DNA of 42,238 nucleotides, from positions 1 through 42,238 of the forward strand of contig JAFXDC010000045.1 in the NCBI GenBank assembly GCA_017516345.1. The letters run 5' to 3'. Numbering within the stretch: the stretch's first letter is position 1; each line of letters begins with the position of its first letter. A model generated the notes under the pieces. That model saw only the letters and a program-made list of their open reading frames with translations, was not told where the DNA came from and did no database searches. The position numbers were made by a program, and so were the translations under genes. The stretch is from Clostridia bacterium. GTDB taxonomy: Bacteria; Bacillota; Clostridia; Christensenellales; QALW01. Shown here piece by piece: positions 1 through 42,238 of this stretch.

Positions 1-722
1 CCCTCTCCAAGCATTCTGTCAAGCTGCTCCTTCAAGCTCCCCGCGGGCGCCTGCTCCTGCACTCCCTGAACTACAAGCACGTACTCGCCGCGCGGCGGGT
101 GAGCCTCCAAAAACTCCTTGTGATGCAAAAGCTCAAACACCACACACTCCTCGTACAGCTTGGATATCTCTCTGCACGCCGCAACCGTTCTGTTGCCAAG
201 CTCACCCTCAAGCTCTGCAAGGGTCCTTTCAAGATGATGCGGGGACTCGTAAAATATCACACTTCTTGTTTCGTTTTTTATTTGGCTGATACGCTTCCTG
301 CGTTCCTTGGATTCGCCGGGCAGAAAGCCCTCGAAGATGAAGCGCTCGCAAGGCAACCCCGAAAGCACCGCAGCACACACTGCGGCGTTGGCACCGGGAA
401 GCACCGTCACGCTGACTCCCGCCTCCCTTGCAGCTCTTACCACCTCAAAGCCGGGGTCGCTGATCCCGGGCATTCCCGCATCGCTTACCACCGCTATCAT
501 CTTACTTTGAGCAAGCTCTATCAGCTCTGCAGCACGGGATCTTTCATTAAACTTATGATAGGATATAAGAGGCTTGCGTATCTGATAGTGGTTAAGCAGA
601 CCCGCGGTATGCCTTGTGTCCTCACAGGCCACCACGTCACACTGCTTCAGCACATTAAGCACCCTCAGGGTGATGTCCTCCATATTTCCTATAGGGGTCG
701 GGCAAATGTATATTCCGTTCAT
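1..722 (-). CDS. rsmI: 16S rRNA (cytidine-1402-2'-O)-methyltransferase RsmI, C-terminus cut by window edge
   Basis: RsmI uses SAM to 2'-O-methylate C1402 in the decoding centre of 16S rRNA. The frame begins with ATG at 722 and reads MNGIYICPTPIGNMEDITLR, then EDTRHT and SDAGMPGISDPG, which are the conserved N-terminal blocks of the tetrapyrrole-methylase fold. About 240 residues are present; the remaining C-terminal part (usually 35-50 residues) lies beyond position 1. The start is 11 bp downstream of the stop of the methyltransferase gene at 734, so the two are probably cotranscribed, the same order as yabB-yabC in Bacillus. The identification rests on these motifs and is firm. Confidence 0.95.
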   Translation of the reverse strand, partial: MNGIYICPTPIGNMEDITLRVLNVLKQCDVVACEDTRHTAGLLNHYQIRKPLISYHKFNERSRAAELIELAQSKMIAVVSDAGMPGISDPGFEVVRAAREAGVSVTVLPGANAAVCAAVLSGLPCERFIFEGFLPGESKERRKRISQIKNETRSVIFYESPHHLERTLAELEGELGNRTVAACREISKLYEECVVFELLHHKEFLEAHPPRGEYVLVVQGVQEQAPAGSLKEQLDRMLGE

Positions 723-733
723 ATCCTTCTCCG

Positions 734-1450
734 TTACTGTATATGATATATCTCTTTAAGCTCTTTTGTGTAGCTTCCATCCTCATTGGCAAGCACCAGG
801 GTGGGTTCCCAGATCAGCCCCGGCTTTCCTCCGCGCATTGCCTCTATCAAAACAAGGTTTGCTCCCTTATTGGCTCTGGGCTGAACAAGCTGTATTCGTT
901 TCGGTTCAAGTGAATATGCGCGCATATGTGCAATAATATCCATAATACGTTGACTTTGATGCACCATATACAGCTTTCCGCCAAATCTGAGAAGACGCGC
1001 GGCGGCGCTTATGGAATCCTCAAGGGTACAGGTTATCTCCTGTCTTGCAATGCGTATGGACTCCTTTTCCCGCGCAAGGGAGCCCTCGGGCTGCTTATAT
1101 GGCGGATTGCAGGTGACCGCGTCCGCACTTCCCGCCTCGACTCCAAAGCCCATTTCTCTTATGTCACGGCATTGAACCGTCACCTCGTCCTGCAGACCGT
1201 TTAGCTCCACCGATCTTTGGCAAAGATGCGCCATTTGCTCCTGCAGCTCCACGGCGGTGAGCTTACAGGCACACCTTGCCTGCACCAACAGCGCGATTAT
1301 TCCGGTTCCGCTGCACAGGTCTATCACTCTTTCATCCTTTTTCGCCCTGACGAAATTGGCAAGCAGAACCGCATCGGTTCCAAAGCAGAACTCCTCGGTA
1401 TCCTGATATATCCTCAGGCCCTTATATTGAAGATCGTCGATCCTTATCAC
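734..1450 (-). CDS. tRNA1(Val) (adenine37-N6)-methyltransferase family protein (YabB/TrmN6 type)
   Basis: A 238-residue class I SAM-dependent methyltransferase. Motif I is DLCSGTGIIALL at about residue 45, and the adenine-N6 catalytic motif is NPPY at about residue 115. The start is a GTG with GGAG seven bases upstream. YabB/TrmN6 homologues methylate A37 of a tRNA, and placement just before rsmI is the usual Bacillota arrangement. The exact tRNA substrate in this organism is inferred from family membership only. It follows the amidohydrolase gene by 23 bp and probably belongs to the same transcript. Confidence 0.85.
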   Translation of the reverse strand: MIRIDDLQYKGLRIYQDTEEFCFGTDAVLLANFVRAKKDERVIDLCSGTGIIALLVQARCACKLTAVELQEQMAHLCQRSVELNGLQDEVTVQCRDIREMGFGVEAGSADAVTCNPPYKQPEGSLAREKESIRIARQEITCTLEDSISAAARLLRFGGKLYMVHQSQRIMDIIAHMRAYSLEPKRIQLVQPRANKGANLVLIEAMRGGKPGLIWEPTLVLANEDGSYTKELKEIYHIQ

Positions 1451-1473
1451 TTTGCTTCTCCAATTCTGTTGAT

Positions 1474-2268
1474 CTATTTATTAAAAAGCTCCAACACGTT
1501 TTGGCTGAGTATTGCTTCCCTTTGATGCCCTTTAAGTCTGAGTCCATCGATAAAATTCAAGGTGTCAACGGGGTCCTCCCATGGGCAATCGCTACCGAAG
1601 AATATCCGCTCATAGCCGTGCTTATCTATTATCATTTTCACCTTTTCCCTATCCATGTAGGTCGCCGCCATCGCAGTGTCAAAATATACGTTATCAAGTC
1701 CAACAAGATGCTTAAGCACCTCATCCTCCATGCGAAGCGCTCCCATGTGAGCAAGCACCATCTTAAGTCTCGGAAACTCGCGCGCCACTAAAGCCGATGC
1801 ACTTGGGGTTGCGTGCACAAGCTCGGGGCTGTAGCAGTCCCAGCCCGCATGAAAGACGATAAATATATCCATCTCCTGGCAGGCGGCGTATATGTCCTTT
1901 AATTGAGGACTGTTTATCATAAATCCCTGATAGTCGGGATGAAGCTTAATGCCTCTTATTCCCGCCTCCTTGAGCATTATCAGATATTCCCTCCAATCGG
2001 GAGCGGCATAATGTATACTGCCAAGGGGATAAAGCTCCTTATCGCGATTTATCTCTATCGCCGAGGTATTTACCCCATGCAGTTGAGTGGGCTTTGTGGC
2101 AATATTGAGAAGCACCGCCCTGTCGATACCGCTTTTTTTCATCAGCTCTCGGGTGCCCGCGAGGGTGCCGTCGGTGCAAGGAGCTATTCCGCTTATGCCC
2201 GCAAGCTTCTCCACCGCGGCATGAGCGATCTTTTCCGGGAAGATATGTACGTGTGCATCAATTATCAT
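1474..2268 (-). CDS. Amidohydrolase family (amidohydrolase_2, TIM-barrel) metal-dependent hydrolase
   Basis: A 264-residue single-domain protein with metal-ligand motifs in the expected order: DAHVHIF at the N-terminus, IKLHPDYQGF near residue 125, FHAGWD near 150, LAHMGA near 185 and GSDCPWED near 235. These place it in the amidohydrolase_2 group, which includes decarboxylases and lactonase-like enzymes. The substrate cannot be read from the sequence. The ATG at 2268 overlaps the end of the TtcA-family gene by 11 bp, suggesting translational coupling. No signal peptide, so it is cytoplasmic. Confidence 0.75.
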   Translation of the reverse strand: MIIDAHVHIFPEKIAHAAVEKLAGISGIAPCTDGTLAGTRELMKKSGIDRAVLLNIATKPTQLHGVNTSAIEINRDKELYPLGSIHYAAPDWREYLIMLKEAGIRGIKLHPDYQGFMINSPQLKDIYAACQEMDIFIVFHAGWDCYSPELVHATPSASALVAREFPRLKMVLAHMGALRMEDEVLKHLVGLDNVYFDTAMAATYMDREKVKMIIDKHGYERIFFGSDCPWEDPVDTLNFIDGLRLKGHQREAILSQNVLELFNK

Positions 2269-2989
2269 TGTCCGTTACCTTCTTCCAAAGCTTATAATTC
2301 TCCGTGCCCTCAAGCGCCGACTTCAACCGCACGCGCACATCGGGAATATGCTCTTCCAGGGCAGATATTATCTCCTCGGTCTTGGCTCGCGCGGTCTGGC
2401 CGCAAGCGGGGCAGGGCGACTTTACCACGGGCAACGGCAAGCCGTTTGCCAGGGCTATTATATCCCCTTGCTCTGCATAAACAAAGGGGCGAAGCACCGT
2501 AAGGCCGCAACGGGACAGCTCGGTGGCGGGGGCAAAAACGTTAAGCCTGCCCTCATAGCAAAGGCTCAAAAGAAAGGTCGCCACCGCATCCTCGCTATGA
2601 TGTCCAAGCGCGGTCTTGTTGCACCCCAATCTTACCGCAGCATTATTCATGGTCCCTCTGCGCAGATTTGCGCACAGAGCGCAGGGGTTTTTCTCCTGTC
2701 TTTTGTCAAAAACCACGTCGCCGATATTTGTACTCTCCACGTAATAGGGTATATCAAGCCGCTTAAAAAATTCCTTGACAGGCTCAAGCTCAAAGGGGCG
2801 CAGTCCTATATCCACCGTAACACCGCAGATCTCGTAATCCTTCCTAGAAAATCTTCGGTACAAGTCAAGACAGTAGGCAAGTGCAAGGCTGTCCTTACCG
2901 CCGCTTACGCCTATGGCTATGCGGTCGCCGTTTTGTATAAGCGCAAAATCCTCGTCGGCTCTGCGGATACATCCCAAAAGCCGTTTCAA
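2258..2989 (-). CDS. TtcA-family tRNA thiolation ATPase (PP-loop)
   Basis: The N-type ATP pyrophosphatase loop is SGGKDS near residue 30. A first CxxC pair (PCALCANLRRG) lies near residue 102 and a second (CPACGQ) near 192. The GHHSEDAVATFLL block is typical of TtcA and related TusA/TtuA proteins that insert sulfur into tRNA using an iron-sulfur cluster. At 243 residues it is full length. The drawn start is TTG at 2989. An ATT four codons further upstream (minus-strand 3001), reading (I)KRELKRLLG and preceded by AGAGGTGAT at normal spacing, is a plausible alternative with a better ribosome binding site. Whether it makes 2-thiocytidine or another thiolated base is not decidable here. Confidence 0.8.
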   Translation of the reverse strand: MKRLLGCIRRADEDFALIQNGDRIAIGVSGGKDSLALAYCLDLYRRFSRKDYEICGVTVDIGLRPFELEPVKEFFKRLDIPYYVESTNIGDVVFDKRQEKNPCALCANLRRGTMNNAAVRLGCNKTALGHHSEDAVATFLLSLCYEGRLNVFAPATELSRCGLTVLRPFVYAEQGDIIALANGLPLPVVKSPCPACGQTARAKTEEIISALEEHIPDVRVRLKSALEGTENYKLWKKVTDNDN

Positions 2990-3073
2990 TTCCCTTTTAA
3001 TGCTCTATCACCTCTTAAAAAACAAACCAAATAATTTATCTCGCTCCGGCTCGGACCTGTTCCTTCGCGATGC

Positions 3074-4069
3074 CTACATTATCCCTTTTATCCATAAGCA
3101 AAGCTCGTTTATCATTTGCCTGCTATCTTCGCTATCGGTCTGCTCCACACCCTCTATTATAGCACGGGCGATATCCTCGCCCCTGGCTCTTGCTCCGGGT
3201 ATTTTTTTTGCGGCCTCGGTAATCGTGCGGGCGTCCATTGCATCAGAAAACAGATCGGCTCTTACCACCGCCCCGTTTTTAACGTCAAGGCAAAGCTGAA
3301 CCTCTCCCCATCCAAAGCGGTTTTCAAACACCGACTTATATTGCGGGGTCTCACCAACCGTCCATTCCCAGGAGGAATATTTATCTATCAGATCCTTATA
3401 ATCATTTTTATCAAGCTGATCGGAATGCACAACGGCATCCACCCTTTTATATTCCGCTTCAAACGCCTCCAAAAGCGCCCGCATGAGCGCTTCCTTGGTG
3501 ATGCCCTGCGCGTGGTCGGCAAGGTTGCACACCCTGGAGCGCACCGACTGCACCCCCTTAGCCTCAAGCTTTGCCTTGGAGGGCTTGAGATATTTTGCAA
3601 GCCTTGCCATATCCGAGCTTATCAAAAGGGTACCGTGCTGCAAGGATACCCCCACCTTGTGGGAAAAGGCATTTCCCGAAAACTTTTTTCCGTTTAGCAA
3701 AATGTCGTTTCTGCCCGAAAATTCCGCCCTTAAGCCAAAGCTCTCCAGCGCCCTTATGACCACCCCAAGCTGACGCTCAAGGTCGTAGAGCTTATTGTCG
3801 GCAATGAAGGTAAAATTGAGGTTACCCTCATCATGGAAGACCGCACCGCCCCCCGACTCTCTGCGCACAAGGGTTACACCGTCATCCTTTATGGCCTTAA
3901 CGTCGCACTCCCGCCACGGATTCTGATTACGCCCTATGACCACCGTGTTGCGGTTCTGCCACAGATACAGCCATATCTCGTCGGGCGCGCAGTTTTCGGT
4001 TATATATTGCTCAAGTGCAAGATTTTCCCTCGGGTCGTATCCGTCCGAGATCACGCAAAAGCTTCTCAT
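3074..4069 (-). CDS. lplA: Lipoate--protein ligase A
   Basis: A 331-residue enzyme that activates free lipoate with ATP and attaches it to lysine of lipoyl domains (glycine cleavage H protein, 2-oxoacid dehydrogenases). Recognisable blocks are NLALEQYI at about residue 16, IGRNQNPWREC near 46, VRRESGGGAVFHDEGNLNF near 68 (the adenylate-binding RRxSGGGxVxHD motif) and the GxKFSGNAF block near 130. The extra C-terminal domain past residue 250 matches the bacterial two-domain form. The ATG at 4069 has AGGGA eight bases upstream. It appears to be a single gene with about 100 bp of AT-rich upstream sequence. Confidence 0.93.
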   Translation of the reverse strand: MRSFCVISDGYDPRENLALEQYITENCAPDEIWLYLWQNRNTVVIGRNQNPWRECDVKAIKDDGVTLVRRESGGGAVFHDEGNLNFTFIADNKLYDLERQLGVVIRALESFGLRAEFSGRNDILLNGKKFSGNAFSHKVGVSLQHGTLLISSDMARLAKYLKPSKAKLEAKGVQSVRSRVCNLADHAQGITKEALMRALLEAFEAEYKRVDAVVHSDQLDKNDYKDLIDKYSSWEWTVGETPQYKSVFENRFGWGEVQLCLDVKNGAVVRADLFSDAMDARTITEAAKKIPGARARGEDIARAIIEGVEQTDSEDSRQMINELCLWIKGIM

Positions 4070-4171
4070 GTCGTATCCCTTCCCTTGATCCGCTTGATAT
4101 TTAACGTTTATTTCTTATAAAAATGGCCATTATGTTATATGCTTGTATGTTCATATATACATAATATCCGT

Positions 4172-5263
4172 TTATTCGATTATTTCCCCGCCTATATATA
4201 CCTCTTTGATATTAAGAGCATCATCACATATCAACAGGTCTGCATCATAACCCAGCCTTATATCCCCCTTGCTTACGCCAAGCCTTTTGGCGGGGGTAAC
4301 GCTTGCGGCACGCACAGCATCCTCAAGAGGCACTCCCATGCTGACGGCACACTTAAGGCCGTCCATCAGCCAGCTTGCACTGCCCGCAAGTCTGCCATCC
4401 TCCGTGAGCATCCTCCCGCCGCATTTTTTGACCCTTTGGCCGCAAATAACGTACTGTCCGTCGGGCATCCCGCATCCCTCCGAGGAGTCGCTGATAAGCA
4501 TCAGCTTTTCCTTTACGGTGTTAAAAAGCAGTCTTACCCAGAACCCGTCGACGTGCACTCCGTCCGCGATAAGCTCCAGCGTGCAGTCCTTTTCAATGCA
4601 TGCAAGCACTCCCGGCTCGCGCGATGTGGGCTGCTCCATGGCGTTTAGCAGGTGGGTCACGTTGCTTGCACCTTCATCAATAAATTTTTCCGCAAGCGCT
4701 CTGCCGCACGCAGTATGCGCAATGGAGATGATATATTTATCCTTATACTCTCTTACAAGCTCAAGTGCGCCCTCCGCAAGCGGATCGATGCATATCTGTC
4801 TGAGCCACCCTCCCGCGCCCGTCGCAAAGGCCTCAACAAGCTCCCGCTTGGCGGCGGTAAGATATTCCTCGGGATGGGCTCCACGCTTATCCTTGCAAAA
4901 AAACGGTCCCTCCATGCTTATGCCAAGCAGGTTTGCTCTGTCGGTAAACCCTCTGCCGCACAGTCTGCCCACCCTTTTAGCGGCATCAAGCATGGTCTGC
5001 TCCTTGTGCGAGGACACGGTTGCCAAAACGCTTGTGGTACCCATGCGGGCATACCCCTTTAGTGCATCCGTCAATTCCTCCTCGCCCGAATGGGTAAAAT
5101 CCGCACCCAAGGCGCCATGAGTATGCACGTCGATAAGTCCCGGCAGTATCAGCACGTCGGGGGCGCTCTTCACCTCTTTTATATGGGTGATGATGCCGTT
5201 TTCCGCAGTTATCTCGGCATTTATAAGGCTGCCGGATAAAAAGGCTCTTCCTGATATCCTCAT
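4172..5263 (-). CDS. nagA: N-acetylglucosamine-6-phosphate deacetylase
   Basis: Removes acetate from GlcNAc-6-phosphate, the first committed step in amino-sugar catabolism and cell-wall recycling. At 363 residues it is near family length. Motifs in order: LPGLIDVHTHGALGADF at about 55, GISMEGPFF with the metal-binding Glu at about 125, THLLNAM near 215, ADGVHVDG near 245 and LISDSSEG near 270. The ATG at 5263 has AAGGAAGAG upstream. No nagB or PTS gene is adjacent; it lies downstream of argS but separated from it by a terminator, so it is probably expressed from its own promoter. Confidence 0.93.
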   Translation of the reverse strand: MRISGRAFLSGSLINAEITAENGIITHIKEVKSAPDVLILPGLIDVHTHGALGADFTHSGEEELTDALKGYARMGTTSVLATVSSHKEQTMLDAAKRVGRLCGRGFTDRANLLGISMEGPFFCKDKRGAHPEEYLTAAKRELVEAFATGAGGWLRQICIDPLAEGALELVREYKDKYIISIAHTACGRALAEKFIDEGASNVTHLLNAMEQPTSREPGVLACIEKDCTLELIADGVHVDGFWVRLLFNTVKEKLMLISDSSEGCGMPDGQYVICGQRVKKCGGRMLTEDGRLAGSASWLMDGLKCAVSMGVPLEDAVRAASVTPAKRLGVSKGDIRLGYDADLLICDDALNIKEVYIGGEIIE

Positions 5264-5288
5264 ATAGATACTCTTCCTTTAGCTGTTG

Positions 5289-5312
5289 AAAAAAGCCGAG
5301 CTGCTGCTCGGC
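5289..5312 (-). terminator. Rho-independent terminator of argS
   Basis: A 7-bp perfect stem, GCCGAGC/GCTCGGC, with a 4-nt loop. On the minus strand it is followed by six U residues. It lies 35 bp after the argS stop codon. Confidence 0.85.
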
Positions 5313-5346
5313 ATAATATTAAAACCATTTCGCCGATGTAAAAGGG

Positions 5347-7050
5347 TTACATCTTGTTGGGAGCCTCGATGCCCGCAAGGGATAAGCCGGTCTTGATAAC
5401 GGTCTTTACCGCGGCACAAAGCTTAAGGTTTGCGTTTGTGGCATTACCGTCCTCGGTGATGATGCGGTGCTCAAAATAGAAGCGGTTAAAGGCCTGAGCC
5501 AGAGCCACGGTATGACGAAGCACCACGCAGGGCTCGTTTTTCTCGCAAGCGGCATCCACTGCCTGAGGGAAGCCCTCAAGGAGCGCAATGACCTCCTGTG
5601 CCTCGGAATTATCAAGCGCCGAATAGTCGCAATCGGCATTATTAAGAGCATCTGTTGCGCTCACCCCGCTTTTTGCAAGCACCGAGCAGGCACGCGCGTG
5701 GGTGTACTGAACGTAGGGGCCTGTCTCTCCCTCAAAGGCAAGTGCGCGGTCCCACCAGAAATCAACGTCCTTGATGCGGGAGTTGTAAAGGTCATAAAAC
5801 AGCACCGCACCAACGCCCACCTGACGGGCAACCGTCTCCTTGTCTGGAAGCTCGGGGTTCTTCTGGTCGATTATCTCCCCCGCCTTGACAATGGCGCGCT
5901 CCAAAAGCTCGTCAAGATAAACTATATTTCCCTTACGGGTGGAGAGGGTCTGACCCTCAAAGGAAACCATGCCGAAGGGAACGTGGATGAGATCCTTTGC
6001 CCAATCGTAGCCCATAAGCTCTATTACCTTTATGAACTGACGGAAATGCAGGTTCTGCTGATACGCCACAACGTATAAGCATTTATGGAAATCATAGGTC
6101 TTTTTTCTGTACATTGCCGCGGCGATATCACGGGTAGCGTAAACGCTTGCGCCATCGTTTTTAAGCAATATGCAGGGTGGCATGTTGTAATCCTCAAGCA
6201 TTACCACCTGCGCGCCCTCGCTGGGAACAAGCAGCTCCTTTTCTTTGAGCTCGGCAACCACCGACTGCCATTTGTCCTTATAAAAGCTCTCGCCGTTATA
6301 GGAATCAAACTTAATTCCGAGAAGGTCGTATATCCTTGAAACGTCGCGCAAGGTGATGTCCTTAAACCAGTTAAAGATCTCCATTGCCTCGGCGTCGTCG
6401 TCCTCAATTTTCTTAAACCATGCGCGAGCCTGATTTTCCATTTCCTCATCAGCCTCGTTATTAAAGCGGACGTAAAGCTCTACAAGAGCGTCGATGCCCC
6501 CCTTTTCAATGCTTTCCCTATTGCTCCAAAGCTTATATGCGCATATCAGCTTACCGAACTGAGTGCCCCAATCCCCAAGGTGATTGATGCCCACACACTC
6601 ATATCCCAAAAAGGAATAAATTTTATAAAGAGCGTTACCGATGGCTGTTGTGGAAAGGTGACCGATATGACAGCGCTTGGCAATATTTATGGAGGAATAG
6701 TCTATGCAAATGGTCTTTCCCGCACCCTTATCCGAGCTGCCGTACGCTTCATTTTTTGCCGCAACCGCCTCAAGCACGGTGCGTACCCTCTTATTACCGT
6801 CAAGAAAGAAGTTGAGATATCCTCCCTCGGCCCTTGCCTCCCTGACTGCCTCGGGCAAGCTGAGCTTTTGTGCAAGCTCCGCCGCTATAGCGGGGGGCGC
6901 CTTGCGAAGCACACGGGCAAGCTTAAAGCAGGGCAGAGCAATATCCCCCATTTCCCTGTTGGGTGGTGTCTCAAACATATTTTCAATTTCCTGAGCCTCC
7001 ATGCCGATAATGCCTGCAAGCTCCTTTGCAAGTAAAGCCTTTGTATCCAT
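5347..7050 (-). CDS. argS: Arginyl-tRNA synthetase
   Basis: Class I aminoacyl-tRNA synthetase charging tRNA-Arg; 567 residues from the chosen start. It has the N-terminal Add-1 domain, the HIGH-like block RCHIGHLSTTAIGNAL at about residue 115, the SFEGQTLSTRKGN (KMSKS-equivalent) region near 365, and a C-terminal DALR anticodon domain with YVQYTHARACSVL. The open frame extends 16 codons further upstream, but ATG at 7050 has AAAGGA nine bases before it and begins MDTKALLAKEL, which matches family N-termini. A promoter at 7133-7161 precedes it and a terminator follows. It appears monocistronic. Confidence 0.96.
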   Translation of the reverse strand: MDTKALLAKELAGIIGMEAQEIENMFETPPNREMGDIALPCFKLARVLRKAPPAIAAELAQKLSLPEAVREARAEGGYLNFFLDGNKRVRTVLEAVAAKNEAYGSSDKGAGKTICIDYSSINIAKRCHIGHLSTTAIGNALYKIYSFLGYECVGINHLGDWGTQFGKLICAYKLWSNRESIEKGGIDALVELYVRFNNEADEEMENQARAWFKKIEDDDAEAMEIFNWFKDITLRDVSRIYDLLGIKFDSYNGESFYKDKWQSVVAELKEKELLVPSEGAQVVMLEDYNMPPCILLKNDGASVYATRDIAAAMYRKKTYDFHKCLYVVAYQQNLHFRQFIKVIELMGYDWAKDLIHVPFGMVSFEGQTLSTRKGNIVYLDELLERAIVKAGEIIDQKNPELPDKETVARQVGVGAVLFYDLYNSRIKDVDFWWDRALAFEGETGPYVQYTHARACSVLAKSGVSATDALNNADCDYSALDNSEAQEVIALLEGFPQAVDAACEKNEPCVVLRHTVALAQAFNRFYFEHRIITEDGNATNANLKLCAAVKTVIKTGLSLAGIEAPNKM

Positions 7051-7132
7051 ATCAACGTGTCCTTTCATGCCTGTGCGGCAAAATTGCTCCCGCCGCACCC
7101 TAAAAAAGAATAATTAACTTTATCTTCCTTTT

Positions 7133-7161
7133 ATAATACCATATTTGGCCTCTTTACGCAA
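7133..7161 (-). promoter_or_regulatory. Probable sigma-A promoter of argS
   Basis: On the minus strand the -35 is TTGCGT (7156-7161) and the -10 is TATTAT (7133-7138), separated by 17 bp. The -10 ends 82 bp before the argS start codon. Confidence 0.6.
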
Positions 7162-7346
7162 TCGGAATAGTTTGGCAAACAAAAAACTTTTCCCTCAAGG
7201 GCTTTTAAAAAAACAGTGGGCGTCCATCCTTTCGCTCCTTCCTCCTTCAGGTTGCCTTTTTTGAATAAAAAGAGTTAAAATAAGCGGGTAATTTTATTGA
7301 TTTTTTATCCGCGAGGATCATTTTTATGCCTGAAAAAAAGAGTCAT

Positions 7347-7652
7347 AACCACCGGCTAAGCCGGTGGCTTGCTCAGCCCTATAAGGGCATGATACTGGCG
7401 GGGCTGAAAGCCCACTTAGACATTTGACCCTTGCAAACTCGCCCTACCGCCACAGATGTGGCTACTATTTCGCCTCCCTTGTGCAAAGGGAGGTGGCGCG
7501 GCTTACCGTGACGGAGGGATTGTAAAAAATGCTCTCAAACAACCCCTCAGTCAGCTACTCTGACAGCTCCCCTTACACAGGGGAGCCTACCGCTGCGGCG
7601 GGATTGCTCAACGGCAAAAGCCTATACTGAACCACCCGCTTAGCGGGTGGTT
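7347..7652. repeat. Block of intergenic hairpin repeats
   Basis: Fills most of the gene-free stretch 7162-7670. Visible hairpins are CCACCGGC/GCCGGTGG (7349-7367), CCTCCCTT/AAGGGAGG (7471-7497, inside a longer GC-rich unit), GCTCCCCT/AGGGGAGC (7566-7586) and ACCACCCGC/GCGGGTGGT (7630-7652). The first and last are near-identical AACCACC-type hairpins that bracket the block. No open frame of coding character lies inside. It resembles dispersed palindromic repeats common in gut Clostridia, a statement from general knowledge rather than a search. Confidence 0.6.
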
Positions 7653-7670
7653 TTCGGGAACCAATAAAAA

Positions 7671-7697
7671 ATACCCGATGGGCGTTCCATCGGGTAT
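7671..7697 (-). terminator. Terminator after the CotH-family gene
   Basis: An 11-bp perfect stem, ATACCCGATGG/CCATCGGGTAT, with a 5-nt loop and a U-rich tail on the minus strand (TTTTTATTGG). It lies 16 bp past the stop codon at 7713. The plus-strand side is also T-rich. Confidence 0.85.
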
Positions 7698-7712
7698 TTC
7701 TTTATCCTTTTA

Positions 7713-9839
7713 TCAATAGTTGTAATCGGGCTTGGAGAATTCGTTATCAAGCCACTCAATACGCTTTCTTACCCAATCCTTATTAAACTCTGCCTGCTCG
7801 TCCACAGTCTTGCACGCACTTACGTAATCAGGCACGGGCCATATTCCATCCTTGAGTATGCTGTATACCTTGAAGTTTTCGTTCCAGGATTTTCTTATAA
7901 GATCTGCCGTATCATCAACAAGATCAAAATAGCTTTCCACTACGTCGTGCATTTCAAACCAACGCTTGCTCATTCTTTCCCTGAAGGATCGGTGCGACAT
8001 AAGATGCTGAAAATAAGTTCCGTATCTCGGCTGCCATCCCGTGTGGTCAAGCAGATCGGGGAATCCGACGTGGTTTCCAAGTCCGCTGTCAAAGTCCCAA
8101 ACGGGTCCCATCTTGAGCTTACCGCCGGTATCCTTATGGAAATATATACTGCTTGTAAACTCACTGTCGCAGTTTTTAAAGAGGGTCTCTACCAAGAACC
8201 AGTCTATAAAGCTGTCAACGTCAATATAGTCCTCATAGCCCACACCACTTATAATGGCCTGCTCTGCCGCTATAAAATAGTCGCGGATATAATCGCGCTG
8301 CTCCTTTGTAAGCTCATCGGCATCGGGATCCTTAAAGGTAACGCACCAGCCCTGAGGGGTCTGGAAATAGTGGTATCCCTTGGTGCCCTCGGCACGGAAA
8401 TCCTTCTCAAGCTCAAGCATCACTCCCACGTCGGGACCGGTCTCGTGCTGATTTAAGGTAAAGCGGGTGCTTGAGATATCCACCTTGTCACCAAGGAGAT
8501 AAAGTCCTCTGTACTCGCCGTTTACAAATACGTCCACAAATCTCATTCTGGGCGCAAAATCTGTGGCATCAAAATGCTTGGCGATCTCATATGCGGTATA
8601 ATTTCGCATCTGGGAAAGGTCAAGATGCGACGCTACCAGTATCCATGAGCGCTCGGGGGTAAGATCGAGGATCTGAGTCTTTTTTTCAAACTTCAGGGTG
8701 TACGGCTTTTTCTCAAGTCCCGAGCTGTACGCACCGCGCACCTTTGCTCCGCAGGCGGTAAGGGGAAGATCCGCTCCGTAGGATGCTCCGTTGCCGCAAA
8801 TGGCAAAGTAGGAGCTTACGTATTCTGTCTTTGAGCTTATTTTCTTCTCGCTGGTTATGCCGACGCATGGCAAGCCCGTGTCAAGCTGACGCACCGCAAT
8901 GGAAAGCTTTATCCTTTTAGTGCCCGACTCCACGTAGATACTGCGGCTGCCCGATATGTCCACCTTGGTCTGACCCGATACCACCGCCGTGTCCCCGACC
9001 GTGACCTTGGCGTTTGAGTCAAACTCCAGCACCGCCTTTTTAAGGTCGATCCCCGGAGGCACAAGGGCGGTAAATCTGCTGCCCTCCTGTTTAAGCTTGA
9101 TGTCGCAGACAAGTCCCTTATTATCCTCCATGGTAAGCTTCATGTTCTCAAGCTTCGGGGTCTTGTTTATGGTTACAAAAAGCTGCTTGGAAAGGTCTAT
9201 CTCCTCCCCGCCGCAGGTTACCTTAAGGTCGGATATATTGGTCTTGCCGTAGGCGTGAACGCTGAAGCTGCTGTATCCCTTCTTGACCGATACGCTTCCC
9301 TTAACGGCAGAGCCCTCGGCGCTTTCAAATACCGTGATGCCACCTATCTCCATGCGCACAGCATCACCCGAGCTCAGAGAGAACTCATATTTGGCATCCT
9401 TGTCAGAATAAAAATATCCGTTAAAAAGATAATACCTTCCGCTTGCAGGCTTTATGGCGTCGGTACCAAGAGTGCCGAGATAGCTTATGTCGTACTTGGC
9501 ATTGCCGAAATCCTTTACAAACTCCTCTGCCTTAAAATAATAGGTGATAAGCTCAAGTCCGTTTACCTTGGCCTTGATGCTGTCCACGTGCTGTGCAAAT
9601 ATCTCGGGCTCCTCGGTCGGAGCAGGCTCCTTCGTGGGCTCATCGGTCACCTCGTCTGTGGGCGCTTCTGTCGCGCCCTCTGTGATCTCCGGGCTCTCGG
9701 TGGGGTCTTGGGTAGCCACGGGCGAGCTCTGCAGGCTTTCATTGTTGGGCGCGCCCCCTATGTAGATGCCCCAGGATATGCATATGATGCCTATCACCAG
9801 GAGCGCCACTGTAAATAAGGTAAATAATTGCTTTTTCAT
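7713..9839 (-). CDS. Membrane-anchored CotH kinase family protein with PA14-like domain
   Basis: The 708-residue protein starts MKKQLFTLFTVALLV, an N-terminal membrane anchor with a short cytoplasmic end. A Pro/Thr/Glu-rich linker (about 35-85) follows, then a PA14-like segment with YLFNGYFYSDKDAKYEF near 135. From about residue 310 comes the CotH domain: KVRGAYSSGLEKKPYTLKF, SHLDLSQMRNYTAYEIAK, VNGEYRGLYLLGDKV and GPVWDFDSGLGN, the last being the conserved metal-binding loop. CotH is an atypical protein kinase in Bacillus spore coats; similar secreted proteins occur widely in gut Clostridia with unknown targets. The ATG at 9839 has GGAG eight bases upstream; a further-upstream start lacks one. 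Monocistronic. Confidence 0.85.
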   Translation of the reverse strand: MKKQLFTLFTVALLVIGIICISWGIYIGGAPNNESLQSSPVATQDPTESPEITEGATEAPTDEVTDEPTKEPAPTEEPEIFAQHVDSIKAKVNGLELITYYFKAEEFVKDFGNAKYDISYLGTLGTDAIKPASGRYYLFNGYFYSDKDAKYEFSLSSGDAVRMEIGGITVFESAEGSAVKGSVSVKKGYSSFSVHAYGKTNISDLKVTCGGEEIDLSKQLFVTINKTPKLENMKLTMEDNKGLVCDIKLKQEGSRFTALVPPGIDLKKAVLEFDSNAKVTVGDTAVVSGQTKVDISGSRSIYVESGTKRIKLSIAVRQLDTGLPCVGITSEKKISSKTEYVSSYFAICGNGASYGADLPLTACGAKVRGAYSSGLEKKPYTLKFEKKTQILDLTPERSWILVASHLDLSQMRNYTAYEIAKHFDATDFAPRMRFVDVFVNGEYRGLYLLGDKVDISSTRFTLNQHETGPDVGVMLELEKDFRAEGTKGYHYFQTPQGWCVTFKDPDADELTKEQRDYIRDYFIAAEQAIISGVGYEDYIDVDSFIDWFLVETLFKNCDSEFTSSIYFHKDTGGKLKMGPVWDFDSGLGNHVGFPDLLDHTGWQPRYGTYFQHLMSHRSFRERMSKRWFEMHDVVESYFDLVDDTADLIRKSWNENFKVYSILKDGIWPVPDYVSACKTVDEQAEFNKDWVRKRIEWLDNEFSKPDYNY

Positions 9840-9889
9840 ATCTGTTCTCCGAAAAAATATTTTCTGTGGAAATTGCAAACCTTTTTACT

Positions 9890-9918
9890 ATTTTAACAAA
9901 TCCTTTTGATAATTACAA
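9890..9918 (-). promoter_or_regulatory. Probable promoter of the CotH-family gene
   Basis: -35 TTGTAA (9913-9918), 17-bp spacer, -10 TAAAAT (9890-9895), 51 bp before the start codon. The surrounding region 9840-10060 is AT-rich and otherwise empty. Confidence 0.5.
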
Positions 9919-10063
9919 GTCTGATTTTACATATTTAATATAAATATTAATAAAAAAAAAACGAAAATTTACCTGTGCTTCACAATAATAAGGGAAAATA
10001 GTATGATGCGCGGCCTTCGCCTCGTTAACAACAAGCAGGAAATATCTTTTTTCTCTTTCCCAC

Positions 10064-10092
10064 TTGACAAAGGTTTTGCGGCGTGATATATT
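10064..10092 (+). promoter_or_regulatory. Promoter of the trpB T-box transcript
   Basis: Consensus -35 TTGACA (10064-10069), 17-bp spacer and -10 TATATT (10087-10092). It lies immediately upstream of the T-box leader, so transcription should start near 10099. Confidence 0.8.
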
Positions 10093-10098
10093 ATATCT

Positions 10099-10382
10099 AT
10101 TATTAAACCGTTGAAGCGGAAGTAAAATCGGTAATGCCTTTACAGAGAGCCCGCGTGCTGGAAGTCGGGTAAGAAACAAGCCGAAACAATGGGCCGCCGA
10201 GGGTGCAGTCAAAGGGAGTCCCGGTATAAGGGATACCGAGTATTCTGCAACGTCAAAGCACACGTAAGCTGCTTAGGGTATGCTTCTGCCCGTAAGTGCA
10301 CGCTTCAAGGCGTGAATCAAGGTGGCACCGCGGATAATCATTCGTCCTTGACAGTATTCCTGTCAAGGTCTTTGTTTTTTTG
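10099..10382 (+). promoter_or_regulatory. T-box leader (probable tRNA-Trp sensor) upstream of trpB
   Basis: The T-box core AAGGTGGCACCGCGG lies at 10319-10333. It is followed by a terminator with stem CCTTGACAG/CTGTCAAGG (10346-10368) and a T-rich tail, as in transcription-attenuating T-boxes. In Stem I, helices GCGG/CCGC and TCGGT/GCCGA enclose an internal loop whose 3' side reads AACAATGGG. UGG (10190-10192), just above the lower helix, is the likely specifier and fits the downstream gene. An AUG reading one base earlier is formally possible. Uncharged tRNA-Trp would stabilise the antiterminator and allow trpB expression. Confidence 0.9.
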
Positions 10383-10489
10383 GAGGTAGCATATGCTTGA
10401 TAAACGATGGCGTCCTTTAAATTAGCCCTTTAATTACTCGGTTTTTATAGCCTTTTACCTTTATTTTATTTCGGAAAGGAATATATTTT

Positions 10490-11707
10490 ATGAAGTTTAA
10501 TAATGTGGATTTTGATACCTACTTTAAAAATCATCCCGATGCCAACGGATATTTTGGCAAATACGGCGGCGCTTACATTGCTCCCGAGCTTAAGGCGGCC
10601 ATGCAGGAGATAACCGACGCCTACTTTAATATCTGCAAATCCCGCAAGTTCATCTCGGATCTCCGCAGGATCCGCCAAGAGTTTCAGGGCCGTCCAACCC
10701 CCATCTCACATCTTGAGCGTCTGAGCAACAAATACGGCAACGTCCATCTCTACGTTAAGCGCGAGGACCTTAACCATACCGGCGCTCACAAGCTCAACCA
10801 TTGCATGGGCGAGGCTCTGCTGGCCAAGTATATGGGTAAGAAAAAGGTCATCGCCGAAACAGGCGCGGGTCAGCACGGCGTAGCTCTTGCCACCGCCGCG
10901 GCATACTTCGGTCTTGAATGCGACATCTATATGGGCTCTGTGGACATAAAAAAGCAGGCTCCAAACGTTGCAAGAATGAAGATATTGGGCGCAAACGTCA
11001 TCGAGGTCACCGAGGGTCTGCAGACTCTGAAGGAGGCAGTGGACGCCGCATTTGCCGCCTATGCCAATGAGTATAAGGATTGCATCTATTGCATCGGCTC
11101 GGTGCTCGGCCCCCACCCATTCCCCATGATGGTCCGCGACTTCCAGAGCGTTGTGGGCATTGAGGCGCGCGAGCAGTTCCTCTCCATGACGGGCGAGCTT
11201 CCCGATGCCATCGTTGCCTGCGTAGGCGGCGGAAGCAATGCCGCAGGCTTCTTCTCGGGCTTCTTAAACGATCCGGTGGATATCTACGGTGTCGAGCCCC
11301 TGGGCAGAGGCCCCAAGCTCGGCGACCACGCCGCAAGCCTGCAGTACGGCACCGAGGGTGTTATGCACGGCTTTAACAGCATCATGCTCAAGGACGAAAA
11401 CGGCGAGCCCGCACCGGTCTACTCGGTGGCAAGCGGACTTGACTATCCCTCAAGCGGCCCCGAGCACGCATATTTGCGCGATCTTGGCAGGGTAAAATAC
11501 GACGTAATAGACGATGAGGACTCTGTAAACGCCTTCTTTGAGCTCTCTAAGATGGAGGGCATCATCCCCGCAATAGAAAGCTCCCACGCGGTTGCCTACG
11601 GCATCAAGCTTGCCAAGGAAATGGGCAGAGGCTCGGTGCTCATCAACCTCTCGGGCAGAGGCGACAAGGATATGGACTATATCATCGAAAAATACGGCAT
11701 CAGATAA
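10490..11707 (+). CDS. trpB: Tryptophan synthase beta chain, stand-alone
   Basis: PLP enzyme that condenses indole with serine to give tryptophan. At 405 residues it matches the canonical TrpB1 length. HTGAHKLN places the Schiff-base lysine at residue 101, followed by [11 protein letters not shown]; the phosphate-binding GGGSNA loop is near 245 and SGRGDKD near the end. The ATG has AAAGGA upstream. No trpA or other trp biosynthetic gene is adjacent, so salvage of exogenous indole or pairing with a distant trpA are both possible. Expression is probably controlled by the T-box immediately upstream. A strong terminator follows. Confidence 0.95.
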
Positions 11708-11716
11708 TAAAAGCTT

Positions 11717-11746
11717 AAAAGACCGTTGCGCAAGCAACGGTCTTTT
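11717..11746 (+). terminator. Terminator after trpB
   Basis: A long perfect stem, AAAAGACCGTTGC/GCAACGGTCTTTT, with loop gcaa and a T tail, 9 bp after the trpB stop. It may also serve the convergent lipoprotein gene. Confidence 0.9.
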
Positions 11747-11803
11747 TGTATGCTTATTTATTTTGCCCAAAGGCAGATCTCCCGCTCAAAGGAAAATTTC
11801 CCG

Positions 11804-12466
11804 TCAGCCTTGGGGAGCGGGCTGCACGGGCAATGTTGTGGTCGTAGGCTTGCTCGGCACTGTAACAAGAGCGGCAAAGAAGAAATCAACGTACCATTTG
11901 CCGTCTATTTTTACGCAGGGAACGAAAGCGCCCTCGCCAATACTGTCCTGCTCTCCGTCAGCGTACTTGAATTTACCGCTATACTGTACTATTGCGACCT
12001 CCTTAAACAGCTCGTCTATCTGATCCTCTGTCAAAAAGCCCGCCTCGACGTAATATTCCCTTACGGTATTGATGTACTTCTCGCTTGATATCTCGGTGGA
12101 TATCTTGGTAGTTACCTCAAGCATCTCAACCGTCCGCTTATTCTCGTTGAACTTATCCTCCATATAATCATAGAGCTTGCTCTTCATATCGGCCTTACCC
12201 TCATACTCGACGTCAAAGACCTCAGCCATAGCCTCGTATGAAAACTCCGGTATTAACTCAAAAAACGCGTCGGTATCACAATAAAAGTATGCAGTAATAA
12301 AGTCCTTAGCGACTAGCTCGGGAGTCAGCATTTGGGGCTCTGCCGCATCGGAGCCGTTAAACCAATCATCAAAGGGAAGGTCTATCCCAAGCTCATCACA
12401 AGCGCAAAAGCAAGGAATGAGCGCAAAAATAAAGCAAACAGCCAATATCTTTTTGAACATTTTCAT
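11804..12466 (-). CDS. Uncharacterised lipoprotein
   Basis: A 220-residue protein with a lipoprotein signal peptide (MKMFKKILAVCFIFALIPCF) and lipidation cysteine at about position 23 (FCAC). The mature part is acidic and lysine-rich, with no catalytic motif I recognise. The middle, around FFELIPEFSYEAMAEVFD and KSKLYDYMEDKF, resembles the small alpha+beta lipoproteins common in Clostridia that carry DUF-type stress or anchoring domains; that is only an impression. ATG at 12466 or the next in-frame ATG at 12460 could be the start; both have AGG-containing leaders. It is transcribed from its own promoter between the transporter operon and trpB. Confidence 0.7.
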   Translation of the reverse strand: MKMFKKILAVCFIFALIPCFCACDELGIDLPFDDWFNGSDAAEPQMLTPELVAKDFITAYFYCDTDAFFELIPEFSYEAMAEVFDVEYEGKADMKSKLYDYMEDKFNENKRTVEMLEVTTKISTEISSEKYINTVREYYVEAGFLTEDQIDELFKEVAIVQYSGKFKYADGEQDSIGEGAFVPCVKIDGKWYVDFFFAALVTVPSKPTTTTLPVQPAPQG

Positions 12467-12489
12467 CACCTATTTCCTATATTTTCCTT

Positions 12490-12518
12490 ATTATAGCATA
12501 GGCTTGGCAATATTTCAA
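12490..12518 (-). promoter_or_regulatory. Promoter of the 11.8-kb lipoprotein gene
   Basis: -35 TTGAAA (12513-12518), 17-bp spacer, -10 TATAAT (12490-12495), 24 bp upstream of the start codon. It separates this gene from the upstream ABC transporter operon. Confidence 0.75.
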
Positions 12519-12531
12519 TACCCTTTTTACG

Positions 12532-13341
12532 TTAATTCAGAAGTGCTCTGTCGCTTGCAAAGGTCTCTCCGCTTGTTTGTGAGAATTTCTCTATAAGCGC
12601 CTCCACCGTAAGCTCCTGCTTCTCCTTGCCCGAAACGTCAAGGATTATTCTGCCCTCGTGCATCATTATAAGGCGGTTGCCGTGCGCGATGGCATCCTTC
12701 ATGTTGTGGGTGACCATAAGTGCGGTCAGATCATTCTCTGCTATGAGCTTATCCGATATCTCCAACACCTTTGCCGCAGTCTTGGGATCAAGGGCGGCGG
12801 TATGCTCATCAAGAAGGAGCAGCTTGGGCTTTTTAAGGGTCGCCATAAGCAGGGTCAGCGCCTGACGCTGTCCGCCCGAAAGCAAGCCCACCTTGGCGGT
12901 CATACGATCCTCAAGACCCAGTCCCAGAACCGACAAAAGCTCGCGAAATTCCTTTCGCTCGGCAGCGGTTATGCTCCAGCCGAGCCCGCGCAGCTTTCCT
13001 CTGCGGGCGGCAAGAGCAAGATTCTCCTCTATCTGCATATTGGATGCCGTACCCGTCATGGGATCCTGAAATACCCTTCCGATATATTTTGCACGCTTGT
13101 GCTCGGGAAGCTTGGTTATGTCTACCGAGTCTATCATGATGCTTCCGCGGTCAATGTGAAATACTCCCGCAGTTGCGTTCAGCATGGTGGATTTTCCCGC
13201 ACCGTTGCCACCGATGACCGTTACGAAATCTCCCGGGGCAAGGTCAATGCTAAGGTCGTTAAGGGCGATCTTTTCATTCACGGTACCCGGATAGAATGCC
13301 TTGGTAACGTTTTTTAAAGAAAGCATTGGCTTATCCGACAT
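12532..13341 (-). CDS. ABC transporter ATP-binding protein (TrpXYZ/COG1101 type)
   Basis: Cytoplasmic ATPase of an amino-acid-type importer; 269 residues from the start chosen. Walker A is GGNGAGKST near residue 40, the ABC signature LLSGGQRQAL near 150, Walker B LLLLDEHTAALD near 172 and the switch histidine in MVTHN near 205. The frame is open 17 codons further upstream, but MSDKPMLSL at 13341 is preceded by GGAGGAGGGATGAT and abuts the permease stop codon. It is the last gene of the T-box-controlled operon. No terminator was noticed between it and the next lipoprotein promoter. Confidence 0.88.
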   Translation of the reverse strand: MSDKPMLSLKNVTKAFYPGTVNEKIALNDLSIDLAPGDFVTVIGGNGAGKSTMLNATAGVFHIDRGSIMIDSVDITKLPEHKRAKYIGRVFQDPMTGTASNMQIEENLALAARRGKLRGLGWSITAAERKEFRELLSVLGLGLEDRMTAKVGLLSGGQRQALTLLMATLKKPKLLLLDEHTAALDPKTAAKVLEISDKLIAENDLTALMVTHNMKDAIAHGNRLIMMHEGRIILDVSGKEKQELTVEALIEKFSQTSGETFASDRALLN

Positions 13342-13342
13342 A

Positions 13343-14299
13343 TCATCCCTCCTCCTTTTTTGCGTCTTTAACGTGCTGATCCCTTTTATCAAGGGAGGAT
13401 CTTTTGCCTATCTTATTGAAAAATCCCGTTAAGCAAAGCGCCGCTATGACCACCACTGCGGTCATTATCTTAAGGTCGGTGGAGGGCATGCCCGAGAAGA
13501 TAACAAGGGCGACCACCACTCTGTAGATCACAGACCCCACCACTATGCCCGTAAGCTTGAGCATAAAATTCTTTGCCTTGGAGAATATCGCCTCTCCGAT
13601 TATGATGGATGCAAGTCCTATAACTATCGCGCCAACACCCATGTTTACGTCGGAATATCCCTGATATTGGCATAAAAGTGAGCCCGACATGGCGATAAGT
13701 CCGTTTGAGAGAGCAAGTCCGATTATCTTGGTAAGGTCGGTATCTATTCCCTGCGCACGGCACATTTTTTCATTGTTGCCCGTTGCTCTGATGGAGGAGC
13801 CTATCTCGGTGCCGAAGAACAGATATAAAAGTCCTATCACCGCAACGCATATCACCACTCCCAGCAGTATCGCCGCACTCATCTTATCCATACCCATAAG
13901 GGCGCCCACCTTGGTGTACAGCACGTTTGAGCTGAATTTAAGCAGGGAAAGGTTTGCCGTTCCCTGAGTCCCCGTGGCAAGGCTCATAATATGAATGTTG
14001 ATGGAATACAGACTTATCATGGTAAGTATACCCGCAAGAATGGGGGGTATCTTAAGCTTGGTATGGAGCACACCCGTAATTATTCCCGCAATACAGCCCG
14101 CAACAAAAGCCACGAGCACCGCAAGCACGGGATGCACCTCCTGCCAGATAAGCAATGCCGCAACCGATGCTCCGAGGGTGATGCACCCCTCGCACGTCAG
14201 GTCGGCAAAGTCAAGAATGCGGTATGAGATATACACGCCAAGGGCAAGTATCGCCCAGATAAGTCCCTGAGACGCGCCCGAAATCAAAATGTCTACCAT
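13343..14299 (-). CDS. ABC transporter permease (TrpXYZ/COG4120 type)
   Basis: A 318-residue polytopic membrane protein with eight or nine hydrophobic segments. It begins MVDILISGASQGLIWAILAL with the conserved ISYRILDFADLTCEG block, and has IGSSIRATGNNEKMCRAQGI in the cytoplasmic coupling region around residue 170. It belongs to the branched-chain/simple-sugar permease superfamily. It sits between the solute-binding protein (88 bp upstream) and the ATPase (stop and next start one base apart). Substrate is inferred from the leader and from the family, in which tryptophan transporters such as streptococcal TrpXYZ are known. Confidence 0.88.
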   Translation of the reverse strand: MVDILISGASQGLIWAILALGVYISYRILDFADLTCEGCITLGASVAALLIWQEVHPVLAVLVAFVAGCIAGIITGVLHTKLKIPPILAGILTMISLYSINIHIMSLATGTQGTANLSLLKFSSNVLYTKVGALMGMDKMSAAILLGVVICVAVIGLLYLFFGTEIGSSIRATGNNEKMCRAQGIDTDLTKIIGLALSNGLIAMSGSLLCQYQGYSDVNMGVGAIVIGLASIIIGEAIFSKAKNFMLKLTGIVVGSVIYRVVVALVIFSGMPSTDLKIMTAVVVIAALCLTGFFNKIGKRSSLDKRDQHVKDAKKEEG

Positions 14300-14387
14300 A
14301 ATTATTACTTCCTTAGCTCGCTTTCAAGGGCTGCGCAAAAAAGCGCGACCCTTAATGTGTTTTCAGCTTATTACGCTGTCCTTTTTC

Positions 14388-15431
14388 TTATTTTCCGCTG
14401 TTAAGGGAATGAACGGTTGCCGCACCGTTTGCAAGCACGTTGTCGGTGGGGATGTAGATGGCATCCACGCCTGCCGCCTTAAGGGAAATAAATGCCGACT
14501 GGATATCGTTGATGTCGCCAATGCCCTTTTCAACAAAGCTGTATCCCTTTGCCTCGCACTCCGCCTTGGCAAGACCGATCTGGAATACCGAGTTGGTCTC
14601 TGCGGAGGTGTAAAGAAGTCCGATCTTGATGTCATCCTTGCCAAGAAGCTCGCCGATAAGGTCTATCTGCATGGCAACGGGGTTGATGTCGGATACGCCG
14701 CTTACGTTGCCGCCCGGAACCTCCATGGACTCCACAAGGCCTGCATCAACAGGATTGGTGACCGCATTAAACAGAACCGGGATCTTGCTCTCTGCGGTAG
14801 CCGCCGCGGCTGCCTGAGAGGAGGAGGTGGCAATGGTATAAATAAGATCCACCTTCTGGGTCACAAAGCTCTCTGCAATGGTAACGTTGTTGGACTGCTC
14901 GTTGCTTGCATTCTTGTCCTCTATCTTTACCTTCTTGCCTGCGGCATCCATGCGAACGGAAAGCTGATCCTGGAAGCCCTCGTTGGCCTGGTCAAGGGCA
15001 ACGTGCTGTAAAAGCTGCAGAATGCCTACCGTAAAGTCGGCACCCTCTGTTACGATGGCAGACTCAACACGCTCAACCTTCTTACTGCCGCTCGCGGTGG
15101 CCCTTTGGGAGACCGATTCGGGAATGGTAAAGCCTATCTGCTCTGCTACCTCCTGATTTACAGAAAGCGCAGGGTTGGGATCCATCTGTACAGCCATGGT
15201 GGAAACGTCCGCACCGTCAAGGAGAATGTCTGCCGCCATATTGCCCGCCTTAACGCCAAGGCTGTAGTAGTCAACTCCGTAAGTGGCTACGCCCGCAAGG
15301 TCATTCATTCCGGTCTCACCGCATACTATTGGGATGTTATATCCCGCGCTCTGTCCGTCGCATCCCGCAAAGGCCATAACGCCCAGCATCATCATAATTG
15401 CCATTATCAGGCTTAAGATCTTCTTTTTCAT
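14388..15431 (-). CDS. Circularly permuted TrpX-family (COG2984) ABC substrate-binding lipoprotein
   Basis: Type I periplasmic-binding-fold receptor of the importer; 347 residues with signal peptide and lipidation Cys24 (AFAGC). The order is abnormal. Residues 32-107, from NIPIVCGETG to GFTIPESV, match what is normally the family's C-terminus. A linker (108-132) follows, then 133-347, starting FTVGILQLLQHVALDQA, which is the usual beginning of the mature protein, through IATSSSQAAAAA, VTNPVDAGLV and LYTSAETNSV, to the final DAIYIPTDNVLANGAATVHSLNSGK. In ordinary members that last segment runs straight into an IPVxxGE-like block; here it ends in TAA and the missing block is at the N-terminus. 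Nothing is lost overall, so the protein is probably functional. It is first in its operon, behind a T-box. Confidence 0.9.
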   Translation of the reverse strand: MKKKILSLIMAIMMMLGVMAFAGCDGQSAGYNIPIVCGETGMNDLAGVATYGVDYYSLGVKAGNMAADILLDGADVSTMAVQMDPNPALSVNQEVAEQIGFTIPESVSQRATASGSKKVERVESAIVTEGADFTVGILQLLQHVALDQANEGFQDQLSVRMDAAGKKVKIEDKNASNEQSNNVTIAESFVTQKVDLIYTIATSSSQAAAAATAESKIPVLFNAVTNPVDAGLVESMEVPGGNVSGVSDINPVAMQIDLIGELLGKDDIKIGLLYTSAETNSVFQIGLAKAECEAKGYSFVEKGIGDINDIQSAFISLKAAGVDAIYIPTDNVLANGAATVHSLNSGK

Positions 15432-15498
15432 TTTAATATCTCTCCTATAATATGATTTTTATTTTAACCGAGCGCCCTCGCGCCCGTAAAATTCAATA

Positions 15499-15827
15499 AA
15501 AAAAGCTCTGCACTAAGCATGGTTATGCTTAATGCAGAGACGAAATGATCGCGTTACCACTCTGCTTTGCCCCCGCCTTACGGCAAGAGGCCTCTATGGG
15601 CATTGAATATTCAATGTCTTCCGATATCACGGTCGAACCCGTCGCGGCACCTGAGGCTCGCGAAGCTCCCGAAGTGTATTTCATTGCACCGCCGCCGTTA
15701 CCTCGCACCAACCGATAACTCTCTTAAGAGCTCTTGCGCAACTACTTATTTTCGATCATAGCCTTTATACTACTGTTCTACTATTTTAAAAGGATCCGCC
15801 AAACGCTTTACCTTGCTACTGTATTAC
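15499..15827 (-). promoter_or_regulatory. T-box leader of the ABC importer operon (probable tRNA-Tyr sensor)
   Basis: On the minus strand the T-box core GTGGTAACGCGATC lies at 15547-15560. It is followed by a 15-bp terminator stem CTCTGCATTAAGCAT/ATGCTTAGTGCAGAG (15506-15539) and a run of seven U. Stem I helices CGAA/TTCG and GTTGC/GCAAT enclose the specifier loop: 5' side AATAAGTA (AGUA loop-E motif), 3' side GAAATACAC. UAC (15676-15678), two bases above the lower helix, is the best specifier candidate (tyrosine); AUA or ACA are alternatives. No UGG occupies this position. The conserved apical GGTTGGTGCGAGG is present. Confidence 0.88.
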
Positions 15828-15833
15828 ACTATT

Positions 15834-15862
15834 GTTTTATCACATATGCCCGAATTTGTCAA
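15834..15862 (-). promoter_or_regulatory. Promoter of the T-box/ABC importer operon
   Basis: -35 TTGACA (15857-15862), 17-bp spacer, -10 TAAAAC (15834-15839), just upstream of the T-box leader. With the leader it accounts for the gene-free stretch 15432-15930. Confidence 0.6.
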
Positions 15863-15930
15863 CAGGGTTTTCAGATATTTTTTTGTTATTTCGATGATCT
15901 TAACTTAAAATACCTGTTTTCCCATATTCT

Positions 15931-16314
15931 TTACAGCCTGAAGCCCTTGGGGATAAGCTCCTCTACTCTTGTAAGCTCAACCCTACCGTCGCCCGACTCA
16001 AGCACCACCTCGGCATCCCTCGCAAGCTCACACATCACCTGCAGACATATGCCGCACGGGTACGGCGTGTCCCCGCTTGATACCACAGCCACCGCGCTGA
16101 ACTCGCGCTCACCGCAGGCAACACCGTGGCAAAGAGCATTGCGCTCTGCACAAATGGTGGCACCGTAGGAGGAATTCTCCACGTTACAGCCCGAGTATAT
16201 ACCGTTTTTGCCAAGTACCGCGGCGCCCACCCTATAGCCCGAATAGGGCGCATAGGCGTTTTCCATCGCGGCGCGTGCCGCGGCAAGTAATTTATCTTTT
16301 AATACCGAATCCAT
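15931..16314 (-). CDS. cdd: Cytidine deaminase
   Basis: Zinc enzyme converting cytidine/deoxycytidine to uridine/deoxyuridine in pyrimidine salvage. At 127 residues it is the short homotetrameric type. The catalytic CAERNA motif is near residue 55 and the two-cysteine PCGICLQV zinc motif near 86; YAPYSGYRVGAA at the N-terminus is standard. It is last in the phoH-pgpH-ybeY-cdd cluster and overlaps ybeY by 23 bp, so it is translationally coupled. Confidence 0.95.
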   Translation of the reverse strand: MDSVLKDKLLAAARAAMENAYAPYSGYRVGAAVLGKNGIYSGCNVENSSYGATICAERNALCHGVACGEREFSAVAVVSSGDTPYPCGICLQVMCELARDAEVVLESGDGRVELTRVEELIPKGFRL

Positions 16315-16831
16315 TCATTATCTCCTCTTCAAGGGCGCGCATCTGAGCCTTTTCATCATCAAGCATATGGTCGTAGCCAAAAAGATGAAGCACCGAATGC
16401 ACGCACAGGTAGCAGGCCTCTCGCTCAAAGGAATGCCCATAGCTTTCCGCCTGCTCTGCGGCGCGGTCAAGGTTTACCACAATGTCACCAAGCATGATAT
16501 TTCCGCTTAGCGGGTCGCGATAGTCCTCTAATGGGTCGATATCCTCAAAGTCGCAAGCATCCTCATCAGACTCCGCCTCATCATGATCTTCCATGTCCGA
16601 AAACTCAAGCAACGGAAAGGAGAGCACGTCGGTCACGGCATCCACCCCGCGATGCTCCCTGTTAAGGGCGTGTATGCCCTCGTCATCGGTCAGGGTCAGG
16701 CACACCTCAAGCTCCTCGCCCTCAAGCTCTGCAGGAGTCACATGTGCCACCGCACCCGCTATGACCTCCTGCATACGCTCCACCATTTCGGTGCCCTCAA
16801 ATTCAATTTCATTTATAAGCTCAATCTTCAT
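16292..16831 (-). CDS. ybeY: Endoribonuclease YbeY (16S rRNA maturation)
   Basis: A metal-dependent endoribonuclease in 16S rRNA 3'-end processing and ribosome quality control. The zinc motif HSVLHLFGYDH is near residue 144 and the DVLSFPL block near 65. At 179 residues it is longer than the usual 150-165 because of an acidic insertion after LSFPLLEFS, roughly residues 78-105, rich in Asp and Glu. The start overlaps the 3' end of pgpH by 11 bp. Genomic order after phoH and pgpH is the conserved Bacillota arrangement. Confidence 0.94.
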   Translation of the reverse strand: MKIELINEIEFEGTEMVERMQEVIAGAVAHVTPAELEGEELEVCLTLTDDEGIHALNREHRGVDAVTDVLSFPLLEFSDMEDHDEAESDEDACDFEDIDPLEDYRDPLSGNIMLGDIVVNLDRAAEQAESYGHSFEREACYLCVHSVLHLFGYDHMLDDEKAQMRALEEEIMNGFGIKR

Positions 16832-19076
16832 CCTGCTCTTTTGCCTTTTCCTTATTATCCTCTATCGCCTTTTGCAGGTCGGGATATTCTATACGTTGAT
16901 GATGCACACCGCTGAGCGCCTGAGTAAACTCCGCAGCTATTCTGTTAAGCTCACCCATGGTTATGTCACACTCATCAAACTGACCGTCGTTAATACGGTC
17001 GGAGATTATCTGATCGATCTTCTTGCGCACGTTCTCGCTTGATTTATCCGGCAAGCTCCTTACCGCCGCCTCACAGCTGTCGGCAAGCATTATGATGGCG
17101 GTCTCCTTGGAGTGCGGCTTGGGGCCGGGGTAGGCAAAGTCGCTTCTGTTTACCTTTTCAAACATCTCAAGGGCCTTGGCGTAGAAATATCCCACCACCG
17201 TGGTGCCGTGATGCTCAAGTATAATGTCCCTTATCTCCTTGGGAAGCTTATACTTGGTGGCAAGCTCGTTGCCCTCGGTGGGGTGAGCCTTTATTATTGC
17301 CGCGCTCTCGCCAGGAAGCATCATGGAATGGAAATTCTTCTGCTTCTCGCTCTGATTCTCGGTAAATGCCTCGGGGGATGCCAGCTTACCCACGTCATGG
17401 TAGTACGCACCCGCACGCACGAGCATGGTGTCCGCACCGATGGCCTGCGCACCGGTCTCTGCAAGGTTTGCAACCACTATACTGTGATGATGGGTTCCCG
17501 GTGCTTCAATGGCAAGCCTGCGAAGCAAGGGCTGGTTTGGGTTGGTGATCTCAAGCAGCTTTGTGGGGGTAAGTATTCCGAATACCGCCTCCCATACCGG
17601 CAGAGTACCAACGCAAAGCACTGCGCTGATTATTCCGCTTATAAGGGGCCATAAGGAATTTAAGAATATGGTGCTGAGGTCACTTGTAAATATAAGACCC
17701 ATAAATATACTTGTAAAGGCTCCCACACCGCCTATTATAAGGCCGGTTGCCATTATTCTCATTCTGTGCATGGTACCCTTACACATAAATACCGACGCGG
17801 TTCCCGATACAAGAGATATTACTATGGTCGCGGCGCATTGAGTGGATGCAAGCTGAGTATTCTGCGTAACTATTATTCCAAGTATCACAGAAATCGCCAT
17901 GTTTGCCACAAGGGCAACTCTGGGCTTGAGCAATACCGCGATAAGTATGGTGCTGATGGCTATCTGTGCAAGACCGGGCTGAAGCTTAAATATCACTGCG
18001 GAATAAATAACGCTCAGAACTATAAGTATCACAAGCATGAGCACCTTTTTGGGCGACTGTATCATTTTGGGCTCGTAGACCACGATGTAGAGCGCCATCA
18101 TAAACAGCACGGTAAGCACCATGAAGCCCACACCGATGTAAAGGTCAAGGTCCAGACTTCCGTCGTCAAGCATTCCCATCTCGCGCATCATGTTGATGTG
18201 GGAAGCGGTTATCCTTCCCCCCGCAAGCACCAGAATGTCACCCTTATTGTATCTGTAGTTTGCCTGATCTACGGTGTTTTCCGCCTCCTTGCGCGCCGCC
18301 TCCGTGGCCTCGTCATCCACAAAGTAGTTTGCCTCAAGGCTGTTCTCGATTGTGCGCTTCGTAAGGGCGCGAAGCTCCTTTGATACCGAAGCAAAGGCTC
18401 CGTTTTCCCCTGTAATGGTGCTTACTATCTTACTGCGCTGAGAGATAAGATCCTCCATCGCAAGGCCTTGCTCCATAACAGCGTTTATCTCTCTTATGGT
18501 GGCGGCGGCAATGCTCTCGATATCCTGAATGGGAGTGTTTATTATAACCAGCAGCTCCTTTTCACTGCAGGTGATGCCAAGATTTCCTATGAGCATATTG
18601 ATATAAGACGTATCAAAATGATGGTCGTCTATCGTGCTTCCTACGTTCTGCTCAAGCCATTGGTTTCTCTGCTCGATGGCCTGCCTGCGGGCATCGGTAA
18701 GCTTGTTAAATCCCGCATTTATCTTGTTAATTACGTTTACCCTCTTGGCGTCATCCTTTTTGTAAATGGCGCTTACAGAGTTCTTTGCCGCCTCGCGCGC
18801 CGCCTTGTAGTTGTCCTGGTCGATAACGTCCTTAATGGCAACTATGTTGGAGGTGGCTATCTGCCCGGCGGAAACATTGTATTTCTGCGGAGCAACCGCG
18901 TCAATGACGGTCAGAAGCACCGCAATAAAGCAGACCACCGCACAGATTATGCATTTAATTTTGTTAAGTCTCTCCTTTGCAATGCGCTTGCCTGCACTTA
19001 TCTTCTCCTCGCGCATGCGCACTCTGCTACCCTTTTTGACAACCTCGGGCTCTTGTAATTCACGTTCTTTTTTCAT
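16821..19076 (-). CDS. pgpH: Cyclic-di-AMP phosphodiesterase PgpH (7TMR-HD family)
   Basis: A 751-residue membrane phosphodiesterase that lowers c-di-AMP. It has a basic cytoplasmic N-terminus, a first membrane helix at about 40-62, the extracytoplasmic 7TMR-HDED domain to about 305, a block of seven hydrophobic helices to about 505, then a cytoplasmic HD domain. In the HD domain, APGTHHHSIVVANLAE and YYHDVGKL (near 560) carry the metal-binding HD residues and LEHHGTTVV lies near 630. The ATG has AGAGGATAG upstream. It lies 17 bp after phoH and overlaps ybeY, so one transcript is likely. Confidence 0.93.
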   Translation of the reverse strand: MKKERELQEPEVVKKGSRVRMREEKISAGKRIAKERLNKIKCIICAVVCFIAVLLTVIDAVAPQKYNVSAGQIATSNIVAIKDVIDQDNYKAAREAAKNSVSAIYKKDDAKRVNVINKINAGFNKLTDARRQAIEQRNQWLEQNVGSTIDDHHFDTSYINMLIGNLGITCSEKELLVIINTPIQDIESIAAATIREINAVMEQGLAMEDLISQRSKIVSTITGENGAFASVSKELRALTKRTIENSLEANYFVDDEATEAARKEAENTVDQANYRYNKGDILVLAGGRITASHINMMREMGMLDDGSLDLDLYIGVGFMVLTVLFMMALYIVVYEPKMIQSPKKVLMLVILIVLSVIYSAVIFKLQPGLAQIAISTILIAVLLKPRVALVANMAISVILGIIVTQNTQLASTQCAATIVISLVSGTASVFMCKGTMHRMRIMATGLIIGGVGAFTSIFMGLIFTSDLSTIFLNSLWPLISGIISAVLCVGTLPVWEAVFGILTPTKLLEITNPNQPLLRRLAIEAPGTHHHSIVVANLAETGAQAIGADTMLVRAGAYYHDVGKLASPEAFTENQSEKQKNFHSMMLPGESAAIIKAHPTEGNELATKYKLPKEIRDIILEHHGTTVVGYFYAKALEMFEKVNRSDFAYPGPKPHSKETAIIMLADSCEAAVRSLPDKSSENVRKKIDQIISDRINDGQFDECDITMGELNRIAAEFTQALSGVHHQRIEYPDLQKAIEDNKEKAKEQDED

Positions 19077-19093
19077 CAGTCTATCCTCTTATT

Positions 19094-20065
19094 TTACTTT
19101 TGCTCGTGCTTTTTATCGTAATTCTCGTATGCCTTGATTATGCTCTGTACCAGCTCGTGACGAACCACGTCCTTGTGGGAAAAATGACATATACCTATGC
19201 CCTGTATACCCTCAAGAATGCTCACCGCACGTTTAAGGCCGCTGGTCTTGCCCACAGGCAGATCTATCTGGGTAAGATCCCCCGTAATGACCGCGCGCGA
19301 GCCCTCACCAAGACGGGTCAGAAACATCTTCATCTGCTCGTTGGTGGTGTTTTGCGCCTCGTCAAGTATGATGAAGGCATCCGACAGAGTGCGCCCGCGC
19401 ATATACGCAAGGGGCGCCACCTCAATGACCCCGCGCTCAGCAAGCCGCGCGTACGCCTCGGCTCCCATCATCTCGTAAAGAGCGTCGTAAAGTGGTCTGA
19501 GATAGGGGTCCACCTTATGCTGAAGATCTCCGGGCAAAAAGCCAAGCTTTTCCCCCGCCTCCACCGCGGGACGGGTCAGGATTATCCTGCTGATCTCCTT
19601 ATTTTTAAATGCCATCACCGCCATGGCCATTGCAAGGTAGGTCTTGCCGGTTCCCGCAGGCCCAACTCCAAATACCACCGTGTTCTTTTTCATGGAGCTT
19701 ACGTATCTGCTCTGCCCCAGAGTCTTTGCGCGTATCTGCTTGCCTCTGTAAGTTATGGCAACAACGTCGCTCATTATCTCATCGATAAGCTCATCTCTGC
19801 CCTCAGCGGCAAGCTCAATAGCATAGCGGATACGACTTTTATCTATATTTTCCCTTTTCTTTAACAAAAGCATCAGTCGCTTGAGCACCGTGCGCGCGGT
19901 CTGCGCCGCGTTTTCCTGTCCGGTTATCATTATCTGCCCCTCTCGCATGGCAATGCGGACTCCGGTCTCATCCTCTATTACCCTCACGTTTTCATCCCTC
20001 AGACCGAAAAGCTCGCTGAGAATCTCGGGCTGCTCAATATCAAGATAAAGCTGAATCTCTTCCAT
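19094..20065 (-). CDS. phoH: PhoH-like ATPase
   Basis: A cytoplasmic P-loop ATPase of the PhoH/PhoL family, often linked to RNA metabolism and to YbeY; 323 residues, normal length. It has an N-terminal KH-like segment, GVGPAGTGKTYLAMAMAV as Walker A near residue 137, LTRPAVEAGEKLGFLPGDL near 168, the Walker B ILDEAQN near 230 and a conserved ITGDLTQIDLP near 260. It heads the phoH-pgpH-ybeY-cdd operon. Biochemical role is known only in outline for the family. Confidence 0.93.
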   Translation of the reverse strand: MEEIQLYLDIEQPEILSELFGLRDENVRVIEDETGVRIAMREGQIMITGQENAAQTARTVLKRLMLLLKKRENIDKSRIRYAIELAAEGRDELIDEIMSDVVAITYRGKQIRAKTLGQSRYVSSMKKNTVVFGVGPAGTGKTYLAMAMAVMAFKNKEISRIILTRPAVEAGEKLGFLPGDLQHKVDPYLRPLYDALYEMMGAEAYARLAERGVIEVAPLAYMRGRTLSDAFIILDEAQNTTNEQMKMFLTRLGEGSRAVITGDLTQIDLPVGKTSGLKRAVSILEGIQGIGICHFSHKDVVRHELVQSIIKAYENYDKKHEQK

Positions 20066-20120
20066 AAACTCTTAAGACGTCCTTACTTTTCTATGTTTTA
20101 CTATAATAATTATGCTTATA

Positions 20121-21233
20121 TTACAGTCTTATAAACATAAGCTGATGTACTATGTCGATATTCTGCGGACAGCTCTTTTTGCATTTTCCGCAGGCAATAC
20201 AATCCGAGGGCGCCCCGCCGTCCCCAAGAGCCTCGGCATAAATGCTCCTCCAATCGGCAAGCGGGTCAAGCTTGGTTTGGTTTACGCCGCTGAAGAAGGC
20301 GGGAATATTAATGTGCTTTGGGCATCCGTCGGTGCAATAGCGACAGGATGTGCAGGGTATCAGCATGGTCCTTGCAACCATTTCCTTCACCCTCTCAAGC
20401 AGCTTTATTTCTTCGTCGGTTATTTCCTTAAGCTCGCTGAAGCACCTTACGTTGTCCCTTACCTGCTCAAGAGTGCTCATGCCGCTGAGCACCATAAATA
20501 CCCCGTCAATGCTTGCCGCATAGCGAAGTGCAAAGCTTGCGCTTGACGCCTCCTTATCCACAGTGTCAAGAAGGGCTCTTGCATCCTCGGGAAGATTTGC
20601 AAGGGTGCCGCCGCGGACAGGCTCCATTACTATTATGGGCTTGTTATACTTGCGCGCCACCTCACAGCACTTGCGGGACTGCACCATGTCGTTGTTCCAG
20701 TCAAGATAATTCACCTGAAGCTGTACGAACTCCACCTCGGGATGCCTTGCAAGCAGAGCCTCAAGGGCATCGGCATTGTCGTGGGTGGAAAAGCCAATGT
20801 GCTTTACCCTTCCCTCCTGCTTCATTTGCTTGATAAACTCAAAGCCGCCCCTCTGCTCGGTAAGTGCTATCTGCTCCCTGGTAAGGTTGTGCAGAAGATA
20901 AAAGTCGAAATACTCCACCCCCGTGCGCTCAAGCTGAGCGTTAAAGGTGGGCAAGTAGTCCGCCTGCTCCTTGATTATGGTCAGGGGCATCTTGTCGGCT
21001 ATAAGAAAGCTCTCGCGGGGATATCTCTTTACCAGTGCTTCATTCAGCACCCCCTCGCTCTTTACTCCATGATAGTAATATGCAGTATCAAAATAGCAGA
21101 AGCCTGCCTGCATAAACTCGTCGATCATTACCTTGACCTTTTCTATATCCACGCTTCCGTCCTCAAAGCAAGGAAATCTCATGGCTCCAAAGCCAAGCAT
21201 GGGGATGCTTCCGAAGGTGTTGCTTTTATCCAT
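20121..21233 (-). CDS. Aldo/keto reductase with C-terminal 2[4Fe-4S] ferredoxin domain
   Basis: A 370-residue oxidoreductase. The TIM-barrel AKR domain (1-270) has GFCYFDTAYYYHG with the catalytic Asp and Tyr near residue 50, the Lys in LIADKMPL near 80 and His in FYLLHNL near 115. The C-terminal part carries two cysteine clusters, CTSCRYCTDGCPKHINIP near 303 and CIACGKCKKSCPQNIDI near 345, typical of the clostridial AKR-ferredoxin fusion group. The natural substrate is unknown. The 155-bp upstream region ends at a terminator belonging to the next gene, so it is probably monocistronic. Confidence 0.88.
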   Translation of the reverse strand: MDKSNTFGSIPMLGFGAMRFPCFEDGSVDIEKVKVMIDEFMQAGFCYFDTAYYYHGVKSEGVLNEALVKRYPRESFLIADKMPLTIIKEQADYLPTFNAQLERTGVEYFDFYLLHNLTREQIALTEQRGGFEFIKQMKQEGRVKHIGFSTHDNADALEALLARHPEVEFVQLQVNYLDWNNDMVQSRKCCEVARKYNKPIIVMEPVRGGTLANLPEDARALLDTVDKEASSASFALRYAASIDGVFMVLSGMSTLEQVRDNVRCFSELKEITDEEIKLLERVKEMVARTMLIPCTSCRYCTDGCPKHINIPAFFSGVNQTKLDPLADWRSIYAEALGDGGAPSDCIACGKCKKSCPQNIDIVHQLMFIRL

Positions 21234-21347
21234 ATTTACCGCCTTAAATAATACTTTTTATCTCTTTGACAATAACTATACTGATTCATCCTATAGAATA
21301 TCATAAAACCCGCAAAAAAACAATAGGCTCTATCAAAAATAATTAAA

Positions 21348-21375
21348 AAAAAGACCCTTGAATAAGGGTCTTTTT
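21348..21375 (-). terminator. Terminator of the first solute-binding protein gene
   Basis: A 12-bp perfect stem, AAAAAGACCCTT/AAGGGTCTTTTT, with loop gaat, 13 bp after the stop at 21389. Both strands have T runs. Confidence 0.9.
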
Positions 21376-21388
21376 GATATTTACTGTC

Positions 21389-22888
21389 TTACTGTCCCGA
21401 AGCGGTGTTTGCAAGAATAACGTTTATGGCATCCTTAAAGGTAGCATAGTCGATCTCGGGAGTGGACTCGCCGGAGATCCATCTGCCAAACTGATAGGTG
21501 GTAGCAACAGCCAGGGTAAGATCCTCGCTGTTTCTGCTCTGCCAGTAAACCATGTAGGAGGTGGTAACGTTCTTTGCAACGGCATCCTTAAGGGTCTGGA
21601 TGGACTCGTTATCGCGGAAGTAGTTCTGAGCCTCTGCCTCAAGAAGCATGTTCTGTGTAGCTCCGCCAACAGGGGTGGAGGGGCACATATAATAGCTCAG
21701 GCACTGTGCAACGCCCGCAGGATTCTCATGTCCCTTAACTACAGCCAAGGGAGAAGCCCAGTTCTTGTCCGACATATAGTCGTCAGCATCGGGTCCCTTG
21801 GGGGGCAGGATGATACCGTAATCGATATCCTCCTTCTGATAAAGCGCACCGCCGCGGGGGCCTTCGCCCTCTGTAGCACGGTTTGCATAGGTAAGCATAA
21901 TAGCAATGCTGCCCTTCTTAAAGAGGTTTACCTCAACCTGACCGGTTCCGTTCTCTGTACATACGCTACCGTCGGTCTTGCACATGTCAAGGAAGAAATT
22001 GATGGCGCGAAGGGATTTCTCACTGTCAGCAGTGAAATAAGGAATTCCGTTCTCGTCGGGAGTAAGCACGGATGCACCGTTGGAGGTGATCATGGACAGA
22101 ATTGCCATACCGTTCTGCGCAACCGCGGTTCCGTACACACCCTTGTCTACGTTGGTGCAGGCAAGTGCTATCTCTCTGTACTTATCAAAGGTCCACTCGC
22201 CGCTGTTATAGAGCCTGTACATCTCCTCGGAGGAATAGCCGCCCTCCTTGATGAGAGCCTTGTTAAAGAATGCAACCTGGTTTACCGCAGCCGCACCCCA
22301 GCCCTCAGCATGAGGAACAACAACGTAAAGTCCGCCGTTGTAGTAGCCCATGGATTTCTGAGCAGACTGATCCCAGAAAGCATTGTCGTCAAAATTGGTG
22401 TACTCGCCGTAAACTGAAAGATCGTCAAAATAGGTTCCCGCTACGGTACCGCCAAAGCCAAGGGCAAGCGGAATAACGAAGGGTCCGCCCATGTGGAAGA
22501 TGTCGGCAATGGGTTCTCCTGCGCTTGCAGGCTGCATCACTGCGTCGATCCACGCCTCGCCGCCGGTGTTGGCTACCCAAGTAACGGTAACGCCGTATTC
22601 CTCCTGGAAGTCAAGCCAACGCTGTCTTGCCTCCTCGGCTCTGTTGCCGCCGGTAACGCCGTCGACCACCTCGTTCTCCACCATGTTGTTATGTACGAAA
22701 ATACGGTATTCGTCACCCGCCACCATAGCTATCTTCTCAGGCTTTGGTGCAACGTCCTCAAGCTCTTGCGTGCCCGAGGGCTGCGGGGTAACGGTAGATG
22801 TGCTCTCGGGGGTCTGGCATGCAGTAAAAAGCACGGCGCACATGACCACCGCAAGAATACATACTAACAGGTTCTTGATGTTTTTCAT
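21389..22888 (-). CDS. Extracellular solute-binding lipoprotein, copy 1 of a tandem triplet
   Basis: A 499-residue lipoprotein with a signal peptide and lipidation Cys24 (LFTACQ). The mature protein looks like a carbohydrate-type family 1 binding protein: YRIFVHNNMVENEVVDG, QRWLDFQEEYGVTVTWVAN, ADIFHMGGPFVIPLALGFGG, LYNSGEWTFDKYREIALACT and PPKGPDADDYMSDKNWASP recur almost in register in the two neighbouring genes. It is the least similar of the three at its promoter: a TATAAT at 22935-22940 but none of the GGTTAG sites found upstream of the other copies. No permease or ATPase gene is adjacent, so the partner transporter must be elsewhere. Sugar specificity is not readable. Confidence 0.85.
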   Translation of the reverse strand: MKNIKNLLVCILAVVMCAVLFTACQTPESTSTVTPQPSGTQELEDVAPKPEKIAMVAGDEYRIFVHNNMVENEVVDGVTGGNRAEEARQRWLDFQEEYGVTVTWVANTGGEAWIDAVMQPASAGEPIADIFHMGGPFVIPLALGFGGTVAGTYFDDLSVYGEYTNFDDNAFWDQSAQKSMGYYNGGLYVVVPHAEGWGAAAVNQVAFFNKALIKEGGYSSEEMYRLYNSGEWTFDKYREIALACTNVDKGVYGTAVAQNGMAILSMITSNGASVLTPDENGIPYFTADSEKSLRAINFFLDMCKTDGSVCTENGTGQVEVNLFKKGSIAIMLTYANRATEGEGPRGGALYQKEDIDYGIILPPKGPDADDYMSDKNWASPLAVVKGHENPAGVAQCLSYYMCPSTPVGGATQNMLLEAEAQNYFRDNESIQTLKDAVAKNVTTSYMVYWQSRNSEDLTLAVATTYQFGRWISGESTPEIDYATFKDAINVILANTASGQ

Positions 22889-23006
22889 TGTTATCTCCCC
22901 TTAATAATATTTAAGTAGTTATACTCTATATTCGATTATATATTTATATGTTCCTGCTTTAATATTCAAAATATTGATTAATCCATATAAATTTTTGATA
23001 AAGCAA

Positions 23007-23047
23007 CAAAAAACACCCGCAACGAGGGTTTGGTGCCGTTGCGGGTG
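23007..23047 (-). terminator. Terminator of the second solute-binding protein gene
   Basis: An 11-bp perfect stem, CACCCGCAACG/CGTTGCGGGTG, with a 12-nt loop. On the minus strand it is followed by a U-rich stretch from the plus-strand AACAAAAAA. Confidence 0.85.
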
Positions 23048-23071
23048 CGATCCGTATCGATCTTTACTTAA

Positions 23072-24577
23072 TTATGATCCCGAGATGGTGTCAAGAATGA
23101 TCTGGTTTACAGCATCCTTGTTTGCAGCGTAATCAAGCTCGGGAGTGGAGGAGCCGTCAACCCAGTTGTTGAAGCCACTGTAGATAAGCACGTTACCAAG
23201 GCTGATGTTATTGGAGGTAATGGACCAATAAGCCATGTAAGAGGTGGTAACGTTCTTCTTTGCGGCATCCTTAAGGGTCTGGATGGACTCGTTATCCTGG
23301 AAGTAATTCTGAGCGTCGGACTCAAGCAGCATAGCCTGGGTAGGACCGCTCATGGGAGCCATGGGTGCAAGATAGTAGCTGAGGCACTGTGCAACGCCTG
23401 CAGGGTTATCGTGACCCTTGAATACGGAATAGGGGCTAGCCCAGTTTCTGTCGGTCCTGTAGTCGTCGGCATTGGGGCCCTTGGGGGGAAGCACGATGCC
23501 GTACTCAAGGCCGTCGGTCTGGTAAAGTGCACCATTGCGGGGGCCCTCACCCTCAACAGCACGGTTTGCATATGTAAGCATCATGGCTACCTTACCGGTC
23601 TTAAAGAGGTTCTCCTCTACCTGGCTGTAGCCGTTCTCCATGTATACGCTCTTGTCGGTCTTGCACATATCAACAAAGAAGTTGATGGCGTAAAGGGAAT
23701 TTGCGGAGTCAGCGGTAAACTCGGGAACACCGTCAGCATTGGGGGTAAGAACGTCGCCGTTGTTGGAGGCGATAAGGGAGAAGATGGCGGGAGCATTCTC
23801 TCCAACCGATACGCCCCATACGTCTCTGTCAGCGTCGGTGCAGGCAAGTGCTACCTCGCGGAACTTGTCAAAGGTCCAGTTACCCTCCTTGTAGAGCTTA
23901 TAGATCTCCTCTGCGGGGTAGCCGGCAGCCTTAACGATGCTCTTGTTGAAGAAGGTCACCTGGTTAAGAGATACGCCGCCCCAACCGTCGCTCTGGGGGA
24001 ATACTACGTAGTGATTTCCGTTGTAGAAGCCCATTGCCTGGTTAGCGGACTGATCCCAATACTCATTGTCATCAAAGTTGGTGTACTGGGCATAATCCGC
24101 AAGGTTTTCATAAAGAGAGCCCATAGCGGTTCCGCCGTAACCAAGGGAAAGCGGAATTGCGAAGGGTCCGCCCATGTGATAGATATCAGCATAGGGCTCG
24201 CCTGCAGCCGCAGGCTGAAGAACGGTGTCCATCCATGCACTCTGATTGGGAGATGCCACCCATGTGATGGTCACTCCGTATGCCTGCTGGAAATCTATCC
24301 AACGCTGTCTGTTCTCTGCGGCTCTTGTGCCGGTGGTTCCGTCAACCATGTTGTTTTCCTCGGCGTTGTTCCATACGAACACGCGATAAAGGTCGCCGGC
24401 CTTCATTGCTACGCCCTTGTCCTCGGGCTTTGCTATTACCTCCTCCTCAGGCTCGGTGCTACCGGTGGGAGCAGGGGTAGCAGTGGTTCCTGCGCCGGGA
24501 TGCTCACAAGCACAGAAAACAAAAGCCAAAGCCACGATCATAAGAAGCGCAAGCAATACTTTTTTAAAGCTATTCAT
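23072..24577 (-). CDS. Extracellular solute-binding lipoprotein, copy 2
   Basis: A 501-residue paralogue of the flanking genes, with lipobox FVFCAC (Cys24) and a Thr/Pro/Gly/Glu-rich linker. Shared landmarks are YRVFVWNNAEENNMVDG, RWIDFQQAYGVTITWVAS, MGGPFAIPLSLGYGG, GNWTFDKFREVALACTDAD, FVDMCKTDKSVY, LPPKGPNADDYRTDRNWASP and DNPAGVAQCLSYYLAP. Two W/Y-rich patches (YNGNHYVVFPQSDGWGG and the MAYWSIT segment) suggest a carbohydrate cleft. It has its own promoter and terminator. Promoter features (24671-24735) link it to copy 3 and to the 828-aa gene at 37361. Confidence 0.87.
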   Translation of the reverse strand: MNSFKKVLLALLMIVALAFVFCACEHPGAGTTATPAPTGSTEPEEEVIAKPEDKGVAMKAGDLYRVFVWNNAEENNMVDGTTGTRAAENRQRWIDFQQAYGVTITWVASPNQSAWMDTVLQPAAAGEPYADIYHMGGPFAIPLSLGYGGTAMGSLYENLADYAQYTNFDDNEYWDQSANQAMGFYNGNHYVVFPQSDGWGGVSLNQVTFFNKSIVKAAGYPAEEIYKLYKEGNWTFDKFREVALACTDADRDVWGVSVGENAPAIFSLIASNNGDVLTPNADGVPEFTADSANSLYAINFFVDMCKTDKSVYMENGYSQVEENLFKTGKVAMMLTYANRAVEGEGPRNGALYQTDGLEYGIVLPPKGPNADDYRTDRNWASPYSVFKGHDNPAGVAQCLSYYLAPMAPMSGPTQAMLLESDAQNYFQDNESIQTLKDAAKKNVTTSYMAYWSITSNNISLGNVLIYSGFNNWVDGSSTPELDYAANKDAVNQIILDTISGS

Positions 24578-24670
24578 TATTTTTTTCCTCCTTTAATATT
24601 TAATATTATAGCATTAAAATTTGTTTAAAGTAATCTGATTTTCTCCTGTTACTCTAAACCTACGGTATAT

Positions 24671-24735
24671 ATTATAGCACAATTCTAACCTCTGTTCAAT
24701 GTAGAAAATTAACCAATAAAGTAACAATTCTAACC
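24671..24735 (-). promoter_or_regulatory. Promoter and direct-repeat operators of solute-binding protein copy 2
   Basis: The -10 is TATAAT (24671-24676) and the -35 TTGAAC (24694-24699), with a 17-bp spacer. Upstream are two direct motifs exactly 21 bp apart: GGTTAGAATTGT (24724-24735) and GGTTAATTTTCT (24703-24714). The proximal one starts 38 bp above the -10. A third perfect GGTTAGAATTGT (24679-24690) lies inside the -35/-10 spacer, where a bound protein would block polymerase. The pattern suits an AraC-type regulator with activating and possibly repressing sites. Confidence 0.7.
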
Positions 24736-24774
24736 TTTTATGGCCATAATCTTGATTTTTTCAACTTTTCTAAA

Positions 24775-24802
24775 TAAAAACACCCAAGCCTTCGCTTGGG
24801 TG
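24775..24802 (-). terminator. Terminator of the third solute-binding protein gene
   Basis: A 9-bp perfect stem, CACCCAAGC/GCTTGGGTG, with a 4-nt loop and U-rich tail on the minus strand, 21 bp after the stop at 24824. Confidence 0.85.
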
Positions 24803-24823
24803 CTTTAAGTAGCCTTATGTCAT

Positions 24824-26287
24824 TTATGCCTCAGAACCTGCAATGGTGCTTTCAATGATGGAGTTGATGAGATCCTTGTTTGCGGCAAAGTCGATCTCGG
24901 GAGTAGACTCACCGGCAACCCACTTGTTGAAGTTCCAGCAAGCGGTCTTAGCAAGAGCGGATTCGGATACCGACCAATAAGCCATATAGGATGTGGTCAC
25001 GTTATACTTAACGGCATCCTTAAGGGTCTGGATGGACTCATTATCCTGGAAGTAAGCCTGAGCGTCAGCCTCAAGCTTCATGGCCTGCTCGGCGGTGCTC
25101 ATGCCGTAGGTGGGGCACAGATAATAGCTCAGGCACTGTGCTACGCCCGCGGGATTAGCGTGGCCCTTGAACATGCAAAAGGGGGTCGCCCAGTTCTTAT
25201 CGGATGCATACTCGGTTGCATCGGGTCCCTTGGGGGGAAGAATGATACCAAACTCAAAGCCCTCTATATCACTGAACTGAGGTACACGGTTTGCATAGGT
25301 GATCATCATAGCGGCAGTACCGTTCTTAAAGAGATTACCCTCGGCCTGGTTAACGCCACCCTCGGTATAAACGCTGCCGTCGGTCTTGCACATATCAAGG
25401 AAGAAGTTGTACGCCCTAAGCGCCTTGTCGGAATCAGCGCTGAACTTGGGAATGCCGTTTGCGTCGGGAGTAAGAATAGATCCGCCGTTTGCGGCAACAA
25501 GAGCCGCCTGAATAAGACCGTTCTCACCAACGATGGTGCCGTATACGCCCTTATCTGCATCTGTGCAGGCAAGTGCTACCTCACGGAACTTGTCAAAGGT
25601 CCATTCACCGTTCTTATACCAGGTGTACATATCATCTGCGGTGTATCCGCCGTTACTGATAAGGTTCTTGTTAAAGAAGGTCACCATGTTAACTGCAGCT
25701 GCACCCCAGCCCTCATCATAGGGATATGCAACGTAAAGCTTGCCGTTGTAGGTACCCATTGTCTCAATAGCGCCCTGATCCCAGAAGTCACCGTTGTCGA
25801 TATTGGTGTACTTCTTATACTGGTTGATATCCTCAAAGTAGCTGCCGACCACGCTTCCGCCGTAGCCAAGTATCTGGGGAATGGCGAAGGGTCCGCCCAT
25901 ATGGAAGATATCGGCAATGGGCTCTCCTGCCGCCGCAGGCTGCATTGCGGCATTTATCCAGTCGCCGCTGTTGGGGTTTGCTACCCATGTAACGGTTACG
26001 TCGTAATCGTTCTGGAACTTTTCCCAACGTGCTCTGCCCTCTTCGGTACCGTCCTCGATCCACTTATTCTCGGTGGTGTTGCTCCAAACGAAAATACGGT
26101 ATACGTCACCGGGCTGCATCTTTACCTCCCCGGGCTTTGTAGGATCGATCACCTCAGTAGGCCCGCCCGAAGGAGCCGGTGTGGGATCTCCGTCTGTAGG
26201 AGTCTCAGGGTTCTGACATGCACAAAGAAGCACTGCACAACTCAGAACACAAAGAATCGCTACCAAAATGCTCTTGATGTTTTTCAT
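24824..26287 (-). CDS. Extracellular solute-binding lipoprotein, copy 3
   Basis: A 487-residue paralogue, lipobox LLCAC with Cys24, then a Thr/Pro/Gly-rich linker. The core is again YRIFVWSNTTENKWI, FQNDYDVTVTWVANPNSGDW, MGGPFAIPQILGYGG, NGEWTFDKFREVALACTDAD, FLDMCKTDGSVYTEGG and LPPKGPDATEYASDKNWATP. It is a little shorter in the GEGPRxGALYQ segment, which copies 1 and 2 have and this copy lacks. ATG at 26287 has AGGAGG upstream. Expressed from its own promoter with two 21-bp-spaced operator copies. Confidence 0.87.
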   Translation of the reverse strand: MKNIKSILVAILCVLSCAVLLCACQNPETPTDGDPTPAPSGGPTEVIDPTKPGEVKMQPGDVYRIFVWSNTTENKWIEDGTEEGRARWEKFQNDYDVTVTWVANPNSGDWINAAMQPAAAGEPIADIFHMGGPFAIPQILGYGGSVVGSYFEDINQYKKYTNIDNGDFWDQGAIETMGTYNGKLYVAYPYDEGWGAAAVNMVTFFNKNLISNGGYTADDMYTWYKNGEWTFDKFREVALACTDADKGVYGTIVGENGLIQAALVAANGGSILTPDANGIPKFSADSDKALRAYNFFLDMCKTDGSVYTEGGVNQAEGNLFKNGTAAMMITYANRVPQFSDIEGFEFGIILPPKGPDATEYASDKNWATPFCMFKGHANPAGVAQCLSYYLCPTYGMSTAEQAMKLEADAQAYFQDNESIQTLKDAVKYNVTTSYMAYWSVSESALAKTACWNFNKWVAGESTPEIDFAANKDLINSIIESTIAGSEA

Positions 26288-26327
26288 TATTTTACCTCCT
26301 TAAATTATAATATAAACATCTATATAT

Positions 26328-26393
26328 ATTATACTAAACTCATATCACAAAAGTAAATAGAGAATACTAACCAAAATGTGCACGATTCTAACC
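26328..26393 (-). promoter_or_regulatory. Promoter and direct-repeat operators of solute-binding protein copy 3
   Basis: The -10 is TATAAT (26328-26333); only a weak -35 (TTTACT or TTACTT) is visible. Two direct motifs 21 bp apart lie upstream: GGTTAGAATCGT (26382-26393) and GGTTAGTATTCT (26361-26372). The proximal motif starts 39 bp above the -10. The layout is the same as for copy 2. Sequence from 26394 to 26590 is AT-rich and I see nothing else in it. Confidence 0.7.
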
Positions 26394-26593
26394 TCGGTCC
26401 GTGCATTATGTTAACTTTTTGGCATCTTTTCCCATTTTAAGCCCCTTTATATCTTTAAAAACACAAACAGACTTAAGCTTAATGTGCCTCGACGCAAGAC
26501 TTATCAAATATCGGCACAGCACTTTTTTGATGTCCTTTTTTGTCGGATGCTGACTTATTTTGTCAAAATATGTGACGATCTGTCCTTTCTCGG

Positions 26594-26622
26594 TTGACAA
26601 TTCGTATACAAGATGATATCCT
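26594..26622 (+). promoter_or_regulatory. Promoter of the XRE regulator gene
   Basis: -35 TTGACA (26594-26599), 17-bp spacer, -10 TATCCT (26617-26622), then GAGGTG and ATG at 26641. The leader is very short. Confidence 0.65.
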
Positions 26623-26640
26623 TACTACCGAGGTGATTTT

Positions 26641-26949
26641 ATGTTTCCGCAACGCCTTAGGCAATGTAGAAAACAAAAGGGAATGTCGTTAAAGGAGCTT
26701 GCCGCACAGTTCGGCTTAAGCCACTCCACTCTTTCAAAATACGAGACGGGCTCTCGCCATCCCGACCCCGATACCATAATAATGCTTGCCAAATACTTCA
26801 ACGTTTCCACCGACTATCTGTTGGGGCTCAGTCCCATCCCCGACGGCGGTCTGCTTGCGGTCAACTCCGACCCGCTCCCACCCGATGCTCAGCGCGAGCT
26901 GGACAGCTACGTGGAATATCTGAAGGAAAAATACTGTAAAAAAAGCTGA
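26641..26949 (+). CDS. XRE-family (helix-turn-helix) transcriptional regulator
   Basis: A 102-residue DNA-binding protein. The N-terminal HTH_3 domain (about 1-62) reads FPQRLRQCRKQKGMSLKELA, AQFGLSHSTLSKYETGSRHP and IIMLAKYFNVSTDYLLGL, the standard Cro/CI pattern. The short C-terminus (PLPPDAQRELDSYVEYLKEK) is probably a helical dimerisation tail. Target unknown; autoregulation of its own short promoter is plausible. The next two genes on the same strand have a separate promoter. Confidence 0.92.
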   Translation: MFPQRLRQCRKQKGMSLKELAAQFGLSHSTLSKYETGSRHPDPDTIIMLAKYFNVSTDYLLGLSPIPDGGLLAVNSDPLPPDAQRELDSYVEYLKEKYCKKS

Positions 26950-27019
26950 TGCGGTCAAGTTTGTAATAAGTTACAGTTTTTCTTGTATAGCTTTGGGTGT
27001 CCTTCACCCCCTCCGCCTG

Positions 27020-27048
27020 TTGCAATCCGTTCACTTTTCTGCTATATT
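27020..27048 (+). promoter_or_regulatory. Promoter of the 27.1-28.2 kb gene pair
   Basis: -35 TTGCAA (27020-27025), 17-bp spacer, -10 TATATT (27043-27048). GGAGG follows at about 27082, upstream of ATG 27100. Confidence 0.65.
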
Positions 27049-27099
27049 ATATATGCAATAAAAGTGCAAACAGTTTACATACGGAGGTTAAATTTAAAA

Positions 27100-27435
27100 A
27101 TGATTTTTTCCATAACGGAAAATAAAGCAAGAGAGCTCTCGGTCACGCTTGCCACCGAGCCTCTGCCCCAAGGTGTCAGGTCGGTGCTGCTGTCGCGATG
27201 CGGCGGAGCAGTGTCGGTCTCATCAAGCGCGCTTGATCCCATCACCGCTTGCCTTACCCATGCGCTGGATCTGGGAATGTACGTCCAGCTCATAAACGGG
27301 AAGGAAAACGGCTATTTCTTAAAATACGCCGTTTCACTGCTTCCGCAATACGAGAGGGAGCTTACCGTGCTCAGCCACACCCACGGGTCAAAAAACGCAG
27401 CTCAAAACAGCAAAAAACCGAAAGGAATTAAATAA
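27100..27435 (+). CDS. Small protein of unknown function
   Basis: 111 residues starting MIFSITENKARELSVTL. The open frame extends upstream to 26983, but that part crosses the promoter and is proline/arginine-rich, so ATG 27100, 12 bases after GGAGG, is preferred. No signal peptide or membrane helix. The central part, VRSVLLSRCGGAVSVSSSAL followed by LDPITACLTHALDLGMYV, could be a small alpha/beta domain; the C-terminus is lysine/asparagine-rich. I do not recognise a family. It ends one base before the HAD gene, so the two are almost certainly cotranscribed. Confidence 0.65.
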   Translation: MIFSITENKARELSVTLATEPLPQGVRSVLLSRCGGAVSVSSSALDPITACLTHALDLGMYVQLINGKENGYFLKYAVSLLPQYERELTVLSHTHGSKNAAQNSKKPKGIK

Positions 27436-27436
27436 T

Positions 27437-28216
27437 ATGGATCTTACCGCACTTAAGAACAAAAAAGGCTTTATATGCGATATGGACGGAGTTATCTACC
27501 ACGGCAACAAGCTTCTTGACGGAGTCACCGAGTTCGTCTCCTGGCTGCAGAGGGAAAATAAGCAGTACCTCTTTCTTACCAACTCCTCGGAAAAGACCCC
27601 AAAGGAGCTCAAGCAAAAGCTTAAGCGTATGGGCTTGGACGTGGATGAATCCCACTTCTATACAAGCGCTCTGGCTACCGCTTCCTTTTTAAAGCAGCAG
27701 TCACCCGGCACCCGCGCCTACGTTATAGGCGATGCAGGGCTTATCAACGCTCTCTACGATGCCGATATCACCCTCGACGACGTTAACCCCCACTACGTGG
27801 TAATAGGAGAAACACGCAACTACAACTACGACGCAATACTCAAGGCGGTAAAGTTCGTCAATAACGGTGCAAAGCTCATAGCCACCAATACCGATATGAC
27901 CGCGCCAAGCGAAAACGGCATCATCCCCGCCTGCCGAGCCTTAGTTGCCCCCATCGAGCTCGCAACCGGCAAAACAGCATACTACCTGGGCAAACCCAAC
28001 CCCCTCATGATGCGCACCGGCATCTCCCTGCTTGGCTGCGACAGCCGCGACGCCGTCATCGTGGGCGACCGTATGGACACCGATATCATCTCGGGCATAG
28101 AATCCGAAATAGATACCGTCCTGGTGCTCTCGGGCGTAAGCGACGAAAACACCCCCAAGCTCTTCCCCTACCGCCCCAAATATATCCTTAACGGCGTGGG
28201 CGATATCTGCAGATAA
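27437..28216 (+). CDS. HAD-IIA family (NagD-like) phosphatase
   Basis: A 259-residue haloacid-dehalogenase-superfamily hydrolase with a type IIA cap. Motif I is DMDGVIYHGN near residue 15 with both nucleophile aspartates, motif II LTNSSEKT near 46, the lysine motif GKPNPLMM near 186 and motif III VGDRMDTDIISG near 210. Family members dephosphorylate sugar phosphates, nucleotides or 4-nitrophenyl phosphate; the physiological substrate here is not predictable. It follows the small unknown protein by one base and ends 21 bp before a strong terminator. Confidence 0.92.
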   Translation: MDLTALKNKKGFICDMDGVIYHGNKLLDGVTEFVSWLQRENKQYLFLTNSSEKTPKELKQKLKRMGLDVDESHFYTSALATASFLKQQSPGTRAYVIGDAGLINALYDADITLDDVNPHYVVIGETRNYNYDAILKAVKFVNNGAKLIATNTDMTAPSENGIIPACRALVAPIELATGKTAYYLGKPNPLMMRTGISLLGCDSRDAVIVGDRMDTDIISGIESEIDTVLVLSGVSDENTPKLFPYRPKYILNGVGDICR

Positions 28217-28237
28217 CGCTAAAATTACATACAAAAG

Positions 28238-28266
28238 GACGAGACCGAACATGTCTCGTCTTTTTT
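28238..28266 (+). terminator. Terminator after the HAD phosphatase gene
   Basis: An 8-bp stem, GACGAGAC/GTCTCGTC, with a 7-nt loop and six T. Confidence 0.85.
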
Positions 28267-28321
28267 ATCCGCTTCCTTTACCTCACGCCGCAGCGTTCAT
28301 CCATCCCAAAGGAATAATGTG

Positions 28322-28346
28322 AAAAAAAGCGCCCCACAGGACGCTT
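28322..28346 (-). terminator. Terminator of the tldD transcript
   Basis: Minus-strand stem AAGCGTCC/GGGCGCTT with loop tgtg, followed by seven U. It lies about 360 bp past the tldD stop, so the tldD message should carry the tandem repeats as a 3' UTR. Confidence 0.7.
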
Positions 28347-28383
28347 CTTAATTATTTATACTTTATTAAATTTTATTGCACCC

Positions 28384-28703
28384 CTCATGTTCAACGCGCC
28401 TTGTGCGTCGAAGGAAAAAACCGCAAGATGAATGCTTCGGTTCAACCTTACTATAGTCCGGCATAAAGCGTTTAGATTCTGCTATTTTGCAAGCAAGTGG
28501 AGGAGACGTACTTAAGGTACGTCGCACGACACGCGTCGAAGGAAAAAAGTGCAGAGACAGTGCTTTAGAACACCTTGACTATGATCCGTTATAAAGTGCC
28601 ATAATTGTGGTTTTCTTCCGAGCAAGCCGCGGAGGCGTATTTATAATACGCCGCACAAGGCGCGTCGAAGGAAAAAACCGCAAGGATGGTGCTTTAGGAC
28701 GGA
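28384..28703. repeat. About 2.5 copies of a 128-bp tandem repeat with hairpins
   Basis: The anchor GCGTCGAAGGAAAAA occurs at 28405, 28533 and 28662, giving periods of 128 and 129 bp. Copies 2 and 3 also share a preceding hairpin (GACGTAC/GTACGTC at 28505-28523 and GGCGTAT/ATACGCC at 28633-28651), a GCAAG..GGAGG block and a ..TGCTTTAG.A tail. The first copy is more degenerate and has lost the hairpin. The stretch 28217-28703 holds only this repeat and two terminators. It is probably a dispersed clostridial repeat family. Confidence 0.75.
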
Positions 28704-30089
28704 TCAACTCTTTCCGCCAACAGTAATACTACTAATCCTTATCATAGGCTGACCTACGTTGGTGGGTATGCTTCCGCTTTCACTGCCGCACATGCCCTGT
28801 GCCATGGTCATGTCCTTGCCTACCATGTCGATGTTAAAGAGGATCTCGTTGCCGCGGCCGATAAGGGTGGCTCCGCGCACGGGGGTGGTTATTTTACCGT
28901 TTTTGATGAGATATCCCTCAAGCACGGCAAAGTTGAACTCGCAGGTTACGGGGTTTACAGAGCCTCCGCCCATCTTGGCGGCGTAAAGTCCGTCATCAAC
29001 AGAGGCGATAATATCCGCATTGCTGTCCTGACCTGCGGCGATATAGGTATTGGTCATGCGACTGGTGGGAGCAAACCTGTAGGACTCTCTGCGTCCGCTT
29101 CCGGTCTGCGGCATGCCCATACGGCGCGCACCGAGCTTATCTATCATGTAGCTGTTAAGAATACCGTCCTTAACAAGGGTGATGCGTTGTGTCCTCTCGC
29201 CCTCGTCGTTTACGTTGAGGGAGCCCCATTCGCCGGGAATGGTTCCGTCATCGTAAGCGGTGACCTTGCTTGAGCCGATGGCCTGACCCATCTTACCGCA
29301 GAATACCGAGTTACCCTTGGCAACGCTGGTGGCCTCAAGAGAGTGTCCGCAGGCCTCGTGGAAAATAACTCCGCCAAAGCCGTTATCCATAACCACGGGC
29401 ATGACCCCCGCAGGACAAAGGGGCGCATGAAGCATGGTGACCGCACTCTTTGCCGCCTCGGTGCCAAGAAGAGCAAAATCAAGGGTACGCAAAAACTCGC
29501 TTCCCGCGTGCGCTCCGGGCGACTGGGATGAGGACTGATTCTCGTTTCCGCTTGATGCCACGGCAGCTACGTTGAAGCGGCAGTATGCGCGCTCATCCTC
29601 AACAAAGAGCCCCTCACTGTTTGCAATGGTCACCCTCTTGAAAATGTCGCTTATTCCGGAATTTACCTGGGATATCTCACTGCTGTATCCCCTTGCCGCC
29701 GCCTCTGCGGCGCGCAGACAATCGGCCTTAAAGGCTATATCGCCCTTACCGCAGGGAATGACGATGGGGTGTATCCTTTCTATATATGTAGGATGAAGCA
29801 CTATATCGGGGATGTTACCCTGACCCGAAAGTGCCGCGCAAACGCTGTCTGCAAGAGCCATAAGACCGTTTCTTGAAAGGTCGTTTCCATAAGCGTAAAC
29901 ACAGCGGGTGTCCTTGAGTATGCGCAAGCCAACACCGCGGGAGCGCGCACTTACGGCGGTCTCTATGCATCCGTCGGATAAGGCGATATTCTGGCTTACC
30001 GTATCCTCAAAATAAAGCTCGGAAAAATCCGCACCCGTTCTGAGAGCACGCGCAAGCACCTCGCTTAACAAGCTTTTATCAAGTTCCAT
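28704..30089 (-). CDS. tldD: TldD/PmbA family metallopeptidase, TldD type
   Basis: 461 residues from the chosen start. TldD homologues form heterodimers with TldE/PmbA that degrade peptides and mature microcins. The zinc motif HEACGH lies in GGVIFHEACGHSLEA near residue 252, followed by SVAKGNSVFCGKMGQ and DDGTIPGEWGS typical of TldD rather than TldE. The C-terminal block GSGRRESYRFAPTSRMTNTY is also conserved. ATG at 30089 has AAGGAG seven bases upstream; the open frame extends seven codons more. No tldE is adjacent, so it may act alone or pair with a distant partner. It is 47 bp after gltX. Confidence 0.92.
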   Translation of the reverse strand: MELDKSLLSEVLARALRTGADFSELYFEDTVSQNIALSDGCIETAVSARSRGVGLRILKDTRCVYAYGNDLSRNGLMALADSVCAALSGQGNIPDIVLHPTYIERIHPIVIPCGKGDIAFKADCLRAAEAAARGYSSEISQVNSGISDIFKRVTIANSEGLFVEDERAYCRFNVAAVASSGNENQSSSQSPGAHAGSEFLRTLDFALLGTEAAKSAVTMLHAPLCPAGVMPVVMDNGFGGVIFHEACGHSLEATSVAKGNSVFCGKMGQAIGSSKVTAYDDGTIPGEWGSLNVNDEGERTQRITLVKDGILNSYMIDKLGARRMGMPQTGSGRRESYRFAPTSRMTNTYIAAGQDSNADIIASVDDGLYAAKMGGGSVNPVTCEFNFAVLEGYLIKNGKITTPVRGATLIGRGNEILFNIDMVGKDMTMAQGMCGSESGSIPTNVGQPMIRISSITVGGKS

Positions 30090-30136
30090 TGTTTTTCTCC
30101 TTAATTTCATCGTTCCTCAAAAATTTTCCGATGTTA

Positions 30137-31585
30137 TTATCCCAGCATTGCAATTGCGGCGTCAAGACGCGCAAGGGTCTCCTTCTTGCCAAGGATCTCG
30201 GCAAGCTCCACCGCACCGCCTGGAGTGCTGGGCAGACCCGAGAGCGCCACTCTTGCGGGCCAAAGCACCTGACCGTTCTTAAGTCCGTTGTCGGCGGCAA
30301 GAGCAATAAGACAGTCGTGAATGGACGTACCGTCAAAGCTCTCAAGCGCACTAAGTGCATCCCTGCAAAGAATGAGGGCGTGATGTGCTATCTCCTTGGT
30401 GAGCTTGAACTTTTTATGCAAATAGAGATCCGTATCGTGAGGCGCAACCACGGGCAAAAACTCCACCATTGCGGGGATCTCGCTCAGCACCTCGGCGCGG
30501 GTGTGCAGAAGCTGCGCTATAAGCTTATAATCGTACTTATCCTTTGCCACCGACTTATCAAGCCACGGGGTGGCAAGGGCCAGGAACTCCTCAAAGGGAA
30601 GGGCCTTGATGTACTCTCCGTTCATCCATCTTAATTTAAGGGGATCAAACAGCGCGGGGGATTTGCTTACCCCGGAAACGTCAAAGGCGTTAATGAGCTC
30701 CTCGCGGGTAAATACCTCCTGATTGGTTCCGGGATTCCAGCCAAGCAGAGCTATATAGTTGAGCACGGCATCCGAAAGATACCCCTTTGCGATAAGGTCC
30801 TGATAGCTTGCATCGCCGTTGCGCTTGGAGAGCTTATTGTGCTGATCCTTCATGATAAGGGGCAGATGCACGTACGTGGGCTCCTCCCAGCCAAAGGCTC
30901 TGTAGAGCAGAGTGTATTTTGGAGTACTGGAAAGATATTCGCTGCCGCGCATAACGTGAGTGATGCCCATAAGGTGGTCGTCCACCACGTTTGCAAAGTT
31001 ATAGGTGGGAAGACCGTCGGTCTTTATAAGCACCATATCGTCAAGGGTGTCGCAATCCACCGTGATGGTGCCAAAGACCGCGTCCTCATAGGTAACGCTT
31101 CCTGTGGTGGGCACGTTCTGACGAATGGTAAAGGGCTCACCCGCCTCGACTCTGCGCTTTGCCTCTTCAAGCGGAATGCTGAGGCAATCCTTTCCGTATT
31201 TATATGTGATGCCCGCCTCAACAGCCTGCTGTCTTTTTGCCTCTATCTGCTCGTCGGTGCAGAAGCAGTAGTATGCCGCCCCGCTCTCCACAAGCATTTT
31301 GGCGTACTCCATGTAGATGCCCTTACGCTCAGACTGAACGTACGGGCCCACCCCGCCGTCCTTGTCAGGGCCCTCGTCCCAATCAAGACCGCATCTTTTG
31401 AGGGTGGAAAATATCACATCGCAAGCATCGGCAACGTAGCGCTCCTGATCGGTATCCTCAATGCGGAGCACAAAGTCTCCTCCGTTTTTCTTGGCGTAAA
31501 GATAGCCATAGAGCGCCGTGCGCAAATTTCCTATATGCATATACCCCGTAGGTGATGGGGCAAATCTGGTTCTTACCCTGGACAT
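30137..31585 (-). CDS. gltX: Glutamyl-tRNA synthetase
   Basis: Class I synthetase charging tRNA-Glu; 482 residues. HIGH signature FAPSPTGYMHIGNLRTALYG at the N-terminus, DFVLRIEDTDQERY near 37, and the KMSKS-equivalent HNKLSKRNGD near 250, then a C-terminal anticodon-binding domain. As in most Clostridia it may be non-discriminating (also charging tRNA-Gln), which cannot be decided from these motifs. GGAAGGA precedes the ATG. It is the first gene of a gltX-tldD pair. Confidence 0.96.
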   Translation of the reverse strand: MSRVRTRFAPSPTGYMHIGNLRTALYGYLYAKKNGGDFVLRIEDTDQERYVADACDVIFSTLKRCGLDWDEGPDKDGGVGPYVQSERKGIYMEYAKMLVESGAAYYCFCTDEQIEAKRQQAVEAGITYKYGKDCLSIPLEEAKRRVEAGEPFTIRQNVPTTGSVTYEDAVFGTITVDCDTLDDMVLIKTDGLPTYNFANVVDDHLMGITHVMRGSEYLSSTPKYTLLYRAFGWEEPTYVHLPLIMKDQHNKLSKRNGDASYQDLIAKGYLSDAVLNYIALLGWNPGTNQEVFTREELINAFDVSGVSKSPALFDPLKLRWMNGEYIKALPFEEFLALATPWLDKSVAKDKYDYKLIAQLLHTRAEVLSEIPAMVEFLPVVAPHDTDLYLHKKFKLTKEIAHHALILCRDALSALESFDGTSIHDCLIALAADNGLKNGQVLWPARVALSGLPSTPGGAVELAEILGKKETLARLDAAIAMLG

Positions 31586-31650
31586 TTTAATTGTTCCTTC
31601 CTATAAGTGAATTTATATTTAGTATTATTATATTGATGATGTCTTTATCA

Positions 31651-33318
31651 TCAGAACAGACCGCTTATTACTCCGTCCTCGGTAACGTCGATGTTGGTGG
31701 CGGCGGGCACCTTGGGCAAACCGGGCATGGTCATTATCTCACCCGTGAGCACCACCGCAAAGCCCGCACCTGCGGACAGGCGCACGTTTGCCACGCTTAC
31801 CGTAAAGCCCTCGGGACGGGCAAGCAGTGCAGGATCATCCGAAAGGGAATACTGAGTCTTTGCAATGCAGATGGGAAGACCCGAGTATCCGTTCTTCTCC
31901 AGAGTCTCAATGCTCTTTAACGCAAGGGCAGAGAAGCTTACCCCGCTTGCACCGTAAACCCGCTTTGCCACGGCCTCTATCTTTTCCTTGATGCTGCTGT
32001 GCACGCTATAGGAGAAGCTTGCCTCTCCGCTTCCGATATCGCAAAGACGAACCACCTCGTCAGCAAGCTCAAGCGCACCCTTGCCGCCCTCGCCCCAGAC
32101 GTTGGAATCTATCGCCTTTATTCCGTAGCTCTCGCAATATGCCGCTACAGCGTCGATCTCCTCCTTGGTGTCGCTTGCAAAGCGGTTAATGGCAACCACT
32201 ACGGGCAGCTTATAAACACCGGTAAGGTTTTCTATATGCTTGCCAAGGTTTCCAAGTCCCCTGTTAAGTGCCTCAAGGTTGGGAAGCGAAAGGTCGGCCT
32301 TTGCCACTCCTCCGTGGGATTTAAGCGCACGTACCGTGGCAACAAGCACGCAGGCATTGGGGAAGAAGCCCGCCGTACGGCACTTGATGTCAAGGAATTT
32401 CTCCGCGCCAAGGTCTGCTCCGAAGCCCGCCTCGGTAACGCAGTAATCCGCAAGCTTAAGCGCGTAATCGGTGGCAATAATACTGTTACAGCCGTGCGCA
32501 ATGTTTGCAAAGGGTCCGCCGTGAATAAGCACGGGGGTTCCGATAAGGGTCTGTACAAGGTTGGGCTTTAACGCATCCTTCAAAAGAGCACACATGGCGC
32601 CCTGAGCGTTTATCTGGCGTGCAAGTATGGCCTTGCCCTCGCGGGTATAGCCCACAACGATGCTTCCCAGACGCTCCTTAAGGTCGTTTATATCCCTGCT
32701 CAGGCACAGCACCGCCATTATCTCGCTTGCCGCGGTAATGTCAAAGCCGTCCTGACGGGTAACGCCGTCGGTGCGCTTGCCGTTTCCGTCTATGACCGAG
32801 CGAAGCTGACGGTCGTTCATGTCAAGACAACGCTTCCAGGTGATATTCTTTAAGTCAAATCCAAGCTCGTTGCCGAAATATATGTGGTTGTCCACCATTG
32901 CCGCAAGCAGATTGTTTGCCGCAGTGATGGCGTGGATATCCCCGGTAAAATGAAGGTTCAGATCCTCCATGGGCACTACCTGGGAGTATCCGCCTCCCGC
33001 CGCGCCCCCCTTGATGCCAAATACAGGGCCCAGCGAGGGCTCGCGCAGAGCCGCAATTACGTTGTGGCCTCGAAGCGCCATGGCGTCGGTAAGTCCTACG
33101 CTTACCGTGGTCTTGCCCTCTCCCGCAGGGGTGGGGTTGATGGCGGTTACAAGAATAAGCTTACCCTTGCGCGCCTTGCCCTTAACGCAGGCGTCCGACA
33201 GCTTTGCCTTGTAATTTCCGTACAGCTCAAGGCCCTCACGGTCTATTCCCGCCTTGTCAGCTATTTCTGTAATGTGTTGCATCTTCGCTTCCTGTGCGAT
33301 CTGGATATCAGTTTTCAT
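31651..33318 (-). CDS. fhs: Formate--tetrahydrofolate ligase
   Basis: ATP-dependent formation of 10-formyl-THF from formate, used in purine synthesis and in the Wood-Ljungdahl methyl branch. 555 residues, family length. The P-loop-like [14 protein letters not shown] is near residue 67, followed by [22 protein letters not shown] (conserved THF/ATP region), [18 protein letters not shown] and VVAINRF further on, and the conserved end [12 protein letters not shown]. No other acetogenesis genes are nearby. It starts within the rarA stop region, so rarA-fhs is one transcript. Confidence 0.96.
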
Positions 33319-33319
33319 A

Positions 33320-34621
33320 CTATTCGGCTTCCTCTCTGATTCTTTTATTATATTTTTTCATCTCTTGCTCCGCCCCTTGATCTGAAAACTCGAAAAACCT
33401 CTGCTGCGCCAAAGCGTCGGGCAAATATTGCTGTGAAACGTAATGATTTTTATATTCGTGGGGATATTTATATCCCTCTCCGCTTCCAAGTGTCTCGTGT
33501 CCCTTATAGTGAGTATCCCTTAAATGCTTGGGCACCTCCACCGTCTCGGCGGCCGCCGCCCACGCCGCATGCACCGCCAAAGCACTGTTGCTCTTGGGCG
33601 CCGCACAAACGTACGCTATGGCTTGACCAAGATTTAACAGACACTCGGGCATGCCTATCTTCTCCACCGAGATAAGCGCCGCCTGCGCCTGAAGCATCGC
33701 CATTGGGTCTGCAAGCCCCACGTCCTCGGATGCATGCACCATAAGCCTTCGGGCAACTATTCGGGGATCCACCCCCGCACGAAGCATTCTGCACGCCCAG
33801 AAAAGCGCCGCATCCACGTCGCTTCCGCGTAAGGACTTGCAAAATGCCGAAAGATAATCGTAAAACGTGGATTCATCACAGGCAATGCTCTTTTGCTGCA
33901 ACGATTGCTCCGCCGCCTCAAGATCCACCGTTATCCGCCCCTCAAAGTCGGGCTTCTGGGACAGCACCGCAAGCTCAAGACCGTTGTACGCCGCCCTTAT
34001 ATCCCCGCCCGAGGAGTACACAAGATGCTCAAGCGCATCCTCACTTACCTCAAGGAGCATATTGCCAAAGCCCCGCTCGCGGTCCTCTATCGCCCGCCTT
34101 AAGCCCCTTTTGATGTGCTCAGGGGTAAGTGGATAAAACTGAAATATCATGCACCGCGAAAGTATCGCGGGGGTCATTGCTATGTTGGGATTCTCGGTCG
34201 TAGAGCCTATCAGCCTGATGGTGCCGTCCTCCATCGCGGGAAGCAGAGCATCCGATTGTGCCTTGCTCCACCTATGACACTCGTCAAGCAAAAGATAGGT
34301 CGCCCTGCCGTAAAGCCTGCTGTCCTGCCTTGCCTGGGTTATTATCTGCCTCACCTCTGCAACCCCCGCAGTAACTGCGTTGAGCTGCTCAAAGGATGCA
34401 TTGCAGCTTGATGATATTATTTTTGCAAGGCTGGTCTTTCCGCATCCCGGAGGGCCGTAAAAAATGCAGGAGGTCAGCCTGTTTGCCTCAATTGCCCGAC
34501 GCAAAAGACAACCCTCGGCAAGCAAATGCTCCTGACCCAAAAACTCATCAAGGCTTTTGGGACGCATCCTCTGGGCAAGAGGCGCCATATCCTCCCCGTT
34601 TACCATGTCAAAAAGATCCAT
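33320..34621 (-). CDS. rarA: Replication-associated recombination ATPase RarA (MgsA)
   Basis: AAA+ ATPase related to clamp loaders, acting at stalled replication forks. 433 residues. The N-terminus has [17 protein letters not shown], Walker [13 protein letters not shown] near 57, Walker B LLLDECHR near 111, sensor 1 [10 protein letters not shown] near 138, then the MgsA C-terminal tetramerisation domain with YKYPHEY. The usual DEIHRF here reads DECHRW, a mild variant. The start codon lies inside a 62-bp sequence that is repeated 1,071 bp upstream. The promoter TTGAAA-17-TATAAT is at 34653-34681. Confidence 0.94.
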
Positions 34622-34678
34622 TTCGTACCGTCCGTATATTAATTCATTTTATATTATATCACAACTCTCTCCCCTTTT
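34617..34678. repeat. 62-bp direct repeat, copy 1 (rarA start and promoter)
   Basis: Identical over 62 bp to 35688-35749. It contains the first codons of rarA and its -10 TATAAT (34653-34658); the -35 TTGAAA (34676-34681) straddles its edge. Confidence 0.95.
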
Positions 34679-34681
34679 CAA
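34653..34681 (-). promoter_or_regulatory. Promoter of rarA-fhs
   Basis: -35 TTGAAA (34676-34681), 17-bp spacer, -10 TATAAT (34653-34658), 32 bp before the rarA ATG. Confidence 0.7.
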
Positions 34682-34775
34682 TGGGAAAACATAAATTTGT
34701 TCATATTTTTCCTCTCTTTTAACCTCCGACTCCCCATCCCGCATAAGACGCAACACCATCCCGCAACAAACAGCA

Positions 34776-34804
34776 TAAAAAAAGCGTCCTCTCGGGCGCT
34801 TTCT
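34776..34804 (-). terminator. Terminator of the 34.8-kb lipoprotein gene
   Basis: Minus-strand stem AAAGCGCCC/GGaCGCTTT-like with loop gaga and a U run (AAAAAAA on the plus strand), about 10 bp beyond the stop codon at 34812. Confidence 0.75.
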
Positions 34805-34811
34805 TATTTTT

Positions 34812-35621
34812 TTATTTTGGCAGATCCTGCTCAAGTATCGGAAGCGGGTCGATTTTTCTAACATTTTCTATGATTAGATAATCCCTTATGTTTTCGGAGC
34901 TTATCTCGCCATACTTTTTGAAATCGTCATTATAAATTCTTTTATCTACCTTGTAGTCGATGATAAACCAGTTACCTTCCGCAGTATAAACTACAGTATT
35001 ATAGATAGCACCGGTGGTTCGCGAAAGAAAAGGGTCGGGTCCGGTTTCAGTTGGTCTCTTTGGTTCTACTGTTAAGACATACATAACCCACGGATCATAT
35101 ACTTTATCTGCAGTGGGATAAATTGCAACAACATCAGCTAGCGAATTTTCGCCTTTTTTCAATGAGGATACTTGGTCGTCGGTTACTTTTGGTACATTAT
35201 CGGATGCAGGCACAATAAAGTAATAGTCCTCCTTAACCAATACACCTTTTTCTGTGTCTGTATAAAAACTAAATAAATAATATTGATTGTCAAATTTGTG
35301 AATACTATATAACGAATCGCTAGTATATCGCATACACTCTATCGGAAACGCTTTATTAATATTATCAAGCAAATCATAATCCCATGCAATCGGACTTATA
35401 TAAGCACAATAATTGTCATGACAACGTCGATAACTTTTTAAGGAATTCATATGTGTAAATATATAATTACTCATTTCCTCAGTTGTAAAGCTTTGATCAA
35501 TTATATATTCATAATCAATTCTTAAATCAGTTTTGTTTTCTATCGGCTGATTCACATTATTACACCCAATAAAACTAGTTAGCAAAATAAATAGTGCCAT
35601 TACGATTATCGTATTCTTCAT
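34812..35621 (-). CDS. Uncharacterised lipoprotein in an AT-rich insert
   Basis: 269 residues starting MKNTIIVMALFILLTSFIGC, with lipidation cysteine at 20. The start is fixed by AGAGGTG seven bases before ATG 35621. The mature protein is rich in Tyr, Asp and Asn and has no motif I recognise; the C-terminal GNWFIIDYKVDKRIYND block resembles DUF-type NTF2-like or immunity lipoproteins only weakly. Base composition is clearly more AT-rich than rarA/fhs. It lies between two copies of a 62-bp repeat, and the upstream copy supplies a TTGAAA-18-TATAAT promoter. It is probably an acquired or duplicated cassette. Confidence 0.7.
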   Translation of the reverse strand: MKNTIIVMALFILLTSFIGCNNVNQPIENKTDLRIDYEYIIDQSFTTEEMSNYIFTHMNSLKSYRRCHDNYCAYISPIAWDYDLLDNINKAFPIECMRYTSDSLYSIHKFDNQYYLFSFYTDTEKGVLVKEDYYFIVPASDNVPKVTDDQVSSLKKGENSLADVVAIYPTADKVYDPWVMYVLTVEPKRPTETGPDPFLSRTTGAIYNTVVYTAEGNWFIIDYKVDKRIYNDDFKKYGEISSENIRDYLIIENVRKIDPLPILEQDLPK

Positions 35622-35641
35622 TCGAATCACCTCTAACTGAT

Positions 35642-35666
35642 TGATACAGCAAAATAAATTGTATCA
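35642..35666. repeat. Small inverted repeat upstream of the 34.8-kb lipoprotein gene
   Basis: TGATACA (35642-35648) and TGTATCA (35660-35666) form a 7-bp inverted repeat around an 11-bp AT-rich centre. It lies between the duplicated promoter and the ribosome binding site and could be an operator. Confidence 0.35.
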
Positions 35667-35687
35667 CTATTGTAAAAATTAGTTCTG

Positions 35688-35749
35688 TCCATTTCGTACC
35701 GTCCGTATATTAATTCATTTTATATTATATCACAACTCTCTCCCCTTTT
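35688..35749. repeat. 62-bp direct repeat, copy 2
   Basis: Exact match to 34617-34678. Its -10 TATAAT is at 35724-35729 and -35 TTGAAA at 35748-35753, with an 18-bp spacer, pointing toward the lipoprotein gene. A relic ATGGA of the rarA start is included but is followed by unrelated sequence. Confidence 0.95.
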
Positions 35750-35779
35750 TCAAAATCAGGCATGCTTGTAAGCGCATTA

Positions 35780-36559
35780 CTATGGCTTTTCTCCAAATAT
35801 TTCAAACATATCATAATAGACCTTATCTCTGTTTGGATATACATATTCGCCGAAATGTATTTTGCTGAAATATTTTTTTATATTATCGCACTTATACGGC
35901 ACCGCAAAGCGATCGTAAATTATGCCGTTTTTTTCAATGGCCATAACAATATATTGCTCTCCTACTGCGTACATGTTTCCGAAGCAATTATGAACGAGAT
36001 ATAGCTTCTCCGTCTCTTTTATCAGTTCGGTTTCATACTCTCCCTCAGGTAACTCACACTTTTTCTTTTCGTCAAGCTCATTCATGGATACATCAAAAAT
36101 CATGTCGCCATCTGCGTGATATACCTTTTGAAAATATTCACGCTTTTCTGCAGGGTCACGAAAATCAAAAAATGCACTTGTTTGCATTGCATAGGTTTTG
36201 CCGATATCCAGCGTAAAATTATATTGGTATTTAATATCTTCCACGGTATAAGTTATCTGGGTATATCCACTGTCCCAGCTATAATTGTGCCTGTGGCAAA
36301 GAAAATTTTGGGTCTGCTCCACGGTTATCAGCATGGTGATAACGTTGCCGTTCGTGCTTTTATAATACTCTATAGCTTCGTCATAGGTTTTACTTTCAAA
36401 ATAACCATCTCCTCCTAATAGATGGCCATAAAAAGCATAAGCTTCCCACATATCCATCCTTTTAGCCTCGGACGGTATCGGTGTGTCTAACGCTTGGGAA
36501 GCGCCACAGCCCGATAACAGTAGCAACGCCAATAAGATAAGCAACCATAGTTTTTTCAT
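35780..36559 (-). CDS. Uncharacterised lipoprotein
   Basis: 259 residues starting MKKLWLLILLALLLLSGCGA, lipidation cysteine at 18. The mature part is mixed alpha/beta, rich in Tyr and Glu, without recognisable catalytic motifs. AT-rich like its neighbour at 34812, though the two proteins do not obviously align. It begins 3 bp after the stop of the metallopeptidase remnant, so it was probably cotranscribed with that gene from the strong promoter at 37137-37165. No terminator is obvious between it and the copy of the rarA promoter at 35724. Confidence 0.7.
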   Translation of the reverse strand: MKKLWLLILLALLLLSGCGASQALDTPIPSEAKRMDMWEAYAFYGHLLGGDGYFESKTYDEAIEYYKSTNGNVITMLITVEQTQNFLCHRHNYSWDSGYTQITYTVEDIKYQYNFTLDIGKTYAMQTSAFFDFRDPAEKREYFQKVYHADGDMIFDVSMNELDEKKKCELPEGEYETELIKETEKLYLVHNCFGNMYAVGEQYIVMAIEKNGIIYDRFAVPYKCDNIKKYFSKIHFGEYVYPNRDKVYYDMFEIFGEKP

Positions 36560-36562
36560 AAC

Positions 36563-37084
36563 TTAACCGCCCCATTTATTTTTAAGATTGATCTTATCAA
36601 TAATTGTAGGTTGCATAGATACCGTACGGGTTATGTTTGACTGATTCATTACCGATGCCACACAATCCGCTGTCGCAAAGTTGCCATATCCTCCGGTCAC
36701 ATCAGCAATATAATCACTTGTGGGATGGCTTAATTGAAGAACATGCCCCATTTCATGTGCCAATACCTTTCTTATAAGATTCTTATTACCACTGCTTATA
36801 TCATATGCTAACCGCATATCATTCCTTCCCCGATCTCGAACCGCCAAAGACGTTATATGATACTAACCGTTTCCCCGGTTTACTTACCACCGCACCGTGA
36901 GCTTCAAGCTATGCGCGGGTCAAGGTCTCGGTAGGTCTTGATCGGGTAATATGGGTGAATCGTTTCCCAAGGCTATTGCGGAGGGAATGAACATGGCAAT
37001 AACCAACAGAATAAGTACTGCGGAAATCAGTCTCCTGCAAAATCGCTTTGCGGCTTGTGCGGGGTGACTGATTCGTTTTGTCAA
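36563..37084 (-). pseudogene. Broken secreted zinc metallopeptidase (metzincin-like)
   Basis: Two coding pieces are visible. Piece one is a TTG-started frame, 37084-36920, with GGAGG eight bases upstream. It encodes a signal peptide (basic start, then LISAVLILLVIAMFIPSAIA) and stops after about 54 residues. Piece two, about 36847-36563 (possible ATG at 36817 behind AAGGA), carries HEMGHVLQLSH, the HExxHxxxxxH zinc motif, then SVMNQS and a C-terminal DKINLKNKWG typical of small secreted matrixin-like peptidases. The roughly 100 residues that normally precede the zinc helix are missing, and the intervening 70 bp has stops. Piece two could still be translated as a short peptide. Confidence 0.6.
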
Positions 37085-37136
37085 GCGCAAAGCCTCCTAT
37101 ATTTAATTTTTGCAAAAATTTCCTTTTTTCAGTTTT

Positions 37137-37165
37137 ATTATATCACCGAGCAATTCCAAAGTCAA
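37137..37165 (-). promoter_or_regulatory. Strong promoter upstream of the broken metallopeptidase
   Basis: -35 TTGACT (37160-37165), 17-bp spacer, -10 TATAAT (37137-37142). It is near consensus and intact, so the remnant and the lipoprotein at 35780 are probably still transcribed. Confidence 0.75.
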
Positions 37166-37256
37166 TATTTGTTTGTAAACGTTTTGTGAAGATTGAAGCC
37201 GTTATAATTATGCATTTTGGTTAATAATTATGCAAAAATATAGGACAAAAAGAAAC

Positions 37257-37303
37257 AGCGCGAAAAAACACCTGTTTTTTGATGCTTTTTCGCGCTTTTT
37301 TTG
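37257..37303 (-). terminator. Terminator of the 828-aa gene
   Basis: An 11-bp stem, AGCGCGAAAAA/TTTTTCGCGCT, with an 18-nt loop and T-rich flanks on both strands, about 65 bp after the stop at 37361. Confidence 0.65.
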
Positions 37304-37360
37304 CGCATTTTTACACTTTTTTAAAGGGATTTTTACTATGCATTTTTATGCAGAGCATTT

Positions 37361-39847
37361 TTATGCTTTTTCAAGGGTGAGTGTGCACTCATCACCGCAG
37401 AGCTCCACGTTAAAGGTGAGCTCCCAGCCGTCGTCCGCAAGGAATGCCTGCTTGAAATCACTTCGGTTTTGGCTCTGGTCAAGGCAGAATTGCTTATCGC
37501 CCTGCTTAACAAGCAGCTTATAGCCATAGGGTGAGGACAGTCCGCTGAAGGTGACCGCGGCGTAAGAAAGTCCACCAAAAAGGCGTAAGACCGCCCTGTC
37601 GCGGGCACATTTGACCTTTACGGGATAATCTCTTACCACCTCTCCCTCAACTGCCTCGGGGGTTATTTTGCCCACCGTTGCATAGCGATGAGCAAGGCGC
37701 CAGGTGTCAAATTCATCCTCCGGGAAGGAGCGCAGTATCCGGCTGGTACCGTAATAATAATGCTTTTTAATGGGCAGATTTATATACTCCACGCACCCCG
37801 AAATACGGCTTCCCGCCGCTATTTTTCCGCTTTCAAGGCACAGCTCCATAGCAATGCAGGGAACGTTGAAATCCATTGTTCTGTAAAGGCTCACCCTAGG
37901 CTTTTCCACCCTTTTACCGTTGACCTCCCCATCAAATGAGCGCAACAGCAGCGCTCTGTTTGCCACGGGGCCGAACTTGCAATTGTTTGTATTGGTCATC
38001 CTTGCGCCAAGGCAGGCAAGAAACAGTCCCTCGCCCGGCACGGTTATGGGGATCTGCCTACCCCCTACGTATCCTGCCTCACCCAAGGGGGCATCAAACT
38101 CGCCGCTATAGGTCTTGCCTTCAAGCTCAAAGGAGATGGGACCGTCGTTATTACCTATACAGATTCGAGGATAATCGTTATCGTTATAATGATCCGCACC
38201 AAGCTGATACAGCACAAAACGGGAGTAGTCCACATCCCTTTTAAAGGTATATTCAAAGCTGTGGATGGCGCGTGAGCAGTCGTCGGTGCGTGGCAAGAAG
38301 GCGGTAAAGCGGCAGTCCACGGCATCATCGCCCGTGGTGGCGGTATGTATCACCTGACAGAGATTCGGGCCCTGATTTCTGAAATACGATCGCACGTTTT
38401 TAAGGGGTATGCTCTGCCCCTCCTTTTGGCACAAAATAAAGTTTCCGCCGCCGTTACAGCCCGTCCATTGATATTTTTTGGAGTTTATATCGTTTTTGGT
38501 ATACACGGTCAGAGGCCTGATATCGTCTATAAAGGCTCTGCCGTGTGAGGTCTCGGCATCGTAGCAGAAGGCCTCGCCGAAGGAGCCTATTGCCGAGCTT
38601 TCCCATAGCTGATATGCGCCGCCCCATCCCGCAAGGCAAAGCTGAGAATGGCTTGCTGACCAAATGGTTCCCCAGGTGGCAAACAGACAGTTATACTCAA
38701 GCTCCACCCTTTCGTGTGCCCTTACGGGGATATTACACCAGCCGTGAAGCCACGGGCCCTCAAGATGGCGGCGCGGATCGTTTGGTGCGGCGTAGAAAAC
38801 GTCGTCGGAGCGGGAGGCATCGGAGTGCATGCGGTGCCAATTCTTGCTCAGCTGTACCCTTATGCCGCAGGGCTCGCCGCCAACCCTACGCAATATGGGA
38901 CACACTCCGCTTGTGGAGAAGCCCTTATCCTTATAGAAGCATACGGGCAAAAGAACGTCGGTATCGGTGGGGTTTTCAAGGGTCACAAGCACTCGCTCAA
39001 AATGTCTGCGATGCTCGGGGAGATTAAAATCAAGATATCCGTTAAAGCTCTCATCGTATCCTCCTCCCCTTGATGAGCACGGAGCAATGCCGTCGGTGAC
39101 TATGCGCACGCATCTGCCTTGAGCGCTACTGTTAAGCAGAGCTCCGCTATTCATCTCGCGGGCGGTAAGCCTTATCCGCTTGATGGCGTCGTACTCCTCC
39201 GCTTTGCTTGCAGGCAGAAGATCTATGGAAAATCCGCCGTTAAAGGCATCCCTTTTAAGAAGCTGCGGCTCTCCTACAAGGGTGAGCACTCCGTCCTGCC
39301 ATTGGGGTGTGCAGCCGTCAAACGCCACCGTCATTTGGTCAAAATACACCTTGTCACGTGTTATCCGCTCAAGCTTAAAGGGAAGCTTTAGGCTAAGAGA
39401 CATGGCAAAGCCCTCTATATCCCTTAGCGAATGCGCACTGAGAGAAACGGTGCAAAAGCGCGGCATTGCGGATATCTCCATCCTACCCTTGATGCTCAAG
39501 CCCTCAAAGGTATAATACATAACGTCCATACTGCAGCGGCACGAGCCCATCTCCAGTATCCTGCTGTGCGCGCCCCACATATCTATCTGCTCAAGAGCCG
39601 TGCATTTGTGCTCTTTTCCGTTTACAAGTGCACCTACAGCGCTTGAGATATCGGGCAAGGCGTCTATCTCGGCATTGTCGCTTTCCGATGCCGTCTCCTC
39701 GGTGGACGGTGGGAGATTGCCGAATTTTTTAAGCGAGCCACTCAAATTATCATAAGCCATGCCGTAGCGCGAAGCACGAAAATACATATTGTGACTTCCT
39801 TTATTAAATCCGTCACGCCACCACATGAAGACAAAATCCTTATTCAT
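37361..39847 (-). CDS. Large cytoplasmic protein of unknown family (828 aa)
   Basis: The protein starts MNKDFVFMWWRDGFNKGS with GAGGTG upstream and has no signal peptide or membrane helix. It looks beta-rich, with many Trp/Tyr/Gly patches (HLEGPWLHGWCNIPV near 370, FATWGTIWSASHSQLCLAGWGG near 405, QWTGCNGGGNF near 470) and no motif I can assign. The C-terminus resembles a small beta-sandwich (SPYGYKLLVKQGDKQFC). Trp-rich composition and the shared promoter sites with two sugar-binding lipoproteins suggest a carbohydrate-related job, perhaps a hydrolase or lyase, but this is inference. Monocistronic, between two terminators. Confidence 0.75.
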   Translation of the reverse strand: MNKDFVFMWWRDGFNKGSHNMYFRASRYGMAYDNLSGSLKKFGNLPPSTEETASESDNAEIDALPDISSAVGALVNGKEHKCTALEQIDMWGAHSRILEMGSCRCSMDVMYYTFEGLSIKGRMEISAMPRFCTVSLSAHSLRDIEGFAMSLSLKLPFKLERITRDKVYFDQMTVAFDGCTPQWQDGVLTLVGEPQLLKRDAFNGGFSIDLLPASKAEEYDAIKRIRLTAREMNSGALLNSSAQGRCVRIVTDGIAPCSSRGGGYDESFNGYLDFNLPEHRRHFERVLVTLENPTDTDVLLPVCFYKDKGFSTSGVCPILRRVGGEPCGIRVQLSKNWHRMHSDASRSDDVFYAAPNDPRRHLEGPWLHGWCNIPVRAHERVELEYNCLFATWGTIWSASHSQLCLAGWGGAYQLWESSAIGSFGEAFCYDAETSHGRAFIDDIRPLTVYTKNDINSKKYQWTGCNGGGNFILCQKEGQSIPLKNVRSYFRNQGPNLCQVIHTATTGDDAVDCRFTAFLPRTDDCSRAIHSFEYTFKRDVDYSRFVLYQLGADHYNDNDYPRICIGNNDGPISFELEGKTYSGEFDAPLGEAGYVGGRQIPITVPGEGLFLACLGARMTNTNNCKFGPVANRALLLRSFDGEVNGKRVEKPRVSLYRTMDFNVPCIAMELCLESGKIAAGSRISGCVEYINLPIKKHYYYGTSRILRSFPEDEFDTWRLAHRYATVGKITPEAVEGEVVRDYPVKVKCARDRAVLRLFGGLSYAAVTFSGLSSPYGYKLLVKQGDKQFCLDQSQNRSDFKQAFLADDGWELTFNVELCGDECTLTLEKA

Positions 39848-39883
39848 TCTGTTGCACCTCTTTTATATGCTTGATACGTTGAT

Positions 39884-39948
39884 ATAGTATCACATTTACA
39901 TTTTTAAGTACATACACAATTATAAGAAAAATCTACACAATTCTAACC
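39884..39948 (-). promoter_or_regulatory. Promoter and direct-repeat operators of the 828-aa gene
   Basis: -10 TACTAT (39884-39889) with only a poor -35. The distal motif GGTTAGAATTGT (39937-39948) is identical to one upstream of solute-binding protein copy 2. A second, TCTTATAATTGT (39916-39927), matches 9 of 12 and is exactly 21 bp away. The proximal site starts 38 bp above the -10, the same geometry as the two solute-binding promoters. Confidence 0.65.
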
Positions 39949-39958
39949 TTTTTAAAAA

Positions 39959-39983
39959 ATGACCACCCAAAAGAGTGGTCATA
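39959..39983 (-). terminator. Terminator of the SH3-C39 peptidase gene
   Basis: Stem ATGACCAC/GTGGTCAT with an 8-nt loop and a U run on the minus strand, shortly after the stop at 39990. Confidence 0.85.
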
Positions 39984-39989
39984 AAATGC

Positions 39990-40937
39990 TTATTTATAAT
40001 AAAAATACTTATAAAATATCGGGTACTCTGCCAGGAACTGACTCAAACGAGTGCGGGTCTTGGAGCCCGGGTCATTTATAAGAAAGCCCGATGCGGTAAG
40101 GGAGGAGTTGCCGTCGTATCCGGTTATCACCACCCAATGCTGCTTGCCCGCACTTGTTTTTGCACCGATCAGTATGGGCTTACCGCTTGCAAGCTTTTGG
40201 TATATACCCTCAAGATAGCCTGCTTTACTTGTCACCGCCACGAAATTACTTGGCCAGTACACGTTGCCGCTTGAGGTATATTTAAGCCTTTTTGCCATTT
40301 GGTCGGGGTAGATGCTTTCCCCGGTTCTGTAGGATTCCATCATGGCGATGCCCGTGGTGGCGCATCCTACGTATCTCATAAGCTTGCCGGACGAGCCTAA
40401 CGTCACGCTTGCCCAACGGGAGTCGGCCTGCTTATAGCTTGGAACCGAAAGCCTTACGGTACGCTTATCCGAAGCATCCTCAAGATATTTACTGCTTACG
40501 TATCCCGTTTTGTTGCCGCTATAGAGCACTCTGCTCCAGCCGTTTTGCTCCCAAAGGACTATTACCTCCTCGCCGTTTTTGAGGCTTGCGACCCTTGCAT
40601 ACGACTCTCCCGCGCCGCTTCGCACGTTAAGGCTTCCCCATGAAAGCCTTACCCTTCTTTCCTCTGTGTCCATTGGCGTTATGTAGCTTGCATGGAGATA
40701 TCCGAATTTCCCGTCGCTGTACTCTGCGTACCACCACGAGCCGCTTTTGGATATAAGAGTGACGTATTCTCCCCTTTTAAGGGACGCCACCACCCTTGAT
40801 GAGGTGCTCGCCTCGCTTCGCACGTTAAGGCTGCCCCACGCAGTACTTACTTGACCCGCCTGCTCGGCGCTTGCCAGGACGGGAAGCATTATGATAATTG
40901 CAATGCACAGTAATGCACCCTTTAATCTTGATCTCAT
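39990..40937 (-). CDS. Secreted protein with two bacterial SH3 domains and a C39-like cysteine peptidase domain
   Basis: 315 residues. The signal peptide is cut near ASA (about residue 24). Two SH3b repeats follow, each with a WGSLNVRS motif (about 34 and 104), which usually bind peptidoglycan. From about 163 a papain-like C39_2 domain has its catalytic cysteine in VGCATTGIAMMESY, histidine in KQHWVVITGY and Asp/Asn in LINDPGS. Such proteins cleave peptide or amide bonds in cell wall or secreted peptides. ATG at 40937 is preceded by AGAGGTG; a TATAAT lies at 40991-40996. Flanked by terminators, hence monocistronic. Confidence 0.85.
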   Translation of the reverse strand: MRSRLKGALLCIAIIIMLPVLASAEQAGQVSTAWGSLNVRSEASTSSRVVASLKRGEYVTLISKSGSWWYAEYSDGKFGYLHASYITPMDTEERRVRLSWGSLNVRSGAGESYARVASLKNGEEVIVLWEQNGWSRVLYSGNKTGYVSSKYLEDASDKRTVRLSVPSYKQADSRWASVTLGSSGKLMRYVGCATTGIAMMESYRTGESIYPDQMAKRLKYTSSGNVYWPSNFVAVTSKAGYLEGIYQKLASGKPILIGAKTSAGKQHWVVITGYDGNSSLTASGFLINDPGSKTRTRLSQFLAEYPIFYKYFYYK

Positions 40938-41126
40938 TTAATCACCTCTTGTCGTTTTATCACCTCGCCCTACGGCTTCGGTGCAAGGGTATTATATCAT
41001 GACAAGACCAAAAAACGGACAGGCCAAATACTGGAGTCCTGAAACTGACAGTTATGGATGATGAATACAGATCAAAGACCGATCCGCGTTGCGGCTCGTC
41101 TTCTCCGACGAACCTTTTTCGTTGCC

Positions 41127-41162
41127 AAAAACAAAACCACCCTGTTGGGTGGTTTTGTTTTT
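41127..41162 (-). terminator. Strong bidirectional terminator after the EF-Tu-domain gene
   Basis: A 14-bp perfect stem, AAACAAAACCACCC/GGGTGGTTTTGTTT, with loop tgtt. The stretch 40938-41126 holds a -10 box, a short GC hairpin near 40964-40985 and no clear gene. Confidence 0.9.
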
Positions 41163-41233
41163 GGCTAATAACCCTAATTTTGATACAAATGCATCCCTTT
41201 TTGAGGTTAGGGGAAAAGTGATTTTAGAGGGCG

Positions 41234-41566
41234 TTATGCATCACATTCGCCCAATAAATCTGGATTTAGGACTTTAAGTATAGTAGCATATCCCACAATT
41301 TTTGCACCTTCTTGGATATTGATTTTCTTGCCCACCCATAGACAATGTGGGTAAGCTTCAGGAGTGATAAAGGTGATTGTACCTTTTGCCGTGCCATTAG
41401 GAGCTACGGTTTGAACGTTATAATAGTGGTGGACACCGGTTGTCAAATAATTGCCTGTTACCAAATGCATAGGGCGATAGCCATCTGCGGCAGGATTCTT
41501 TCTTGTCCCGACAAATTCAAACATAACTTCAACATCCGGTTCTCGATTAAAAATTGTTATTTCCAT
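41234..41566 (-). CDS. Orphan EF-Tu C-terminal-domain-like protein
   Basis: 110 residues, cytoplasmic. The core GYRPMHLVTGNYLTTGVHHYY, then APNGTAKGTITFITPEAYPHC and INIQEGAKIVGYATILKVLN, matches the pattern of the third beta-barrel domain of EF-Tu (GYRPQF...G.VxxxxxLxxPVxxxxGxxFxIREGGxTVGxGxV) without any GTPase domain. Small orphan versions are frequent in Clostridia; their function is unknown to me. AT-rich. It has its own promoter and terminator, next to the hairpin array. Confidence 0.6.
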   Translation of the reverse strand: MEITIFNREPDVEVMFEFVGTRKNPAADGYRPMHLVTGNYLTTGVHHYYNVQTVAPNGTAKGTITFITPEAYPHCLWVGKKINIQEGAKIVGYATILKVLNPDLLGECDA

Positions 41567-41587
41567 ACAATCACCGCCTTCGAGGGT

Positions 41588-41616
41588 ATTGTATCATATT
41601 TTGCAAGGTAATTCAA
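41588..41616 (-). promoter_or_regulatory. Promoter of the orphan EF-Tu-domain gene
   Basis: -35 TTGAAT (41611-41616), 17-bp spacer, -10 TACAAT (41588-41593), shortly before the GGCGGTG ribosome binding site. Confidence 0.65.
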
Positions 41617-41643
41617 TAACTTTTCGCAATCTCGCGTCCCAAT

Positions 41644-41822
41644 CACGCCGAAGGCGTGTATATCATCCGCAACTTGTTGCGGTATATCATCAGCCCGTAG
41701 GGCTGGATATCATCAAGCCGCAGGAGGATGCACGCTGGTGCGTGATGAGATACAAGGGCGGCTCGCCGCCCTTGATGATATCCACGACTGCGTCGTGATG
41801 ATATACCAAGCCTGCGGCTTGG
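41644..41822. repeat. Array of about eight short hairpins with constant 8-nt linkers
   Basis: Consecutive stems: CACGCC/GGCGTG (41644), CCGCAA/TTGCGG (41667), CAGCCC/GGGCTG (41691), a decayed AAGCCGCAGG unit (about 41714), CACGC/GCGTG (41731), CAAGGGCGG/CCGCCCTTG (41753), CACGAC/GTCGTG (41783) and CCAAGCC/GGCTTGG (41806). Linkers read TATATCAT on the left and ATGATATA, its reverse complement, on the right, so the whole block is itself an inverted arrangement. Stem sequences differ from unit to unit while pairing is kept. It is noncoding, between an orphan gene and a terminator. Confidence 0.85.
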
Positions 41823-41824
41823 AT

Positions 41825-41858
41825 AAAAAAAGTCGCATCCTATTGATACGACTTTTTT
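41825..41858 (-). terminator. Terminator after the ceramidase-like gene (bidirectional)
   Basis: AGTCGcATC/GATaCGACT stem flanked by seven A and seven T, so it can act in both directions. It lies about 70 bp past the stop at 41926. Confidence 0.75.
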
Positions 41859-41925
41859 TGTCTATGGGTTACAAAAAAGATATTTGTAGCGGTTTATTTG
41901 AGATTAACCGCTCACAAAAAGACAT

Positions 41926-42238
41926 TTAGCTATTTAGTTCCTTTTGCTTTTTTAATGCCGTTTCAAATGCTTTCGCAATACGAGCGGCAGTTTCTCTTCC
42001 GGTAGAATTGGTTTCCTCGTAGTGATTTTCACCCATGTCATCCGTTACCGTTTCAATATATGGTAGCTCATCGTTAAGCAAAAAGTCGCTTGGTGGAATG
42101 ATATAACCGAGCTCATCGTTGCACAATCCAACAATCAAAAGACGTTCCACACCATAACGTGCGGCAATATGTTCAAGTGCTTCGGGATCACCATCGCTTA
42201 GTCCTTGACCACTGACGAGTTCAGGGAATATTTCACCC
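41926..42238 (-). CDS. C-terminal end of a neutral/alkaline ceramidase-like hydrolase, cut by window edge
   Basis: The frame is open through the right edge; only about 103 C-terminal residues are visible and no start is in the window. The visible part reads GEIFPELVSG, then LIVGLCNDELGYIIPPSDFL, then a region ending HYEETNSTGRETAARIAKA. PGExFPEL...VGLxNDELGYIPP..Y is the C-terminal signature of neutral/alkaline ceramidase-type and related secreted amidohydrolases in many bacteria. Substrate is unknown; clostridial members need not act on ceramide. Composition is AT-rich like its neighbour at 41234. Confidence 0.55.
   Translation of the reverse strand, partial: GEIFPELVSGQGLSDGDPEALEHIAARYGVERLLIVGLCNDELGYIIPPSDFLLNDELPYIETVTDDMGENHYEETNSTGRETAARIAKAFETALKKQKELNS

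Follow-up and report, generated by a model that had tools for sequence, protein, structure and literature searches.

The substrate-binding proteins (SBPs) of the TrpX family (COG2984, PF04392), among them SP1069 of S. pneumoniae (3LFT), VC_1101 of V. cholerae (3LKV) and CD0873 of C. difficile (6HNI), belong to importers with a permease and an ATPase as partners, and trpX of S. suis is under T-box control (PMC9382623). In CD0873, a tyrosine-binding lipoprotein, the hydroxyl of tyrosine is held by Glu263 and by a water molecule bound to Val235 and Pro236. Tyr279 of this protein shuts out tryptophan, while the tryptophan-binding SP1069 admits it with Gln284 at that position (PMC6816091). A natural circular permutation of a type I SBP has been published for TpMglB-2 (Tp0684) of Treponema pallidum, a glucose-binding protein of another subfamily that was designated 'Type Ic / Cluster Bc' (PMC4990184; 5JX2, 6BGC).

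The window (the whole stretch of 42,238 nucleotides analysed here) encodes a TrpX-family SBP in which the order of the segments is reversed. Translation of the open reading frame revealed a FAGC lipobox with Cys24, followed by residues 32-106 (NIPIVCGETG...GFTIPES), a linker, the sequence FTVGILQLLQHVALDQ... and termination at VHSLNSGK. The order is thus signal peptide, family C-terminal segment (B), linker and family N-terminal segment (A), the reverse of that in the family. Residues 32-107 had been taken as the C-terminal segment of the family in the preliminary description, and the alignment of residues 32-106 to 6hni 235-308 agrees with it. In phmmer comparison of the unrotated protein with PDB sequences, residues 134-340 matched 6hni 25-227 and residues 32-106 matched 6hni 235-308, giving two out-of-order stretches. 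The same two blocks were obtained by BLAST with close normal-order relatives, each at 48-57% identity (E values of 1e-58 to 1e-76 and 1e-17 to 1e-28), and matches of PF04392 and NF041285 to the unrotated protein were likewise in reversed order. Coordinates are collected in Table 1.

Table 1. Coordinates of the permuted gene, its segments and ligand-site residues, and the surrounding operon in the window
Feature	Position	Strand	Basis
Permuted substrate-binding lipoprotein, 347 aa	14388..15431	(-)	Translation; profile, PDB and BLAST comparisons
Lipoprotein signal peptide to lipobox Cys24 (FAGC)	15360..15431	(-)	Sequence
Segment B, residues 32-112, family C-terminal segment at the N-terminus	15096..15338	(-)	Alignment to 6hni 235-308; B-only tree, 0.985
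New linker, residues 113-132, old C-terminus to old N-terminus	15036..15095	(-)	Conserved length and motif
Segment A, residues 133-347, family N-terminal segment at the C-terminus	14391..15035	(-)	Alignment to 6hni 25-227; PF04392 2-205
Glu39, equivalent of CD0873 Glu263 (tyrosine OH contact)	15315..15317	(-)	6hni alignment and PMC6816091; invariant in 13/13 permuted proteins
Tyr55, equivalent of CD0873 Tyr279 (Gln284 in SP1069)	15267..15269	(-)	6hni alignment and PMC6816091; invariant
T-box leader (RF00230), upstream of the operon	15533..15768	(-)	cmscan, 98.9 bits (gathering cutoff 93)
Putative T-box specifier, read as UAC (Tyr) in GAA-A-UAC-A	15676..15678	(-)	Sequence and Rfam alignment
Permease (PF02653)	13343..14299	(-)	Pfam; clade of 16 permuted-operon permeases, support 0.999
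ATPase (PF00005)	12532..13392	(-)	Pfam; 66-78% identity in other permuted operons

When the end of the protein was joined to residue 32, the two stretches merged into one. With PF04392 (cutoff 25.9 bits), the native protein scored 183.9 bits and the rotated one 199.8 bits over a single stretch (2-290/293). Since PF04392 matches both halves, the protein belongs to this family by sequence. With NF041285 (TrpX), the score rose from 237.6 bits in two stretches to 253.1 bits in a single stretch (29-321/322), both below the curated cutoff of 390 bits, so that by the NCBI rule the protein is a homologue and not a TrpX equivalog. Against 6hni, 168 bits were obtained after rotation and 150 before, with no gap at the join. 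With the rotated protein, the nearest normal-order relative (L031) aligned in a single block of 302 columns (56% identity, 316 bits), compared to 228 + 101 bits with the native one. No residues are missing at the rotated join. The reversed order is real and exact, and chance is excluded. These results bear out the circular permutation with nothing lost that had been proposed in the preliminary description, and show homology to the TrpX/COG2984/PF04392 SBPs over the full length after rotation. As its segment order is the reverse of the linear order normal for TrpX/PF04392 (COG2984), the window protein represents a permuted branch of the family, distinguished by the swapped segments and by an extra conserved linker. 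This linker, earlier put at 25 residues, has about 20-25, the figure varying with the end point assigned to the C-terminal tail. The spacing from FTIP to VGILQL is 34-35 residues in 13/13 permuted proteins and a linker motif is recognisable; the conserved length indicates that the linker itself is constrained.

The same arrangement was found in other genomes, as the preliminary description had suggested looking for. A pattern scan of contigs gave three permuted loci besides that of the window, from genomes of sheep rectum, roe deer cecum and water deer rectum; colinear matches span residues 3-347 at L051 and run from residues 16 and 19 to 347 at L052 and L053. Searches of whole sampled genomes extended the set to at least 17 gut bacterial genomes, namely 15 of the 395 genomes sampled from one bacterial family, G397 and the window genome. 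The copies in the 16 other genomes are 64-77% identical to the window protein in single colinear matches, mostly over residues 3-346, and read out as signal peptide, B, linker, A and stop. Pattern matching identifies a lipobox in 10 of the 13 permuted proteins. No other permuted copy was found among the sampled genomes of the order (396) and class (391) of the window genome. The whole protein was without a match in viral contigs, where the profile search returned only a distant relative. Plasmids likewise contained only distant relatives, none above 60% identity; the two that cover most of the query split into two separate matches, the pattern that a normal-order protein would give.

An artefact of assembly or binning, either by mis-joining of tandem SBP genes or by a chimeric contig, could be considered as the window genome is fragmented and 70.5% complete, and tandem SBP copies occur in relatives. 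In the 16 other genomes the segments recur in this order and in frame, with a linker of equal length and the stop at the corresponding place, which speaks against it, as does the PhoH-HD-YbeY-CDD flank of the window, which matches that of a genome of the same genus (G001) at 86, 63, 51 and 61% identity. An assembly error, named earlier as a finding that would overturn the permutation, is therefore extremely improbable.

Conservation of the permuted protein was also analysed with respect to function. Among four permuted copies, pairwise dN was about 0.2 and pairwise dS at least about 2, giving dN/dS of about 0.1 with third positions near saturation, from which purifying selection on the permuted protein follows. 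Sixteen of the 17 copies are intact. The exception (G1032, L124) carries a frame change near residue 297 that interrupts the gene and may be real decay or a sequencing error. This broken copy would fit a decaying fusion gene, from which a protein is made that no longer supports transport. Such decay is very improbable in view of the low dN/dS, the invariant ligand-site residues (see below), the permease and ATPase genes that are intact in 13/13 copies examined, and the failure to find a second SBP gene beside the operons.

In all 13 permuted copies examined with wide flanks, the SBP gene is followed by those for a permease (PF02653) and then an ATPase (PF00005), the same partners as those of TrpX-family importers, and no second SBP gene was detected beside these operons. 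The intact operon noted in the preliminary description was confirmed at the window by Pfam matches to both transport genes and by a T-box leader scoring above the Rfam cutoff. T-boxes above this cutoff are also present at L051, L053, L113 and L120, and are absent at some permuted loci. With the specifier position taken by eye from the Rfam alignment, the putative specifier reads UAC (Tyr) at the window, L053, L112, L113 and L115, resembles UUC at L051 and is not clearly UAC at L120. A trpB gene (10490-11707, (+); TIGR00263 above cutoff) adjoins the importer operon in the window, and a TrpB-like gene lies downstream of the permuted operon in L052. Just downstream of the window operon is a predicted lipoprotein of 221 aa (11804-12469, (-)) with no Pfam match. 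Elsewhere in the window are a CotH kinase-family protein (PF08757) of 721 aa (7713-9878, (-)) and an open reading frame of 828 aa (37361-39847, (-)) with no Pfam match at E 1e-5.

Residues of the ligand site were compared with those of CD0873, an unpermuted protein, through the 6hni alignment, in which a numbering offset of 21 was checked on Val235-Pro236. Glu263 and Tyr279 of CD0873 correspond to Glu39 and Tyr55 of the window protein, and Val235-Pro236 align with Ile327-Pro328. None of these four residues varies among the 13 permuted proteins compared. As the site residues are located in both segments, A and B must come together to form the ligand site. The CD0873-like pair E39 and Y55 predicts specificity for tyrosine. 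The UAC triplet in most of the readable T-box specifiers, along with the invariant equivalents of Glu263 and Tyr279, suggests that the ligand is probably tyrosine, more likely than tryptophan. Thus, the description of the system as a TrpX-type importer stands for the family and the operon, and less so for tryptophan as the ligand. Tryptophan, phenylalanine or another aromatic compound is a less likely ligand: the best family model is TrpX, a trpB gene lies next to the window operon and a TrpB-like gene is present in L052, and the L051 T-box may read UUC, against the UAC specifier at five loci and the invariance of the residues equivalent to those of the tyrosine-specific CD0873.

AlphaFold2 was run with four permuted sequences as input, and two models were taken from these runs. 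Their confidence was moderate (mean pLDDT 73.6 and 74.1; pTM 0.67 and 0.73), and each run gave no more than one or two well-folded models out of five. TrpX-family crystal structures align only with model residues 131-345 (about 202-208 residues; 33-38% identity for the structurally aligned A segment), a partial alignment that is expected, as a sequential match cannot run in full through segments in reversed order. TpMglB-2 (6bgc, 6bgd, 5jx2) is the solved protein that aligns in order over both segments of the models, covering model residues 31-345/346 with 240-254 residues, Z scores of 13.3-15.4, rmsd of 4.2-5.0 and 12-17% identity. Many sugar-binding proteins also align with the models over about residues 30-270; as the two lobes of the type I fold are alike, such sequential matches may pair non-equivalent lobes. 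The structural result thus supports no more than a type I-like fold containing an additional crossover.

The window protein resembles TpMglB-2 in being a tethered type I SBP that is naturally permuted and would need a fourth crossover between the domains. The cut sites are different. In TpMglB-2, the last 70-100 residues form the first three strands of the N-lobe, whereas the last ~215 residues of the window protein are the N-terminal part of the family, so that the shift of three N-lobe strands to the C-terminus characteristic of Type Ic / Cluster Bc is not seen here. The permuted part of TpMglB-2 has lost clear sequence similarity, while that of the window protein is 48-57% identical to normal relatives. 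Neither 5JX2 nor 6BGC was among the profile matches at E<=10. No permuted TrpX-family protein was found in the open-licence literature. The preliminary description had stated that no permuted member of the family was known; within the literature searched this is true of the TrpX family, the wider type I/cluster B fold having TpMglB-2 (PMC4990184). As far as could be searched, the window protein is the second natural permutation found for the type I fold and the first in the TrpX family. TpMglB-2 also bears on a possible domain-swapped oligomer, in which each lipoprotein would lend its segment B to the segment A of a neighbour. A linker of 20-25 residues could allow swapping, and the evolution of the type I fold is thought to include duplication and domain swapping (PMC9815098). 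TpMglB-2, which also has such a fourth crossover, is a monomer (PMC4990184), and in the moderate-confidence models of the monomer both segments belong to a single type I-like fold. An exchange of segments between neighbours is therefore improbable.

Phylogenetic trees were used to address the origin of the permuted form. The 13 permuted proteins form one clade with A and B combined (support 1.0), with A (0.998) and with B (0.985), nested among normal-order proteins of the order to which the window genome belongs, and the sister group has normal order. The permeases of 16 permuted operons also form one clade (support 0.999). There was thus a single permutation event. In the same-genus genome G001, the PhoH-HD-YbeY-CDD genes are present and the operon is absent after CDD; none of the other genomes with a permuted copy yielded the HD gene that adjoins the window operon. 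The order sample of G396 and that of the window have no genome in common. The simplest reading is that the window lineage probably acquired the permuted operon horizontally.

G039, G243, G302, G078 and an S. suis plasmid carry tandem normal-order SBP genes ahead of the permease, the pair in G039 sharing 62% identity. Loci with such tandem genes before one permease are L110, L048, L044, L030 and L125, the S. suis plasmid pair included. These pairs in several relatives make it plausible that an SBP gene was duplicated, that the copies fused in frame and that the outer parts were lost to give the permuted gene. The tandem duplication with partial loss of both copies that had been suggested earlier thus remains plausible, whereas its intermediate was not found: no fused, multi-copy (ABAB, BAB) or partly degraded duplication was seen among the open reading frames of the loci analysed.

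Taken together, the window protein is very likely a functional, naturally circularly permuted SBP lipoprotein, of single origin, of an ABC importer for an aromatic amino acid, most likely tyrosine. Going by the general topology of type I proteins, the chain would begin just before the strand IPIVCGE in domain 2, pass to domain 1 and return, after which the conserved linker would serve as the fourth inter-domain crossover and the chain would then provide the usual N-terminal half. Folding would unite the segments, with Glu39 and Tyr55 of B and the I327-P328 region of A rebuilding the ligand cleft. The lipid anchor would lie beside domain 2 and not beside domain 1 as in the TrpX family, and the C-terminus would fall at the domain 2 surface loop of normal proteins. 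Scarcity of charged tRNA-Tyr would allow transcription of the operon through the T-box, leading to import of tyrosine. The permuted gene arose once, probably when a tandem SBP pair fused and lost its outer parts, and would later have passed between bacterial orders.

The origin of this permutation is open to testing, with halves ~50-57% identical to normal relatives, at least 17 members, a known normal-order sister and surviving tandem pairs. Its effects on hinge motion, lipid tethering and permease docking are directly testable as well. For biosensor engineering, it provides a naturally tolerated cut site adjoining the ligand cleft of an aromatic amino acid SBP. The permuted family thus presents a natural experiment on how far the order of a protein can be rewired without loss of function.
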